The notes beneath the pieces were generated by a model, which was not told the DNA's origin, ran no database searches, and worked only from the letters and a program-made list of their open reading frames with translations. From contig NZ_BSTT01000001.1 in assembly GCF_030269685.1 (NCBI RefSeq), positions 248,001-312,000 of the forward strand: a DNA stretch of 64,000 bases. The letters run 5' to 3'. Both the position numbers and the translations under genes were made by a program. Shown here in pieces: positions 1-64,000 of this stretch. Within the stretch, counting starts at the first letter, position 1, and each line of letters starts with the position of its first letter. This DNA comes from Actinomycetospora sp. NBRC 106378 (GTDB lineage: Bacteria > Actinomycetota > Actinomycetes > Mycobacteriales > Pseudonocardiaceae).

Positions 1-470
1 GACGACAACCACGTCCCGACGGTGTGCGCGAACAGCTCCGGCCGGTGGTCCACCGAGGGCACACCGGTGCCCGGGAGCGTCGTCCGCTCCGCGCCGCCGA
101 CGGCGCCGACGATCGCGTCGACGTCCGGGAGGGAGAACCCGTCGTCGGCACCGCAGACCACGAGCGTCCGCGCGCGCACGAGACCGATCCGGTCCTCCAT
201 GCGGTACTCGTTGACCGCCCGGTGGCCCTCCTCGACGCGGTCGAGCACCGCGAGGGCGTCGTGGACGAGGCGCTCGAGGAGGTCCGGGCGGTCGGCCGGG
301 TAGTAGGGCGCACGGTTGTCCCAGAGCTGCTGCACGTGGCTGCCGTCGGCGGCGCGCTCCACGTGGTCGATCGGTGGTCGCCCGCCCGCGACCCGTGCGC
401 GGCGCGGCGCGTCGACGTACGGCATCCCGGAGAGCACGAGCGCGGTGACCCGCTCCGGCACCGAGGCGGA
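1..470 (-). pseudogene. alpha/beta-hydrolase, C-terminal part only (5' end lost at internal junction)
   Basis: Reverse-strand reading from about 480 down to 1 is open and reads as the second half of an alpha/beta hydrolase: [19 protein letters not shown] just after the nucleophile region, then a helical cap ([20 protein letters not shown]), then ARTLVVCGADDGF, which carries the likely catalytic Asp, and VDHRPELFAHTVGTWL with the likely catalytic His. The reading leaves the window at base 1, so its stop codon is not seen. The N-terminal half with the oxyanion loop and G-x-S-x-G elbow is missing: upstream, at about 455-485, the sequence changes to the tail of a different gene on the other strand. 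No start codon with a ribosome site is visible. The fragment is probably non-functional or an assembly chimera. The substrate cannot be inferred. Confidence 0.7.
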
Positions 471-606
471 GGCCGCCGCCGCCCACCACGGCCTCGACAC
501 CCGCGACATCCTCACCGAGATCGGCCGCCGCGGCCTCGTCGGCGGCCAGGAGGACATGATCGTCGACGTCGCCCTCGACCTCACCGCCGGCCGCGGCGCC
601 GCCTGA
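463..606 (+). pseudogene. 4-hydroxy-2-oxovalerate aldolase, C-terminal fragment
   Basis: About 45 codons ending at TGA 604-606 match the end of 4-hydroxy-2-oxovalerate aldolase (DmpG/BphI class, meta-cleavage pathways): [19 protein letters not shown] followed by [12 protein letters not shown]. The G-R-R-x-(L/M)-V-G-G-Q-E-D signature is very characteristic of that C-terminus. Everything upstream of about 463 in this frame reads as antisense of the alpha/beta hydrolase, so the TIM-barrel catalytic domain is absent. No ribosome site or start fits. It is a remnant or a join artefact. The approximate left edge is where the aldolase-like reading begins. Confidence 0.7.
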
Positions 607-699
607 CCGTCGCGCCGGCGGGGGCGACGCGGGGGCACGGGCGGCTCGGGACTGGCGGATGATCGGTCCGGACCCGTGCCCGCCGTCCGAGGGAGACCC

Positions 700-1821
700 G
701 TGGCTGCCGAACCGTTCACCGTCGTCGTCGGGAACGACGAGATCGCCGACCTGCGCGACCGGCTCCGGCGGACCCGGTGGCCCGAGCCGGAGACGGTGGA
801 CGACTGGTCGCAGGGGGTGCCACTGGCCTACGCCCGGGAGCTGTGCCGGCACTGGGCCGAGGACTACGACTTCGGGTTCGCCGACCGCGTCAACGCCTTC
901 CCCCAGTACCGCGACACGGTCGACGGGCTGGGAGTCCACTTCCTGCACGTCCGCTCCCCGGAACCCGACGCGTTCCCGCTGGTCCTGACGCACGGGTGGC
1001 CGGGCTCGGTGCTCGAGTTCCTCCACGTCCTCGGCCCGCTGACCGACCCCCGCGCCCACGGCGGGGACCCGGCGGACGCCTTCCACGTCGTCGCCCCGTC
1101 GCTGCCCGGGTACGGCTGGAGCGACAGGCCCACGACGACGGGCTGGGGCGTCGGCCGGATCGCCCGCGCCTGGGACACGCTGATGGTGTCGCTGGGCTAC
1201 GACCGGTACGGCGCGCAGGGCGGCGACTGGGGCTCGGAGGTGACCGCCAACCTGGGCGAGGTCGCCCCCGAGCGGGTCGCCGGGGTGCACCTGAACATGG
1301 GGAGGGTCCCGCTCGGCACCGTCGCCGACCCCACCCCCGCCGAACAGGCCGCCCACGACGCCGCCCAGGAGTTCGCCCGCACCGGACGCGGCTACTCCGC
1401 GATCCAGATGACCCGGCCGCAGACCCTCGGCTACGGCCTCAGCGACTCCCCCGCGGGCCAGGCGGCCTGGATCGCCGAGAAGTACCGGGCCTGGACCGAC
1501 CACGACGGCGACCACGAGACGGCCGTGAGCCGTCAGACGATCCTCGACGAGATCTCGGTCTACTGGTTCACCGCCTCGGCCACGTCGTCGGCGCGCCTGT
1601 ACTGGGAGAGCTTCGCCGACTCCCGCGTGCCGGTCACCGCGCCCTCCGGGCTGTCGGTCTACCCCCGCGACCTCGTCACTCCGTCGCGGCGCGAGGCCGA
1701 GCAGCGTTTCACCGACCTGCGCTGGTACGCCGAGATGCCCCACGGCGGACACTTCGCCGCCCTCGAACAGCCCACCTCGCTCGTCGAGCAGATCCGCGGC
1801 TTCTTCCGCCTCGTCCGGTAG
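700..1821 (+). CDS. epoxide hydrolase (EHN-domain alpha/beta hydrolase)
   Basis: 373-residue protein with an N-terminal EHN-type helical region (residues 5-95, DEIADLRDRLRRTRWPE motif) and an alpha/beta-hydrolase fold. The oxyanion motif HGWPGS is near residues 99-103, the nucleophile Asp176 sits in GGDWG, and the distal His is in MPHGGHFAALEQP. Family members hydrolyse epoxides to diols through a covalent Asp ester; the physiological substrate is unknown. The GTG at 700 is chosen because GGGAGA lies 4-9 bases upstream; an earlier GTG at 676 lacks a ribosome site. It stands alone, 134 bases before a large LuxR-type regulator. Length is normal for the family. Confidence 0.9.
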   Translation: MAAEPFTVVVGNDEIADLRDRLRRTRWPEPETVDDWSQGVPLAYARELCRHWAEDYDFGFADRVNAFPQYRDTVDGLGVHFLHVRSPEPDAFPLVLTHGWPGSVLEFLHVLGPLTDPRAHGGDPADAFHVVAPSLPGYGWSDRPTTTGWGVGRIARAWDTLMVSLGYDRYGAQGGDWGSEVTANLGEVAPERVAGVHLNMGRVPLGTVADPTPAEQAAHDAAQEFARTGRGYSAIQMTRPQTLGYGLSDSPAGQAAWIAEKYRAWTDHDGDHETAVSRQTILDEISVYWFTASATSSARLYWESFADSRVPVTAPSGLSVYPRDLVTPSRREAEQRFTDLRWYAEMPHGGHFAALEQPTSLVEQIRGFFRLVR

Positions 1822-1955
1822 CGGCACCCCGGCCACGCCGGCGGCGAGATCGCACCGGCTGCAGGGGCGGGTCGCCGGCGCCGTGGCGGCCGTGGGTGGC
1901 GCGCCGCTGCCCGAGGTGATCCACTTCAGGTGGATCTCTGTCGAGGAGGAGCCGG

Positions 1956-4655
1956 GTGGCGGTCGAGGTCGACCCGTCGGACGGTGCGTGGGCGCCGGCC
2001 GGACGCGGTGCCCCGCTCCTGGGGCGCACCGCGGAACTGACGTGGATCGCGGACCGCTGGCGCCGGACGACGACCCAGCGGCGGGCCGGGCGCGTCCTCG
2101 TCGTCGGGCCGGGCGGGATCGGCAAGACGGCGCTGGTGGAGACCGCGGTCGCGCGGGCCACGGAGGCCGTCGTCGTCCGGGCGCACGCCGTGCCCGGAGC
2201 CCCTCCGGGGACCCTGCTCGGGAATCTCCTCGCCGCCCTCGACGTCGCGGTGCCGTCGGTACCGTCCGTCGAGGAGGGGGCCTCGGTGCTGCTCGCGGGC
2301 CTCGGTGAGAAGGAGGACCGCGGACCCGTCGTCGTGGTGCTGCACGACCTCCACGACGCCGACGAGACCTCCGCCGTGGCGATCGAGCGGGCCTTCCGGC
2401 GTCTGGTCCACGACCGCGTCCTGCTCCTCGCGACCGCGCGGCCGGACGGCATCGCCGCCCACTGGTCGCGGTTCTTCGCCGAGGGCCCGGACTGCGAGAC
2501 GCGGACGCTCACGGGACTCGACGTCGCCGGTGTCCGCGACCTCGCCGCCGCGATGCGCCCGGGCCGGTGGAGTCGCGACACCATCACGCGGCTGCAGGCC
2601 GACACCGGAGGGCATCCCCTGCACCTCACGACCCTGCTGCGGGAGCTGACCGACGAGGTCCTCCTCGGCGATGCCCCGTTGCCCCCGCCCCGCCCGCTGG
2701 CCCGGGAGGTCGCCGACGCGGCCGCCCGCCTGTCCCCCGCGGCCCGTCGGCTCCTGGCCTGCCTGGCCGTCCTCGACCGGCCGGCCGGGCGCAGCCTGCT
2801 CGGGCGCCTCCACACGCTCGCGGACGTCCCTCTCGACGACGCGGTCGGGGAACTGACGCAGGCCGGTCTCGTCGACGCCGCGTCGCCGGCCGACGACCGG
2901 TTCCGCGTCCACCACCCCCTGGTCCGCAGCGCCCTCGTGAGTGGGCTCGACGAGGAGGACCGGACCCGCCTGCACGTCGACGCCGCCCGCGCGCTCGGAG
3001 GCACGGCGGCCCTGCGCCACCGCGTCGCCGCTGCGGGCGGCGTCCCCGACGCCGACCTGGCCGACGAGCTGGAGTCCGCCGCCGCCGCGGAGGCGGTCGA
3101 CGTGCCGGCCGCCGTCACCTGGCTGCTCGCGGCGGCCGAGCTGAGTTCCACGGGCGAGGAGGCCGTTCGTCGCGTGCTCGCCGCCGGGCTGCTGCTGGTC
3201 GACGTCCAGGACACCCGGCGACTGCGCCTCCTCGCGCCGTCGGTGCGGGAGGCCGCGCCCGGCCCGGAACGCGACGTGATCCTCGGACTGCTCGCGACGC
3301 AGGACCACGACCCGCACGCCGCCCTGCTGCTGCAGGCCGCCCTCGACGCGCCCGACGGCGAGCCGGAGGTCCGCGCCCTCGCGGCCGTCCGCCTCGCCCT
3401 GGAGCACATCTTCCGCGGGCGGGGTGCGGCCGCCGACGAGGCGGCGGGCCGGGTCCCAGCGCTCTCGCGCCGTCCGCTGCGCCTCGAACAGGCCCGCATC
3501 CTCCAGGCGGTCGGTCGCGGCCAGCACGCCGGCCCCGACGCCGGGCTCGCCCTGCTGGAGGGCCACGTCGACGGGGCCCTGGGCGCCGACCCCGCGATCA
3601 CCGCGGGGACCCTGCTCCTCGCGGCCGGTCACGTCCCCGAGGCGCGGCGTCGCCTCCAGGAGGGCCTGGCGCGGGCACGCAGCGGAGCGGCGTCGACCAG
3701 CACCCACCGCGCGCACTGCCACCTCGTCGAGGTCCTCTACCGCTGCGGGCGGTGGGACCTCGCGCAGGCGGAGGCCGACATCGCCCTGGACTGGTTCGCC
3801 GACGGCCACCTGCCCTGGGCCGAGTCCGTCGCGCACGCCGTGGCGGCCCTGGTCCCGGCCGCGCGCGGGCAGGAGGACCGGGCGGGGGCGCATCTCGCCG
3901 CCGCCCGGGCCTCACTGGCGCGCACCTTCAACCCGCAGGGGGTCCACGTCGTCGCGCTCGCCGAGGCCACGCTCGCCCGCGCGCTCGGGGACGGCCCCCG
4001 GATGGAGCGGGCCCTGCGTCCGCTGCCCGCCGTCGCCGAGCGGGGCGGGATGACGTCCGGCCCGTTCGCCCCGTGGCGCATCCTGCACGCGGAGTCCCGG
4101 ATCGCGGTCGGTGATCTCGCCGGTGCGCGACAGGCGGTCCGGTCCTGGTCACGCGGCGCCGCGCCGATGTGGTTCCGGCTGGCCCGCCAGCAGGTCCAGG
4201 GGCGGCTCGCGCTCGCCACCGGCGACGTCGCGAGAGCAGCGGCCGCCCTGCGCGCGGGCGTGGACCTCGCCGACGAGCACGCCGCGGAGATCGACGACGA
4301 GTGCCCCGTCGAACTCGCGGAGCTGCGCACCCTGCTGGCGGGGCTCCCCCACGTCGCGGACGCCGACGAGCTCCGGGCCGCGGCCCGGCCGGTGCTCGAT
4401 CGACTCGCGGCCGCCCCCCTGCTCGACCCGCTCCGCGTCGACGACCGGGCGTCGGAGACGCGGGACACCACCCCCGACGTCCTCACCCCCCGGGAGAGGC
4501 AGGTCGCCGGACTGGTCGCCCAGGGCCTGACCAGCCGCGAGGTCGCCGAGATGCTCTGGGTGACCCCGAAGGCCGTCGAGTACCACCTCGGCAACCTCTA
4601 CGCCAAGCTCGGCATCACCTCCCGGCGCCAGCTCCGGGGGCGTCGCTTCTCCTGA
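1956..4655 (+). CDS. large LuxR-family ATPase regulator (LAL/MalT-like)
   Basis: 899 residues. An N-terminal STAND/AAA-type ATPase follows a short leader: LLGRTAEL, then Walker A GPGGIGKT near residues 50-57 and a Walker B-like stretch VVVVLHDLHD. A long Ala/Leu/Arg-rich helical region resembling TPR repeats fills the middle. The C-terminal LuxR helix-turn-helix is LTPRERQVAGLVAQGLTSRE followed by VAEMLWVTPKAVEYHLGNLY. Such LAL regulators bind DNA as ATP-dependent activators. The GTG at 1956 is preceded by GAGGAGGA at ideal spacing. Its target is not evident; the flanking epoxide hydrolase and MBL hydrolase are candidates by position only. Confidence 0.9.
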   Translation: MAVEVDPSDGAWAPAGRGAPLLGRTAELTWIADRWRRTTTQRRAGRVLVVGPGGIGKTALVETAVARATEAVVVRAHAVPGAPPGTLLGNLLAALDVAVPSVPSVEEGASVLLAGLGEKEDRGPVVVVLHDLHDADETSAVAIERAFRRLVHDRVLLLATARPDGIAAHWSRFFAEGPDCETRTLTGLDVAGVRDLAAAMRPGRWSRDTITRLQADTGGHPLHLTTLLRELTDEVLLGDAPLPPPRPLAREVADAAARLSPAARRLLACLAVLDRPAGRSLLGRLHTLADVPLDDAVGELTQAGLVDAASPADDRFRVHHPLVRSALVSGLDEEDRTRLHVDAARALGGTAALRHRVAAAGGVPDADLADELESAAAAEAVDVPAAVTWLLAAAELSSTGEEAVRRVLAAGLLLVDVQDTRRLRLLAPSVREAAPGPERDVILGLLATQDHDPHAALLLQAALDAPDGEPEVRALAAVRLALEHIFRGRGAAADEAAGRVPALSRRPLRLEQARILQAVGRGQHAGPDAGLALLEGHVDGALGADPAITAGTLLLAAGHVPEARRRLQEGLARARSGAASTSTHRAHCHLVEVLYRCGRWDLAQAEADIALDWFADGHLPWAESVAHAVAALVPAARGQEDRAGAHLAAARASLARTFNPQGVHVVALAEATLARALGDGPRMERALRPLPAVAERGGMTSGPFAPWRILHAESRIAVGDLAGARQAVRSWSRGAAPMWFRLARQQVQGRLALATGDVARAAAALRAGVDLADEHAAEIDDECPVELAELRTLLAGLPHVADADELRAAARPVLDRLAAAPLLDPLRVDDRASETRDTTPDVLTPRERQVAGLVAQGLTSREVAEMLWVTPKAVEYHLGNLYAKLGITSRRQLRGRRFS

Positions 4656-4702
4656 CGCGGCACCCCGAACGCTGACACCCCTCGCCCGGGTCCGCGCGGG
4701 GC

Positions 4703-4708
4703 TACGGT
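4703..4708 (+). promoter_or_regulatory. -10 box TACGGT of a leaderless transcript
   Basis: TACGGT ends 7 bases before the GTG at 4716, the arrangement expected for a leaderless actinobacterial mRNA starting at the start codon. No Shine-Dalgarno sequence lies upstream of the gene, which supports this reading. Confidence 0.5.
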
Positions 4709-4715
4709 GCCCCGC

Positions 4716-5618
4716 GTGAGGACCGCGACGCTCGACTGGTTCGGCTGCGCCACCTTCCGTCTGCGGACGGCCGAGGGACTGACGGTGATGCTCGACGCCT
4801 ACCTCGACCGGGTACCGGCGGCCGCGCAGAGCGGGATGTCACTCGCGGACGTCGCGGCCGACCTGGGCCCGCGGGACTGGATCCTCGTCGGGCACTCCCA
4901 CTTCGACCACCTGTACGGCGCCGAGCGGCTCGCCGCCTCGGGCGCGCGGATCGTGGGGTCCTACGAGTCGGTGCGGGTGATGGCGGCCTGCGGGGTGCCC
5001 GAGGACCAGCTGGTGCCGGTCTCGGGCGGCGAGCGGGTCCGTCTCGACGCGACGACGACGGTCCGCGTGCTCCCGGGCCTGCACTCGTGCGTGTGGTCGC
5101 AGGTCCCGTTCCCGGAGTCCGACCAGGAGTGCCTCGGCGAGCTGGGCGGCACCTGGCAGGAGCACCAGGAGCAGCTCCGCGCGATGTTCGCGGGGCTGCC
5201 GAACCTCGGCCCGGACGTGGCCGCCCACCTGCAGGCGGCCTCGCAGGGCGAGCGCGGGGACGGAGGAGCGCTCGTGTTCGTCGTCGAGACCTCGGAGGGC
5301 TCGCTGCTCGTGCAGGACACCGCCGGGGCCTGGAGCGGACTGCTGGCCGCCGAGTCGCCCGACGTCGCCATCCTCGCCGCCGCGGGCCGGGCCAACCGCG
5401 ACGGCGAGCCGGTGCAGGGATCGCTGGCCGATTTCGTGGCCGAGGAGGCGGGCCGGCTGCAGCCACGGCGTCTGCTGCTCTCCCACCACGACGCCTGGCT
5501 CCCCGGGTTCGCCGGGGCCGTCGACGTCGCCCCGATCCGCGCGGCCGTCGCACGGTCGGCGCCGGGCACCGAGTTCTGCGAACCGGGCTACGTCTCCGGG
5601 TTCCGTCCCTTCGCCTGA
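4716..5618 (+). CDS. MBL-fold metallo-hydrolase
   Basis: 300 residues with the metallo-beta-lactamase metal motif H-S-H-F-D-H at residues 60-65 (HxHxDH) and a further histidine pair in LLLSHHDAWLPG near the end. The family covers Zn-dependent hydrolases (lactonases, nucleases, phosphodiesterases); the substrate cannot be called. The GTG at 4716 is preferred over GTG 4707 because a TACGGT -10 box sits 7 bases upstream, implying leaderless translation. No signal peptide, so it should be cytoplasmic. It precedes a small two-gene unit on the same strand by 62 bases. Confidence 0.8.
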   Translation: MRTATLDWFGCATFRLRTAEGLTVMLDAYLDRVPAAAQSGMSLADVAADLGPRDWILVGHSHFDHLYGAERLAASGARIVGSYESVRVMAACGVPEDQLVPVSGGERVRLDATTTVRVLPGLHSCVWSQVPFPESDQECLGELGGTWQEHQEQLRAMFAGLPNLGPDVAAHLQAASQGERGDGGALVFVVETSEGSLLVQDTAGAWSGLLAAESPDVAILAAAGRANRDGEPVQGSLADFVAEEAGRLQPRRLLLSHHDAWLPGFAGAVDVAPIRAAVARSAPGTEFCEPGYVSGFRPFA

Positions 5619-5680
5619 CGGCGGCACCGGTTCTCCGGAACGGGTCATGTCGGGGGCGGGCGATCGGCACACTGCTCGAC

Positions 5681-5962
5681 ATGACGGTCGGGAACCACAC
5701 GACGGCGACGGTGATCGTCCCGCTGCACGGGGTGCCGGACGCCGACGAGGCGGTGTGCGAGCTGCGGCTGCTCGTCGACGACCGGCTGGCCCTGCCCGTG
5801 TACGCCTCGGTCGAGGAGCTGGTCGCCTGCTGCGGCCGCGCCCAGCCCTGGATGGCGGTCCCGGCCGGACGCCTCGGGGACCTGGTCGCCGCGACCGGCG
5901 CCGACGGTGTCGTCGAGGGCCTCGCCCTGCCCGACGCGGCCCGGCACGGGGACGGCCGGTGA
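5681..5962 (+). CDS. small SseB-like (SAV_915-type) protein
   Basis: 93 residues. The core LALPVYASVEELVACCGRAQ followed by PWMAVPAGRLGDLVAATGAD resembles the short SseB-N/SAV_915-like proteins of actinobacteria, which often lie beside ESX/type VII-related genes. The molecular role of that family is unknown. The ATG at 5681 has no strong ribosome site. The stop codon overlaps the GTG of the next gene (GTGA at 5959-5962), so the two are translationally coupled. The family call rests on motif memory and is moderate. Confidence 0.6.
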   Translation: MTVGNHTTATVIVPLHGVPDADEAVCELRLLVDDRLALPVYASVEELVACCGRAQPWMAVPAGRLGDLVAATGADGVVEGLALPDAARHGDGR

Positions 5963-6261
5963 GCACGCCCGGGTTCGACGTCGACCCGGCGCAGGTCGAC
6001 GTCGTCGCGCGCCGCCTGGAGGAGGCCGCGGAGCCGCTGGCGGGCGCGGCCGACGGCGCCCCCGACGTGCCGCGGGCCGGCCCCGCCACCGCGGACGTCG
6101 TCGCCTGTCTCGCCGCGCTCGCCGATGCGGTCTCCGGACTCGTCCGGGGCACCGCCGACGCCGCCGCGGCCACCCGAGCGGCAGCGGCGTCCTACCGCGA
6201 CGGCGACGGCCGGGCCGCGGCGGCCCTCGACGCCACGATCAACGGCCCCGTGCCCGGCTGA
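5959..6261 (+). CDS. small helical EspC-like/WXG100-related protein
   Basis: 100-residue alpha-helical, Ala-rich protein. It opens with FDVDPAQVDVVARRLEEAAE and contains a long helix with C-terminal AAASYRDGDGRAAAALDATI, the layout of ESX-associated EspC/DUF2580-like proteins (helix-turn-helix hairpin with a Y-x-x-x-D/E-like C-terminal element, here YRDGD). No WxG turn is visible. The start GTG overlaps the upstream SseB-like gene by 4 bases. No EccC or other type VII secretion component is in the window, so any secretion would depend on a machine elsewhere. Function is inferred only from size, composition and neighbour. Confidence 0.5.
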   Translation: MSTPGFDVDPAQVDVVARRLEEAAEPLAGAADGAPDVPRAGPATADVVACLAALADAVSGLVRGTADAAAATRAAAASYRDGDGRAAAALDATINGPVPG

Positions 6262-6282
6262 GCCGGCACCGCCCGGCGGACG

Positions 6283-8058
<1,776 letters not shown>

Positions 8059-8067
8059 AGCTGCCTT

Positions 8068-9111
8068 TCAGGCGTACATGTTCGGGCCGGGATCCGGCGC
8101 GGGCGGGCCGCCGGGACCACGGGGCGGACGGGCCGGGTCGCCGTCGATCACCTTCGCGCCCGGCACCGGGCCGTGGGCGACGCGGACCGTGCGGCAGACC
8201 CCCGCCCCGGAGAGCTCGGCCGCGACGCGCACCGCGGAGGGGCCGTCGGCGCACAGGAACACGCACGTCGGGCCCGAGCCGGAGACGACCCCGGCCAGCG
8301 CCCCGGCGGACACGCCGGCACGCAGGGTGCGGCGCAGCCCGGGGTCGAGGCTGACGGCGGCGGCCTGCAGGTCGTTGCCGAGCAGCAGGGCGAGCGAGCG
8401 GGCCTCGCCGGATGCCACGGCCTCGAGCACGGGCTCGACGCTGCCGACGCGCCGGACCGGGTTGTCCGTGGTCGCCGCGGCGCGCAGCCGGTCCAGCTCG
8501 CCGAACACCGAGGGCGTGGCGAGACCGTGGTCGGAGAGCGCGACCACCCAGTGGAAGGTGTGGCGGGAGAGGACCGGGACGAGGTTCTCGCCGCGTCCGG
8601 TGCCGAGGGCGGTGCCACCGTGCAGCGCGAAGGCGACGTCGCTGCCCACGGTGGCCGCGACCTCCAGCAGCGCCTCCCGGCCGAGGTCGAGGCGCCACAG
8701 CGCCGACAGCGCGAGCAGGGTGCCGGCGGCGTCCGCGCTGCCCCCGGCCATCCCGCCCGCGACCGGGATCGACTTGCGGATGCCGATCCGGACGTCGGGC
8801 TCCCGACCCGCGACCTCGGCCAGCGCCACCGCCGCCCTCCACGCCAGGTTGGAGCCGTCGACCGGGATCGCCTCGCGGTCCGCCTCGGAGACGTCGCCGA
8901 GCAGCTCCACGCCGGGTGCACCGGCGCCGATGCGGTCGACCGCCCGGCCCGCGTGCGTCGACACCACCGACACCTCGTCGAACAGGTTCAGCGCCTGGAA
9001 CACGGTGACGAGGTCGTGGTAGCCGTCGGCACGCAGCTCGCCCACCGCGAGGTGGAGGTTGATCTTGGCCGGGACGCGGACGGTCACCGGGGGCCCGACG
9101 GCGGAGAGCAC
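8068..9111 (-). CDS. ispE: 4-diphosphocytidyl-2-C-methyl-D-erythritol kinase
   Basis: 347-residue GHMP kinase of the non-mevalonate isoprenoid pathway; it phosphorylates the 2-hydroxyl of CDP-methylerythritol. Visible motifs are VPAKINLHL at the N-terminus, the ATP-binding loop [17 protein letters not shown], and [12 protein letters not shown] near the end. The GTG at 9111 is chosen because TACCCT (9118-9123) sits 6 bases upstream, giving a leaderless mRNA, and the homologous N-terminus begins there. A Pro/Gly-rich tail of about 25 residues after the GHMP domain is extra. In many actinobacteria ispE directly follows ksgA; here ksgA lies 11 kb away beyond a catabolic block. Confidence 0.93.
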
Positions 9112-9117
9112 CCGTCC

Positions 9118-9123
9118 AGGGTA
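9118..9123 (-). promoter_or_regulatory. -10 box TACCCT for leaderless ispE transcript
   Basis: Read on the minus strand, TACCCT is followed by GGACGG and then the GTG of ispE. No ribosome-binding site lies between, so initiation on a leaderless transcript is likely. ispE and the ABC-F gene would share it. Confidence 0.5.
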
Positions 9124-9229
9124 CGGAAGCCCCCCGGACCGGTCGTTCACGACCGGCCCACGTCGGGAACCACCCGAACCGGACACACGTTGGTGGTGCA
9201 AGACCGCGAGATCCCCCAGGCAAGGAGCC

Positions 9230-9292
9230 ATGGACCCCAGTCACAGTCCCGACACCACCGGTCGTCCCGATCAGGTGGTGGCCCTCCGATGA
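9230..9292 (+). CDS. 20-codon leader ORF upstream of the CNNM transporter pair
   Basis: ATG at 9230 follows a strong AAGGAG ribosome site and encodes a 20-residue peptide starting [14 protein letters not shown]. Its TGA overlaps the transporter ATG (ATGA, 9289-9292), so transporter translation should be coupled to it. The transporter start itself has no good ribosome site, which supports the peptide being translated. The Asp/Pro pairs (DP, PD, PD) recall Mg2+-sensing leaders such as mgtL, whose acidic-Pro codons stall or destabilise ribosomes. That link is inference. The peptide has no transmembrane segment. Confidence 0.55.
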
Positions 9293-10683
9293 TCGGCACG
9301 ATCCTCGGCATCCTGCTCGGCGTGGTGGTCGTCGTCCTGATCACCGCCGCGACCGGCTACTTCGTGGCGCAGGAGTTCGGCTACATGGCCGTCGACCGCG
9401 CCCGCCTCCGGGCCCGCGCCGCCGACGGCGACGCCGGCGCCGTACGCGCGCTCGACATCACGCGCCGCACCTCGTTCATGCTCTCCGGCGCCCAGCTCGG
9501 CATCACGGTCACCGGCCTGCTGGTCGGCTACGTGGCCGAGCCCCTCATCGGCGACGGCGTCGGCGAGCTGCTGGGCACGGCCGGCGTGCCCGCCGCGGTC
9601 GGCGTGGCGATCGGCACCGTGTTCGCGCTGCTGCTGTCCACCGTGGTGCAGATGGTGTTCGGCGAGCTGTTCCCGAAGAACCTCGCGATCGCCCGCCCGG
9701 AGCCGGTGGCCCGCGCGCTCGCACTGTCGACGAAGGTCTACCTCGGCCTGTTCGGCTGGCTGATCAAGCTCTTCGACGCGGCCTCGAACGCGCTGCTCAA
9801 GGCCCTGCGCATCGAGCCGGTGCACGACGTCGAGCACTCGGCCACCCCGCGCGACCTCGAGGCCATCATCGACGACTCGCGCGACTCCGGGGACCTGCCG
9901 CCCGAGCTCGCCGCGCTGCTCGACCGCTCGGTGGACTTCTCCGAGCGCAGCGCCCGGGCCGCGATGATCCCGCGGCCGCGGGTCGCCTGGGTGCGGGCCG
10001 AGGACACCGTCGCCGATCTCACGCGGGTCATGGCCGGTGGCCACTCCCGCTACCCGGTCCTCGGCGCCCTGCCGGAGGCGCCCGACGACGGTGGAGGGTC
10101 GGCTCCCGACCTCGTCGGCGTGGTCTGCCTGCGGGACGTCCTCGCCTGGTCGGGGCCGTCCGACGCGGCGGTCGCCGACCTGATGCGCGCCCCGGTCCTC
10201 GTGCCCTCGACGCTGCCGCTCCCCCAGGTGCTCGAGCAGCTGCGGGCCGAGGGCGAGGAGCTCGCCTGCGTGCTCGACGAGTACGGCGACCTCGCGGGCG
10301 TCATCACGGTGGAGGACGTCGCGGAGGAGCTCGTCGGCGAGATCACCGACGAGCACGACGCGGCCGACGCCGACCGCACCCATGCGGGCGCCGACGGCTG
10401 GGTCGTCCCCGGCGACCGGCACGTCGACGAGGTGTCCCGCCTCATCGACGCGGAGCTGCCCGAGGGCGAGTACCAGACCATCGCGGGCCTCGTCGTCGCC
10501 GAGCTGGCGCGGCTGCCCGAGCCCGGCGACACCGTCGTCGTCACCATCGCCGACGACGATCCCGACGAGCCCGACCGCACGCTGCGCGCGACCGTGCGGA
10601 CCGTCGACCGGCGCGTCCCCGCCGAGGTCCACCTGCAGTGGGTCCCGGTCACCAGCCCGTCCAGCACGGAGGTCTCCCGATGA
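9289..10683 (+). CDS. CNNM/CorC-family membrane transporter (DUF21-CBS-CorC_HlyC)
   Basis: 464 residues. The N-terminal DUF21 transmembrane domain spans residues 1-190 with several hydrophobic helices and the conserved QMVFGELFPKNLAIARPE. A CBS pair follows (MIPRPRVAWVRAEDTVADL; CVLDEYGDLAGVITVEDVAE), then a C-terminal CorC_HlyC domain (GADGWVVPGDRHVDEV onward). Relatives such as CorC/MpfA export Mg2+ or related divalent cations, and older annotations call them hemolysins. The ATG at 9289 overlaps the stop of a 20-codon leader ORF, and the gene overlaps the next CNNM gene by 4 bases, suggesting a heteromeric pair. Confidence 0.9.
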   Translation: MIGTILGILLGVVVVVLITAATGYFVAQEFGYMAVDRARLRARAADGDAGAVRALDITRRTSFMLSGAQLGITVTGLLVGYVAEPLIGDGVGELLGTAGVPAAVGVAIGTVFALLLSTVVQMVFGELFPKNLAIARPEPVARALALSTKVYLGLFGWLIKLFDAASNALLKALRIEPVHDVEHSATPRDLEAIIDDSRDSGDLPPELAALLDRSVDFSERSARAAMIPRPRVAWVRAEDTVADLTRVMAGGHSRYPVLGALPEAPDDGGGSAPDLVGVVCLRDVLAWSGPSDAAVADLMRAPVLVPSTLPLPQVLEQLRAEGEELACVLDEYGDLAGVITVEDVAEELVGEITDEHDAADADRTHAGADGWVVPGDRHVDEVSRLIDAELPEGEYQTIAGLVVAELARLPEPGDTVVVTIADDDPDEPDRTLRATVRTVDRRVPAEVHLQWVPVTSPSSTEVSR

Positions 10684-11669
10684 GCGTCACGGCGATCGCC
10701 GTGTCGGTCCTGCTGATCGTCGCGTCCGCGTTCTTCGTCGCCGTCGAGTTCGCCCTCGTCGCGGCACGGACCTACCGGCTCGAGGAGGAGGCGGCGCGCA
10801 GCGCGTCCGCCCGCGCGGCGCTACGCAGCGCCCGGGACCTGTCGCTGCTGCTCGCGGGGTCCCAGCTCGGGATCACGCTGTGCGTGCTCGGTCTCGGCGC
10901 GGTGACCAAGCCCGCCGTCGACGAGGCCCTGAACCCGCTGCTGACCGGCTGGGGCGTCCCGGCCGCCGTGGCCGGGGTCGCGTCCTTCGTGATCTCGCTC
11001 GTCGTCGTGACGTTCCTGCACCTCGTCGTCGGCGAGATGGCCCCGAAATCCTGGGCCATCGCCCACCCGGAGCGCTCGGCGATGCTGCTGGCGCTCCCGA
11101 TGCGCGCCTTCATGGTGGTCACCCGCCCGCTGCTCGTGGTGCTGAACGGGGCCGCGAACCGCTGCCTGCGGGTCCTCGGCGTCGAGCCGGTCGACGAGAT
11201 GAGCGGCGGACGCGGACCCGACGACCTGCGTGAGCTCGTCGACCACTCCGCCGAGACCGGTGCCCTCGACCCGGAGCGCCGCGACCAGGTGCTCGCCGCG
11301 CTGGAGCTCGAGCGCACCCCGGTGCGGGCCCTGGCCCGCGAGCCGATCGGCGTCGAGGCCGACGACGACGTCGCCGCCGTGCAGGCCCTGTCCCGCGAGA
11401 GCGGGCACCTGCGCCTCGTCGTCTCCGAGCGCGGCCGCCCGGTCGGGTACGTCCACGTGCGGGACACGCTGACCCGCCCGTCGACGACGACCGCGCGCGA
11501 GGTGATGCGGCCCGTGCTGCGCCTCGACGCCGACACGCTGCTGCACGCCGCGGTGGACACCATGCGCGAGCAGCGGGCCCACCTGGCGCTGGTGGAGTCC
11601 GACGGCACTCCGATCGGGCTGCTCACGCTGTCCGACCTGGTCGGGCGGTTGCTGCCGACGCCGGCGTAG
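10680..11669 (+). CDS. second CNNM-family membrane protein (DUF21-CBS, no CorC_HlyC domain)
   Basis: 329 residues: a DUF21 membrane domain (VEFALVAARTYRLEEEAARS, LHLVVGEMAPKSWAIAHPE) followed by two CBS motifs (DDDVAAVQALSRESGHLRLV; LLHAAVDTMREQRAHLALVE). It stops right after the CBS pair and so lacks the CorC_HlyC domain of the upstream paralogue. The ATG at 10680 overlaps the previous stop (ATGA). Paired long and short CNNM genes are common in actinobacteria; likely role is divalent-cation (Mg2+) homeostasis in the cytoplasmic membrane. A palindromic repeat lies just after the stop. Confidence 0.88.
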   Translation: MSVTAIAVSVLLIVASAFFVAVEFALVAARTYRLEEEAARSASARAALRSARDLSLLLAGSQLGITLCVLGLGAVTKPAVDEALNPLLTGWGVPAAVAGVASFVISLVVVTFLHLVVGEMAPKSWAIAHPERSAMLLALPMRAFMVVTRPLLVVLNGAANRCLRVLGVEPVDEMSGGRGPDDLRELVDHSAETGALDPERRDQVLAALELERTPVRALAREPIGVEADDDVAAVQALSRESGHLRLVVSERGRPVGYVHVRDTLTRPSTTTAREVMRPVLRLDADTLLHAAVDTMREQRAHLALVESDGTPIGLLTLSDLVGRLLPTPA

Positions 11670-11678
11670 GCCCCCTTT

Positions 11679-11737
11679 TTCCGAGCGAACGGCACTCTCG
11701 CGCACATAGATGCTGCGAGCGGGCCGTTCGCTCGGAA
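11679..11737. repeat. dispersed palindrome, family 1, copy A
   Basis: Inverted repeat with arms TTCCGAGCGAACGGC and GCCGTTCGCTCGGAA around the core GCGCACATAGATGCTGCGAG. It sits between convergent genes (CNNM 2 and the TetR regulator) and may double as a bidirectional terminator. The same core occurs in reverse orientation at 37675-37725. Confidence 0.75.
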
Positions 11738-11747
11738 CCGGGAGTCG

Positions 11748-12389
11748 TCAGGACGTGGGATCGACCGCGATCAGGGCCCACACCGTGTCGGCGACGCGCT
11801 CGGCGAAGGCCGCGCCGCCGGGGTCGCCGCGCAGGAACGCGCCGAAGAAGCTCCCGAAGCACATCGTCGTGAGGGTGTCGGCGTCGAGGTCGGCCCGGAC
11901 GTGCCCACGGTCCTGCAATGCGGTGAGCAGGTCGAGGAGCAGCGTCATCCGGGGTTCGACGGCCCGCTCCCGCAGCAGGTCGAGCAGCTCGGGGGCGCGC
12001 GGCTGCTCGCCCATGAAGCCGCCCTGCAGGACGATCGCGTCCGGGTTGAAGTAGCAGGGATCGACCCGGCGGACGGCCTCGGCGAACGCCTCGCGGGGCG
12101 GGAGGGACGCCAGGTCGAGGGTCGGGTAGCTGTCGAGCTGCGCCCGGAACCCCCAGTCCAGCGCGTCGACCACCAGCTCGAACTTCCCCGGCCAGCGGCG
12201 GTACAGCGTCGGCCGGGACACCCCCGCGTCCGAGGCGATGTCCCCGAGGGTCATCTTCGAGTAGCCGTCGAGGACGAGGCGCCGACGGGTGGCCCGGATG
12301 ATTGCTTCGTCGAGCGCCGGATCACGCGGACGACCGCCGGCGCTCGTCTGCTCGCCGGTCGCCTGCTCGCCGGTCGCCGCGGAGTCCAC
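11748..12389 (-). CDS. TetR-family repressor of the nitrobenzoate-type cluster
   Basis: 213 residues with an N-terminal TetR helix-turn-helix (YSKMTLGDIASDAGVSRPTL followed by YRRWPGKFELVVDAL) and a helical ligand domain. A 15-base tandem duplication at the start encodes ATGEQATGEQ. The GTG at 12389 is preferred because AAGGTG lies 6 bases upstream; GTG 12398 is possible. It lies just downstream of the nitroreductase gene and, because of a frameshift there, is currently in frame with it. Two matching palindromes at 13691-13711 and 15373-15405 are its likely operators, with an aromatic substrate or intermediate as the inferred inducer. Confidence 0.85.
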   Translation of the reverse strand: MDSAATGEQATGEQTSAGGRPRDPALDEAIIRATRRRLVLDGYSKMTLGDIASDAGVSRPTLYRRWPGKFELVVDALDWGFRAQLDSYPTLDLASLPPREAFAEAVRRVDPCYFNPDAIVLQGGFMGEQPRAPELLDLLRERAVEPRMTLLLDLLTALQDRGHVRADLDADTLTTMCFGSFFGAFLRGDPGGAAFAERVADTVWALIAVDPTS

Positions 12390-12399
12390 GACCCGCACC

Positions 12400-13112
12400 T
12401 TACGAGCCGCCGTCACCGTGGAAGGTGGCGAACGCGGAGACGGGCTCGCGCGGGGTGGCCACCTCGTCGAGGGGTGCTCGTGGTCGGCGTACCCGAGCGA
12501 CAGGCCGCAGACGATGATCTGGTCGTCGTCGATCACGAGGTGCCGTCGGAGCACGCGGTGGAAGTCGATGAACGACGCCTGGGCGCACGTGTCCAGCCCG
12601 GCCTCGCGGGCGGCGAGCATGAGTCCCTGGAGGAACTGGCCGGCATCGACCAGCGCGCCGTCCAGCGGGTGCGCGCTCACCGTCAGGATCATCCCGACCG
12701 GGGCGCCGAAGAACTCGTAGTTGCGTCGGTGGTGGCAGTCCCGCCCCACGGCGTCGTCGTGCTCCACGCCGAGGCACTGCCGGTAGAGCTGGTCGCCGAA
12801 CGCCGCGCGGCGGCTGCGGAACGGCTCGGCCCAGTTCTCCGGCGCCGGCTGGTAGGTGTAGCCGGGCTGCGGGTGTCGTTGCCCGGCGTCGAGGGCCTCC
12901 CAGAGGTCCTCGGCGAGCCGGCGCTTCGCGTCGCCGGTGACGACGTGCACCCGCCACGGTTGGGTGTTGGAGTTGCTCGCCGATCGCGCCGCCAGGGCGA
13001 GCAGGTCCTCGACGACGTCCCGCGGCACCGGCGTCGATCGGAACGCCCGGACGCTGCGCCGCGACCGCAGCGCCTCGGACACCGAGGCGGCGGTGCGGTG
13101 CGCGAGGGTCAC
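12400..13112 (-). pseudogene. nitroreductase (4-nitrobenzoate reductase-like) with a C-terminal frameshift
   Basis: An FMN-dependent nitroreductase: RRSVRAFRSTPVPRDVVEDL, then SASNSNTQPWRVHVVTG (FMN contacts), and a C-terminal half VDAGQFLQGLMLAAREAGLD. Near the end the frame breaks in a run of four G (12471-12474, plus strand). With one more base the protein ends normally in ATPREPVSAFATFHGDGGS and TAA at 12400 (237 residues). As given, the frame runs on and fuses to the TetR gene. The start GTG 13112 overlaps the lyase gene (GTGA). Next to a DUF4863 lyase it is PnbA-like: it would reduce 4-nitrobenzoate to the 4-hydroxylamino compound. A sequencing error is possible; catalytic residues lie before the break. 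Confidence 0.8.
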
Positions 13113-13624
13113 GAGGCGTCCGGCGCGTCGATGTCGTACGAGATGCGCCCGGCGGGCAGGAAGAACAGCGCGATCACCGCACCCCCGCGGACCTCGGGAT
13201 AGTGGTGGCTCGCCGGCTCGGGCGCGGTCCACCCGGCACCCTGCCAGCCGCGCGGCCCGCCGAGCTGGGCGCCCTCGTCGAGCGGGATCACCATGTTGAT
13301 CTCGCCGTAGGGGTGCTGGTGGTACTCGCCGCGGAACTCCTCGACGCTGTCCATGTAGACGGCGGTGATGCTGAACCAGCTCAGCTCCTCGCTGGGCTGC
13401 GCGATCCGGCTCCGGCGGTAGTGCGGCCCCTCGACCTCGACGTTCGCGGCCCAGCCCTGCTCCACGCCGTCGCGGATGATCGCCGCGAGGTCGTCCCACA
13501 CGGGGTCGCCGGGGCCGTGGTGGGTGTTGAGGTAGGCCTCGAGCTCCTCGCCCGCGGTCTTGTTCCTGATGGTCTCGAGGAAGGGGGCGGTGCGGGCGAT
13601 CAGGTCCTCGGCGGTGGCGGTCAC
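13109..13624 (-). CDS. p-hydroxylaminobenzoate lyase-like protein (DUF4863)
   Basis: 171 residues matching the DUF4863/PnbB type: EEFRGEYHQHPYGEINMVIP (cupin-like His cluster), then GWQGAGWTAPEPASHHYPEV and GGAVIALFFLPAGRISYDID. PnbB converts 4-hydroxylaminobenzoate to protocatechuate with ammonia release. The neighbouring nitroreductase would supply its substrate, so together they give oxygen-independent entry of 4-nitrobenzoate into protocatechuate catabolism. An ATG at 13624 follows GGAGAGGAG-type purines. A TetR-type palindrome lies 67 bases upstream. No protocatechuate ring-cleavage genes are in the window. Family assignment is from recognisable motifs; substrate is inferred. Confidence 0.72.
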   Translation of the reverse strand: MTATAEDLIARTAPFLETIRNKTAGEELEAYLNTHHGPGDPVWDDLAAIIRDGVEQGWAANVEVEGPHYRRSRIAQPSEELSWFSITAVYMDSVEEFRGEYHQHPYGEINMVIPLDEGAQLGGPRGWQGAGWTAPEPASHHYPEVRGGAVIALFFLPAGRISYDIDAPDAS

Positions 13625-13690
13625 GGTGGGCTCCTCTCCTGGGCGCGATCGGCGTGTCGCGCATCGCCGATGACGCTAGGCGGGCTTTCA

Positions 13691-13711
13691 GTTACAGTCA
13701 ATACTTGTAAC
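13691..13711. promoter_or_regulatory. TetR-type operator upstream of the lyase operon
   Basis: GTTACA-N9-TGTAAC, part of a longer partial palindrome (AGTTACA...TGTAACGTAACT), 67 bases upstream of the lyase start. Its arms match the core of the perfect palindrome at 15373-15405, and a TetR gene is the last gene of this operon. Confidence 0.75.
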
Positions 13712-13846
13712 GTAACTACGCCATTGCCGAGGCGACCGCGAGGCCGAGCTCCGGGACGCCGGTCATCGCTGCCCGCTCGCGCTGGTCGGTGCGGCGGCTG
13801 CGACCGGGTCGGAGGTCCCGCCGGGCGTCCCCTCGAGGGCGGTCGG

Positions 13847-15199
13847 CTACGGTGCGAGTGCTCGTCGGTGTGCGCGTCCGAGGAGCACGACCGCGACCCC
13901 CGCCACGGCCATGGCGAGCCCCATGACCGTGAACACCGTCTGCGCCGACACGCCCACGCCGATCGCGAGGCCCACCACGAGGGGCGCGACGATCCCTCCG
14001 ATGCGCCCGACGCCCAGGGCCCATCCCACGCCGGTCGAGCGGATCAGGTTCGGGTAGAGCTGCGCGGACAACGCGATCACGCTCATCTGCCCCCCGGCGA
14101 CGCAGGTGCCGACGAGGAACGCCGAGATCAGGAAGGCGGAGCTGCCGGCCGAGAAGGCCAGCGCGAACCCGAGCAGCAACACCGAGCCGAGCAGGTACAC
14201 GATGGCCAGCACGGTGAACGGGCCGCGGCGGTCCATCGCCGGTCCGATGATCGCGGCGGCGATGATGCCGCCGACCATGAGCAGGGCGGTCCCGCCGGCA
14301 GCGACACCGGCACTGGTCCCAGACTGCACGGCGATCGTCGGCAGCCAGCTCAGCACGGCGTAGAAGACGCCGAGGTTGACGATGAACGCCAACCAGAGCA
14401 GCAGCGTGCGGGCGATCCACCGCCGCTGCAGCAGCTCCGTCAGCACCGAGCGGGCCGACACCGCACGCGCCGCCCGACCTTCGGGCCCGAGCACGACGGT
14501 GCCGGGGTCCACCTCCGGGGCCACCCGCCGGCACACCTGAGCGAACCGGATCGTCGCCTCGGAGCGCAGCAGCCGGCTCGGCGACTCGGGGAGCAGGAGC
14601 GCCAGGGCGATGACGGCGATCAGGGGCAGAACCCCGCAGAGCACGAACATCCCGCGCCATCCGATCGCTCGCGTGATCGGCCCGGAGAGCAGACTGGCGA
14701 CGACGAAGCCGAAGGCGTAGCAGGCGTAGATCCCCATCACGAAGCTCGACCGGCGTCGTGCGGGTGCGTATTCGCTGACGATGGCGATGGTGCTCGGGAT
14801 GGCGCCGCCGAGGCCGATGCCGGTCGCGAGACGCAGGAGGATCAGCTGGACGTCGTCGGCGGCGAACGCCGACGCGATGCTGAACACCCCGATCATTGCC
14901 GTGGAAGCGAGAACGACGTTGCGCTGACCGAACCGGTTGGCGAGCGGCGAGAGCGCCAGGTAGCCGATCATCAGGCCGACGATCGAGGCGGAGAAGATCG
15001 GGCCCAACGCGGCGACCGGCAGTCCCCACTCGCGAGCGACGACCGGGGCGATGAAGGCGATCACCTGGGTGTCCAGCCCGTCGAGGAACATCACCGAGCC
15101 CGTCAGCGCCAGCACGAGCAGGTGGAACCGACCGACCTTCCGCCGATCGATCACGTCGTCGAGCACGACCTGGGGCGGCGCTGGGTTGGCAGTGGACAT
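13847..15199 (-). CDS. MFS aromatic-acid:H+ symporter (AAHS type)
   Basis: 450 residues with 12 predicted membrane helices. MFLDGLDTQVIAFIAPVVAR carries the conserved D-G-x-D of aromatic-acid symporters (PcaK/BenK), and the cytoplasmic loop between helices 2 and 3 has SPLANRFGQRNVVL. YPNLIRSTGVGWALGVGRIG is the matching C-half signature. It most likely imports a benzoate-type acid for the adjacent nitroreductase/lyase pair. It is transcribed in the same direction as the lyase, 222 bases upstream of it, and has its own operator at 15373-15405, so both units are probably co-induced by the TetR protein. Confidence 0.9.
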   Translation of the reverse strand: MSTANPAPPQVVLDDVIDRRKVGRFHLLVLALTGSVMFLDGLDTQVIAFIAPVVAREWGLPVAALGPIFSASIVGLMIGYLALSPLANRFGQRNVVLASTAMIGVFSIASAFAADDVQLILLRLATGIGLGGAIPSTIAIVSEYAPARRRSSFVMGIYACYAFGFVVASLLSGPITRAIGWRGMFVLCGVLPLIAVIALALLLPESPSRLLRSEATIRFAQVCRRVAPEVDPGTVVLGPEGRAARAVSARSVLTELLQRRWIARTLLLWLAFIVNLGVFYAVLSWLPTIAVQSGTSAGVAAGGTALLMVGGIIAAAIIGPAMDRRGPFTVLAIVYLLGSVLLLGFALAFSAGSSAFLISAFLVGTCVAGGQMSVIALSAQLYPNLIRSTGVGWALGVGRIGGIVAPLVVGLAIGVGVSAQTVFTVMGLAMAVAGVAVVLLGRAHRRALAP

Positions 15200-15706
15200 G
15201 GGTCATCACCATCCGGTGTGGGGTTCGGGAGAAGTCGGCGGGAGCTGGCACGACGAACTCGACGCTCGCCTCGTCCGTGGCTCCCCGGCGCCCTGGATCG
15301 AGGGGAGGCGGCAGACCACCGATCGAGCGTTGGCATCGATCCGATGGGGCCCGCCAGGAGAATCTAGGAGGGCTTTACGTTACATGCAATAGCTGTAACG
15401 TAAAGTCTTGTGGCCACCTCTTCGTCCGCTCGTCCCGACGAGCCGCAGGCCAGTGGTTGATCATGGCGATCGTCTCGCCGTCGGTCCAAGAGCCCACAGG
15501 CCCGACCACCGTCCGCCGACTCGTGCACGGGGGTCTCGACCCAGGCCTCGAGGGCAAGCTTTGCCCGCCTCGACGAGCTGGTCCTGGCCGTCGCCTCCAC
15601 GGCAACCGAGCCTGCCCATCATCCCTGTCGAGCTGAAGGTGGTTCTGCTGGTCGGGTGCGCTGTTGTGAGCGGTATCGCGAAGCCTACTACTGAGCGGTG
15701 GTGCCG
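15200..15706. other. intergenic region between the AAHS permease and the LysR gene
   Basis: About 500 bases without a convincing gene. It contains the perfect TetR-type palindrome (15373-15405) and presumably divergent promoters for the permease (left) and LysR gene (right). Several short open frames occur, but none has both a ribosome site and recognisable protein features. A stretch on the plus strand (about 15540-15610) has a weakly protein-like reading (ASFARLDELVLAVASTATEP) that could be the relic of a helical protein. Confidence 0.6.
15373..15405. promoter_or_regulatory. perfect TetR-type operator upstream of the permease gene
   Basis: CTTTACGTTACA-N9-TGTAACGTAAAG: two perfect 12-base arms with the same GTTACA-N9-TGTAAC core as the site at 13691-13711. 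It lies 174 bases before the permease start. Confidence 0.8.
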
Positions 15707-16630
15707 ATGAATTTCCCGTTCTTGGATCTGTTCCGGTTACGCGTTTTCGTCGCCGTCGTCGACCGCAACGGCTACTCGGCGGCGGCCCGACATCTCCACC
15801 TGGCCCAAGCCACGGTCTCACATCACGTGGCGGCATTGCAGAGGTCGCTCGGCGTCGAGCTTCTCCGCTACGAGCAACGGGCAGTTCATCTGACCCCCAC
15901 CGGTCGCGAGGTGTATCGCTCCGCGATTCTCATGCTCCGGGAACAGGACTCCCTGCAGCTGGCACTGCACGATCTCAAGCACGGACGCCGCGGACGGGTT
16001 CGATTCGGCGTCAGCGTCGCGTTCGAGCAGAGGTACTTCCTGGATCAGATCGTGGCGCCGTTCTGTCGCGCACATCCGGGCACGCTGCTGTCGCTTCAGT
16101 TCCATCACAGTTATCGGCAGGCTCAGGCCGTGATCGACCGGGAAGCGGACCTGGCCTACGTGGTGCAGTGGAACCTGCCCCCTGACGCCCTGTTCGAACC
16201 CCTGCACAAGTCAACCCTGAGGTTCCTCGTCCCTCGCTCGCACCCCCTGACGCGTGCGGACTCCGTCGACATCGAGGAGGTGGCTGCGGCTGGGCTCATC
16301 ACCGGAACCTTCAGCAGTGTCGAATCGATCTTCTACCGGCAGCTCCTCAAAGACAGCGGCATCGTCGGCGAGCATTCGGTGGTCGAAGTGGACGGCATGC
16401 AGGCACGGGTTCTCGCCGCCGAAGCCGGCCTCGGCGTCGTCACGACATTGATCCCGCCCTATGCCAGCGGCAGCACGATGTCTCCACTCGTGGAACTGTC
16501 GGTGAATGGCCCTGCCGCTGAGGCCCAGGTTGGATTGGTCCGTCGCGCCGGCGACGACGGCTCGGAGAGCGTCCACGCGTTGGCGTCATGGTTGCGCGAA
16601 CGGACGTCCACGCGCAAACCGACAGTTTGA
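15707..16630 (+). CDS. LysR-family transcriptional regulator
   Basis: 307 residues. The N-terminal winged helix-turn-helix reads LFRLRVFVAVVDRNGYSAAA then RHLHLAQATVSHHVAALQRS; the rest is a periplasmic-binding-like effector domain (GRVRFGVSVAFEQRYFLDQI...). ATG 15707 is preferred; GTG 15698 and 15701 are in frame just upstream. Base composition is visibly less GC-rich than that of the flanking core genes. LysR proteins normally control an adjacent operon with a small-molecule co-inducer; the divergent permease or the convergent aromatic monooxygenase operon is the likely target. Confidence 0.88.
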   Translation: MNFPFLDLFRLRVFVAVVDRNGYSAAARHLHLAQATVSHHVAALQRSLGVELLRYEQRAVHLTPTGREVYRSAILMLREQDSLQLALHDLKHGRRGRVRFGVSVAFEQRYFLDQIVAPFCRAHPGTLLSLQFHHSYRQAQAVIDREADLAYVVQWNLPPDALFEPLHKSTLRFLVPRSHPLTRADSVDIEEVAAAGLITGTFSSVESIFYRQLLKDSGIVGEHSVVEVDGMQARVLAAEAGLGVVTTLIPPYASGSTMSPLVELSVNGPAAEAQVGLVRRAGDDGSESVHALASWLRERTSTRKPTV

Positions 16631-16887
16631 TCAGTTCTCCGGGGGCCGTCGTGGCACCGCAACGAGCTGCCGGCGAGGGCGGCAAAGAATGTGCGGGGTT
16701 CTCCCGCATCGGCGTCGCCCCACCACTCAGGACCGCGGCCAACACCACCCCGCCGTGGAAATCCTCACCCGAGCCCGGCTGCGAAAGGTCCAACGTCCCG
16801 GGACGACCACATCCCCGACCACCCCGGTCGGCCCGGCGTGGTCCAGAAGCGGCTCGCGCAGCCGCCGCGGCTTCACACACACGGCTC
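16631..16887. other. intergenic region after the LysR gene
   Basis: About 257 bases between convergent genes. No gene with supporting features and no strong terminator stem was identified. Confidence 0.5.
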
Positions 16888-17556
16888 TCAGTCCGGGACC
16901 ACCTCGGTCCGTGCGCGACGAGCCGCGTCCGTGTCGAAGGGCGACAACGCGAACCCGGAATCGAAGCTGGTCTGCGCGAGAGCCGCCAACGTGATCTGCA
17001 GGAACCCCGTCGACTCGAGGTCCTTCGCGCGCGGGAGAAGTCCGACGTCGACCGCTCGCATCCCGGCGGCCTCCACCACCTCCATCAGCGCGACCTTCGC
17101 GTCGACGTCGTCCCCGGCGAGCAACACGGTCGTCGGTGTTCCGTCGACGGTGCCGTGGACCAGGGTGTGGCCGAACGTCGTGTTGAACGCCTTGACGACG
17201 CGTGCCGTCGGGATCTGCTGCGAGAGCTCGGCGGCCGCCGAAGAGCCCGTGGGTACCACCAACTCGTCGAAGGTGGAGAAGTCGATGGGGTTGCTGATGT
17301 CGACGACGACCTTCCCGTCGAGCTGGTCGCCGCAGCGCGCGATGACGTCCCCGAACGCCTCGTAGGGAACCGCGAGCACGACGACGTCCCCCGTGAGGTC
17401 GTCACCGATGACCGCGTGCTCGACATCGAGCTGCTCAATCGGCCCGCCAGGATCAGGACTGCGTCCGAGAACCTGCACCGACGCCTTCGACCGGATGAAC
17501 ACCTCCGTGATGGCGGCGGCCATCTTGCCCGTTCCGATGACGCTGACCGATGTCAT
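16888..17556 (-). CDS. NADPH-dependent F420 reductase-like dinucleotide-binding protein
   Basis: 222 residues. The N-terminal Rossmann motif is VSVIGTGKMAAAITEVFIRS (G-x-G-x-M), followed by DVVVLAVPYEAFGDVIA and VVDISNPIDF, the pattern of the F420_oxidored/NADP-binding domain family. C-terminal KAFNTTFGHTLVHGTVDG and DVGLLPRAKDLESTGFLQIT match F420H2:NADP oxidoreductase relatives, which move hydride between F420 and NADP. Small family members in catabolic clusters may use other substrates. It is the second gene of an operon; its ATG overlaps the stop of the upstream monooxygenase (17553-17556). Confidence 0.8.
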   Translation of the reverse strand: MTSVSVIGTGKMAAAITEVFIRSKASVQVLGRSPDPGGPIEQLDVEHAVIGDDLTGDVVVLAVPYEAFGDVIARCGDQLDGKVVVDISNPIDFSTFDELVVPTGSSAAAELSQQIPTARVVKAFNTTFGHTLVHGTVDGTPTTVLLAGDDVDAKVALMEVVEAAGMRAVDVGLLPRAKDLESTGFLQITLAALAQTSFDSGFALSPFDTDAARRARTEVVPD

Positions 17557-18779
17557 GAGCTACCACCTTCTTGCTGGTGACGCATGCGGTTCACCGTCTT
17601 GTCGGCCACAGCTGCAGCGTCGTAGTCGAAGACGAAGCTCCTGCGGAAGTCCCGCCCGGCCCGCACCTCTGCGTCGCGTTTCCCGAGGTTCTCGAACTCC
17701 GCCTGCGACGCCAGCTGTGTCCCGCTCCGCCGGGAACTGGCCTGCAGGATGGCGGTGCGCTGCATCCGCACCGCGGCATAACGCCGGAACGCTTCGCTGA
17801 CGGCGGCCGGTCCGTTCGCCTCGCGGAGCACGATGGCGAGTGCGACAGCGTCCTCCAGAGCCTGGTTCACGCCCTGGCCCGCGTGCGGGAGCATCGTGTG
17901 CGCCGCGTCGCCCAGCAACGTGACCCGGCCCCGTGACCAGCTCCTCAGCGGCTCCCGGTCGTACAGGCCCCACCAGAAGGTCTCGTCGATCCGGCTGATG
18001 AAGTCGCGCAGATTCGGGTCCCACTCCGGCCCGAACTCCGCCACGAGCTCGTCGACGTCCCCCCGCGCGGACCACGACTCTCTCAACGGTCTGCTGCTCG
18101 GGACGAATCCTACGAAGTTGAACTGCTCCCGCTGCCGGATCGGGTAGCACATGAAGTGTTTCCGCATGCCCATCCAGATCTGGTTCCGCATGGGCCAGTC
18201 CGCGGGCAGGTTCTTCGCGTCCAGTACGCCGCGATACGCGATGAACCCGGAGTAGACGGGGTCCTCCGTCCGAATCATCGACTCCCGGACCACGGAATGA
18301 GTGCCGTCCGCGCCCACGACGGCGTCGAACACGCTGCTCTCGCCGTTCTGGAACATCAGACGGACGTCGGCGTCGGACGCGTCGATCGCGGTGAGTCGGT
18401 GGCCGACACGGATCGTCTCCGGAGCAAGGGCGCGGACCATCACGTCGACGAAGTCCGCTCGATGCATGCCCAGCGTCTGGTACTGCCCCGACGAGTCGGC
18501 CCACGGGACCTCCCCCACCAGTCGGCCGTCCGTGTCGATGTAGCGGCCCGGACCGTCGTAGGTCGCTCCTACGCGCCTGATGTCGTCGAGAACCCCCAGG
18601 CGGTTCAGCACACGCTGCCCGTTCGGGGCGAGCCCGACCCCGGCGCCGATCTCGCCCAACTGCCCAGCCTGCTCGAACACCGTCACCTCGACGTCGGCGA
18701 CGCGCTGCAGTCCTATCGCCGCCGCCAGCCCCCCGAGACCCGCCCCGACAACCGCCACACGGATAGGGCGATGTGCCAT
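17553..18779 (-). CDS. FAD-dependent aromatic hydroxylase (salicylate/6-hydroxynicotinate monooxygenase type)
   Basis: 408 residues of the class A flavoprotein monooxygenases. FAD-binding GxGxxG is in VAVVGAGLGGLAAAIGLQ, the DG motif in FDAVVGADGTHSVVRE, and the GD motif in VTLLGDAAHTMLPHAGQG. Such enzymes use NAD(P)H and O2 to hydroxylate, or decarboxylatively hydroxylate, benzoate- or pyridine-type acids. It lies between an aromatic-acid permease and an F420-reductase-like gene in one transcription unit, so an aromatic acid imported by the permease is the inferred substrate. GC content is lower than that of the core genes. Confidence 0.88.
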   Translation of the reverse strand: MAHRPIRVAVVGAGLGGLAAAIGLQRVADVEVTVFEQAGQLGEIGAGVGLAPNGQRVLNRLGVLDDIRRVGATYDGPGRYIDTDGRLVGEVPWADSSGQYQTLGMHRADFVDVMVRALAPETIRVGHRLTAIDASDADVRLMFQNGESSVFDAVVGADGTHSVVRESMIRTEDPVYSGFIAYRGVLDAKNLPADWPMRNQIWMGMRKHFMCYPIRQREQFNFVGFVPSSRPLRESWSARGDVDELVAEFGPEWDPNLRDFISRIDETFWWGLYDREPLRSWSRGRVTLLGDAAHTMLPHAGQGVNQALEDAVALAIVLREANGPAAVSEAFRRYAAVRMQRTAILQASSRRSGTQLASQAEFENLGKRDAEVRAGRDFRRSFVFDYDAAAVADKTVNRMRHQQEGGSS

Positions 18780-18872
18780 TTCGATCTCCTCAGTGGGTCC
18801 GTGCGTCCATGTGTTCGCATGTCCGCTCTTGATTCAGCGAAGTGTCCAACTGGAGGCAGTTCGTCGGTCGCA

Positions 18873-20138
18873 CTATTCCGAGGCCTCGAGCGCCCGCTGG
18901 CGATCCGCCTTCCGCTTGGGCGTAGATGCGTACGCCTTCGGCACCAACCACGTCGCGAGCGCCCCGAGCGCGCCCGCCAGGGCGAAGATGTAGAAGCCCC
19001 ACGGGTAGGCGACGCCAATCGTCAGCAAGGCTCCCCCGAGGAGCGGTCCGCACATTGCGCCCACACGACCGACGCCCGCCGCCCAGCCCACACCCGCGGC
19101 CCGCAGGTGCTCGGGGTAGAACCGTTGGGTATAAGCATAGGTCAGCGATTGCGAGCTGAAGGTGAAGATTCCGGCCAGGAAGAGCGGTACATAGAGAAAC
19201 ACATTGGGAAGCGGGAGCGCGAACATCGCAAGGAAAACGGCCGCGCCCCCGAACCAGCTGATGTTCGCCAGCCGGGCACCCCGACGGTCAGCGAGCCAAC
19301 CCCCCAGGAACTGCCCGATGATCGCACCCAGGTTGAGGGTGAGCAGGAAGCCCAAGGAGTTGCCCAACGAGTAGCCGGCGGCGCTCATGATCTGCGGGAG
19401 CCAGGTGTTCAGCCCATAGATGAGCATGAGACCCATGAAGCTCGCCACCCAGAACGCCAGAGTCGCGCGCAATCCGCGGCCGCGGAAGAGGCCGGCGAGA
19501 GCATCCCGGTCGGGATGATCGTGTTCCTCGATCCTGATGTTGGTCGCTTCGATGACCGGGGCTGCCCGCGGGAGGTAGCGAATCATCAGCGGGACGAGCA
19601 CAACCGCCGGAGCGGCTCCGACGACGAAGATCGACCGCCACCCGAACGCCGGAACCATCAGAATCCCGAGTAGCGCGCAGACCACTCCCCCCAGGGGGTA
19701 GCCAGTCATCATCGTCGTGGTCGCGCTGCTGCTCTTGTGATCTTGTGACCGACGCGCTGCCACCATGGTGACCCCGATCGGCAAGCACCCACCGAGACCC
19801 ACCCCCGTGATGAACCGGAAGATGGTGAAGACCGCCGCCGAGGGGGACAGCGCACTGAGCGCCATGCCCACCGAGAAACAGACCACGGAGGCGATGAGAG
19901 CATTCTTGGACCCGATCCGGGCGCTCAGGCTGCTACTGGCGATCGCACCAACGGCCATGCCGAGGAGACCGATCGTGGCTATGACGGACGCCGACGCCGG
20001 CGTCAGGTCCCACACCCTCGTTCTCAGAAGTACTGGGAACACTACTGCTAGCGCAACGACGTCGAAGCCGTCCAGAACGACTGCGGACCAGGCCAGCAAT
20101 GGCACGCTGCGGCCGGGGAGCGTAGATGAGGATCGCAT
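18873..20138 (-). CDS. MFS aromatic-acid:H+ symporter, second copy
   Basis: 421 residues, 12 membrane helices. SAVVLDGFDVVALAVVFPVL carries the D-G-x-D signature of the AAHS family, and YPEHLRAAGVGWAAGVGRVG is the C-half motif. It is only distantly similar to the permease at 13847-15199, so it likely has a different ligand, probably the substrate of the FAD hydroxylase 93 bases downstream. AGGAGA lies just before the ATG. The gene is distinctly AT-richer and less codon-biased than its neighbours, suggesting acquisition. Confidence 0.88.
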   Translation of the reverse strand: MRSSSTLPGRSVPLLAWSAVVLDGFDVVALAVVFPVLLRTRVWDLTPASASVIATIGLLGMAVGAIASSSLSARIGSKNALIASVVCFSVGMALSALSPSAAVFTIFRFITGVGLGGCLPIGVTMVAARRSQDHKSSSATTTMMTGYPLGGVVCALLGILMVPAFGWRSIFVVGAAPAVVLVPLMIRYLPRAAPVIEATNIRIEEHDHPDRDALAGLFRGRGLRATLAFWVASFMGLMLIYGLNTWLPQIMSAAGYSLGNSLGFLLTLNLGAIIGQFLGGWLADRRGARLANISWFGGAAVFLAMFALPLPNVFLYVPLFLAGIFTFSSQSLTYAYTQRFYPEHLRAAGVGWAAGVGRVGAMCGPLLGGALLTIGVAYPWGFYIFALAGALGALATWLVPKAYASTPKRKADRQRALEASE

Positions 20139-20355
20139 GGCGTCTCCTGAGCGGGCCGGGCTCCGACGTCCTGGCGTTGCGCCAAGGTAAGTACGTCGTT
20201 TCTCCGCTCTCTACGGGCTGCCGACGATGAGCCGATCGAACTCGTCGATGGCCGGGCTCTTGCAAGAGCACGCCGCCATGGAATGCCGCGCCGCCGGAGC
20301 GTTGCCCGGTCCGATCTTCATCGAAGCCGAGCTGGACCGACTGCACCTTGAGATG
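20139..20355. other. promoter region of the second permease operon; no gene seen
   Basis: About 217 bases between ksgA (stop at 20356, same strand) and the permease start. A minus-strand open frame (ending at 20211, with ACSCKSPAIDEFDRLIVG near its end) is possibly a remnant protein tail, but it has no recognisable domain and no start signal. This is one edge of the catabolic block. Confidence 0.4.
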
Positions 20356-21201
20356 TCAGGACGGAACGGCTGCCAGCGCCGCGAAGCGCGTGACGTCGAG
20401 CTGCTCGCCGCGCGTGGTCGGGTCGATCCCGGCCGCGCGCAGGCGGCGCTCGGCCTCCGCAGGCGACCCGGCCCAGCCGGCGAGGGCCGCCCGCAGGCCC
20501 TTGCGGCGCTGCGCGAAGGCGGCGTCGATGACGGCGAACGTGGCGCGCCGGTCCCCGTCGGGCTCCGCACGGCGCTCGAAGGCCACCAGCGCCGAGTCGA
20601 CGCCCGGGACCGGCCAGAACACGCCCCGCGGGACGGGGCCCGCCCGGCGAGCGTCGGCGTACCAGGCGAGCTTCACGCTCGGCGAGCCGTAGGCGGAATC
20701 CCCCGGCCGGGCGGCGAGGCGGTCGGCGACCTCGGACTGCACCATCACGAGGCCCCGGCGCAGCGCCGGCAGCTCCGCGAGGAGATGGAGCACCACCGGG
20801 ACGGCCACGTTGTAGGGCAGGTTCGCGACGAGGGCCGTGGGCGCCACGGGCAGGTCGGCCGCGGTGATCCGCAGCGCGTCGGCCTCGACCACGTGCAGGG
20901 TGCGCTCCGGGGCGTGCTCGGCCGCCGTCGTGGGCAGCCGGTCCGCCAGGGCCGGGTCGATCTCGACGGCGACCACGGCCGCCGCCTCGTCGAGCAGCGC
21001 GAGCGTCAGCGACCCCAGGCCGGGGCCGACCTCGAGGACCACGTCGTCGCCGGTGAGCTCCGCCAGCCGCACGATCCGCCGCACGGTGTTGGCGTCGTGC
21101 ACGAAGTTCTGGCCGAGCTTCTTGGTGGGCCGCACACCGAGCTCCGCGGCCAGCCCCCGGATCTCACCGGCGCCGAGCAGTCGGACGGGAGCGGGAGTCA
21201 C
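20356..21201 (-). CDS. rsmA: 16S rRNA (adenine1518/1519-N6)-dimethyltransferase
   Basis: 281 residues. [20 protein letters not shown] is the KsgA N-terminal signature, [17 protein letters not shown] the SAM-binding motif I, and [20 protein letters not shown] the catalytic N-L-P-Y motif. The enzyme dimethylates two adjacent adenines of 16S rRNA during 30S maturation. The GTG at 21201 gives the usual N-terminus; earlier in-frame codons read through an intergenic repeat. It follows rpfB in the conserved metG-tatD-rpfB-ksgA order, but ispE, the usual next gene, is displaced to 9.1 kb. Confidence 0.95.
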
Positions 21202-21346
21202 CCCGCCATGATCCCCGACCCCGTCACGCGGACGGGCCCCGGGACCGTGTGGTCCCGGGGCCCGCTCGACGATGTGACGTCCCTGGCGCTGGATGACGGC
21301 AACGACGCTTTCCTGCCACGCAGGAGGGGCGCCACCCAGGGGGTGA
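21202..21346. other. rpfB-ksgA intergenic region with a half-copy of palindrome family 2
   Basis: The segment 21299-21319 contains GCAACGACGCTTTCCTGCCA plus C, identical to one arm of the long palindrome at 59090-59146. The second arm is missing here, so this is a solitary half-element. Confidence 0.65.
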
Positions 21347-23153
<1,807 letters not shown>

Positions 23154-24008
23154 TCACGGTTGAGGCTGTTCGGCCAGCCGGAAGGTCCGTTGGGCGTTCC
23201 GGGTGGCCGCCGCGGCGAGCTCCTCCGCGGGCTCGTCACGCAGCTCCGCGAGGTCCCGGGCCGTGTGGGGGATGACGTACGGCTCGTTCGGCCTACCGCG
23301 GAACGGGTGCGGAGTCAGGAACGGGGCGTCGGTCTCGGTCAGCACGAGGTCCGCCGGGGCGTGGGCGGCCGCCTCCCGGAGGTCGACGGCGTTCGCGTTG
23401 CGGAAGGTCGCCGTACCCGAGAACGACATGAGCCAGCCGTGCTCGGCGCAGATCCGGGCGAGCTCGGGGCCGCCGGAGAAACAGTGGAAGACGACGGTCT
23501 CCGGGGCGCCCTCGGCGCGGAGCACGTCGACGATCCCGCCGTGGGCCTCGCGGTCGTGGACCACCAGGGGCAGCCCGCGGCGCTTGGCGAGGTCGATGTG
23601 CCACGCGAACGCCTCGCGCTGCACGTCCAGCGGCGCGCAGTCCTCGCGCCGCGTCGTCCAGTAGTCGTCGAGGCCGGACTCCCCCACGGCGACCACGCGG
23701 GGCAGCGTCGTGAGGCGCTCCAGCTCCGCGCGGGCGTCGTCGGTGAGGTCGTTCGACCGCGTCGGGTGCAGCCCCACGGCGGCGAACACCCGCGGATCCG
23801 TGCCGGCCGCCCACGCGGCCCACTGCGCGGACGCGAGGTCGTCCGCCGTCGTCACCATCGCCGTGACGCCCGCCGTGGCGGCGCGGTCGAGGACCTGGCC
23901 CAGCGTCCCGGGGTCGGTGGCCCCGCAGGCGTCGAGGTGGGTGTGGGCGTCGATCACGCCGCCAGGGATGGGTTCCGGGACGGGCGGTGGGGTCCTGTCC
24001 TTGCTCAT
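23154..24008 (-). CDS. TatD-family metal-dependent hydrolase/DNase
   Basis: 284 residues of the TatD amidohydrolase-fold family. [12 protein letters not shown] carries the first metal ligands (HxH), [12 protein letters not shown] a conserved acidic ligand, [13 protein letters not shown] and VVFHCFSGG later His ligands, and [13 protein letters not shown] the C-terminal Asp. Such proteins are Mg2+-dependent 3'-5' exonucleases/DNases and may act in DNA repair. The ATG at 24008 overlaps the metG stop (ATGA), placing it in the conserved metG-tatD-rpfB-ksgA block. Confidence 0.92.
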
Positions 24009-25798
24009 GCGGGCGTGATCGGCGCCCAGGACGGGCCGGTCTCCCCCAGCCCGGGGTCGAGCTTCGCGAACAGCGGGGTGGGCCGGGACAGCGGGCGCCC
24101 GACGGGGATCGGGGTCGACTCCCAGCGCGCCTGCTCGTGGGCGTAGTCGCCGGTGAGCACCGAGTGCGTGGTGCCCAGCGAGGTCGTGTCGCCCTCGACG
24201 CGCTCCGGCTGCGCCGCCCACACCCCGGTGCCCCCGAGGGCCTCGTGGACCTTCTGCGCGGCGTGCGGCAGGAACGGCGTCAGGAGCGTGTTGGCGTCCT
24301 GCACCACCTGCAGCGCGGTGTGCAGGATCGTGTCCCGCCGCTCCGGGTCGTCCTTGCGCTTCCAGGGCTCCTCGTGGCTCAGGTAGGCGTTCGCCGCGCC
24401 CACCACCCGCATCGCCTCGGAGACGGCCTGCTTGAACCGGGACCGCTGCAGGTGCGCGCCGACCGTGGTGAAGGCCGCGCGGGCCTGCCCGAGCAGTTCG
24501 GCGTCGGCGGCCTCCGGGCGGGTCGGCTCCGGCACCGCGCCGACGTTCTTCGCCGCCATCGAGACCGAGCGGTTGACGAGGTTGCCCCACTCGTTGGCGA
24601 GCTCGAAGTTCGTGCGGCGGACGAACTCGTCCCAGGTGAAGTCGGTGTCCTGGTTCTCCGGGCCGGCCACGGCGATGAAGTAGCGCAGCGCGTCGGGCCC
24701 GAACTCGCGCAGGAAGTCCCCGACGTAGATGACGGTGCCGCGGCTCGTCGAGAACTTGGACCCGGACATCGTCAGGAACTCGCTGGAGACGACCTCCGTC
24801 GGGAGGTTGAGCGTGCCGAAGGCGCCCGGCTCGCCCCCCTTGTCCCCCGCCCCGTTCTGCCCGAGCAGCAGGGCGGGCCAGATGAGGGAGTGGAAGACGA
24901 TGTTGTCCTTGCCCATGAAGTAGTAGGCGCTGGCCTGCGGGTCGCACCACCACTCCTGCCAGGCGTCCGGGCGCCCGGAGCGCTCGGCCCACTCCACGGA
25001 CGCCGACAGGTAGCCGATCACCGCGTCGAACCAGACGTAGAACCGCTTCATCGGCGCGTCCCGCCAGCCGTCGAGCGGGATCTTCACGCCCCAGTCGAGG
25101 TCGCGGGTGATCGCGCGGGGACGCAGGTCCTGGAGCAGATTGCGGCTGAAGTTGAGGACGTTCGGCCGCCAGTTGCGCCGCGTGTCGAGCCAGCCGGCGA
25201 GCGACTCGGAGAACGCGGGGAGGTCGAGCATGAGGTGCTCGGTCTCGCGGAACTCCGGCACCTCGCCGTTGATCCGGCTCCGCGGGTTCTTCAGGTCCGC
25301 CGGGTCGAGCTGGTTGCCGCAGTTGTCGCACTGGTCGCCGCGGGCGCTCGGGTAGCCGCAGATCGGGCAGGTGCCCTCGATGTAGCGGTCGGGCAGCGTC
25401 CGCCCGGTCGACGGGCTGATCGCGCCGAGGGTCTTCTCCCCGAACACGTAGCCGTTCTTCCAGAGGGCCTCGAACATCCCCTGCACGACGCGGTGGTGGT
25501 TGTCGGTCGAGGTGCGGGTGAACAGGTCGTAGGACAGGCCGAGGCCCACCAGGTCGTCCTGGATCACCCGCGAGTAGCGGTCGACCAGCTCGCGCGGGGA
25601 GGTCCCCTCGGCGTCGGCCTGCACCTGGATCGGCGTGCCGTGCTCGTCGGTGCCCGACACCATGAGCACCCGGTTGCCGACCATCCGCTGGTAGCGGGAG
25701 AACACGTCGGAGGGCACACCGAAGCCGGACACGTGGCCGATGTGCCGGGGGCCGTTCGCGTAGGGCCACGCGACGGCGGTCAGCACGGACTCGCTCAT
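24005..25798 (-). CDS. metG: methionyl-tRNA synthetase
   Basis: 597 residues. The class I signature is [20 protein letters not shown] (HIGH), with a zinc-knuckle region containing [20 protein letters not shown] and a KMSKS-loop variant [11 protein letters not shown]. It charges tRNA-Met. The anticodon-binding helical domain is present; no C-terminal tRNA-binding EMAP-like domain is appended. The ATG at 25798 gives the standard N-terminus. Overlap with tatD (ATGA) shows an operon. Length is normal for the actinobacterial form. Confidence 0.96.
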
Positions 25799-25829
25799 GT
25801 GTCCATTCTCCCGGTGCGCGCCACCGGGC

Positions 25830-26450
25830 CTACATCGCCCCGAACTGCCGGTCCCCCGCGTCGCCGAGGCCCGGCACGATGTAGCCGTGCTCGTTGAGCC
25901 GCTCGTCCACCGTGGCGGTGACCACGCGGACGCCCGGGTGGTCGGCCCGGAGCCGCTCGACCCCCTCGGGGGCCGCCACGACGCACACCGCGGTCACGTC
26001 GTCGGCCCCGCGCGCGGCGAGCAGGTCGATGGTGTGCGCCATCGAGCCGCCGGTGGCGAGCATCGGGTCGAGCACGAAGACCGGGCGGCCGGCGAGGTCG
26101 CCCGGCAGCGACTCCATGTACGGCGTCGGCTGCAGCGTCTCCTCGTCGCGGGCCACCCCGACGAAGCCCATGAGCGCGCCCGGCACCTGCGCGTGCGCGG
26201 CCTCGGCCATGCCCAGACCGGCCCGCAGCACCGGCACGAGGACCGGCGGTGCGGCGAGGGCGGCGCCGACGGTGTCGGCGACCGGCGTCGTGACGCGGGT
26301 GTCGGAGACCGGCGCGTCGCGCAGCGCCTCGTAGACGAGCATCGTCGTGAGGTCGCGGACGGCGGCGCGGAACGCGGCGCGGTCGGTGCGGGCGTCGCGC
26401 AGGGCGGTCAGACGCACGCGCGCGAGCGGATGGTCCACGACGAGCAGCAT
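25830..26450 (-). CDS. upp: uracil phosphoribosyltransferase
   Basis: 206 residues. The PRPP-binding loop [20 protein letters not shown] and C-terminal [20 protein letters not shown] (uracil-binding) are diagnostic. It converts uracil and PRPP to UMP (pyrimidine salvage). On the minus strand TAGGTT (26459-26464) lies 8 bases before the ATG, so the mRNA is probably leaderless. The next gene is divergent, 44 bases away. Confidence 0.96.
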
Positions 26451-26458
26451 GGCCGGGA

Positions 26459-26464
26459 AACCTA
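26459..26464 (-). promoter_or_regulatory. -10 box TAGGTT of upp (leaderless)
   Basis: On the minus strand TAGGTT-TCCCGGCC-ATG. The divergent gene at 26495 has GACCCT six bases before its GTG, so two leaderless promoters sit back to back in this 44-base gap. Confidence 0.5.
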
Positions 26465-26494
26465 GCCGGACCCGTCGTCTGGGACCCTGGGGCC

Positions 26495-27175
26495 GTGGTC
26501 GCCGACGTCTATCGTTCCGGTCACGCCCGCGTCGTCGAGCTCGTCTCGGGCCTTCCCGACGACAGATCGGCGTGGCCGGTGCCCGCGTGTCCGGGGTGGA
26601 CCGTGCGTGACCTGCTCGCCCACCTCGTCGGGACCGCCGCGGACGTCGCCGTCCGCCGGACCGTCGGGGCCGGCCCCGACTGGACCGCGGTGCACGTGCG
26701 GGACCGCACCGGGCTCGACGTCACGACCCTGCTCGCCGAGTGGGAGGGCCGGCTCGGCGCGATGTCCGACGCCCTGGACGAACGCCGGGTGCCGATCAGC
26801 GTGCTCGGGGACCTGCTCGTCCACGAGGGCGATCTCGTCGAGGCCCTCGGAGCACCGCAGCCCCCGTGGGACGGGTGGGCCTCGTCGGCGTCGGTGCTGG
26901 TGCGTCAGGTGGTGAAGGGCATCCGGGGGCGGGAGACGCTCGTGGTGCGCGCCGGCGGGACCGAGTGGCGCTCACCCGACGACCACGCCGCCGACGCGGT
27001 GCGCAGCGTGCTGCGGGTCGACCTCTACGAGCTCTACCGCGGGCTCTCGAGCCGGCGCAGCCGGGCCCAGATGCGGCGGTGGGACTGGGACGGGCCGGCC
27101 GACCCGTGGGTGGACGCGCTGCCGGTGCACGGACCCCGGGACGACGAACAGCCGGTGCCCCCTCCTCGGACGTGA
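26495..27175 (+). CDS. maleylpyruvate isomerase/mycothiol-dependent enzyme family protein
   Basis: 226 residues. [20 protein letters not shown] then [20 protein letters not shown] is the MDMPI N-terminal DinB-like domain signature (P-x-C-P-x-W-T-V-x-D-L-x-x-H). Members are mycothiol-dependent transferases or isomerases, and most are uncharacterised. The GTG at 26495 follows GACCCT by 6 bases, as for a leaderless mRNA. The terminator stem at 27149-27192 overlaps its last codons. Confidence 0.8.
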
Positions 27176-27192
27176 GGAGCGGGCACCGGCTG
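27149..27192. terminator. bidirectional terminator hairpin
   Basis: Arms CAGCCGGTGCCC and GGGCACCGGCTG with an inner CTCCTC/GAGGAG stem, between convergent genes. No T-run follows, as usual in these genomes. Confidence 0.7.
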
Positions 27193-27209
27193 CGCGGCAC
27201 GGGTCGGAC

Positions 27210-27569
27210 TCAGACGGGCAGGAGCCCGGTGAGGATGTCCGTGATGGAGGTCGTCGACGAGGTGTTGGACGTCCGCGTCGTGGTGTCGCCGTTGATGATG
27301 CTGCTGCCGAGGGTCGCGACGTTGTTCCCCGAGAGGATCTTGTTGCCGTTCGCGATGTCGCAGAGGTTGCTGGCCGAGAAGTCCTGGTCGCCGCCGGTGG
27401 TGTCACCGAGGGTGCGGCCGGCACCGTTCTCGCTGGCACCCTTGATCGTGTTCGAGCAGCCCTGGGCGGCGGCGTGACCCGACTCGTGGGCGGAGGCGAT
27501 CCCGGCGAGCGAGCCGAGACCGGCACCGACGATGGCGGTCGAGACGACGACCTTGCGCAGCATGGACAT
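27210..27569 (-). CDS. small secreted protein of the nine-member tandem family, member 1
   Basis: 119 residues. A signal peptide (MSMLRKVVVSTAIVGAGLGS...IASA) is followed by HESGH, then GCSN, the family block GRTLGDTTGGDQDFSASNLC, and DIANGNKILSGNNVATLGSS with a Ser/Thr-rich tail. The two mature cysteines are separated by 31 residues, as in the other main-group members, suggesting one disulfide. No membrane anchor, sortase motif or enzyme motif. It is the last of nine same-strand paralogues and has its own upstream region, separated from member 2 by a terminator stem. Function unknown; an exported cell-surface or matrix protein is inferred. Confidence 0.85.
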   Translation of the reverse strand: MSMLRKVVVSTAIVGAGLGSLAGIASAHESGHAAAQGCSNTIKGASENGAGRTLGDTTGGDQDFSASNLCDIANGNKILSGNNVATLGSSIINGDTTTRTSNTSSTTSITDILTGLLPV

Positions 27570-27679
27570 GAGTTCTCCCTGGGAGGGGCGGCCGTCTTGG
27601 CCGGAACGGGGACACCCGGCGATGACCGGGCGGGTCGAACGGAGTTGCAGGTGTCGGGCACCCGCGGTGGAGGGGAGCG

Positions 27680-27707
27680 GGGTGGGCCGGCCGAGGGCGG
27701 CCCACCC
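27680..27707 (-). terminator. terminator stem after member 2
   Basis: GGGTGGGCCG ... CGGCCCACCC hairpin, 39 bases downstream of the member 2 stop. Confidence 0.6.
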
Positions 27708-27745
27708 TCCGACTCCGGACGAGACGCACCCGTCCGAGGTGGGAA

Positions 27746-28096
27746 CTAGCCGGCGGCCGGGAGGGTGGTCGACTCGTTGCGGGTGTCGGTGTCGTTCGAC
27801 GTCCGCGTGTCGGTCCGGGTGTCGCCGTTGACGATCGAGCTCAGGCCGCTCGACACGTTGTTGCCGCTGAGGACCTCGTTGCCGTTGAGGATGTCGCAGG
27901 TGTTGCTCACGTCGAGCGACTGCGGGCTGCCGGTGGTGTCACCGAGCGAGTCACCCGAGGAGTTCTTCGCGGCCGCCTCGGCGGTGTTCGAGCAGCCCTT
28001 GGCGGCGTGGCCCGACTCGTGGGCCGACGCGAGGCCGGTGATCGAGCCGAGACCGGCACCGAGGATCGCGGTCGTGATGAGGGTCTTGCGAAGCAT
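27746..28096 (-). CDS. small secreted protein of the tandem family, member 2
   Basis: 116 residues. Signal peptide MLRKTLITTAILGAGLGSIT...ASA, then HESGH, KGCSN, the diverged block SLGDTTGSPQSLDVSNTC, and DILNGNEVLSGNNVSSGLSS, ending in a Thr/Asp-rich tail with no hydrophobic end. Cysteine spacing is again 31. The start lies only 50 bases after the member 3 stop, with no strong stem between, so members 3 and 2 may share a transcript. Divergence of the central block (GSPQSL in place of GGDQDL) marks it as an older duplicate. Confidence 0.85.
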   Translation of the reverse strand: MLRKTLITTAILGAGLGSITGLASAHESGHAAKGCSNTAEAAAKNSSGDSLGDTTGSPQSLDVSNTCDILNGNEVLSGNNVSSGLSSIVNGDTRTDTRTSNDTDTRNESTTLPAAG

Positions 28097-28146
28097 GGCG
28101 GTCCTTCTGGGGAGCGGGACGGACGGGACGGGCGGAATCGCGACGA

Positions 28147-28521
28147 TCAGACGCCGAGGATCGGGCCGAGCACCGGGATCGTGGTGTTCGAGTTGCTCTC
28201 GGAGGTCGACGTCGAGGTCCGGGTGTCGGTGCGGTCGTCACCGTTGCGGATCGCGGAGCCACCGGTGGCGGCGTTGTTGTCGCTCCCGATCGAGTTGCCG
28301 TTGAAGATGTCGCAGACGTTGCTGGCGTCGAACGTCTGGTCGCCACCGTCGGTGTCGCCCAGCGTGCGGCCCGCGCCGTTCTCGCTCTTGCCCGCGATGT
28401 CGTTCGAGCAGCCCTTGGACCCGCCGTCGTGGTGGTCCCACGCGAGCGCGGCACCGGACATCGAGCCCAGGCCGGCACCGATGATGACGGTGGTGAGAAC
28501 GGTCTTGCGCAGCATCGACAT
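28147..28521 (-). CDS. small secreted protein of the tandem family, member 3
   Basis: 124 residues. The start MSMLRKTVLTTVIIGAGLGS is chosen by paralogue alignment and the GGGGGA ribosome site 7 bases upstream; an in-frame ATG 31 codons earlier has no ribosome site. The mature part begins WDHHDGGSKGCSN, followed by GRTLGDTDGGDQTFDASNVC, DIFNGNSIGSDNNAATGGSA and a Ser/Thr tail ending in IPVLGPILGV. Its upstream region carries the 35-base shared motif at 28616-28650. Function unknown. Confidence 0.86.
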   Translation of the reverse strand: MSMLRKTVLTTVIIGAGLGSMSGAALAWDHHDGGSKGCSNDIAGKSENGAGRTLGDTDGGDQTFDASNVCDIFNGNSIGSDNNAATGGSAIRNGDDRTDTRTSTSTSESNSNTTIPVLGPILGV

Positions 28522-28615
28522 GTCGTATTCCCCCGAATAGTTGTCGTCGGTCTTCGTCGCCGTTGCATGCCTCGCATGACCGGCCACGTCGACGTCAACG
28601 GACAGCCCAGTCACG

Positions 28616-28650
28616 GGTCACGGATCCATCACGACGTTCGCCCGTTCGTG
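28616..28650 (-). promoter_or_regulatory. shared 35-base upstream motif (member 3)
   Basis: The plus strand runs GGTCACGG ... CGTTCGTG. It matches the site at 30331-30365 at 32 of 35 positions and lies 94 bases before the member 3 start, against 96 for member 6. Its position and conservation suggest a promoter or activator site. Confidence 0.6.
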
Positions 28651-28735
28651 AAATGCCTCCATGGCGGGACCACGGCCGGAGCAATTACCGGACGCTTTTT
28701 CCGAACACATTCCGTACGGTGCCCCGGAACGACGA

Positions 28736-28780
28736 CGGGCCGGTGTCCGACCCCCGGTCACGGGAGCGGACACCGGCCCG
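28736..28780 (-). terminator. terminator stem after member 4
   Basis: CGGGCCGGTGTCCG ... CGGACACCGGCCCG, perfect 14-base arms, just beyond the member 4 stop. Confidence 0.7.
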
Positions 28781-28799
28781 GGGCGCGGTGGTGCGGAGC

Positions 28800-29144
28800 T
28801 CAGCCCGTGGTCGTCGTCGTGGTGCTGTCGTCGGACGTCGTCCGGGTCCGGGTCACCGTGGTGTCGTCGCCGTTGCGGATCGAGCTGGCGCCCGTGGCGG
28901 CGTTGTTGTCGCTCAGCACGCGGTTGCCGTTGAGGATGTCGCAGGTGTTCGACGCGGAGAGGTCCTGGTCGCCCCCGGTGGTGTCGCCCAGGGTGCGGTC
29001 GGCCCCGTTGGCGTTCTTCGCGGCGACCCCGTTGGAGCAGCCACCCCCGTCGTGGTGCTCGTGGGCGGTCGCCACACCGGCGGTGGAGGCGAGCCCGGCA
29101 CCCAGGATGGCGCTGGCGAGAACGGTCTTGCGGAAGACGGACAT
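28800..29144 (-). CDS. small secreted protein of the tandem family, member 4
   Basis: 114 residues. Signal peptide MSVFRKTVLASAILGAGLAS...ATA, then HEHHDGGGCSN, the block DRTLGDTTGGDQDLSASNTC, DILNGNRVLSDNNAATGASS and a Thr-rich tail. The two cysteines are 31 residues apart. GGGGGA lies 5 bases before the ATG. It is most like member 6, so those two are recent duplicates. No transmembrane or wall-anchor motif follows the signal peptide. Confidence 0.86.
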   Translation of the reverse strand: MSVFRKTVLASAILGAGLASTAGVATAHEHHDGGGCSNGVAAKNANGADRTLGDTTGGDQDLSASNTCDILNGNRVLSDNNAATGASSIRNGDDTTVTRTRTTSDDSTTTTTTG

Positions 29145-29261
29145 GTGATTCCCCCGTGGATCGGTCGGATGTGCTTCCTCGACAGGTCCAACGCATTCCC
29201 GGACATGGCCGTGACGTGCAGCCCCCGACCTTCGCCCAATGGAGGTGCCCGACACGACGAA

Positions 29262-29292
29262 ACGGCCGGCACCCGTGATGGGCGCCGGCCGT
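29262..29292 (-). terminator. terminator stem after member 5
   Basis: ACGGCCGGC ... GCCGGCCGT hairpin 13 bases beyond the member 5 stop. Confidence 0.65.
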
Positions 29293-29304
29293 CGGGTCGG
29301 TCGA

Positions 29305-29655
29305 TCAGTTGAAGGGGAAGCCGGGGCCGAAGAACGCGTCGAAGCTCGTCGTCCGCGTGACCGTCCTGGTGATGGTGGTCTGGTTCCCGTTGCGAATGCT
29401 GCTGCCACCCGACGCGATGTTGTTCCCGCTGCCGATGACGTTGCCGTTCCCGTTGTGACAGGAGTTCGACACGGAGATGTTCTGGGATCCGCCGGTGGTG
29501 TCGCCCAGCGTGCGCCCGGCACTCGTCTTCGACGTCGCCGAGACCGAGTTGGAGCAGGAGTTCGACGGCGCGGCACTCGCCATTCCGCCCGTCGACGCGA
29601 TTCCGACCCCGACGACGGCAGCGGCCACGGCGGCGCGACCCAGGACGTTCTTCAT
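29305..29655 (-). CDS. small secreted protein of the tandem family, member 5
   Basis: 116 residues. Signal peptide MKNVLGRAAVAAAVVGVGIA...ASA, with no His-rich segment, then APSNSCSN, the block GRTLGDTTGGSQNISVSNSC and HNGNGNVIGSGNNIASGGSS, and a Thr-rich tail ending in FFGPGFPFN. Cysteine spacing is 31, as in the His-rich members. It is the most divergent main-group member, with a different signal sequence and Phe-rich end. GGGGGA precedes the ATG. A perfect stem CACCGCCCC/GGGGCGGTG (29682-29704) lies just upstream, in the leader or promoter. Confidence 0.84.
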   Translation of the reverse strand: MKNVLGRAAVAAAVVGVGIASTGGMASAAPSNSCSNSVSATSKTSAGRTLGDTTGGSQNISVSNSCHNGNGNVIGSGNNIASGGSSIRNGNQTTITRTVTRTTSFDAFFGPGFPFN

Positions 29656-29681
29656 GACGATTCCCCCACGATTCCGATGTG

Positions 29682-29704
29682 TGCACCGCCCCTCTCCGGG
29701 GCGG
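29682..29704 (-). other. hairpin upstream of member 5
   Basis: CACCGCCCC-TCTCC-GGGGCGGTG, a perfect 9-base stem 27 bases upstream of the start codon. It could be a leader hairpin or an operator; no other member shows it. Confidence 0.45.
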
Positions 29705-29788
29705 TGTCTCATCAGGGACATCGCCGCACGACGGCGCGATATCACCACGATGTCGGAATGTGCACCGATCAGGTGACGACAGACGAAA

Positions 29789-29859
29789 GGGCCGGATCCT
29801 CGCGCGCTGGGGAGCTGATACCCCGGGAACTCCCGGGGCAGCGCGCGAGGATCCGGCCC
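29789..29859 (-). terminator. long terminator stem after member 6
   Basis: Perfect 21-base arms (29789-29809 and 29839-29859, built on GGCCGGATCCTCGCGCGCTG), enclosing a smaller CCCCGGGA/TCCCGGGG stem. It begins 21 bases past the member 6 stop. Confidence 0.75.
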
Positions 29860-29880
29860 GTCACCGTGCGGTGATGTCGA

Positions 29881-30234
29881 TCAGAGGCCCAGCAGGTCCG
29901 TGACGATGTTGGAGCTCGTGTTCGAGGTCCGCGTGTCGGTCCGCGTGGTGTCGTCGCCGTTGCGGATCGCGCTCGCGCCCGTGGCGGCGTTGTTGCCGCT
30001 GAGGATCTTGTTGCCGTTCAGGATGTCGCAGACGTTGCTGCCGGACAGGTCCTGGTCCCCACCGGTGGTGTCGCCCAGGGTGCGGTCGGCGCCGTTCGAG
30101 TTCTTCGCCGCGAGGGTGTTGGAGCAACCCTTGCCCGCGTCGTGGTGCTCGTTGGCCATGGCGACACCGGCGGTGGAGGCGAGCCCGGCGCCCAGGATGA
30201 CGGTGGCGACGGCGGCCTTGCGGAACATCTGCAT
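29881..30234 (-). CDS. small secreted protein of the tandem family, member 6
   Basis: 117 residues. Signal peptide MQMFRKAAVATVILGAGLAS...AMA, then NEHHDAGKGCSN, the block DRTLGDTTGGDQDLSGSNVC, DILNGNKILSGNNAATGASA and a Thr-rich tail ending IVTDLLGL. Cysteines are 31 apart. GGGGGA sits 7 bases before the ATG, and the 35-base shared motif lies 96 bases upstream. A perfect long terminator follows, so this is a single-gene transcript. Confidence 0.86.
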   Translation of the reverse strand: MQMFRKAAVATVILGAGLASTAGVAMANEHHDAGKGCSNTLAAKNSNGADRTLGDTTGGDQDLSGSNVCDILNGNKILSGNNAATGASAIRNGDDTTRTDTRTSNTSSNIVTDLLGL

Positions 30235-30330
30235 GTCAGATTCCCCCGAATCTAGGACTTCTGTGTCCGGCGGGAATCCGTGCTCCGCGCCGGTCGGTCA
30301 CAGTCCGCTCAACGCGAGGAGACGAAGCAA

Positions 30331-30365
30331 GGTCACGGCTCCGTCACGACGTTCCCCCGTTCGTG
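30331..30365 (-). promoter_or_regulatory. shared 35-base upstream motif (member 6)
   Basis: Plus-strand GGTCACGG ... CGTTCGTG, 32/35 identical to the member 3 site at equal distance from the start codon. Confidence 0.6.
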
Positions 30366-30530
30366 GCGATACATTGCTCTGACCTGCGGCGATGTACCGA
30401 GGATGTGCCTCGTCGACCGAGAGGTGATGGTGGCCGCGATGACAGTGCGTCACCCTTCCGGGATCTTCAGGTGAATCCGCCGGCAGCCGGGTGCCGCGCC
30501 GTCAGGCCGGGTTCGCACCCCGCCTCCGCC

Positions 30531-30589
30531 GCGAGAGTCACGTCAGGCAGCCTTCGACGCCCCTCCGGCCTGCCTGGCGTGACCCTCGC
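30531..30589. repeat. dispersed palindrome, family 3, copy A
   Basis: Arms GCGAGAGTCACGTCAGGCA (30531-30549) and TGCCTGGCGTGACCCTCGC (30571-30589), a near-perfect inverted repeat. A related element lies at 48855-48912. Confidence 0.7.
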
Positions 30590-30610
30590 ACGCCGTCGGG
30601 GCCCGGGAAC

Positions 30611-30658
30611 GACGAAACGGCCGACCCGGAGCGGGGAGCTCCGGACCGGCCGTCGTCG
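30611..30658 (-). terminator. terminator stem after member 7
   Basis: Arms containing ACGGCCG/CGGCCGT and an inner CGGAGC/GCTCCG stem, 13 bases beyond the member 7 stop. Confidence 0.6.
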
Positions 30659-30670
30659 TGCGTGGGGCGC

Positions 30671-31141
30671 CTACGACTGGATCGGCTGCACCGTGGAGGT
30701 CGACGGCGTGGCCGCCGGGGTCGCCTGCGCGGAGGCGGCGGGGGCGGCGGGCGCGGCCTGGGTGGCCGGCGCGGCCGAGGCGGACTCCGGGACCGCGGAA
30801 GCCTCCGTCGGGGCACTGGTGCCGCCCAGGAGACCGCCGACGGAGAGCGTGTTGTTGCTCCCGTTGCCGTTGCCGTTGCCGTTCAGCACGTTGCAGACGT
30901 TCGAGCTGATCGGCGCGTCGAGGACGCTGGCGACGGCGAGCGCGCCCTCGGCGTTCTTGCTGCCGGAGCCCGCGCCGCTGAGGCAGCTGTTGTCGACGTC
31001 GGTGCCGTGGTGGTGGCTCGAGTGGCCGGAGTGGTGGTGCCCTCCGGAGGGAGCGTCACCGGCGAAGGCGGCACCGGCGGAGGTGACGAGGCCGGCGCCG
31101 ATGATGGCGGACGTCAGCACGGTCTTGCGGAACATGGACAC
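30671..31141 (-). CDS. small secreted protein of the tandem family, member 7 (subgroup B)
   Basis: 156 residues, the longest member. GTG 31141 (VSMFRK) is chosen by alignment and an AGGAG site 7 bases upstream. After the signal peptide comes a His-rich segment SGGHHHSGHSSHHHGTD, then DNSCLSGAGSGSKNAEG and DAPISSNVCNVLNGNGNGNG. A long Ala/Pro/Thr-rich tail (about 60 residues, PAAPAASAQATPAATPS) follows, like a wall-spanning linker, but no sortase signal is present. The cysteines are 29 residues apart and the central LGDTTGGDQ block is replaced by SGSKNAEG...DAPISSN, which defines subgroup B with member 8. Confidence 0.84.
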   Translation of the reverse strand: MSMFRKTVLTSAIIGAGLVTSAGAAFAGDAPSGGHHHSGHSSHHHGTDVDNSCLSGAGSGSKNAEGALAVASVLDAPISSNVCNVLNGNGNGNGSNNTLSVGGLLGGTSAPTEASAVPESASAAPATQAAPAAPAASAQATPAATPSTSTVQPIQS

Positions 31142-31256
31142 GCTGATACTCCTGCTCGCGAGGAACCGGCGGTGGGGGACCCGCCGCGGGCCAGAGCACG
31201 AGGCGTCTCCGGCCCGCGATGACGATTCGTTGTGCCCAGACACGGCCTAGGCAGGA

Positions 31257-31279
31257 CCCGGCGCTCGGGGGGCGCCGGG
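31257..31279 (-). terminator. terminator stem after member 8
   Basis: CCCGGCGC-TCGGGGG-GCGCCGGG hairpin 22 bases past the member 8 stop. Confidence 0.6.
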
Positions 31280-31300
31280 CGGTCGTCAGGAGGGGTTCGC

Positions 31301-31645
31301 TCAGCCGATCGGGAGCGTCGGGAGCGAGCCGGCGTCGCCGAGCAGCGCGATGTTGTTGTTGCTCAGGTTGCCGTTGAGGTTGTTGTTCAGCACGTTGCAG
31401 ATGTTCGAGCTGATCGGGGCGTCGGCGACGGACGCGATCGAGAGCAGGCCGCCCTCGGCGTTCTTCGAGCCGCTGCCCGAGCCGCTGATGCAGCTGTCCT
31501 TGACCGAGGACGAGCTGTGCGAGTCGTGCGACTTGTGGCCGTGGCTGTCGTGGCTGCAGTCCGTCGCGAAGGCCGAGCCGGCCGTGGACGCGAGGCCCGC
31601 GCCGATGATGGCGGTGGTCAGGACGGTCTTGCGGAACGTGGACAC
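31301..31645 (-). CDS. small secreted protein of the tandem family, member 8 (subgroup B)
   Basis: 114 residues. GTG 31645 (STFRKT) follows GGGGAG. The signal peptide ends at about SAFA; the mature part starts TDCSHDSHGHKSHDSHSSSS, which adds a third cysteine amid six histidine/aspartate pairs (possible metal ligands). Then come DSCISGSGSGSKNAEGG, DAPISSNICNVLNNNLNGNL and SNNNIALLGDAG. The two family cysteines are 30 apart. The Asn/Gly repeat is denser than in the main group. The long Ala/Pro tail of member 7 is absent. Confidence 0.84.
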   Translation of the reverse strand: MSTFRKTVLTTAIIGAGLASTAGSAFATDCSHDSHGHKSHDSHSSSSVKDSCISGSGSGSKNAEGGLLSIASVADAPISSNICNVLNNNLNGNLSNNNIALLGDAGSLPTLPIG

Positions 31646-31992
31646 GCTGGTCTCTCCCCTGGTCGTCTGACACGTACGCGGTCCGACGGACGCGCACCGT
31701 GCGTCGCGGCGCGGTCACGCGTCACGACTCGGGGACTTCAACGCCTCGATCGAGTGAAGGTCACGGCCAGATGACGAGAGGAGTGACGAGGCAGTCCACG
31801 ATCGAGGCCTGAGCAGGGAATCCGCGCCACACATTCACTCGCTCAGAGCAACGACCCGGGTGCACCCACACACGACGACGGGCCGGCACCCCGTGGGACG
31901 TGAGTCCCTCGAGGTGCCGGCCCGTGGGTCGGTCGGGTCGAGCGCGGCCCGATGGGGCCGGTGACTGCCTACCCGCAGTCGAGGTGCCCGGA
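31646..31992. other. 347-base gap between members 8 and 9
   Basis: It holds the presumed member 8 promoter, including a degenerate form of the shared motif around 31720-31754 (GTCACG, CTCGGGG, ACTTCA, TCGAG in order), and the member 9 terminator (31878-31925). No gene seen. Confidence 0.55.
31878..31925 (-). terminator. terminator stem after member 9
   Basis: ACGGGCCGGCACC ... GGTGCCGGCCCGT, perfect 13-base arms. Confidence 0.7.
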
Positions 31993-32403
31993 CTACGTCG
32001 CCGGGACGCCGGTGGTGGTCTGGGTGTTCGAGGTGTCGGCGCTGGTGCGGGTCAGCGTGCTGGTGAGGGTGTCACCGTTCACGATGCTCGACCCGAGCGT
32101 CGAGACGTTGTTGTTCGACAGGATCTCGTTGCCGGTGAGGATGTGGCACAGGTTGGAGGCCGACAGGTCCTGGTCGCCACCGGTGGTGTCGCCCAGGGAG
32201 TCGCCCGAGCCGTTCTTGGCGTCGGCGCCCACCGTGTTGCTGCAGCCGCCACCCGAGGACGGGTCGCTCCAGTTGCTGCTGTGGCCGCCGTGGTGGTGCC
32301 CACCGTCGCCCGGGTCGTCTCCGGCGAAGGCCGCACCCGTCATGGAGCCGAGGCCGGCACCGATGATCGCCGTGGCCAGCACCGTCTTGCGGAACATCGA
32401 CAC
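31993..32403 (-). CDS. small secreted protein of the tandem family, member 9
   Basis: 136 residues. GTG 32403 (VSMFRKTVLATAIIGAGLGS) is preferred over ATG 32409 because GGGGGA lies 6 bases before it and only 0-1 base before the ATG. The mature part starts GDDPGDGGHHHGGHSSNWSD, then GGGCSN, DSLGDTTGGDQDLSASNLC and HILTGNEILSNNNVSTLGSS, ending in a Thr/Ser-rich tail. It has the main-group core (cysteines 31 apart) but a His-rich front like subgroup B, so it bridges the two. It is the first gene of the array in transcription direction. Confidence 0.85.
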   Translation of the reverse strand: MSMFRKTVLATAIIGAGLGSMTGAAFAGDDPGDGGHHHGGHSSNWSDPSSGGGCSNTVGADAKNGSGDSLGDTTGGDQDLSASNLCHILTGNEILSNNNVSTLGSSIVNGDTLTSTLTRTSADTSNTQTTTGVPAT

Positions 32404-32495
32404 GTTCATTCCCCCATGGAATTCGAGGTGTCCACGGGCCCCTCGGTCGAGGGTCCGCGCCATCACAGAGCGACCAACGCGGGGAACGGAAGACG

Positions 32496-32530
32496 GGTCA
32501 CGGGCCTCGGGGTTACTTCATTCGTTCGAG
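32496..32530 (-). promoter_or_regulatory. degenerate shared upstream motif (member 9)
   Basis: Plus-strand GGTCACGG and CGTTCG at the same 35-base span as at members 3 and 6, 92 bases before the start. The middle is diverged. Confidence 0.45.
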
Positions 32531-32570
32531 GGTTCCTCGCTGCACGGGCTCAAGAACTGGTCCGATCGCA

Positions 32571-33500
32571 CTAACGAGCGACCTGACGGACCAGCTCCAC
32601 CACGACCGACCCGAGTTCGCTACCGGCGTCCTCCTGGAGGAAGTGGCCGGCCCCGCGGAGCACCGGGTGGTCCAGGCCCGCCGCGCCCGGCACGTGGGCC
32701 CGCAGCGCGGGGGCCATGGGTCCGGTGATCGGGTCACCGTCGGAGAAGGCCACGAGGAAGGGCCGGGTGAACCGCCCGAGGGCCTCCCATGCCGTGCGGT
32801 TGGCGGCGGTCTCCGGGTCGTCGGGTCGGGTCGGCACGAGCAGCGGCATGGCGCGGGGCCCGGCGGTGGAGGAGTCGTCGGGGAACGGCGCGTCGTAGGC
32901 AGCGCGCTCCGCCGGGCCCAGCCCGCGCGCGCAGCCCGACGCGACGAAGCGGCCGACGTCGAGGACGTCGGCCTTCTCCATCGCGTGCCGGAAGCGCCAC
33001 CACGGCTCCGGCATGTCGTGGTCCCCGGTCGGCAGGCCGGTGTTGGCGGCCACGACCGCCCGGAACCGGTCGGGGGCCTCCGCCACCAGCCGCAGACCGA
33101 TCAGCCCGCCCCAGTCCTGCCCGACCAGCACGAGGTCGTCGAGGCCGAGCGCGTCGAACACGGCCTCCCGCACCCACGCCACATGCCGCGCGTACGTGTG
33201 GTCGGTGACCGCCGCGGGCTTGTCGGAACGGCCGAACCCCACGAGGTCCACCGCGACGGCGGGGACGTCCGCGGCGCCGAGGGTGTCCAGCACCGACCGG
33301 TAGAGGTAGGACCACGTGGGCTCGCCGTGCAGCAGGAGCACCGTGGGGCCGGGGCCCTCGGGCCCGACCCGGTAGGTGGCGACACGAATCCGCCCCGACC
33401 CGTCGGGATCGGCGACCTCGACGTAGCGGGGGGCGAGGTCGAACCCCACGAGATCGGTGAAACGGTCGTCCGGCGTCCGCAGCAGGTCCACCGTCCGCAC
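32571..33500 (-). CDS. haloalkane dehalogenase-like alpha/beta hydrolase
   Basis: 309 residues. The oxyanion motif LLLHGEPTWSYLYR (H-G-E/N-P-T-W-S) and nucleophile elbow LVGQDWGGLIGL (Asp in QDWGG) are those of haloalkane dehalogenases; the distal catalytic residues lie in VAFSDGDPITGP and GAGHFLQEDAGSEL. These enzymes convert haloalkanes to alcohols plus halide, though many relatives act on other substrates. The GTG at 33500 is the last in-frame start before the conserved N-terminus; no ribosome site is visible and a leaderless start (CACTCT six bases upstream) is possible. It is divergent from the next gene. Confidence 0.85.
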   Translation of the reverse strand: MRTVDLLRTPDDRFTDLVGFDLAPRYVEVADPDGSGRIRVATYRVGPEGPGPTVLLLHGEPTWSYLYRSVLDTLGAADVPAVAVDLVGFGRSDKPAAVTDHTYARHVAWVREAVFDALGLDDLVLVGQDWGGLIGLRLVAEAPDRFRAVVAANTGLPTGDHDMPEPWWRFRHAMEKADVLDVGRFVASGCARGLGPAERAAYDAPFPDDSSTAGPRAMPLLVPTRPDDPETAANRTAWEALGRFTRPFLVAFSDGDPITGPMAPALRAHVPGAAGLDHPVLRGAGHFLQEDAGSELGSVVVELVRQVAR

Positions 33501-33615
33501 CCTGACAGAGTGCCCCGACCCAGGGAACCCGACGGCCCCGAACGGCCTGGTCACGCCCGGGCCCCTAGGGTGGCCGCCGCACGTGATCACCCCGCAGCAG
33601 AGCCGGAGGCCGACC

Positions 33616-34995
33616 GTGGCCCAGGACATCGTCCCCATCACCCTCGCGCTGACGGGCGGGGATCTGGTCACCCTCTGGGCGCCGCGCTGGCGGGAGGACG
33701 GCGAGGAGTGGGAGGCGTTCCTCGGCGACGACGACCACGTCTTCGCCTTCGCCGACGCCGCCGACCTCGCCGCGTGGATCCGCACCAGCGACGCCGACGG
33801 CCTCGACCACGACCTCGCCGACCATCCGGCGTGGCCCGTCGTCGGCGGCCTCTCGGTCGACGAGCTGACGCCGGAGGAGATCCAGCGCTACGACGTCGTC
33901 GGGGTGCCGGAGCTCGTCGCGGAGGACCCCGACACCTGGTCGGTCGACGACCTCGCCGAGATCACCGAGATCACCCGCTCGCTGGCCGACGTCTGCGACC
34001 TCGAGGCCGTCACCGCGATCCTCGACTCCACGCCGGCCTTCGCGGCGCTGCACGGCGGCCTCCCGGCCTTCGCGACGCGCGAGGGACAGGCGCTGTGGGC
34101 CGAGCTCGCGGACGTCGTCGCCGAGCGCTGGGACGAGGTCGTGGACGCCCTGGACGCGCTCGTCACGATCCCGGAGGTCGACGTCGAGCTGGCCGCGAAG
34201 CTGCGCGCCACCGCCACGCCGGCACCGGCCCCCGCGGACGACGACGAGAACGACGGGGCCGCCGACTCCGGCAGCGCCGGGGACGCCGAGAACCATCCGG
34301 CCGACCCCGAGGCCGTCGTCGCCGACCCGCAGGACTCCGCGGTCGACGGCCCGCTCGCCGACGCCCCCGAGGAGCTGCGTACCGACACGGCGGGCGAGTC
34401 GGTGCGCAGCGACCTCGTCGACGAGGCCGAGGAGCCCGAGCCGGGCTTCTGGGAGGAGATCGGGATCGACCCGATCTCGATCCTCTCCGCCGAGGGCGAG
34501 GTGTTCACCCTGCGCTGCTTCCTCGACGACGAGCCGGTCTTCCTCGGGCGGGGCGGGCGCATCGACGTGTTCACGAGCAGCCGCGCGTTGCGGTCGTGGA
34601 TCGCGGGCGAGGGCGCCGAGGGCCACGACCTCGCGGAGGTCTCCACCTGGTCCGAGGTCATGACGGCGGCGGTGGGCGGTGACCTCGAGGTCGAGGTCGC
34701 CCCGGAGAACCGCTACGTGTTCGTCGGACTCGGCGAGGACCTCCTCGAGGGCCCGGAGGCCGTGGACCCGACCCAGCTCGAGCTCGCCGTCGAGCTGCTG
34801 CTCGACGCCGCGGACTGGGCGGGCGACACCGACACCCGGGAGTCGCTCGCGGCGTCCGAGGCGCTCGGCTGGCTGGTGTCCTTCGTGCTGCGCCCGGACC
34901 CGAACCGGCTCACGCCCTCACCGCCGTTCTCCCGCGAGGCGGCGTCGTGGCGGGCCCTGGAGGACCGACTGCTGGGGCGGCTGCGTCACCCGTGA
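33616..34995 (+). CDS. acidic conserved actinobacterial protein of unknown function
   Basis: 459 residues, very rich in Asp/Glu. It has two similar halves joined by a low-complexity acidic linker (about residues 205-300). The N-half starts ITLALTGGDLVTLWAPRWRE and has HVFAFADAADLAAWIR; the C-half has SILSAEGEVFTLRCFLDDEP and RIDVFTSSRALRSWIAG, suggesting an internal duplication of one module. No catalytic motif, signal or membrane segment. GGAGG lies 6 bases before GTG 33616. Homologues are sometimes labelled primosomal protein, a label nothing here supports. Confidence 0.7.
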   Translation: MAQDIVPITLALTGGDLVTLWAPRWREDGEEWEAFLGDDDHVFAFADAADLAAWIRTSDADGLDHDLADHPAWPVVGGLSVDELTPEEIQRYDVVGVPELVAEDPDTWSVDDLAEITEITRSLADVCDLEAVTAILDSTPAFAALHGGLPAFATREGQALWAELADVVAERWDEVVDALDALVTIPEVDVELAAKLRATATPAPAPADDDENDGAADSGSAGDAENHPADPEAVVADPQDSAVDGPLADAPEELRTDTAGESVRSDLVDEAEEPEPGFWEEIGIDPISILSAEGEVFTLRCFLDDEPVFLGRGGRIDVFTSSRALRSWIAGEGAEGHDLAEVSTWSEVMTAAVGGDLEVEVAPENRYVFVGLGEDLLEGPEAVDPTQLELAVELLLDAADWAGDTDTRESLAASEALGWLVSFVLRPDPNRLTPSPPFSREAASWRALEDRLLGRLRHP

Positions 34996-35067
34996 CCCGA
35001 GTGGCGCACGGGGCGACGCCGCCCTCCTGCTGGTAGGGGCGCGTCCGAACGGGTCACGCGTCCTCGT

Positions 35068-35073
35068 TAGCCT
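35068..35073 (+). promoter_or_regulatory. -10 box TAGCCT of the coiled-coil gene (leaderless)
   Basis: TAGCCT-CCCTGGCG-ATG with no ribosome-binding site between. Confidence 0.5.
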
Positions 35074-35081
35074 CCCTGGCG

Positions 35082-36356
35082 ATGACCGATGTCGAGATCG
35101 ACCGTGCGTCGTCGGCAGAGTTGGCCGTCCCCGGAGGAGTGGGCCCTGTGATCGACACCAACCAGACCATGTCCTTCGATCGGATGCGCAGCATGCTCGT
35201 CCGGGCCGCCGAGGTCAGGGACTCCGAGCAGCAGCAGATCTTCGACTCGCTCGACGAGATCCACGGCCGGCTCGCGGCGCTCGACGCGCTCGGCGCCGTC
35301 CGGAAGCGGCTCGCCGAGGTGCCCGACCGCACCGAGATGAGCGTGCTCGCCGAGCGCCTCGACGAGACCGTCGCGAAGCTCGACGCGCAGGAGTCGGCGA
35401 TCTCGTCGCTGGCGCGCCTCGTCGAGGGCGTCGTGGACCGGGTCGCCGACAAGCTCGCGGCGCCGTTCGCCCAGCTCGACGGGCGCCTCGACGGCGTCAC
35501 GGGCCGCTTCGAGGGCGTCGCCGGCCGCATGGACGGTCTCGAGGACCGCATCGGGGGGCTGCACAAGCGCCTCGACGACCTCGACAACCGCCTCGACCGG
35601 CACGAGATGCGCCTCGACGGGATGCCCGCGGCCGTCACCGGTCCGGTGCGTGAGCGCCTCGAGGGTGTGGAGTCGTCGCTGCGCGGCCAGGTCGAGGAGA
35701 CCTCCCGGGCGCTCGCCGAGACCTCGCGGGCCCTCTCCGAGGAGCTCGCCGCGACCCGCGACGCCGCCCGCACCGACGCCGAGACCTCCCGCAGCGAGGC
35801 CGGCTCCACGGCGCGCGAGCTGACCGGGCGGCTCGAGGAGCTCGCCGGGCGCCTCGACGGCCTGGGGGGCCGCGTCGAAGGCGTGGAGCAGTCGCTGGTC
35901 GGCCGCGTCGAGGGCGTCGAGCAGTCCGTCGCCTCCCGCATCGACGGGGTCGAGGGCACCCTCGCCCGCACCACGGACGGCCTCGAGAAGTCGCTGTCCG
36001 GGCTCGGCGCCCGCGTCGACGGCGTCGAGACCAACCTCCGCGACCGCGTGTCCTCGCTCGCCTCCTCGCTCGAGGCGTCGCTGGACAAGCTCGACGGGAC
36101 CCTCGTGAACCGGCCCGACCACGAGGCCGTCGTCGCGCTGGTCAACCGCTCCAACGAGGAGTCCGAGCTGCGCCAGGCGGGGCAGCTCGACGAGGCGCTC
36201 TCGACCTTCGCCGAGATCATCCTCGGCTCGGGCGGCCAGCAGCAGGGCCCGGCCCCGCGCCCCGCCGCCCGTCGCGGGGCCCGCAAGCCCGCGCTCACCT
36301 CCGGCCGCGAGATCAGCCTCAACGGCGACCACGCCCCCGAGGACGACGAGGGCTGA
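35082..36356 (+). CDS. coiled-coil protein with repeated RLDGVE-type heptads
   Basis: 424 residues, almost wholly coiled coil. Repeats such as LDGRLDGVTGRFEGVAGRMD and GRVEGVEQSLVGRVEGVEQS recur through residues 60-340. A basic, Pro/Arg-rich segment (PAPRPAARRGARKPALTS) precedes an acidic end. No membrane segment or enzyme motif. Such proteins may act as scaffolds or cytoskeletal elements; function is unknown. TAGCCT (35068-35073) sits 8 bases before the ATG, suggesting a leaderless mRNA. A perfect terminator follows. Confidence 0.75.
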   Translation: MTDVEIDRASSAELAVPGGVGPVIDTNQTMSFDRMRSMLVRAAEVRDSEQQQIFDSLDEIHGRLAALDALGAVRKRLAEVPDRTEMSVLAERLDETVAKLDAQESAISSLARLVEGVVDRVADKLAAPFAQLDGRLDGVTGRFEGVAGRMDGLEDRIGGLHKRLDDLDNRLDRHEMRLDGMPAAVTGPVRERLEGVESSLRGQVEETSRALAETSRALSEELAATRDAARTDAETSRSEAGSTARELTGRLEELAGRLDGLGGRVEGVEQSLVGRVEGVEQSVASRIDGVEGTLARTTDGLEKSLSGLGARVDGVETNLRDRVSSLASSLEASLDKLDGTLVNRPDHEAVVALVNRSNEESELRQAGQLDEALSTFAEIILGSGGQQQGPAPRPAARRGARKPALTSGREISLNGDHAPEDDEG

Positions 36357-36374
36357 TCCCGCCCGACGTCCCGA

Positions 36375-36410
36375 CCGAAGGGCACCTCCCGTCCGGGAGG
36401 TGCCCTTCGG
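36375..36410. terminator. rho-independent-type hairpin after the coiled-coil gene
   Basis: CCGAAGGGCACCTCCC-GTCC-GGGAGGTGCCCTTCGG, perfect 16-base arms with a 4-base loop. Confidence 0.85.
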
Positions 36411-36449
36411 TGTTCCCGACGGCGGGTCGCGGGCTAACCTCGGCAGCCG

Positions 36450-37643
36450 ATGCACCGCCGTCTCGTGCTCGTCCTGGTCGTCGCCGCGCTCGCCCTCGTC
36501 GGGGCCGCACCCGCGGCGTCCGCCTCCCCCACCCAGGCCGCCTGCCCGCAGGTGGACCGTCCCGCGCCGCCGGTGGACGCCTCCGAGGCGCCGCGGCCGG
36601 GCGAGTCCGATCCCGCCCCGCTCCCGGTGCCGACCTCACCCGTGGGTGGTGCGCCGATGGGTACCTGCGGCGTCGTCGCCCCGACGGGCGCGGCGGCCCC
36701 GCCCGAGGTGGGCGCGCAGTCCTACGTCGTCGCCGACCTCGACACCGGCGCCGTCCTGGCGGCGAAGGTCCCGCACGCCCGGCTGCGGCCCGCCTCCCTG
36801 CTCAAGACCCTCACCGGCCTGCTCGTCGCCCGGCAGGTGCCGATGGACCAGGTCCTCATCGGTACGCAGGACGACGCGAACCAGGAGGGCACCCGGGTCG
36901 GGATCGGGCCGGGCGGGCAGTACACGGTGCGGCAGCTCTTCGACGCCATGCTCATGGCCTCGGGCAACGACGCCGCGCACGCGCTCGCCGTCCGCCTCAC
37001 CGGCTCGGTGCCCGCGACCGTGGACCTCATGAACCGGACCGCGGCGCAGCTCGGGGCCACGGACACCCGGGCTGCCACGCCCTCCGGCCTCGACGGTCCC
37101 GGCCAGAGCTCGAGCGCCTACGACCTCGCCAGCATCTTCCGGCTCGGCATGCAGGAGCCGGTCTTCGCACAGGCGGTCGGCACTCGCCAGATCCAGTTCC
37201 CCGGATTCGGGCCGACCCCGCCGTTCGCGGTCGACAACGACAACAAGATCTTCCGCTACCCCGGTGCGCTCGGCGGCAAGACCGGGTTCACCGACGACGC
37301 CCGCCACACCTACATCGGCGCGCAGGACCGGGGCGGTCGCCGCCTCGTCGTCGTGCTCATGCACGGCGAGCAGCGGCCGGTGCCGATGGTCGAGCAGGGG
37401 CTCGCCCTCCTCGACTACGGCTACGGGCTGCCCCGCGACGCCTCGGTCGGCCGCCTGACCGAACGTGCCCCCGGCGTTCCCGACGACGGGTCCACGGTCA
37501 CCACCGCGTCCCCGGCGGCGTCGACGAACACCCCGGACTCCCCCTCGACGGGCGGGACCGGCTGGGGCACGTGGCTCGCGCTCGGCGGGGTGATCGTGCT
37601 CGGCCTGGTCGTGCTGGTCGCGCGGCTCCGCCGCCGGGCGTAG
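36450..37643 (+). CDS. D-alanyl-D-alanine carboxypeptidase (S11, DacB-like)
   Basis: 397 residues. A signal peptide (MHRRLVLVLVVAALALVGAA) leads to the penicillin-binding transpeptidase fold with the three active-site motifs S-L-L-K (RPASLLKTLTG), S-G-N (MASGNDAAHAL) and K-T-G (GGKTGFTDDA). A Pro/Thr-rich linker and a C-terminal membrane helix (LALGGVIVLGLVVLVA) end in RLRRRA, so it is a type I-anchored exported enzyme that trims the terminal D-Ala of peptidoglycan stem peptides. TAACCT (36435-36440) lies 9 bases before the ATG, so the mRNA may be leaderless. Confidence 0.93.
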   Translation: MHRRLVLVLVVAALALVGAAPAASASPTQAACPQVDRPAPPVDASEAPRPGESDPAPLPVPTSPVGGAPMGTCGVVAPTGAAAPPEVGAQSYVVADLDTGAVLAAKVPHARLRPASLLKTLTGLLVARQVPMDQVLIGTQDDANQEGTRVGIGPGGQYTVRQLFDAMLMASGNDAAHALAVRLTGSVPATVDLMNRTAAQLGATDTRAATPSGLDGPGQSSSAYDLASIFRLGMQEPVFAQAVGTRQIQFPGFGPTPPFAVDNDNKIFRYPGALGGKTGFTDDARHTYIGAQDRGGRRLVVVLMHGEQRPVPMVEQGLALLDYGYGLPRDASVGRLTERAPGVPDDGSTVTTASPAASTNTPDSPSTGGTGWGTWLALGGVIVLGLVVLVARLRRRA

Positions 37644-37674
37644 CCCCTGCGGCCGTCTGCCACGGCCCCACCAC

Positions 37675-37725
37675 GAACGAACGGCACTCTCGCAGCATCT
37701 ATGTGCGCGAAAATGCCGCTCGTTC
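37675..37725. repeat. dispersed palindrome, family 1, copy B
   Basis: Inverted repeat with the same core as the 11679-11737 element in opposite orientation (CTCGCAGCATCTATGTGCGC), flanked by GAACGAACGGC and GCCGCTCGTTC. It lies between convergent genes. Confidence 0.75.
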
Positions 37726-37743
37726 ACCAGGGACCGGGACGGA

Positions 37744-38787
37744 TCAGCGCCGGGTGCGCCGCATCCCGTTGACCCCGAGTACCGCGCCGAGCACGGCCCC
37801 GGCGCCGAGCAGACCCGCCGTCGTCCGGGCCCCGGGGCCGCGCGCGACCGTCACCGCCGGGCGGACGATCACCGGAGCGGGCTCGGGGATCTCCTCGCGC
37901 TCGTTCTCCTTGAGCGTCGCCGCCCAGGCGGTGACGAAGAGGATGAAGCGCGAGACGAAGTTGACGAACACGAGCAGACCGATGATCGGGCCGAACGCGG
38001 CACCGGCGGGCGAGTTCGTGACGCTCGCGATGTACACGGCCATGACCTGCTGCAGGATCACGAACCCCACCGAGGCGAGGATCGCGGCCCGGCCCGCCGA
38101 GCGCAGCGTGACCGGCTCGCGGGGCAGGCGGGCGATCACCCAGAGGAAGACCAGCCAGTTCGCCACGAGGGTCACCGCGACCCCGGCGAGGAACAGCACC
38201 ACCTTCACCCAGGTCTGGTCGGCCAGCCCGAGGAACTCGGCGACCGCGTTCGAGGCGCCGGTGGCGATCGCGGTCACCGCGAAGGAGACCGCGAGCGCCA
38301 GCCCGAGCCCGATCATGGCGACCAGGTCCCCGGCGTACCGCTTGACGACCGTCGGCGGCTCGCCCCGCTGGTCCCACTGCTCGGACAGGGCCTCGCGCAG
38401 GTTCCCCATCCAGCCGAGCCCGGAGAAGAGCGCACCGAGCAGACCGATGATCCCGACCGCGTTGCGCTGCTCGATCGCCTGCTTGATCACCGAGTTCAGC
38501 AGGTCGCCGAGCCCGGGCGGGGCCGCCTGCGTGATACCGGTCGAGAACCGGTCGAGCAGGGCCTGGTTGTTGACCAGGACGAACGCCAGGGCCGCGAACG
38601 CGACCATCAGCAGCGGCACCAACGCGAGGATCGAGAAGAACGTGATCGCCGCGGCGTAGTGGTCACCGTGCTTCTCCGTGTACCGCGTCGCGGCGCGGAC
38701 CAGGTGGTCCAGCCACGGGTGCTGCTCCCGGATCTGCTCGAACTTCGTCTTCGGCGCCGGCTCCGCCGTGCCGTACATCGTGGTCAT
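37744..38787 (-). CDS. YihY/BrkB-family inner-membrane protein
   Basis: 347 residues with about six membrane helices. The N-terminal HGDHYAAAITFFSILALVPL is the YihY/BrkB signature, followed by NAVGIIGLLGALFSGLGWMG and a third-helix NWLVFLWVIARLPREPV. The C-terminal tail is basic and ends NGMRRTRR. Once annotated as RNase BN or virulence factor, this family has no settled function; a role in membrane-lipid or solute transport is speculative. The ATG at 38787 is preferred over the later ATG 38778. Confidence 0.85.
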   Translation of the reverse strand: MTTMYGTAEPAPKTKFEQIREQHPWLDHLVRAATRYTEKHGDHYAAAITFFSILALVPLLMVAFAALAFVLVNNQALLDRFSTGITQAAPPGLGDLLNSVIKQAIEQRNAVGIIGLLGALFSGLGWMGNLREALSEQWDQRGEPPTVVKRYAGDLVAMIGLGLALAVSFAVTAIATGASNAVAEFLGLADQTWVKVVLFLAGVAVTLVANWLVFLWVIARLPREPVTLRSAGRAAILASVGFVILQQVMAVYIASVTNSPAGAAFGPIIGLLVFVNFVSRFILFVTAWAATLKENEREEIPEPAPVIVRPAVTVARGPGARTTAGLLGAGAVLGAVLGVNGMRRTRR

Positions 38788-38848
38788 CGACCGCCTCGTC
38801 TCCCCGACTCTGCAGTTCGGGAGAGGTCCTACCCCGCGGGGCGGACGG

Positions 38849-40318
38849 TCACGCCGACGCCGCCCCCGCGGTACCGAGATAGGGGCGCGGGTCGAACTCC
38901 GCGTTACGTTCCCGGAACGAACGCGCCGATCCCGGCCACAGCAGGGTGAGCCGTCCGCTCGCCTCGTCGACGTACCAGCTGCGGCACCCGCCGCGCAGCC
39001 ACACGGTGTCCCGGGCGGCCCGGTCGACGTCGCGCACGTAGGCCCGCTCCGCCGCCGCGGACACCTCCAGCGGGCCACGGGCCGTGTCGAGATGGGCCAG
39101 GGCGCCGAGCACGTAGTCGATCTGGGTCTCGATCATGTAGACGGCGGAGTTGTGCCCGAGGCTCGCGTTGGGACCGTCGAGCACGAACATGTTGGGGAAC
39201 CCGTGCACGGCGGTGGAGGCGTAGGCGCTCATCCCGTCCGACCAGTGCCGGGCGAGCGTCGCGGTCCGCCCGTGCACCCGCTCGGCGTAGGGCTGGCGGG
39301 TGCTGTGGAACCCGGTCGCGAGCACGAGGACGTCGAGGTCGTGCCGCCGCCCCGAGCCGGCGACGGCCGTCGAGCCCTCCACCGCGACGAGCGCCGAGTC
39401 CTCCACCGTCACGTGCGGCCGGTCGAGGGCCGGGTACAGCTCGTCGGACAGCACGATGCGCTTGCAGCCGATCTCGTAGCCCGGCGACAGCCGGCGGCGC
39501 AGGTCCGGGTCGCCGACCTGCGCCTCGAGGTGCGCCCGGGCGCGGGCGCGCAGCTCGTCGATCGCCGGCCGCAGCCGCCGCCGCGCCGCGATGCCGCGCT
39601 CGGCCTCGTCGAAGATGTCCTCCCGGTGCCGGCGGGCGGCCAGCGGGTCGCGGGTGAAGCGGGCCCGCTCCTCGGCGGTGTAGGCACGGTCGCCCCGCGG
39701 CACCACCCAGGTCGGGGTCCGCTGCAGGACGACGAGCTCGCGCGCCCGATCGGCCAGCTGCGGCACGATCTGCGCCGCCGACGCGCCCGTCCCGACGACC
39801 CCGACGCGCTGCCCGTCGACCGGCGTGGCCGGGTCCCACCGGGCGGTGTGCACGACCGGTCCGTCGAACGTGTCCAGCCCCGGGACGGCCGGCACCCGCG
39901 GCTCGGTGAGCCGGCCCGCCGCGAGGACCAGCACCCGCGCCCGCACCGTGCCGGCGTCGGTGCGCAGCTCCCAGCCTCGGCCGGTCCAGCGGGCCTCGCG
40001 CATCTCGGCGCCGAACCGCACGTGCCCCGCCACGCCCTCCTCGACGGCGGCCGTCCGCAGGTACTGCTGGATCTCCGCCCCCGGCGCGTAGACCCGCGAC
40101 CAGTCCGGCGCGGGCCGGAAGGAGAACGAGTACAGGTGCGACGGGACGTCGCAGGCCACCCCGGGATACCGGTTGTCACGCCAGGTGCCGCCGACGTCGT
40201 CGGCCCGCTCGAGCAGCAGGAAGTCACGGTGTCCCTGCCGGCGCAGCCGGATCGCGAGCCCGAGGCCCGCGAACCCCGCGCCGACGATCGCCACCTCGAC
40301 GTCGGTCGTGCCGCTCAC
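38849..40318 (-). CDS. class B flavin-containing monooxygenase (Baeyer-Villiger-like)
   Basis: 489 residues. The FAD Rossmann motif is VAIVGAGFAGLGLAIRLRRQ, the NADPH site VGVVGTGASAAQIVPQL, and between them the Baeyer-Villiger fingerprint variant FDGPVVHTARWD (F-x-G-x-x-x-H-x-x-x-W-D). Such enzymes insert oxygen into ketones or oxidise S/N atoms using NADPH and O2; substrate unknown. The start GTG 40318 overlaps the stop of the CofH-like gene by 4 bases, making it the last gene of a five-gene operon with a two-component system. Confidence 0.9.
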   Translation of the reverse strand: MSGTTDVEVAIVGAGFAGLGLAIRLRRQGHRDFLLLERADDVGGTWRDNRYPGVACDVPSHLYSFSFRPAPDWSRVYAPGAEIQQYLRTAAVEEGVAGHVRFGAEMREARWTGRGWELRTDAGTVRARVLVLAAGRLTEPRVPAVPGLDTFDGPVVHTARWDPATPVDGQRVGVVGTGASAAQIVPQLADRARELVVLQRTPTWVVPRGDRAYTAEERARFTRDPLAARRHREDIFDEAERGIAARRRLRPAIDELRARARAHLEAQVGDPDLRRRLSPGYEIGCKRIVLSDELYPALDRPHVTVEDSALVAVEGSTAVAGSGRRHDLDVLVLATGFHSTRQPYAERVHGRTATLARHWSDGMSAYASTAVHGFPNMFVLDGPNASLGHNSAVYMIETQIDYVLGALAHLDTARGPLEVSAAAERAYVRDVDRAARDTVWLRGGCRSWYVDEASGRLTLLWPGSARSFRERNAEFDPRPYLGTAGAASA

Positions 40319-41373
40319 GCCACCGTCACCCGCCCCGGCTCCACCTCGCCGTAGAGCGTCGTGCGCTGCCGCACCGGTCGGCCCAGCTCGGCCGCGATCG
40401 CGTGCACGTCGGCGACGGCGAGGACCCGGCCCGCCTCGGGACCCGCACCGGGGTCGAGCGCACCGTCGAGCAGCAGCCCGCCGAGATCGTCCGCGCCACC
40501 GCGCAGGACGGCGAGCACGGTGTCGCGGTCGAGCTTCGGCCACGCCGCCTGGACGTGGTCGATCCGGCCGGTCAGCAGCAGCCGGGCGACGGCGTGCAGC
40601 GCCCGCGTCTCGCGTGGCGTCGCCCCGCGCGCGTCCAGCCCGGGCGGCACGTCCACGAGCGGCATCGCGATGAGCTCGGTGAAGCCGCCGGTCTGCGTCC
40701 TGTCCCCCGTCGCTGCGCGCGCCCGGTCCTGGATCGTCGCCAGCGCCCGCAGGTGTGCGACCTGCTGCGCGGGGGTCTCGACGTGCCCGTAGACGATCGT
40801 CGCGGTCGAGCGCAGCCCGACCCGGTGCGCGGTGCGGACCAGCTCGGTCCAGCGGGCGGCGGGGATGTCGGTGCCGCCCGTGAGCGCCGCCCGCACCCGG
40901 TCGTCGAGGATGCGGGCGGCGGTGCCCGGCACCGAGCCCAGGCCGGCCGCGCGGGCCGCCGTCAGGAACGCCTCCGGGGACGACCCGCGGCGCGCGGCCG
41001 CGGCCTCGACCTCGGCGGGCCGGAACGCGTGGACGTGCAGCGGCGCCCGCGCGGTGATGCGCCCGACGAGCTCGACCGCCGCGTCCGGCCCCGCCTCGTC
41101 CGGCAACGGGCCCTGCAGGCACACCTCGGTGGCCCCCAGCGACCACGCCTCGTCGACGAGGGCGTCGAGGTGCTCCGGCTTGGCCACGAGGGCCGGGTCG
41201 AGGTTGCGGTTGACGACGACGGTCAGGTCGTCGCCGACCGTCCGACGCCGGACGGTGTCGGCCAGGGCGCAGAGCTCCTCGAGCTCGTCGCCGTCGGCAC
41301 CCAGCAGCGCGGTGTACCCGTCGTCGGGAAGGCCCGCGGGGTCGTCCCGCGCGGCCTGCAGCCACGAGGTCAC
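40315..41373 (-). CDS. CofH-like half of F0 synthase lacking the radical-SAM cysteine motif
   Basis: 352 residues aligning along the CofH half of Fbi[71 protein letters not shown] and [14 protein letters not shown]. In normal CofH the N-terminal VNRN motif is followed by a CxxxCxxC [4Fe-4S] site. Here VVNRNL runs straight into [11 protein letters not shown], so the cluster-binding segment of roughly 25-30 residues is missing in frame. It should not be able to do radical-SAM coupling of 4-hydroxyphenyl with the ribityluracil. It starts at GTG 41373, overlapping cofG, and overlaps the monooxygenase gene downstream. Confidence 0.85.
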
Positions 41374-42530
41374 CGCGGGGCGACCAATCCGTCCGCGTCC
41401 GCCAGCTTCCCGACGACGGGTGCCACGGCCGGGTCGATCCAGCCGGGTTCGCGCTGGTAGCGCGGGTAGACGGTGAGCCGCGGGCGCAGCGCGAAGCCGG
41501 CACGGGCGGTCACCTCGGCCAGTGCGTCGAGGCCCGGCCAGGGGCGTTCGGGGTTCACGTGGTCGGGGGTGACCGGCGAGACGCCGCCCCAGTCGTCGAT
41601 CCCGGCGCGCAGCAGCAGCGCCTGGTCGTCGGCCGCGTCGGCGGCGTCGCCCAGCTCGCCCGCGAGGTTCGGCGGCGCCTGCACGGTCACGCCGAGCGGC
41701 ATGAGCAGGCGCGCCACCGCCACCGTCGCGACGAACTCGTCGAACTCCGCGTCCGGCTCCCCGCGCATCGCGGTGTCCGGCTTCGCGCGGAAGTTCTGGA
41801 CGATGACCTCCTGGAGGTGCCCGTACTCGGCCGCGAGCCGGGCCAGGGCGAGCAGCGACTCGGCCCGGTCGCGCAGCGACTCCCCGATCCCGACGAGGAT
41901 GCCGGTGGTGAACGGCACCCGGGCCCGCCCGGCGTCGGCGATCGCCGCGAGCCGCACGGCCGGGTCCTTGTCGGGCGAGCCGAAGTGGGCGCCGCCGGGC
42001 TCGATCAGCAGCGTCGAGGTCGACTCCAGCATCATGCCCATCGACGGCGCGACCGGCCGCAGCACGGCCAGCTCGTCGGGCGTCATCACCCCGGGGTTGA
42101 GGTGGGGCAGCAGGCCGGTCTCGTCGAGCACCGCCTGCGCGGCGGCCCGGACGTAGTCGATGGTGGAGGTGTAGCCGCGGGCGGCGAGCCAGTCGCCCGC
42201 CGCGCGCCACCGGGCCTCCGGCCGGTCGCCGAGGGTGAACAGCACCTCGGTGCAGCCCTGGTCGGCCCCGGCGCGGGCGATCTCGAGGACCTCGTCGAGC
42301 TCCAGGTAGGCCGCCGGCACCCGGCCCGGGACCGTCGCGAACGTGCAGTAGTGGCAGCGGTCGCGGCACAGCCGCGTGAGCGGCACGAAGACCTTGGGGC
42401 TGTAGGTCACGACGCCCGGGCGGCCCTCGTGGACCAGGTGCTCGTCCCGACGACGGCCCGCACGCGCCAGCAACGCGTCCAGCGCCTCGCCCCGGGCGGC
42501 GAGCAGACGCACGACGTCAGCTGTCTGCAT
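41370..42530 (-). CDS. cofG: 7,8-didemethyl-8-hydroxy-5-deazariboflavin synthase, CofG-type radical SAM protein
   Basis: 386 residues. The radical-SAM cluster motif CxxxCxxC is intact in [20 protein letters not shown], and CofG signatures follow: [48 protein letters not shown] and [20 protein letters not shown]. CofG performs part of the F0 chromophore synthesis of coenzyme F420. In actinobacteria CofG and CofH are usually one fused FbiC chain; here they are split by a GTGA overlap and the partner is defective. The ATG at 42530 lies 4 bases after the histidine kinase stop. The genuine fbiC may be elsewhere in the genome. Confidence 0.88.
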
Positions 42531-42534
42531 TGGA

Positions 42535-44259
42535 TCACCCACCACCCGAACGTACGCCCGCCACACCGGCGACCGCATCGACGGCGGCCGGGAGCCGCAC
42601 GGTGACCGTGGTCCCCTCGCCCGGGGTGCTCGACACGCCCACCGTGCCCGACATGGCCTCGACCAGCCCGCGGACGAGGGCCAGCCCCAGTCCGGAGCCG
42701 CCGGCGTCCACGCCGAGCTGGTCGAACGGCACGAAGAGCCGGTCCATCAGCGCCGGCGCGATCCCGGGTCCGCCGTCCCGGACGGCGAGCACCACGTCCT
42801 CGTCGTCCTCGTGCGCGGTGACCTCGACCCACCCGCGCACGTGGTTGTGGCGGATCCCGTTGGTCACGAGGTTGATGAGCACCTGTCGCAGCCGGCGCCG
42901 GTCGCAGTAGACCCCGTCGCACCCCCTATCGGCGTGCTCGCTTGAATTGTCGGGAGTTAGGCGCAGGGTGATCCCGCGCTCGGCGGCGAGCGGCGCGAGC
43001 AGGTCGGTGACCTCGGCGATCACCGTGCCGGGGTCGACGGGGGCGGGCGAGAGCGGCAGGGCGCGGGCCTCGAGGCGGGCGAGGTCGAGGACGTCGCCGA
43101 CGAGGTCGAGCACGTGGCGGGCGGCGGAGTCGATGTGGCCGAGCGCGGCCCCGCGCCGCTCCGGGGGCAGGTCGAGGGTCCCGAGCAGCTCGGCGAACCC
43201 GATGATCGCCTGCAGGGGCGTGCGCAGCTCGTGGGAGAGCGTCGAGAGCAGCTCCGACTTCGCCCGGCTGGCGTCCTCGGCCACCCGCGCGGCGAGCTCG
43301 GCCTCGCGCCGCGCGATCCGCTCGCGCTGCGCAGCACGGCGCGCGGTCACGTCGACCACGTTGAGGCTGAGGTGCCGGGCGGAGCCGACCCCGACGACGG
43401 AGGCGGTGAGCGCGGCGATGAGGGTGCTGTCGTCGCCCCGCACCAGGGTGACCTCGAGCGGGCCCGGCCCCGACGTGCCGAACACCGTCGGCCCGCCGCG
43501 GCCGGACAGGGAGCGCAGGAGCAGGCGGGCGCCGGCGCGGTCCTCCCGGCGCACCACCGCCGAGAGGTCCGCCGCGAGCAGGTCGGCGGCGTCCCGTCCC
43601 AGCATCCCGGCGAGGGCGGGGTTGACCTTGAGGAACCGTCCGTCGAGGTCGGTGAGCGCCATCCCCACCGCGTTGTCCTCGAACGCCCGCCGGAACCGTT
43701 CCTCGCTCTCGGCGAGCGCGCCGTAGAGCCGGTCGTGCTCGAGCGCGAGCGCCGCGAGGTCGGTGAACCGCGCGACGAGGCGTCGCTCCCGCTCGTCCGG
43801 GCGGTGGCCGGCCTCGTGGTAGACCGCGAACGTCCCGAGGACGGTCTCCGCCCGGTCCGCCCGGCCCAGCCGGATCGGGCTCGACCAGCACGACCCGAGC
43901 CCGTGCGGCAGCGCGAGCGAGCGGTAGCGGACCCACCGGCGGTCGACGGCGACGTCCGCGGCGACGACCGCCTCCCCGGTGTGCGCGGCGGTGCCGCAGG
44001 ACCCGGCGTCGTGCCCGATCGCCATCCCGTCGATCGCGGCCGAGTACGCCGCGGGCAGCGAGGGCGCCGCCCCGTGGTGCAGCGTCCCCGCCACCGGGTC
44101 GAGCACCAGGATCGAGCAGCGGCTGCCCGGGATCAGCTCCTCGAGCGAGCGCGTGACGGCCTCCAGCACCTCGGCCCGCCCGGCGCCGCCCGCGAGCAGT
44201 TCGAGCACCCGGTGCTGGTGGCCGAGCAGCACGCGGGTGTCGTCGTCGACCGGGGTCAC
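42535..44259 (-). CDS. GAF-PAS sensor histidine kinase
   Basis: 574 residues, soluble. A GAF-like domain covers about residues 15-180 ([40 protein letters not shown]) and a PAS domain about 190-310 ([20 protein letters not shown]). HisKA follows with the phospho-acceptor His in [20 protein letters not shown], then HATPase with N-box [32 protein letters not shown] and [12 protein letters not shown]. No membrane helices, so it senses a cytoplasmic signal. GTG 44259 overlaps the response regulator stop, so the two are a matched pair. GAF domains of this type bind small ligands or haem; the signal is unknown. Confidence 0.92.
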
Positions 44260-44945
44260 GGGTCGAGCTGGTAGCCGACCCCGCGCACCGTGCGGATGCG
44301 CGGGCGGGCCGCCGGGTCGGGCCGCAGCTTCTGCCGCAGCCGGTGGACGTGCTCGGTGACGGTGGCCTCCCCCTGCCAGCCCTCGCTGCGCCACACCTGC
44401 GCGAGCAGCTGGGCGCGGGAGAACACCTGGCGCGGGTGGGCGACGAGGAAGGCGAGCAGGTCGAACTCCCGCGCCGTCAGCTCCACCGGCTCGCCGTCGA
44501 GGCGCACCTCGCGGGCGGCCACGTCCAACGCCAGGTCGCCCGCGACGACGGGTGCGGCGGGACGCGAGCGGCGCAGGACCGACCGCACGCGCGCCGCGAG
44601 CTCGCCCGGCGAGAAGGGCTTGACCAGGTAGTCGTCCGCGCCGAGGTCCAGCCCGACGATGCGGTCGGTCTCCCCGCTGCGACCCGAGAGCACGATGACC
44701 GGCAGCGCCTCGGTGGCGGGCGCGGCCCGGACCCGGCGCAGCACGTCCAGGCCGCCGACACCCGGCATCGTCAGGTCGAGCACCACCAGGTCCGGCGGCG
44801 TGCCGTCGATGGCGGCCAGGGCCGCGGCGCCGTCCCCGGCCTGGTCGACGGCGAACCCGTCGGACTCCAGCTGCCACGACGCGACCGTCCGCACGGCCTC
44901 GTCGTCGTCCACGACGAGCACCCGCGGGGCGACGTTCGGGTCCAC
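44256..44945 (-). CDS. OmpR-family response regulator
   Basis: 229 residues. Receiver domain: acidic pocket VLVVDDDEAVR, phospho-Asp in LVVLDLTMPGVGG, conserved Lys in YLVKPFSPGEL. The C-terminal winged helix contains LTAREFDLLAFLVAHPRQVF and TVTEHVHRLRQKLRPDPAAR, typical of the OmpR/PhoB class. GTG 44945 is chosen because GAGGGGG lies upstream at good spacing. It is the first gene of the operon RR-HK-cofG-cofH-like-monooxygenase, all with 4-base overlaps or tight spacing, and is likely autoregulated. Confidence 0.92.
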   Translation of the reverse strand: MDPNVAPRVLVVDDDEAVRTVASWQLESDGFAVDQAGDGAAALAAIDGTPPDLVVLDLTMPGVGGLDVLRRVRAAPATEALPVIVLSGRSGETDRIVGLDLGADDYLVKPFSPGELAARVRSVLRRSRPAAPVVAGDLALDVAAREVRLDGEPVELTAREFDLLAFLVAHPRQVFSRAQLLAQVWRSEGWQGEATVTEHVHRLRQKLRPDPAARPRIRTVRGVGYQLDP

Positions 44946-45089
44946 GACGACCCCCTCACCACGACTGATCCCGATCGTGCCGGGCAGCACCGGCGCCGGA
45001 CAAGTACCGGCCGGGCGAGGGGGCACCGTTGTGCCTCCGTTGAGAAAGCGTTGTCCTTCTTGTGAGGCGGGTCACCCAGGGTGGGCGCC

Positions 45090-46655
45090 GTGCCCGCCGC
45101 GTTGCCGACCCGACCCCGCGACACCCTCACGTCGCTGCTCGCCCGGCACGCCGCCACGCAGCCCGAGCGGCCGGCGCTGGTCTTCGAGTCCGCGCCCGGC
45201 GTCGTCAGGACGACGAGCTGGGGCGGCTGGGCCGCGCGCGTCGCCGCCACCGCCGGCGTCCTGCGCGCCAAGGGCGTCGGGCACGGCGACCGGGTGCACG
45301 TCCACCTGGCCAACACGCCGACGTTCCACGACGTGTGGTTCGCCTGCGCCCAGCTCGGCGCGATCCTGCACCCCACCAACCCGCTCGCGACCACCGAGGA
45401 GCTCCGGTTCCTCGTCGGGCACTCCGGCGCACGGGTCTCGGTGACGTCGGCCGACCTCGCGCCGACGCTGCAGGCCGCCGTCGAGCCGGGCCACGACGTG
45501 GTCGAGCTGGGGCAGCTCGCGGAGCTCCTCGCCGACGCCGACCCGGTCACCGGTCCCTCGCCCGCGGCACCCACCGACGCGGCCGCGCTGCTCTACACCT
45601 CCGGCACCACGAGCAGGCCCAAGGGCGTGATCGTCTCCCACGCCGCCTACCTGCACTGCGGGGACGCGGTGGCGGGCCACCTGCGGGTGCGCCCGGACGA
45701 CCGGATGCTCGTGGTCCTGCCCCTCTTCCACGGCAACGGCCAGTACTACTCGACGATGCCTGCGCTCGTCACGGGCGCGGCGGTGGCACTGACGCCGAGG
45801 TTCTCGGCCTCCCGCTTCTCCGAGCAGGCCCACCTGCTGGGGGCGACGACCGCCTCGCTGTTCGCGGCGCCGATCCGGATGCTGCTCGCGGCGGCGCCCT
45901 CGCCGCACGACGCGGCGCACCGGCTGCGGATCGTGATCTTCGCGCAGGGCGTCTCCGACGCCCAGATCGCCGAGTTCGAGCGCCGGTTCGCGGTGCCGAC
46001 CGTCCAGCTCTACGGCATGACCGAGACCGTCCCGCCGGTCACGATGAACCCGCCGTTCGAGGACCGCCGCGGCACCAGCATGGGCCGTCCGCTGCTCGGC
46101 ACGCGCGTGCGTCTGGTCGACCCCGAGGGCGGGGACGTCGCGCCCGGCGAGGCCGGCGAGGTCGCCGTCGCCGGGGTGCCGGGCCGCACGATGATGACCG
46201 CCTACCACGACGATCCCGACGCGACCGCCGCGATGCTGCGCCCGGACCCCGACGGGGCCACCACCTGGCTGCACACCGGCGACTCCGCGCGGATCGACGA
46301 GGACGGCTACCTGCACTTCGTCGACCGCCGCAAGGACATGATCAAGCGGGCCGGCGAGAACGTGGCCACCGGCGAGGTCGAGGCGGTCATCGCGCAGCAC
46401 CCCGCAGTCTTCGAGGTCGCCGTGGTCGGCGTCCCGGACGACATGCGCGACGAGGCGGTCCACGCGGCCGTGATCCTGCACGACGGGGCGGAGGCCAGCT
46501 CCGAGGAGTTGATCGAGTACTGCCGCGAGCGGCTCGCGAAGTTCAAGGTGCCCGACGTGGTCGACATCGTGCCCGACCTGCCCCGCACCTCCGTCGGGAA
46601 GATCCAGAAACACCGGATCCGGGAACGGATCCTGTCAGGAGGAACATCGTCATGA
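45090..46655 (+). CDS. AMP-dependent acyl-CoA synthetase/ligase
   Basis: 521 residues of the ANL superfamily. The P-loop LLYTSGTTSRPKGVIVSHAA, the VQLYGMTETVPP A5 motif, the WLHTGDSARIDEDGYL A7 motif with FVDRRKDMIKRAGENV, and the catalytic Lys in SVGKIQKHRIRERI are all present. It activates a carboxylate as acyl-AMP then acyl-CoA; substrate unknown (crotonobetaine/fatty acid-like subgroup). GTG 45090 is preferred over GTG 45081 since CAGGGT lies 7 bases upstream as a leaderless -10. Its stop overlaps the start of an F420-type oxidoreductase (ATGA), implying a shared pathway. Confidence 0.9.
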   Translation: MPAALPTRPRDTLTSLLARHAATQPERPALVFESAPGVVRTTSWGGWAARVAATAGVLRAKGVGHGDRVHVHLANTPTFHDVWFACAQLGAILHPTNPLATTEELRFLVGHSGARVSVTSADLAPTLQAAVEPGHDVVELGQLAELLADADPVTGPSPAAPTDAAALLYTSGTTSRPKGVIVSHAAYLHCGDAVAGHLRVRPDDRMLVVLPLFHGNGQYYSTMPALVTGAAVALTPRFSASRFSEQAHLLGATTASLFAAPIRMLLAAAPSPHDAAHRLRIVIFAQGVSDAQIAEFERRFAVPTVQLYGMTETVPPVTMNPPFEDRRGTSMGRPLLGTRVRLVDPEGGDVAPGEAGEVAVAGVPGRTMMTAYHDDPDATAAMLRPDPDGATTWLHTGDSARIDEDGYLHFVDRRKDMIKRAGENVATGEVEAVIAQHPAVFEVAVVGVPDDMRDEAVHAAVILHDGAEASSEELIEYCRERLAKFKVPDVVDIVPDLPRTSVGKIQKHRIRERILSGGTSS

Positions 46656-47644
46656 AGCTCGCCCTCTACCTGCCGAACTTCCGGACCGAGGTCTCGATCA
46701 AGGAGCTCGAGGACCTCACGATGCTCGCCGAGGAGCTCGAGTTCGACTCGGTCTGGACCCTCGACCGCATCGTCGTCCCCGCGGCCTCCGACCGCGAGGA
46801 GCTGCAGTACTCCTTCGGCATGATGGACGGCCTGCCCAACGCGCTGCCGGTGCAGTCGAAGGGCAAGTGGTTCCAGGGCTACCCGCTGCTGCCGTGGCTG
46901 GCCGCGAAGACGACCAAGCTCCGCATCGGTCAGAGCATCATCGACACCCCGTTCCGCTCGCCGGGCGTCCTCGCCGCCGAGCTCGCGACGATCGACCACC
47001 TCTCGGGCGGCCGCCTCAACGTCGGCCTCGGCTCTGGCTGGATGCCGGAGGAGTTCGCGGCCGCGAGCGCCGCCCACATCTTCCCGAAGCGCCACAAGCA
47101 CGTCCGCGAGACCATCGAGATCCTGCAGGGCGTCTGGGCCAACGAGCACTTCGAGTACCACGGCGAGTTCGCCGACTTCGAGCCCTGCGGCTTCGGCCAC
47201 AAGCCGCTCCAGTCGCCGCGGCCGCCGATCTTCATGTCCGGCCTCAAGGACCCGCTGCGCTCGGCGAAGCGCATCTCGAAGTACGACCTCGACGGCTGGA
47301 TCGGCATCCAGGACTCGCCGACCAGCCTCGGCAAGTGGGTCACGGCCATCGACGAGCAGTTCGAGGCGATCGGCTCGGAGAAGCGCGCGAAGGACCTCGA
47401 GATCTGCTCGATGATCTGGACGGTCATCACCGACACCGAGACCGACCAGTCGGACGTCGGCGTCCCGTCGAACCTGCTCGTGGGCACCGAGGCGCAGCTG
47501 ACCGACCGCCTCAAGGCCTACAAGGAGGCCGGCATGACGATGCCGCTCATCTGGCCGCCGTTCACCGACGTGCCCACGTCGAAGACGCTCGACGACCTCA
47601 AGCGGATCAAGAACGACATCATGCCGAAGGTCGAGGCCTCCTGA
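46652..47644 (+). CDS. LLM-class F420-dependent oxidoreductase
   Basis: 330 residues, luciferase-like TIM barrel: MKLALYLPNFRTEVSIKELE, TTKLRIGQSIIDTPFRSPGV, LATIDHLSGGRLNVGLGSGW (F420 phosphate-loop region) and C-terminal LVGTEAQLTDRLKAYKEAGM. Such proteins use F420H2 or FMNH2 for redox chemistry. AGGAGG lies 6 bases before the ATG, and it overlaps the acyl-CoA synthetase by 4 bases, so a CoA-thioester substrate is plausible but unproven. F420 biosynthesis genes (cofG and the CofH-like gene) are 4-6 kb away on the other strand. Confidence 0.9.
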   Translation: MKLALYLPNFRTEVSIKELEDLTMLAEELEFDSVWTLDRIVVPAASDREELQYSFGMMDGLPNALPVQSKGKWFQGYPLLPWLAAKTTKLRIGQSIIDTPFRSPGVLAAELATIDHLSGGRLNVGLGSGWMPEEFAAASAAHIFPKRHKHVRETIEILQGVWANEHFEYHGEFADFEPCGFGHKPLQSPRPPIFMSGLKDPLRSAKRISKYDLDGWIGIQDSPTSLGKWVTAIDEQFEAIGSEKRAKDLEICSMIWTVITDTETDQSDVGVPSNLLVGTEAQLTDRLKAYKEAGMTMPLIWPPFTDVPTSKTLDDLKRIKNDIMPKVEAS

Positions 47645-47674
47645 CCCGACGCCCTGTGGCACCGTCCGCGGGCG

Positions 47675-48835
47675 ATGGACGCTCGCGGACGGGGCCTGGT
47701 GGCGCTCTGCGTCACCGAGATCACGAGCTGGGGTGCGCTCTACTACGCCTTCCCGGTCCTGCTCGGCCCGATCACGGCCGACACCGGCTGGTCGTCGACG
47801 GCGACGGTGGGGGCCTTCTCGCTGGGGGCGATCGTCTCCGCGCTGGCAGGGATCGTCGTCGGACGGTCGATCGACCGGTTCGGTCCCCGCCGGGTCATGA
47901 CGACGGGTTCGGTGCTCGGGACGCTCGGCCTCGTCGGGGTGGCGCTGGCGCCCGGCCTCGGCTGGTTCTACCTCGCGTGGGCGGTCGCGGGCGTCGGTCA
48001 GGCCGCGACGTTCTATCCGCCCGCCTTCGCCGCGATCACGGGCTGGTACGGGGACGGACGGCTGCGGCCGCTGACGTCACTGACGCTCGTGGCGGGCTTC
48101 GCCTCGACCGTGTTCGCCCCGGTCACGGCGGCGCTGGTCGGGATCCTGTCGTGGCGTGACAGCTACCTGGTCCTCGCGCTGGTCCTGGCCGTCGTGACCA
48201 TCCCGCTGCACGCGGTGTTCCTGCGCGTGCCGTGGACGCCGACCGCCGTCGCGGCGCCCGGGTCCTCACCCGACGACACGCCCCGCACGCTCGTCCGCTC
48301 CCCGCGCTTCCTCGGGCTCGCCGCGGTGCTGGCCCTGGCCGGTTTCGGGCTCTACGCGGCCACGATCAACCTGGTCGGGCTGCTCGTGGCCCGCGGCGCG
48401 TCGCTCGACCTGGCCGCGGTGGGCCTGGGGCTGATCGGGGCCGGCCAGGTCGGCGGGCGGCTGCTGTACGCGCCGCTGGCCCGTCGCTCGACGCCCGGGG
48501 TCCGGGTCGCGGTGGTCGCGGGGGTCGGCGGCGCGCTGGTCGTCCTCGTCGGGGTGCTCCCCGGTCCCGTCGGTGCGGTGATCGCCGTGGCCGTGCTCGC
48601 CGGTGCGTGCCGCGGCATGCACACGCTGCTGCAGGCCTCCGTGGTCTCCGACCGGTGGGGCACGGCCTCCTTCGGCCGCGTCAACGGGATCTTCACGGCC
48701 CCGACCACCGTGGCCGTCGCCCTCGCCCCGGCCGGCGGCGTCCTCGTGGCCGAGCTGGTGGGCGGGTTCCCGGCGGGCTACGTCGTCCTGGGCGCCCTGG
48801 CGCTGGTCTCGGGGAGCGTGGCGCTGAAGCTGTAG
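47675..48835 (+). CDS. MFS transporter
   Basis: 386 residues with 12 membrane helices. The MFS loop 2-3 motif is GRSIDRFGPRRVMTTGSVLG, and N-terminal ITSWGALYYAFPVLLGPITA resembles the oxalate/formate-antiporter-like OFA group. Ligand unknown. It starts 30 bases after the LLM oxidoreductase in the same direction, so it may export or import a metabolite of that operon. A family 3 palindrome lies after the stop. Confidence 0.85.
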   Translation: MDARGRGLVALCVTEITSWGALYYAFPVLLGPITADTGWSSTATVGAFSLGAIVSALAGIVVGRSIDRFGPRRVMTTGSVLGTLGLVGVALAPGLGWFYLAWAVAGVGQAATFYPPAFAAITGWYGDGRLRPLTSLTLVAGFASTVFAPVTAALVGILSWRDSYLVLALVLAVVTIPLHAVFLRVPWTPTAVAAPGSSPDDTPRTLVRSPRFLGLAAVLALAGFGLYAATINLVGLLVARGASLDLAAVGLGLIGAGQVGGRLLYAPLARRSTPGVRVAVVAGVGGALVVLVGVLPGPVGAVIAVAVLAGACRGMHTLLQASVVSDRWGTASFGRVNGIFTAPTTVAVALAPAGGVLVAELVGGFPAGYVVLGALALVSGSVALKL

Positions 48836-48854
48836 GTCCCGCCCTCCCGGCGCC

Positions 48855-48912
48855 GCGAGTGGTACGTGAGGCATCCCCGTCCGCTCGCGCACCTGTCTGA
48901 CGTGCCCCTCGC
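48855..48912. repeat. dispersed palindrome, family 3, copy B
   Basis: Arms GCGAGTGGTACGTGAGGCA and TGTCTGACGTGCCCCTCGC, an imperfect inverted repeat between convergent genes. The arms align with those of the 30531-30589 element (consensus about GCGAGGGTCACGTCAGGCA). Confidence 0.65.
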
Positions 48913-48936
48913 GGGGGCGGGGACGGGCGGCGGCGG

Positions 48937-49794
48937 TCAGTCCAGTCCCATCCGCGCCAGCACCACCGACTCCACGATCCCGACGAGGGCGTAGGCGAGG
49001 ATCGACACGGCGGTCACCACGGCCACCGACGACCACATCTCGAGGTAGCGAAACCCGCCCATCGCCTTGAGCAGCGCCGCGCCGATGCCCTCGCCCGTGG
49101 CGAGCCACTCCGCCATGAGGGAACCGACGAGCGCTCCGGGGACCCCGAGCCGGGCCGCCGCGAAGAACGCCGGCGCGGCCGAGGGGAGCATGACCAGGCG
49201 CAGCCGGGTCCACCGCGTCCCGCCGTACACCGCGACCAGTTCCTGGGCCTGCACGGATGCCGACCGCAACCCGAACACGAGGGTCACCAGTGCCGGGAAG
49301 AACACCACGATCGCGCCGATCACCGCGACCGCGCCGAGGGTCCGCCCGAACGCCAGCACGATGATCGGGGTCATCGCCACGAGCGGCACCGAGCGGAGCA
49401 GGGTGGCCACCGGCATGAAGGCCTGCTCGACCGAACGCGACAGCACGAACAGCATCGCGACGACGAGCGCGGCCACCAGGCCGGCGACGTAGCCGATCCC
49501 GGCGTCGCGCAGCGTGATCCCCAGGTTGCCGAACACCACGCCGCGGTTGGCGGCGGCCTGCGGGGCGGTGACGAGCCAGCCCCAGACGTCGAGCGGGGTC
49601 TTCCCGATGACCCGCCGGATGCCGAAGACCTGCAGGAACCCGGTCCACAGCACGAGGACCGCGACGATCGACACCCCGACCGGCAGGAGGCGGCGTCCGA
49701 GCAGGCGCAGCAGTCCGCCGCCCCGGCCCGGTTCCGGCCCGACGGCGGGCGCGGCCGCCGGTCCCGTCGCCGTCGGCGACTCCACGAGCGTCAT
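48937..49794 (-). CDS. ABC transporter permease (SsuC/TauC type), second
   Basis: 285 residues with about six helices. The BPD_transp_1 EAA-like motif lies around ELVAVYGGTRWTRLRLVMLP (E-x-x-x-x-x-G-x-x-x-x-x-x-x-x-x-L-P). AGGAGGACC precedes the ATG. It is the last gene of the SBP-ATPase-permease-permease operon, so the importer probably has a heterodimeric channel. Given the purine-degradation genes upstream, a purine or ureide is the inferred substrate. Confidence 0.88.
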   Translation of the reverse strand: MTLVESPTATGPAAAPAVGPEPGRGGGLLRLLGRRLLPVGVSIVAVLVLWTGFLQVFGIRRVIGKTPLDVWGWLVTAPQAAANRGVVFGNLGITLRDAGIGYVAGLVAALVVAMLFVLSRSVEQAFMPVATLLRSVPLVAMTPIIVLAFGRTLGAVAVIGAIVVFFPALVTLVFGLRSASVQAQELVAVYGGTRWTRLRLVMLPSAAPAFFAAARLGVPGALVGSLMAEWLATGEGIGAALLKAMGGFRYLEMWSSVAVVTAVSILAYALVGIVESVVLARMGLD

Positions 49795-49802
49795 CGGTCC
49801 TC

Positions 49803-50573
49803 CTAGGCCAGCGCCACGTCGGTCGCGCCGCCACGGGCCCATGGGGCCGCGACCCGCGAGAGCAGGCCGATCGCCACGTAGGCGAGGCCCGCGACCAGCC
49901 CGGACACCAGGGCGAGGCCCCACGTCCGCGACACGAGGTACTGCTGTTGCGAGATCGTCATCGCCACCCCGAGCCCGGTGTCGACCCCGCCGAGGTACTC
50001 CCCGATGATCGCGCCGAGCAGCGCCGACGGGGCGGCGATCCGCAGGGCGGCCAGCACCGCCGGGACGGCCGAGATGAGCTGGACGTGCCGCAGCCGCGAC
50101 CAGCGGCCCCCGCCGTACACCGTGACCACGTCGAGCGAGGTGCGGTCGGCGGAGTTCAGCCCGAGCAGCGTCCCGATCACCGTGGTGAAGAAGCAGAAGA
50201 TCGCGGCGAGCACGATCATCGGGGTCCGCCCGCCGAAGACGACCGTGACGATCGGGCCGATGGCGAGGATCGGCAGGCAGTAGCTGATCACCGCGATGTT
50301 CACCACGACCGACTCCAGCCACGGCAGCAGGACCACGAGCAGGGCCAGGCCGATCGCGAGCCCGTTGCCCCACAGGAACCCCTGCGCCGCCTCCGACACC
50401 GTCGCCGAGAGGTGCACCGAGTAGAAGCCCCAGCCGTCGTCGACCACGCTCGCGACGACGGCGGGCGGGGTCGGCACGGCACCGTTCGAGGCGAACAGGG
50501 TCGCGGCCAGCAGCCACCAGACCGCGATGATCCCGAGGGTGCCGACGACCCCGCCGAGCCAGGGGCGGGTCAC
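49803..50573 (-). CDS. ABC transporter permease (SsuC/TauC type), first
   Basis: 256 residues with six helices. The EAA-like region is [20 protein letters not shown], and the C-terminal part [20 protein letters not shown] is typical of nitrate/taurine/thiamine-precursor type permeases. The GTG at 50573 overlaps the ATPase stop (GTGA); the next permease follows after 8 bases. It is distinctly different from the second permease, supporting a heterodimeric pore. Confidence 0.88.
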
Positions 50574-51409
50574 GCCGGCTCCCCGGTCCGGCCGAACAGC
50601 AGCTCGGAGAGCCGGTCGTGCAGGGCGTGGAACTCCGGCGTCCGCATCATCTCAGGGGTCCGCGGCCGGGGCAGGTCGATGTCGACGACCTCGACCACGC
50701 GACCGGGTCGCGGGCTCATCACGGCGACCTGGTCGGACAGGAACACCGCCTCGGCGATCCCGTGCGTCACCATCAGGGTGGTCGCGGCCTGGGTGCTCCA
50801 GATGCGCTGGAGCTCGAGGTTGAGCCGCTGCCGGGTCATGTCGTCGAGCGCGCCGAACGGCTCGTCGAGCAGGAGGACCTCCGGCTCGAGCACCAGGGCG
50901 CGGGCGATCGAGACCCGCTGCCGCATGCCGCCGGAGAGCTGGGCGGGCCGGGCGGACTCGAAGCCCTCCAGCCCGACCAGCGCGACGAGGTCGGCCACCA
51001 GCTCGTCCGGGTCCTTCGACGGCCGCACCCCCGAGACCTGCAGCGGCAGACGGATGTTCGCGACGACGGACCGCCACGGCAGCAGCGCGGCGTCCTGGAA
51101 CGCCACGCCGAGACCACCGGAGCGCCGCAGCTCCGACGGGGTGCGGCCGGTGACCAGCGCCTGCCCGGACGTGGGCTCCTCCAGCCCCGCGAGGATGCGC
51201 AGCACCGTCGACTTGCCGCAGCCGGACGGGCCGAGCAGCGACAGGAACGAACCCTCGCTGGTGCGCAGGTCGATCTCGTCGAGCGCGCGGGTGACCTTCC
51301 GCCCGCTGCCGAACGTCTTCGTCAGCCCCGCGAGGTCCAGGCCGGTACCGGGAGGTCGGTGTCGTCCCTGGTGCGCGGCGGCCGGGCGTTCGGTCTCGCT
51401 CGTCGTCAT
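50570..51409 (-). CDS. ABC transporter ATP-binding protein (nitrate/taurine type)
   Basis: 279 residues. Walker [22 protein letters not shown]-loop [17 protein letters not shown], signature [15 protein letters not shown], Walker [13 protein letters not shown] and the H-loop [13 protein letters not shown] are all intact. It energises the two downstream permeases. The ATG at 51409 overlaps the last base of the SBP stop codon (TGATG). Confidence 0.93.
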
Positions 51410-52491
51410 CAGCTCTTCAGGCTCGGGTCGGCGGCGTAGACCTCGGAGATCAGCGACAGGTCGAACAGCTGCTCCTTGGTCACCGCGCTGCCGGCGAGGC
51501 TCAGTGCCTGCAGGTTCTCCTCGACGAGCCGGTCGGAGATCGTGAACAGGCCGTTGGCCTTCGTCTCGTCGGACACGACGAGCCCGTTCTGGTCGGTCGC
51601 CTCGAGCAGCTGCTCGGCGTAGTCCAGGTTCTGGTCCTTGCCGTAGTTCTCGACGGCGAGGCGGGTGGCGGCCGCCGGGTCGGCCACGGCGTCCTTCCAG
51701 CCACGGATCTCCGCGCGCAGGAACGCCTTGAGCTTCTCCCGCTCGTTGTCGATCGTCTCCTGCAGCACCGTCACCGTCTCGGCCACCAGCGGCAGGCCGT
51801 GGTCGGCGAAGAGGAACGACTGCGTGGCGAAGCCCTTGACCTTGAGCGTGTTCGGCTCGTTGGTGATGTAGCCGAGGTAGCCGTCGACCTCGCCGGTGGT
51901 GAGCACCGAGGGGTCGAACTGCACCGGGACCCGGTTGATCGACGCCGGGTCGATGTTGTTGGCCTTCAGCAGGCCGTTCCACACCTGGTCATTCGAGTCC
52001 TGGACGCCGATCTTCTTGCCGACCATGTCCTGCGGGACGGCGATCGGCTTGGTGGCCGCGGAGACGATGCAGAACGGGTTCTTCTGGTACGTGGCGCCGA
52101 CGATCTTCAACGGCGCGCCCTGCAGGATCGCCGGGGCGGTGATCACGGGGGCGGACAGGCCGGCCCAGCACTTGCCGGAGACGAGGTTGGTCTCGACGCC
52201 CGTGGAGGCCGAGCCGCCCGCGAGGAGGTCGACCCCCTCGAAGCCCGCCTCCCGGTAGTAGCCCTTCGAGTCGGCCATGTACTCGCCGTTGAACTCGGTG
52301 TTCTTGATCCACGAGAGCTGCAGGGCCACCCGGCCGTACTGGTTCGAGCCCGGCGCGGCGGGCGCGGCACCGGAGTCGGAGCCGCCGCCGCAGGCCGCGA
52401 GCAGGGCCCCGGCGCCGAGCGCGCCGGCGGCCGTTCCGGACCAGCGGAGGAAGGATCGGCGGCCGAGGAGTGGACCGGCGGTCGGGGGCAC
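51409..52491 (-). CDS. NMT1/THI5-like substrate-binding lipoprotein of the ABC importer
   Basis: 360 residues. A Tat-type signal ([20 protein letters not shown]) ends in the lipobox LLAAC, so it is an exported lipoprotein. The mature part carries NMT1/THI5 features: [58 protein letters not shown] and [14 protein letters not shown]5-like binders recognise thiamin pyrimidine precursors, but many transport other N-heterocycles or riboflavin. Here the purine-catabolic cluster suggests a purine, urate or allantoin ligand (inference). GGAGG precedes the GTG at 52491. Confidence 0.88.
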
Positions 52492-52637
52492 GTGACCTCC
52501 ACAGGTGGGGAGCGGCCGGGCCCGGGCTCGGGCGGCGCGGCAGGGAACCTAGGAAGGCCGCGTGACATCCGCGTTTCGCGCATCGTTCGCAGACGTGACG
52601 TCACCGGGCGGAACGGACTCGTCACCCCCAGCGCTGG

Positions 52638-52656
52638 GCCGGTCGGCCGAACCGGC
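52638..52656 (-). terminator. possible terminator stem after the xanthine dehydrogenase gene
   Basis: GCCGGT-CGGCCGA-ACCGGC hairpin 14 bases after the stop codon; short, so tentative. Confidence 0.4.
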
Positions 52657-52669
52657 GCACACGTCCGAC

Positions 52670-55387
52670 CTACTCCGGGAGGTCGGCCTCCCGGCAGAGC
52701 TCCCACACCCGGTCACGCGTCATCGGCAGCCGGCGCGGCCGGACGCCGGCCGCGTCCCGGATGGCGTTCGCGATCGCCGGGGCCACCGGGTTGTAGGGCG
52801 ACTCGCTCATCGACTTGGCGCCGAACGGCCCGAGGGCGTCGACGGTGTCGGCGAACAGCACCTCGGTGCGCGGCACATCGGCGAACTGGGGCAGGTGGTA
52901 GTCGCGCAGCACCCGGGTGGTCACGCGCCCGGCGTCGTCGAGCCGGATCTCCTCGTACAGGGCCGTGCCGATGCCCTGGGCGACGCCGCCCTCCACCTGA
53001 CCGCGGCACTGCTGCGGGTTGATCACCACGCCGGCGTCGGCCGCGTGCACCGACCGCAGGATCCGGACCTCCCCGGTCGCGGTGTCGACGGCGACCCGCA
53101 CCGCGTGCACGTTGAACGCCACCGAGCGCGGGGAGCCGCCGTGCGCGCCCTCGCCCCGCGCCCCCGAGAGGTCGGCCAGATCGACCCGGCGGCCGTCGGC
53201 GGCGGTGACGCCGTCCGGGCCCAGCGTGCAGTCGGCGGGCGCGACCCCGAGCCGGGCCGCGGCCTTGTCCCGCAGCTCCCCGGCGAGGGCCTCGGCGGCG
53301 CGGGCCACCGCGGTCCCCGCCACCACCGTGCCCGTGGACCCGAACGCGCCGGTGTCGACGTCGACGGCGTCGGTGTCCCCGCCGTGCAGCTCCACCTGGT
53401 CGGGCCGGGCACCGAGCGCGGACGCGGCGATCTGGGTGTGCACGGTGGCGGTGCCGTTGCCGAACTCGGCGGTGCCGACCCGCACCCGGTAGCGCCCGGC
53501 GTCGAGGGCCACGACGGCCTGCGCCCGGTGCCCCCGCGGCGGGATCGTCGCGATCATGGTCGACGCCATCCCCTCGCCCACCCGCCAGGTCGGGCCGGTG
53601 GGCGCGGGGTCGCCGTCCCGGGCGAGCGCCGCCTGCGCCAGGTCCAGGCACTCCGGCAGGCCGTAGGAGCCGAACGCCAGGTCGTCGGGGTGATCGGCGG
53701 GGTCGGCGGACGCGACGAACGGATCCCCGGGCCGCACGACGGCCCGGCGGCGCAGCTCGAAGGGGTCGAGACCCAGCTCGCGGGCGAGGTCGTCGAGGGC
53801 CGACTCGATCCCGAACTGCACCTGCCCGAGGCCGTAGCCCCGGAACGCGCCCGACGGCGGGGTGGTGGTGTACACCGCCTCGGCGTCGACCCGCTTGTTC
53901 GCGCACCGGTACAGGGCCATCGACTCGTGGCAGCCGTGGAACATGACGCCCGGCGAGTGGTTGCCGTAGGCCCCGGCGTCGGAGAGCACGTCGATCGCGA
54001 GCGCGGTGAGCGTGCCGTCGGGGCGGGCCGCGACGGTGACGGCGACCCGCATGGGGTGCCGGGTGGGCGTCGCGGTCAGCGACTCGGTGCGGGTGAGCTC
54101 CCACTGCACGGGCCGGCCGGTGACCAGCGTGGCGAGCGCGGTGAGGTCCTCGGTGAGCATCTCCTGCTTCGACCCGAACCCGCCGCCGACCCGGGCCGTG
54201 AGCACCCGCACCGACTCCGGCGGGCGGCCCAGCACCCGCGCCAGCTCGTCGCGGACGAGGAACGGGACCTGGGTGGACGAGCGGACGACGAGCCGGCCGT
54301 CGTCGTCGAGCCACGCCCGGCTGCCGTGGGTCTCCAGTGAGGCCGGGGACACCCGCCCGGTGCGCCACGTGCCGGTGACCACCGCGCCGCCCGCGGCCCG
54401 GGCCTCCGCCACGCCCGCGTCGATGCTCCCGACGCCCTCGTGCAGCGCCGCGACGACGTTGCGGGCGGGGTCGGCGATCCGGCTCGCGGTCTTGCCGTCG
54501 TGGATCGGCGGCGCGGCGCGCGCGGTCTCGGCGTCGAGGACCGCGGGCAGCGGCTCGTAGTCCACGACGACGGCCCGCGCGCCGGCCTCCGCGGCGGCGA
54601 GGTCGGTCCCGACGACCGCGGCGACCTTCTGGCCGTGGAACCGCACGACGTCGTCGAGCACCCGCGTGTCGTCCGGGTCGTCGAGACGGCTCTCGTGCCG
54701 CGCGGTGGAGAACAGCACGGAGGGGGTGTTCTCGTGGGTGAGCACGGCGAGGACCCCGGGGAGCGCGACGGCGGCGCGGGTGTCGATCCGGGTGATCCGC
54801 GCGTGCGCGTGCGGGCTGCGCACGACGACGAGGTGCGCGAGGCCGGGCGGCGCCTCCCCGTCGAAGGTGTAGGGCTCGGCGCCGCGCACGATCCGCTCCG
54901 CGGCGGGGGCGGGCACCGAGTCGCCCACCGCGCCGGCGGGGCCCGCGTCCACCGTGGCCCGCCCGTCGAGCGCGTCCGCGATCGACCGGTAGCCCGTGCA
55001 GCGGCAGAGGTTGCCCTGCAGGGCGCGGCCGCGGGCGGTCGGGTCGGACGGCGGGCCGGGTGCGGCCGCCGCCGTCGTCACCATCCCCGCGGTGCAGAAG
55101 CCGCACTGGAAGCCCGCCGCGGCGGCGAACCGCGGGCGCGGGTCGTCCGGGCCCTCCGGCAGCCCGGCCGCGGTGGTCACGGCGGCCCCGGCCGCGCGCA
55201 CGGCGGGGTAGAGGCAGGAGTGGACGGCCGCGCCGTCGACGAGGACCGTGCAGGCGCCGCAGTCCCCCGCGTCGCAGCCGCGCTTGACGGCGTGGTGGCC
55301 GTGCTCGCGCAGCCACGTCCGCAGGCACTGCCCCGGGCGCGGGGTGGCGTCGAGGGGCACCCCGTCGACGGTCGTCGGCCCCGTCAT
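52670..55387 (-). CDS. xanthine dehydrogenase, fused 2Fe-2S and molybdopterin subunit
   Basis: 905 residues. Residues 1-150 form the iron-sulfur part: plant-type [2Fe-2S] motif [16 protein letters not shown] and second cluster [10 protein letters not shown] plus NLCRCTGY. The rest is the Mo-cofactor domain: [36 protein letters not shown] and a catalytic Glu region [20 protein letters not shown]. It oxidises hypoxanthine/xanthine to urate. The fusion of the iron-sulfur domain to the Mo subunit with a separate FAD subunit is unusual; bacterial XdhA normally joins Fe-S to FAD. ATG 55387 overlaps the FAD-subunit stop (ATGA). Confidence 0.9.
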
Positions 55388-56226
55388 CCCGTACCCCCCA
55401 GCTCGCGGCGGATCTCCTCGGCGAACAGCAGTGACATCGCCCGCCGCCACGCCGGCGAGCCGTGGGGGTCGTCGTACCAGCCGCCCCCGACGGTCTCCCC
55501 CGCCGCCGCGACGTCCGCGGCGAGGGCGCCCGCCGTCGGGACGTCGTCGTAGCGCAGGACGGCGGGCCGCGGCAGGGAGGCGGTCACGGCGAGGACGAAG
55601 CCGTCCTCGCCGCGGCGCCCGGCGAGCAGTGCCGCGGAGCGCCCGAGCGGCGACAGCGACGCCTTGCGCAGGGCGGTGCGGGCCCGCAGGGCGACGGCGG
55701 GCAGGTGGAGCGAGCGCAGCACCTCCCCCGGCGCCAGGGCGTTGCGCTGCGGGCCCGCGACGAGGTCGACGACGGGAGCCGTGCGCGACCGGCCGTCGGG
55801 CAGCCAGATCGTCGCCGTCGCGTCGAGCACCGCGGCGAGCGTGATCATCGGTGCGGCCGGCAGCGCGAGGCAGACGTTGCCGCCGACGGTCGCGACCTGC
55901 CGCACCTTCCGCGACCCGACGAGCGCCTCGGCGCAGCCGCGGAACGACGCGACCGCCGGCCACGCCGGGTACGACGACGGGTCCACGTCACCCAGGGCGG
56001 CCAGGGTCGTGGTCGCGGCGACCGTGAGTCCGTCGCCGGCGGCGACGAGCGGCTCCCAGCCGAGCCCGGCGAGGTCGACGACGCCGGCGAGGTGGGGCTG
56101 CGGCACCGAGAACAGCCAGGTGCCCCCGCCGAGCAGCGTGCGGTCGGCGCCGAGGGTCGGCTGGAGCGCGCGCAGGGCGTCGTCGTCGGTGGGTCGTGCG
56201 AACGTCTCGACCGTGAGCAGGTCCAC
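55384..56226 (-). CDS. xanthine dehydrogenase FAD-binding subunit
   Basis: 280 residues of the CO-dehydrogenase flavoprotein/XdhB type: [20 protein letters not shown] binds the FAD pyrophosphate region, and [20 protein letters not shown] is the conserved (T-I/V-G-G-N) signature. It passes electrons from the 2Fe-2S clusters to NAD+. GTG 56226 lies 8 bases after the deaminase stop, in operon order oxygenase, deaminase, FAD subunit, Fe-S/Mo subunit. Confidence 0.88.
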
Positions 56227-56234
56227 CGTGCCGC

Positions 56235-56726
56235 CTAGTAGCGCACCCGGTCGCCCTTGGCGAGCCAGGCGTCGAACGGCGCCTGCGCGTCCAGCGCGAG
56301 GCTCGACCCCATCGCCTCCACCCGGGTCGGCCAGGTGCCGGGGTCGGCCGCGAACAGCTCGTAGAACTCCCGGTCGTCGAAGCCGCCGCGCGCCGCGTCG
56401 TTCCGGTCTGCGGCGTACACCACCCGGTCCAGGCGCGCCCACAGGCACGCGGCGACGCACAGCGGGCAGGGCTCGCAGCTGGTGTAGAGGGTGGCGCCGG
56501 CCAGCGAGAAGTCGCCGCGGTCGCGGCACGCGGCGCGGATCGCGGTGACCTCGGCGTGCGCGGTGGGATCCATGTCCCGGGTGACACGGTTCTGGCCGCG
56601 GGCGATGACGGCGTCCCCGGCCACGATCACCGCACCGAAGGGCCCGCCGCCCTCGGCCACGTTGCGTTCGGCGAGCGCGAGGGCCTCGCGCAGGAAGTGC
56701 TCGTCGTGGTCCGTCGCGCCGCTCAT
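56235..56726 (-). CDS. guanine deaminase-like cytidine-deaminase-fold protein
   Basis: 163 residues. The zinc ligands are in DPTAHAEVTAIRAACR (H-A-E) and TSCEPCPLCVAACLWA (P-C-x-x-C). The C-terminal region FDDREFYELFAADPGTWPTR followed by RVEAMGS resembles GuaD-type guanine deaminase rather than tRNA adenosine deaminase. It would convert guanine to xanthine, which the adjacent dehydrogenase oxidises. ATG 56726 overlaps the stop of the upstream oxygenase gene. Confidence 0.87.
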   Translation of the reverse strand: MSGATDHDEHFLREALALAERNVAEGGGPFGAVIVAGDAVIARGQNRVTRDMDPTAHAEVTAIRAACRDRGDFSLAGATLYTSCEPCPLCVAACLWARLDRVVYAADRNDAARGGFDDREFYELFAADPGTWPTRVEAMGSSLALDAQAPFDAWLAKGDRVRY

Positions 56727-57718
56727 CGCGCCGCCTCCCGCACCCGGGCGGCCTCCCGCGCGGCCGTCGTGTTGAGCGTGCCCGCGCGGCTGCCCGCGAG
56801 CTTGCGCGCGAGGTGCTCCCGCACGGTCGTCGACGGGTACGGCCTCGCCCCCGGCAGCGGCAGGGTCTCGACGACGGCGTCCGGGTCGCCGTCGTGGAAG
56901 AACGCGGCCGAGCGCCGCCGCAGGACGCGGCCGTCGCGCACCGGCGGCCGGACGCGGTGCAGCGTCGAGCGCCACCGGTCGCCGGTGATGCGGGCGGTGA
57001 GGTCCCCGAGGTTCACCAGCAGGGCGCCCTCGTCGGGGACCACGTCGTGCCACGTGCCGTCGTGGAGCACCTGCAGCCCCGGCACGCGGTCGGCCCACAG
57101 CACGGTGACCAGTCCGTAGTCGGTGTGCTCACCCATGCCCGACAGGTCGGCCCCGTCGGGCAGGTCCTGCTCCTCGAGCGCGTAGTGGTTCAGGCGCAGC
57201 ACCTGCACCGGGTCGTCGGCGAGCCGGTGGAGCACCTGCCGGTCGCCGAGGGCGTCGCCGAGGGCGCTCGCGAGCGCCCGCACCACCCGCCGGGCCTCCC
57301 GGGTCCAGGTCTCGACCGCGTCGCGGAACCCGGGCAGGTCCGGCCACACGTTGCCGTCGCCGCCGTCCTCCGGCCCGTCGGCCGCCGTCCCGACGTTGAA
57401 CGCCTCGAAGTAGTCGTTCATGTTCCCGGCCTGCTCGACGCCGAGGCTGCGGCTCACCGACTCGGTGCGCGGCGGGCTGTAGCCGCGGTTCGTGCCGTCG
57501 GTGACGACGAGGGCCTTCTTCTGCTCCATCGGCAGCGCGAAGAACGCGTCGAGGGCGTCGCCGAGGGCCGCGACCGACCGCGACCGCACGCCGTGCCCGA
57601 CCAGCTGCACGAAGCCGACCGTCCGGCAGGCCCGGTCGAGCGCGATCGCGGTGCGGGGCCGGACGGCGGGGTCGCCATCGAGGTAGGGCGAGAGGTCGAC
57701 CGTGGGGACGTCGAACAT
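56723..57718 (-). CDS. isopenicillin-N-synthase-type 2OG-Fe(II)/nonheme iron oxygenase
   Basis: 331 residues. The DIOX_N domain opens PTVDLSPYLDGDP with FVQLVGHGV; the jelly-roll core has the Fe ligands H-x-D in MGEHTDYGLVTVL and the distal His in RWRSTLHRVRPP, with a 2OG-binding R-x-S-like RRRSAAFF. GGAGG lies 6 bases before the ATG. It is the first gene of the guanine deaminase-xanthine dehydrogenase operon. Position suggests oxidation of a purine (compare fungal 2OG xanthine hydroxylases, a different subfamily), but this is inference. Confidence 0.85.
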   Translation of the reverse strand: MFDVPTVDLSPYLDGDPAVRPRTAIALDRACRTVGFVQLVGHGVRSRSVAALGDALDAFFALPMEQKKALVVTDGTNRGYSPPRTESVSRSLGVEQAGNMNDYFEAFNVGTAADGPEDGGDGNVWPDLPGFRDAVETWTREARRVVRALASALGDALGDRQVLHRLADDPVQVLRLNHYALEEQDLPDGADLSGMGEHTDYGLVTVLWADRVPGLQVLHDGTWHDVVPDEGALLVNLGDLTARITGDRWRSTLHRVRPPVRDGRVLRRRSAAFFHDGDPDAVVETLPLPGARPYPSTTVREHLARKLAGSRAGTLNTTAAREAARVREAAR

Positions 57719-57878
57719 CGGGGACCTCCGCTCGCAGGTGGGTACGGTGAGCGGCGCTGCCCGAGCGGTCACTCTAGGCGCTGCGCCGCCCCGTCGTGTG
57801 ACGTCCGTGGGTCGGGCTCGGCGGGTCGAGCGGGCCCGCGGCGGTCGGTCGGGACCGCTGAGGGGCCGTTCGTCGCGG

Positions 57879-59159
57879 TCACGACGGACCGAGCAGACCC
57901 GCCACCTCGTCGGCGTCGACCGCGCCGCACGCGACGCCGCGGCGCAGGAAGCCGACCAGCGCGCGCTCGGTCGCGGGCTCGTCGAGGGTTCCCGACGCGG
58001 CCCCGGCCCGGTAGGCGCGCAGGCGCGTGACCGCGGCGAGCAGCCCGGCCCGGTGGACGGCGGTCACGACGACGAGCCGCGCGGGCACCATCGCCGGGTG
58101 CATGTCCCAGCCCTGGCCGATCCCGAGCTCGAGGGCACGGCGCACGATGCGGGCCTGGATCCCCCAGGCCGCGAGCACGGCGGCGCGGTCGCCCACGGGC
58201 AGCACCGCGCTCGACCCGTCGCACACCGGTACGCCCGCGGCCGCCCCGGCGAGCTGCATCGCGAACTTGGCGTGCTCCGCGGCCGGGTGGTCGGCCCGCT
58301 GCTGGTCGGGGGCGATGCCGAGGCTCGCCGAGTAGTCGTAGGTGCCGTAGTGCAGCCCGGCCGCCCGGGCGCCCGCCGCGGCCACGAGCTCGTCCACCCG
58401 CTGGGCGCCCCGCGGGGTCTCGATCTGCAGCTCCACGGGCATCGGCCCGATCCCGTGCCGCGCCTCCACGGCCGCCGTGGCCTCGACGAACGCCGCGACC
58501 TGCGCGGGCGCCGACACCTTCGGCAGGGTGACCCGCAGGCGCGAGGGGTCGCCACCCGCCGTCGTGAAGGCGTCGACGAACAGGGCCCAGGAGCGCAGCC
58601 CCCGCCGGCGGGTCGCGCGTTCCATCGACTTCACGCGCGGCCCGCCGCGGGCGGGGCCGCGCTCGGCGGCGAGCAGTGCGGCGAGCGCCCGCGCGGCGGC
58701 GACCGCCGCGGCGTCCTCCTCGTCGTCGCCGCGGTGTCCGAAGCCGTCCTCGAGGTCGGCGCGCAGGTCGGCGACCGGCTGCACGGCGAGCGTGCGGGCG
58801 ACCCGCGGCAGGGCGTCGCGGAGGTCCTCGGGCGACACCCCGAGGACCGCGGGCAGCTCCGGGTCGTCGGCGAGGCGGTCGAGCGCCGCGGTGGCCTCGT
58901 CGCCCCACTCGCGGGCGGTGGCGTCGGTGACCCGGTCGGCCGGGACGTAGCAGACGTGCACCGGCTCGGGGTCGCGCGCGGCGAGGCGGGCGCGGGCGGC
59001 CTCGTCGGCGTCGAGGGCGGCGTCGGTGGCGGCGAGGCGGGTGTCGATGGCGTCGAGCAGCCCCGGTCCCGGTCCCGGTCCCGGTCCCTGTGGCAGGAAA
59101 GCGTCGTTGCTGTCGTCCGGTGGCAGCAACGACGCTTTCCTGCCACCCGGGGTGCTCAC
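57879..59159 (-). CDS. DUF6986/citrate-lyase-beta-like aldolase-fold protein
   Basis: 426 residues. The HpcH/HpaI-like barrel reads VKSMERATRRRGLRSWALFV, PMPVELQIETPRGAQRVDEL (catalytic Glu), GLHYGTYDYSASLGIAPDQQ and GQGWDMHPAMVPARL, matching the DUF6986 type seen near ureide-degradation genes. It may cleave or process a C-C bond of a glyoxylate-derived product; unproven. The start GTG 59159 overlaps the allantoicase stop. The first about 20 codons lie in a perfect palindromic repeat and are followed by Gly-Pro repeats from a GGTCCC tandem repeat, so the true start might be further downstream. Confidence 0.8.
   Translation of the reverse strand: MSTPGGRKASLLPPDDSNDAFLPQGPGPGPGPGLLDAIDTRLAATDAALDADEAARARLAARDPEPVHVCYVPADRVTDATAREWGDEATAALDRLADDPELPAVLGVSPEDLRDALPRVARTLAVQPVADLRADLEDGFGHRGDDEEDAAAVAAARALAALLAAERGPARGGPRVKSMERATRRRGLRSWALFVDAFTTAGGDPSRLRVTLPKVSAPAQVAAFVEATAAVEARHGIGPMPVELQIETPRGAQRVDELVAAAGARAAGLHYGTYDYSASLGIAPDQQRADHPAAEHAKFAMQLAGAAAGVPVCDGSSAVLPVGDRAAVLAAWGIQARIVRRALELGIGQGWDMHPAMVPARLVVVTAVHRAGLLAAVTRLRAYRAGAASGTLDEPATERALVGFLRRGVACGAVDADEVAGLLGPS
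59061..59089. repeat. short tandem repeat GGTCCC
   Basis: About five copies of the hexamer GGTCCC, encoding the Gly-Pro linker of the DUF6986 protein on the minus strand. Confidence 0.7.
59090..59146. repeat. dispersed palindrome, family 2, full copy (inside a coding region)
   Basis: Two perfect 23-base arms (59090-59112 and 59124-59146; core GCAACGACGCTTTCCTGCCA) around an 11-base loop. It covers codons 5-23 of the DUF6986 gene. A half-copy lies at 21299-21319. Confidence 0.85.
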
Positions 59160-60583
59160 GGCACCCACAACGACTCGAGACGCAGCGCCGTGATCTCGGC
59201 CAGCTGCGACCGCACCACGTCCGCCTCGGTCGCCGCGTCGTTCGCGAGCCGCTCCCGGAGCAGGGCCAGCATCTCCTCGCCGCTGCGGCCGGCGGCGCGC
59301 ACCAGGTAGACGTGGCCGAACCGCTTCTCGTAGGCGCGGTTGCCCTCCGCGAGTGCGTCCCGCACGTCCGTCCCGACGCCTGCCTGTTCGCGTGCGCCGA
59401 CCCGGTCGCGCGGCGCCCCGATCCGGGCGTGCCCGGCGAGCGCGGCGACGAGCTCGTCGTCGTCGAGCGCGAGCACGCCGGAGGTGGCCGCCGCGACCAG
59501 CGCGTCCAGCGACCCGTAGGGCCGGCCGGCCGCGACCGCCGCCGCCCACCCGGGGGCGGAGCAGCAGCCCAGGAGTACCTGCTCCGCCACGGCCGTCGGC
59601 ACCGCGTCGAAGCGGGCGAGACCCGCCGCCGTCACCGCCTCCGGGGTCGGGCGCCCGTGCAGCCGCAGCCGCGCGAACCCGCCGTCCGGACGGACCTCCA
59701 CGCGCACCCGGTCGACGACGAGGCCGGTGTCGAGGCCGTCCGCCGCGCCGAACCAGTGCTCGGTGTCGGGCCGGACGGGCGTCTCGCCCAGCAGCTCGGT
59801 CTCACCGTCGGCGCCGATCCCGACGAGGCGCACCGTGCCCGGGGCGTTGCCGACGAAGTACGTCGTGTCCACCACCGCCTGGTGCACGTGCCCGGCGGCG
59901 CCGAGCGCGACGTCGACCCAGTCGAACCCGCCGTCGCGCCGGCGGCGGGTCTCCCAGCCCTCGCCCATGTGCGCCGCGGAGCCCGGGAGGAGGAGGTTCT
60001 CGGGCGGCGAGTAGTGCCGGTTCGAGGCGTCGAGGACGCGGCCGCCGGCGGCGAGGGAGGCGAGGTCGACCCCGAGGTCCCGCCAGCGCCGGACGTCGGG
60101 CAGCACGACCCCGAGCACGCGCAGCCGCGCGACCCCGCCGTCGGGACGGATCCGCAGCCGCACGTGCGTCGCGGCGCGCGGGACCGGGGCGTCGACCTCG
60201 TGCGCGGTGTTGCCCTGCAGCTCGGTGCCGCACAGCGGCTCCCACGGGCCGGCCACGGCCTCGTCGGGCGTGGGGTACCCCTCGAGCCAGCAGGTGTCGA
60301 CGGCCCCGGAGACCGGGTGGTTGCCGTCGAAGAACGCGGTGTCGATGACCACGCCGTGCACGATCCCGGGCAGGCCCAGGCGGACGACGGCCCAGTCCTC
60401 CTCGTCGAGGTCCCCGCGCCGGCGCCGGGTCTCCCAGCCGTCGTAGAGCTGGCCCTTGTGCCCGAAGGTGTGCGCGGCGTGGGTCGGGGCCGCCGCCGCG
60501 ACGAGGTTCTCCTTCTCGGCGAAGGTCTCGTCGCTCGCGGCCACGACGCCGCCGCCGACGGCCCGCGACGCCAGGTCGATCAT
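59156..60583 (-). CDS. allantoicase fused to OHCU decarboxylase
   Basis: 475 residues with two enzymes in one chain. Residues 1-320 hold two allantoicase repeats (YDGWETRRRRGDLDEEDWAV and GEGWETRRRRDGGFDWVDVA; DTAFFDGNHP and DTTYFVGNAP). Residues from about 325 onward match UraD: FDAVPTAVAEQVLLGCCSAP, ALAGHARIGAPRDRVGAREQ, EGNRAYEKRFGHVYLVRAAG and RLANDAATEADVVRSQLAEI. Allantoicase makes ureidoglycolate and urea; UraD decarboxylates OHCU to S-allantoin. Fusing two non-consecutive steps (allantoinase acts between) is notable. GGAGGAG precedes ATG 60583; it overlaps allB. Confidence 0.92.
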   Translation of the reverse strand: MIDLASRAVGGGVVAASDETFAEKENLVAAAAPTHAAHTFGHKGQLYDGWETRRRRGDLDEEDWAVVRLGLPGIVHGVVIDTAFFDGNHPVSGAVDTCWLEGYPTPDEAVAGPWEPLCGTELQGNTAHEVDAPVPRAATHVRLRIRPDGGVARLRVLGVVLPDVRRWRDLGVDLASLAAGGRVLDASNRHYSPPENLLLPGSAAHMGEGWETRRRRDGGFDWVDVALGAAGHVHQAVVDTTYFVGNAPGTVRLVGIGADGETELLGETPVRPDTEHWFGAADGLDTGLVVDRVRVEVRPDGGFARLRLHGRPTPEAVTAAGLARFDAVPTAVAEQVLLGCCSAPGWAAAVAAGRPYGSLDALVAAATSGVLALDDDELVAALAGHARIGAPRDRVGAREQAGVGTDVRDALAEGNRAYEKRFGHVYLVRAAGRSGEEMLALLRERLANDAATEADVVRSQLAEITALRLESLWVP

Positions 60584-61914
60584 GGTCCCTCCTCCGGGAG
60601 CAGCCGTCCGGTGCCCGGCGCGGCCCCGCGCAGCCACACCCGCCGGACGGCGCCGCGCAGCGCCATCCCGGCGTACGGCGTGACCGGGTGGCGCTGGTGC
60701 AGCGCGGTGGGGTCGACCTCGGCGATCTCGTCGGGCGCGAACACCACGAGATCGGCGTCGGCGCCGACCGCGATGCGTCCCTTGGCGTCCAGCCCGGCCA
60801 GCCGCGCCGGCGCGTCCGCCATCCAGCGGACGAGGTCGTCGAGGGTGTGCCCGCGCACCTCGGCCCCCGACCACACCACGCGCAGCGCCACCTCCAGCGA
60901 CGAGACCCCGCCCCAGGCCGCGCCGAAGCCACCCTCCTTGAGCTCGGGCGGGCACGGCGAGTGGTCGGAGACGACGGCGTCGAGCCGGCCCGCCCCGAGG
61001 GCGCCCCAGAGCAGCTCGCGGTTGGATTCCGACCGCACCGGCGGGCAGCACTTGCCCGCGGTGCCGGGCATCGTCTCGGAGGCGAGCGCGAGGTAGTGCG
61101 GGCAGGTCTCGGCGGTCAGCCGCAGCCCGGCGTCCCGGGCGGCGCCGATCTCCTCGGCGGCCTCGAACGCCGAGACGTGCAGGACGTGCACGTGGGCCCC
61201 GGTCCGCGCCGCCACCGACGCCAGCCGCAGCACCGCGGTGGTCTCGGCACCGGGCGGACGCGAGGCCAGGAACGACCGGTAGTCGGCGCCCGCGGGCGGC
61301 GCCTCGGCCAGCACCCCGTCGTCCTCGGCGTGCACCACGAGCGGCAGGTCGAGCTCGGCGCAGGTCGCGGCGGCGAGCTCCAGGTCCTCGTGGCCCACCG
61401 CGGGGAATTCCGGGACGCCCGAGTCGGTGAGGAAGCACTTGAACCCCCGCACCCCGGCCGCCGCGAGCGCCCGCATCCGTCCGGGGTCGACCCGTCCCGC
61501 GGCGTCCGGGACACCGTCGGCCAGCGGCACCGCCCCGCCCCAGAAGGCGACGTCGACGGCGACCTGGTCGCGGGCCGCGTCGAGCTTGACCGCCAGGGCG
61601 TCGGGGTCGACCGTCGGCGGGATCGAGTTCAGCGGCATGTCGACGAGGGTGGTGACGCCGCCGGCGGCGGCCGCGGCCGTCGCCGTCGCGAACCCCTCCC
61701 AGTGCGTCCGGCCGGGCTCGTCGACGTGCACGTGCGAGTCGACGAGGCCGGGCAGCAGGACCTCGTCGTCGGCGAGGTCGACGACGGGGCCCGCGACGGG
61801 CGCGTCGTGGTCGAGGACGGCGGTGATCCGCCCGGCGGAGACGGTCACGACGGCGGGGGCGGTCCCGCCGGGCAGGACCACCCGGCGGGCTCGCACGGCG
61901 AGATCGGTGGGCAT
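60580..61914 (-). CDS. allB: allantoinase
   Basis: 444 residues of the cyclic amidohydrolase family: metal ligands in LPGLVDSHVHVDEPGRTHWE, the carbamylated Lys in GFKCFLTDSG, His in LVVHAED and HVHVLHVS, and Asp in VVSDHSPCPPELKEGGFGAA. It opens allantoin to allantoate. ATG 61914 follows TAGGGT (61924-61929) by 9 bases, so it may be leaderless and is the first gene of the allB-alc/uraD-DUF6986 operon. Confidence 0.94.
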   Translation of the reverse strand: MPTDLAVRARRVVLPGGTAPAVVTVSAGRITAVLDHDAPVAGPVVDLADDEVLLPGLVDSHVHVDEPGRTHWEGFATATAAAAAGGVTTLVDMPLNSIPPTVDPDALAVKLDAARDQVAVDVAFWGGAVPLADGVPDAAGRVDPGRMRALAAAGVRGFKCFLTDSGVPEFPAVGHEDLELAAATCAELDLPLVVHAEDDGVLAEAPPAGADYRSFLASRPPGAETTAVLRLASVAARTGAHVHVLHVSAFEAAEEIGAARDAGLRLTAETCPHYLALASETMPGTAGKCCPPVRSESNRELLWGALGAGRLDAVVSDHSPCPPELKEGGFGAAWGGVSSLEVALRVVWSGAEVRGHTLDDLVRWMADAPARLAGLDAKGRIAVGADADLVVFAPDEIAEVDPTALHQRHPVTPYAGMALRGAVRRVWLRGAAPGTGRLLPEEGP

Positions 61915-61923
61915 CGCCGCCCG

Positions 61924-61929
61924 ACCCTA
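61924..61929 (-). promoter_or_regulatory. -10 box TAGGGT of the allantoinase operon
   Basis: On the minus strand TAGGGT lies 9 bases before the allB start codon. The element lies in the 25-base gap after the urate oxidase stop. Confidence 0.45.
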
Positions 61930-61939
61930 GAGGGGTGGC

Positions 61940-62836
61940 TCAGCAGAACCCCGCGATGCCCGCCCAGGCCGCCTCGTCCGCGGGGACGTCGTCCCGCGTC
62001 ACGGCCGCCTCGATGAGGCCGTACGGCCGGTCGGCGGCATACCAGACCTCGTTCGGGTTCTCGAGGCCCCAGGGCGACAGGTCGACCAGGAAGTGGTGCT
62101 TGTTCGGCATCGAGAACCGGATCTCGGCGATCTCCGGGTGGATCTCGAGCACCGCGGTGCCCATCGTGTAGAGGGTCTGCTGCAGCGAGAGGCTGTGCGT
62201 CGTGGCGAAACGGTCCAGCATCGTCGACCGCACGCTCGCGAAGCTCTTCTCCCAGTCGACGTCGGTGCCCACGTAGCGCCACCGCGAGGACACCGAGGTG
62301 GCGAGGATGCGGTCGTTCGTCTCGACGAGCGAGGTGTAGGCGACCTGCGGGAAGCCGTGGAACTCGCTGCCCGTGCTCTTGAGGACGACGAGGTCGGTGA
62401 GGCCGGAGATGACGGTCTCGGCGTCGCCGCGCTTCGTGACCACCACGGTCCGGGTCTCGGTCCCGCCCCGGACGAAGGCGTGGTCGTGCGGGCCGTCCGC
62501 GGTCTCGATCCGGTCCCAGGAGGCCTGCTCGATCTCCTGCCGCGCGCCGGTCACCTGCGGGTGCTCCGGGGCGACGAAGTGGCGCGCCATCCGGAGCGCG
62601 AACTCCTCGATCGCGCCGACGCCGCCGGTGCGGGCCAGCGCGTAGACCGTGTTCTTCTGCGTGTCCGTCGCGATCACCGACGCGTTCGAGCCGGTGTGGA
62701 AGGTGTCGGCGAAGTCGCCGAACAGCTGGCTCGTGACGTTCACGTCGGTGATCACGTGCCGCGGCGTCGACCGGTCCACGTGGACCAGCCGGACCTCGGC
62801 CTTCCCGTACTGATTGGTGCCCAGGACGATGCCCAC
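61940..62836 (-). CDS. urate oxidase (uricase)
   Basis: 298 residues of the cofactor-free T-fold oxidase. Conserved elements: LGTNQYGKAEVRLVHVDR (catalytic Lys), NASVIATDTQKNTVYALAR (catalytic Thr), VVLKSTGSEFHGF and RFSMPNKHHFLVDLSPWGLE (His dyad and binding residues). It oxidises urate to 5-hydroxyisourate. GTG 62836 lies 6 bases after the hydroxyisourate hydrolase stop, with a GGGGAG ribosome site overlapping that gene's end. Confidence 0.95.
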   Translation of the reverse strand: MGIVLGTNQYGKAEVRLVHVDRSTPRHVITDVNVTSQLFGDFADTFHTGSNASVIATDTQKNTVYALARTGGVGAIEEFALRMARHFVAPEHPQVTGARQEIEQASWDRIETADGPHDHAFVRGGTETRTVVVTKRGDAETVISGLTDLVVLKSTGSEFHGFPQVAYTSLVETNDRILATSVSSRWRYVGTDVDWEKSFASVRSTMLDRFATTHSLSLQQTLYTMGTAVLEIHPEIAEIRFSMPNKHHFLVDLSPWGLENPNEVWYAADRPYGLIEAAVTRDDVPADEAAWAGIAGFC

Positions 62837-62842
62837 GGCCGA

Positions 62843-63184
62843 TCAACTCCCCAGGTAGGTCGTGTGGGAGAACGGTCCGGCGAGGACAGGCAGGTGGTAG
62901 TGCGACCGTGCCCCGTCGAGCCGGACGTGCACCGTGATCCGCGGGTGGAACACGGTGCCGTGGGTCCGGGTCATGTACGCGGCGACGTCGAGGGTCAGCG
63001 TCACCTCGCCCGGACCGAAGGGCTCGTCGTTGAGCTGCGCGACCCGTCCGTCGGCGTCGGTCGTGCCGCGCCCGAGGACCGTGCCGTCGTCGTCGGCCAC
63101 CAGCACCACGGGCACGTCCGGCGCGGGTACACCGGCGGCCACGTCCAGCACGTGGGTGGAGAGACGCTCGATCGGTCCCGGCAC
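62843..63184 (-). CDS. 5-hydroxyisourate hydrolase
   Basis: 113 residues, transthyretin-like. The N-terminal signature is RLSTHVLDVAAGVPAPDVPV (His), then GRVAQLNDEPFG and RSHYHLPVLAGPFSHTTY. It hydrolyses 5-hydroxyisourate to OHCU. The family C-terminal tetrapeptide Y-R-G-S reads Y-L-G-S here. GTG 63184 follows GAAGGGGG. It is co-transcribed with urate oxidase. Confidence 0.92.
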   Translation of the reverse strand: MPGPIERLSTHVLDVAAGVPAPDVPVVLVADDDGTVLGRGTTDADGRVAQLNDEPFGPGEVTLTLDVAAYMTRTHGTVFHPRITVHVRLDGARSHYHLPVLAGPFSHTTYLGS

Positions 63185-63191
63185 GGCACCC

Positions 63192-63225
63192 CCTTCACGA
63201 CGGCGGGTCGAGGCGACAGTGAAGG
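63192..63225. promoter_or_regulatory. inverted repeat upstream of the hydroxyisourate hydrolase-uricase operon
   Basis: CCTTCAC-N20-GTGAAGG in the promoter region, 8-41 bases before the start. It could be an operator; no regulator gene is adjacent. Confidence 0.35.
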
Positions 63226-63261
63226 CCACGCATGTTGCCCCGGGGTGACGGCGGGCGCGAG

Positions 63262-64000
63262 TCACTCGTTCGTCGCAGTGGCCCCGTTCCCGCGTGCCGG
63301 GTTCGTCCTGTCCTCGGCCGCGACACGGCCGTCCGGTTCGACGCTGGTCCGGTGGCGACGGAGCCAGCGGGCCAGCCGGCCCGCCGGCCGGGGCGGCTGC
63401 GCCGCGAAGAGCTCGGCGTCGGTCGGCCGGGGCCCCTGCGTGGGGTGCTCGTCGTCGGAACGCGCGCGCAGGTCGATCTGCTCGTTGGTGTAGCGGGCGA
63501 TCTCCGCGGCCACCGCCACCACCGGCACCGCGAGGAACGCCCCGACGACGCCCGCGACGCTGCTGCCGCCGGTGACGGCGAGGATGACGACGGCGGCGTG
63601 CAGCCCGAGGCCCCGGCCCTGCACCAGGGGCTGCAGCAGGTTCCCCTCGATCTGCTGCACCGCGAGGATCAGCACGAGCACGAGGAGGGCGTTGGTCAGC
63701 CCGTTGCTGACGAGGGCGATGAGCACCGACAGCACGCCCGCCGTGAGCGCCCCGACGATGGGGATGAACGCCCCGAAGAAGGTCAGCACGGCGAGGGGCA
63801 GCGCGAGCGGCACCCCGAGGACCACCAGGCCGATGCCGATGCAGGCGGCGTCGACGAAGCCGATGATCGCCTGCGAGCGGATGAACCCGCCCAGCCGGTC
63901 CCAGGCGCGTGAGCCGACCGACGCGAAGTGCACCCCCGCCGACGTCCCGACCTGCTGGCGCAGCCAGGGCAGGAACCGGTGGCCGTCCTTGACGAACAGG
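63262..64000 (-). CDS. AI-2E-family membrane protein, N-terminus outside the window
   Basis: The open frame runs from the stop at 63262 to the right edge. LFVKDGHRFLPWLRQQ near the edge, then FASVGSRAWDRLGGFIRSQA, ALTFFGAFIPIVGALTAGVL and LQQIEGNLLQPLVQGRGLGL are the AI-2E (TqsA/PerM-like) signatures. Several membrane helices are followed by a hydrophilic, Arg/Asp-rich C-terminal tail of about 70 residues. Role: putative autoinducer/solute permease or Na+/H+ antiporter. It is upstream of the uric-acid genes on the same strand but separated by 77 bases with its own gap. Confidence 0.85.
   Translation of the reverse strand, partial: LFVKDGHRFLPWLRQQVGTSAGVHFASVGSRAWDRLGGFIRSQAIIGFVDAACIGIGLVVLGVPLALPLAVLTFFGAFIPIVGALTAGVLSVLIALVSNGLTNALLVLVLILAVQQIEGNLLQPLVQGRGLGLHAAVVILAVTGGSSVAGVVGAFLAVPVVAVAAEIARYTNEQIDLRARSDDEHPTQGPRPTDAELFAAQPPRPAGRLARWLRRHRTSVEPDGRVAAEDRTNPARGNGATATNE

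Follow-up and report, generated by a model that had tools for sequence, protein, structure and literature searches.

A tandem array of small secreted cysteine-pair proteins preceded by BldN-type promoter sites in Actinomycetospora, a candidate lineage-specific coat family

A tandem array of nine genes on the minus strand (27210-32403) was found in a window of 64,000 nucleotides, the whole stretch of Actinomycetospora DNA analysed here. The encoded proteins (114-156 aa, Table 1) probably constitute a lineage-specific secreted coat or matrix family under the control of BldN, which would be a functional counterpart of the chaplins and rodlins but not a member of either group.

Table 1. Genes of the array and predicted promoters within the window.
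Feature	Coordinates	Strand	Description
g1, array position 9	27210..27569	-	119 aa, secreted Cys-pair protein
g2, position 8	27746..28096	-	116 aa
g3, position 7	28147..28521	-	124 aa
g3 promoter	28595..28622	-	BldN-type CGTGAC-N16-CGTTGA; would also serve g2 and g1
g4, position 6	28800..29144	-	114 aa
g4 promoter	29188..29216	-	BldN-type CGTCAC-N17-CGTTGG (11 of 12); motif scan
g5, position 5	29305..29655	-	116 aa, signal peptide divergent
g6, position 4	29881..30234	-	117 aa
g6 promoter	30309..30337	-	BldN-type CGTGAC-N17-CGTTGA; motif scan
g7, position 3	30671..31141	-	156 aa; subtype without LGDTTGG, His-rich, tail Ala/Pro-rich
g8, position 2	31301..31645	-	114 aa, GTG start, His-rich, g7 partner, fastest-evolving
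g8 promoter	31738..31765	-	BldN-type; motif scan
g9, position 1	31993..32403	-	136 aa, GTG start, His-rich
g9 promoter	32474..32502	-	BldN-type CGTGAC-N17-CGTTGG; motif scan

The nine same-strand genes announced in an earlier note on this DNA are present as open reading frames of the size it gave, and its cysteine spacing was confirmed (31 residues in seven proteins, 30 in g8 and 29 in g7). Its block LGDTTGGDQ holds for part of the array, being exact in g1, g4, g6 and g9, nearly so in g2, g3 and g5, and missing from g7 and g8. Likewise, the signal peptide described as near-identical is of the RK type in eight of the nine proteins, g5 deviating. Secretion was called from the signal-peptide pattern alone. 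As that note had maintained, no sortase motif (L[PA]xTG past residue 30) occurred in 52 array proteins scanned, and the nine proteins stayed below every Pfam and NCBIfam cut-off, as did sets of ten and then seven relatives; judged by these databases, the family is unnamed. A PDB profile search gave 0 matches at E up to 1, and two AlphaFold2 runs (mean pLDDT 34 and 46) gave no usable fold. The start codon of g7 is GTG with an alternative ATG at 31135, and g9 has an alternative ATG at 32409. The start of g2 lies 50 nt downstream of the end of g3, and both are probably on one transcript.

Arrays of 5-9 genes, 54 in total, were found in seven Actinomycetospora genomes; in each of the other six, the array sits between the same pair of genes as here. 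The presence of these relatives at the same locus, direct repeats of 218 nt and 98 nt in the array DNA (identity 63-85%) and dN/dS values that stay under 1 in all but two of 17 comparisons of array genes indicate that the array is more than a chance arrangement. No array was found in nine of the 16 Actinomycetospora genomes searched, so it is dispensable within the genus. A search of 394 genomes of the class returned no credible member outside Actinomycetospora. All nine array-less genomes possess the upstream flanking gene; the other flanking gene was not found within 1.5 kb of it in any of them, nor within 3-4 kb in three (L201-L203), and for this reason no clean empty site was seen.

Upstream of 32 of the 54 array genes from the seven genomes, 72-124 nt before the start codon, the motif CGTRAC-N16/17-CGTTGR was present with at least 11 of 12 positions matching, compared with a mean of 0.5 of 54 (maximum 2) in 40 first-order Markov shuffles and with a single hit in 2670 windows drawn at random from these loci. 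The window contains four exact sites where 0.18 are expected. These sites resemble the published sigma-BldN motif CGTAACN16CGTTGA (PMC2375139); most of them have G for A at position 4, and the spacer is 16-17. The 27-nt site of the g8 promoter recurs unchanged in each of the seven array genomes, although in G200 it precedes the third gene. Upstream alignments from four genomes each revealed no clear BldN site for g7, g5 and g1, which are therefore taken as read-through or otherwise driven. A scan for sigma-70 promoters and simple terminators yielded nothing beyond shuffles. The whole genome holds 18 exact sites, 13 of them associated neither with the array nor with bldM.

In Streptomyces, BldN directly activates the chaplin and rodlin genes; convincing BldN orthologues are described only from genera with complex morphology (PMC4255298). 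The genome analysed here likely has a BldN orthologue with an adjacent RsbN-like gene. The candidate scores 181 bits against TIGR02952, compared with a curated cut-off of 206 bits and 74 bits for the next match in the genome, and over 177 aa it is 58% identical to its Streptomyces counterpart; its RsbN-like neighbour shows 36% identity over 90 aa, and no promoter site was found near this gene. The bldM orthologue, 50% identical to a Streptomyces regulator carrying CGTAAC-N16-CGTTGA, is preceded by the same site as the array genes both in this genome and in G042. The motif reached 11 of 12 positions in only one of 17 Streptomyces chaplin and rodlin promoters and at least 10 of 12 in five of 17, so the link to BldN rests on the published consensus and on bldM. 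From these we strongly infer that the array is under BldN control. The earlier reading of a surface family analogous to chaplins and rodlins thus gains from the promoters, the bldM site and the BldN orthologue, and is overall partly supported. The amyloid-like strands that the note proposed for the Asn/Gly repeats are neither favoured nor refuted by the structure models and by sequences more hydrophilic than those of chaplins and rodlins.

Another ECF sigma factor could read the motif, since the BldN candidate stays below the cut-off and 11 further, weaker TIGR02952 matches occur in the genome. The array products would then be adhesion or biofilm-matrix proteins of the vegetative mycelium, a reading that we regard as unlikely, though ahead of the other alternatives. 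It would fit the hydrophilic, Thr/Ser-rich character of the proteins, the His-rich stretches of three of them, the additional ECF sigma genes and the lack of the array in many relatives, but the bldM orthologue is preceded by the same site, and since bldM of Streptomyces is an established target of BldN, this argues against a different sigma factor.

For the favoured coat or matrix family, the genes, signal-peptide pattern, cysteine spacing, promoter motif, BldN and bldM orthologues and conservation in the genus were read from sequence, and we infer from them transcript units, disulfide, assembly, sheath location and timing as follows. BldN would switch on the array during aerial hypha and spore formation, when release from the RsbN-like anti-sigma factor would permit transcription of bldM and of the presumed separate units g9, g8-g7, g6-g5, g4 and g3-g2-g1. 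The signal peptides would direct export, and each protein would probably form one disulfide across a loop of 29-31 residues. The Asn/Gly-rich segment past the second cysteine may pack against neighbouring copies and paralogues to build a wall-associated sheath, from which the Thr/Ser/Asp tails would point outward.

That the array proteins are true chaplins or rodlins by descent, highly diverged, is very improbable. They have in common with chaplins (PF03777, ChpA-C) that they form a small secreted multi-gene family, with a Cys pair in most members, and a proposed promoter class, chaplins being driven by BldN in Streptomyces (PMC4255298); one chaplin (L102) has a 12-of-12 motif site at -85. The chaplin sequence VPVNVC also occurs in some G200 members, and a G200/G219 profile scored 19.98 against chaplins, more than any of 60 column shuffles (best 19.44), but over 9 columns only. 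Against descent, of 60 shuffles 5 attained the score of the whole-array profile against chaplins, 2 that against rodlins and 8 that against the QVP family (our label for VPVNVLGVQVPVQD proteins), the rodlin profile being built from only four rodlins. Homology of the mature sequences was thus undetectable in profile comparisons, RdlA/RdlB included, in agreement with the earlier note. The hydrophobic chaplin domain VPVNVCGN...NPAFGN was not found in the array proteins, their cysteines are 29-32 residues apart versus 17 in the compared chaplins, and the array was found in a single genus only. Mean GRAVY is -0.53 for the mature array proteins, +0.54 for chaplins and -0.18 for rodlins; with such hydrophilic mature parts, the array proteins may not render a surface hydrophobic, and an aerial-surface role would be assigned to them by analogy.

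Rodlins, which BldN controls in Streptomyces (PMC4255298), resemble the array proteins in being secreted and Asn/Gly-containing, in including a similar protein pair and in having two cysteines 32-33 residues apart (three sequences, counted by eye), but the look-alike HILDD..VLSGN is short. RdlB is reported to form amyloid (PMC5314377). QVP matches occur in 21 of 46 Pseudonocardiaceae genera. In Actinomycetospora these proteins have a signal peptide similar to that of the array, and the same promoter precedes them in 4 of 18 places (-97 to -110), but the mature domains compare at shuffle level; the QVP genes of two array-less genomes had no promoter site. A homology between QVP proteins and chaplins (first Prob 60, P 8.7e-5) was rejected after the addition of four members lowered the score and one of 60 shuffles did better; one QVP protein has a sub-threshold ChpA-C match of 11 bits.

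The best PF03777 match in the genome analysed here reached 12.9 bits (cut-off 21). Within the genus, four of 16 genomes (G075, G118, G200 and G235) exceed the cut-off with one weak match each; G075 and G200 are array genomes, a point against the coat reading. The notion that the bacterial family has no chaplins was discarded, as PF03777 exceeds its cut-off in 91 of 248 genomes; most of the matches listed lie in frames of about 1000 aa or longer, and strong short-frame matches occur in two genomes, G193 and G051. A 2013 review found no obvious rodlins outside the streptomycetes, and chaplin-like genes in just a few complex lineages besides these (PMC4255298). If the coat reading is true, the regulator was conserved while the coat proteins under BldN were replaced. 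The nature of the coat on aerial hyphae that lack classical chaplins would become a testable question in Actinomycetospora, and the BldN motif would offer a route to such coats where sequence homology fails.

By sequence comparison, g7 and g8 are a fast, species-specific pair. The dN/dS of g8 was 1.25 and 1.41 against two relatives, values that alignment error can inflate, compared with 0.23-0.93 at other positions. Core identity between g7 and g8 is 60-77% within each of five species; between this species and four others the cores of g7 and g8 retain 29-57%, while g9 and g6 keep 70-85%. Gene conversion explains the likeness within species. Products for kin discrimination or competition, such as secreted effectors led by g7-g8, would suit these rates and this pattern, but such a role is slightly less probable even than chaplin descent, given the absence of a known domain in the nine proteins, the lower dN/dS elsewhere, gene conversion and possible alignment error. 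Extracellular metal binding through the five to seven histidines of mature g7, g8 and g9, mostly N-terminal to the first cysteine, would be the least probable reading, as the other six proteins have only one to three and the promoter class points to development. For the coat family, a tentative extension, for which we hold somewhat less than even confidence, is an aerial or spore coat invented in Actinomycetospora, in which an ancient BldN regulon would have captured a new non-chaplin family that grew to up to nine genes, and co-evolving g7-g8 would make the coat species-distinct, perhaps for self-assembly specificity or recognition.

Features beyond those of the earlier note are the promoters, the His-rich stretches of g7-g9, the g7/g8 subtype and a second locus in the genome (L009, contig C6). 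The latter encodes about 500 aa without the Cys pair and with long Gly/Thr/Asp-rich tails, and has the core LGDTTGG...ILSGNN...NGD in common with the array proteins.

The array genes (g1-g9; g9 occupies position 1 and g1 position 9) encode small proteins which are predicted from their signal-peptide pattern to be secreted. Alignment revealed a signal peptide common to eight of the nine proteins, a His-rich stretch in g7-g9, and a first cysteine in the context Cys-Ser-Asn in seven of nine, followed by a Gly/Thr block and the second cysteine. The almost fixed spacing of this pair, described in an earlier note, was confirmed in all nine proteins, the second cysteine standing 29-31 residues from the first. 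All further contain an Asn/Gly-rich segment (ILNGNxILSGNN...INGD) and differ in their C-terminal tails. Seven proteins constitute the main type; g7 and g8 form a subtype lacking LGDTTGG. Long inverted repeats were seen after several array genes, the one after g6 being kept in relatives. They are G+C-rich; having no T runs, they escape a simple terminator scan.

Features of the array, its relatives and putative regulon, with their locations
Feature	Location	Strand	Remarks
Array g1-g9	window 27210-32403	minus	nine genes; proteins of 114-156 residues
Inverted repeats after array genes	window 29785-29870, 28735-28790, 31880-31930		identified by eye
g8 promoter	window 31738-31765		palindrome CTCGATCGAG in the spacer
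Pair of ~500-aa proteins with array core, and neighboring 159-aa secreted protein	L009 6856-10998; own contig C6:174-179k
QVP loci	L010 3038-3343; L011 2683-3003; L055, L056, L058; L189-L199		some adjacent to each other
QVP-like signal peptide	L198 1465-1572		stop after 38 residues
BldN-like site	L123; own contig C8:205513		before ORF resembling L,D-transpeptidase (by eye)
BldN-like site	L122; own contig C7:250179		before Tat-type oxidoreductase-like ORF (by eye)

A search scoring no more than 18 candidates per genome found matches in 16 of 249 family genomes, all of one genus. Seven of them possess arrays of 9, 9, 9, 8, 8, 6 and 5 genes, 54 in total (52 found by regular expression and two, in A. 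soli, by tblastn), and the cysteines are 29-32 residues apart in all 52 array proteins found by regular expression. The array is bordered by the same pair of genes in all six other array genomes, and in a tree of the cores genes holding a given position, for example 1, 5 or 9, clustered across species. The remaining nine genomes contained one or two matches each, confined to the signal peptide; in the two examined (G118 and G178) these belonged to another family, termed QVP. A core-domain profile searched against 394 genomes of the class recovered the own genome (6.3 Mb) only, besides one match of about 25 residues (E 0.007). The two ~500-aa proteins encoded on contig C6 carry the array core without the cysteine pair and have long Gly/Thr/Asp-rich tails; their relatives are present in G042 and in the genomes taken as A. 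termitidis and A. chiangmaiensis. A gene for a 159-aa secreted protein adjoins this pair, with a BldN-like site (11/12) at -87.

Of 17 dN/dS ratios (NG86), 15 fell within 0.23-0.93; the other two, 1.25 and 1.41, both belong to g8. The cores of g7 and g8 are 68% identical to each other in the own genome (60-77% within five species) and share 29-57% with same-position genes of four other species, compared with 70-85% for the g9 and g6 cores across species. This pattern reflects gene conversion, partner co-evolution, or both. In its similarity the g7-g8 pair resembles RdlA/RdlB, described as a similar pair with differing fibril behavior (PMC5314377).

The Streptomyces sigma factor BldN recognizes CGTAACN16CGTTGA, according to the SIGffRid study (PMC2375139). 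The window contains four CGTGAC-N16/17-CGTTG sites (0.18 in shuffles), every one before an array gene. CGTRAC-N16/17-CGTTGR, matched at 11/12 or better, precedes 32 of the 54 array genes, always within -124 to -72, whereas 40 Markov-1 shuffles of the same regions yielded a mean of 0.5 and a maximum of two sites, and only 1 of 2670 random windows outside arrays had one. From species to species, it is mostly genes at corresponding positions that have no site (in the own genome g7, g5, g2, and g1), which suggests that they share transcripts with their neighbors. Among 17 Streptomyces chaplin/rodlin control genes, one reached 11/12 and five at least 10/12. The motif in this form therefore demands more than chaplin promoters generally provide. 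All seven array genomes share the 27-nt g8 promoter site without a single change, yet g8 is the fastest-evolving gene.

According to Chater's review, chaplin and rodlin genes are both under direct activation by BldN, whose best-studied target is bldM (PMC4255298). The profile TIGR02952 gave one match far ahead of the rest (next 74-82 bits) in each of five genomes: 263 bits in two Streptomyces-like genomes and 178-183 bits, under the cut-off of 206, in three of this genus. The 263-bit gene was taken as BldN because, in line with the review, its neighbor has a CGTAAC-type site. The own candidate is 58% identical to the 263-bit protein over 177 aa, and their neighboring genes are related too (36% over 90 aa). 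Two findings count against the assignment: the own rsbN-like (anti-sigma) gene has no site nearby, and eleven further, weaker TIGR02952 matches in the own genome indicate that other ECF sigma factors exist. In four Streptomyces-like genomes, CGTAAC-N15/17-CGTTGA occurred six times, and three of these sites lie upstream of a gene for a 203-aa response regulator. From its fit to the review, we take this regulator to be BldM. The own genome contains 18 exact CGTGAC sites (reversed control: one). Four belong to the array, and one precedes the orthologue of this regulator (50% identity); the other 13 lie elsewhere, some inside open frames. A site likewise precedes the orthologue in G042, and similar sites occur in G219 and G135 (taken as A. 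soli), where the sites alone were compared. Sites like those at L123 and L122 occur again in relatives, and both ORFs are possible further regulon members.

That the array proteins lack recognizable chaplin or rodlin homology, as noted earlier, held: the score of their profile was reached by 5/60 column shuffles against chaplins (13 sequences) and by 2/60 against rodlins (4 sequences). The most diverged arrays (G200 and G219) exceeded 60/60 shuffles against chaplins, narrowly and over nine columns. Judged by sequence, the array proteins are neither chaplins nor rodlins. After rough trimming to the mature part, GRAVY averaged -0.53 for array proteins (n=52), -0.23 for QVP (n=19), -0.18 for rodlins (n=4) and +0.54 for chaplins (n=13). 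The chaplin profile PF03777 had no match over cut-off in the own genome and one weak match each in the array genomes G075 and G200; it passed the cut-off in 91 of 248 family genomes, mostly in very long frames. In the literature covered, which leaves out most subscription journals, no paper was found joining Actinomycetospora with chaplin, BldN with Pseudonocardiaceae, or chaplin and rodlin with Pseudonocardiaceae.

In Actinomycetospora, the aerial mycelium bears chains of spores. The genes with their export-signal pattern and conserved spacing, the promoter motif and the regulator orthologues are observed; building on them, we propose that BldN would transcribe the array during aerial growth, that each exported protein would form one disulfide, and that the proteins would co-assemble into a hydrophilic-faced sheath. 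Both AlphaFold2 models were unusable, which would fit a protein folding only upon assembly and proves nothing.

The second small secreted family, QVP, named after VPVNVLGVQVPVQD, was reached via the signal-peptide-only matches, its signal peptide resembling that of the array proteins. It matched in 50 of 150 Pseudonocardiaceae genomes and 21 of 46 genera, part of the matches within this genus being array proteins recognized by signal peptide only. The QVP proteins scanned had no Pfam/NCBIfam match over cut-off. Thirteen signal-peptide places examined comprised 11 QVP genes, one different protein (L009) and the stub L198, apparently a decayed QVP copy, whose start is near-identical to that of L199. 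Among 18 QVP places, four had a site at -97 to -110 and another one a match at -239; five reached 10/12, and the four from array-less genomes scored 7-9.
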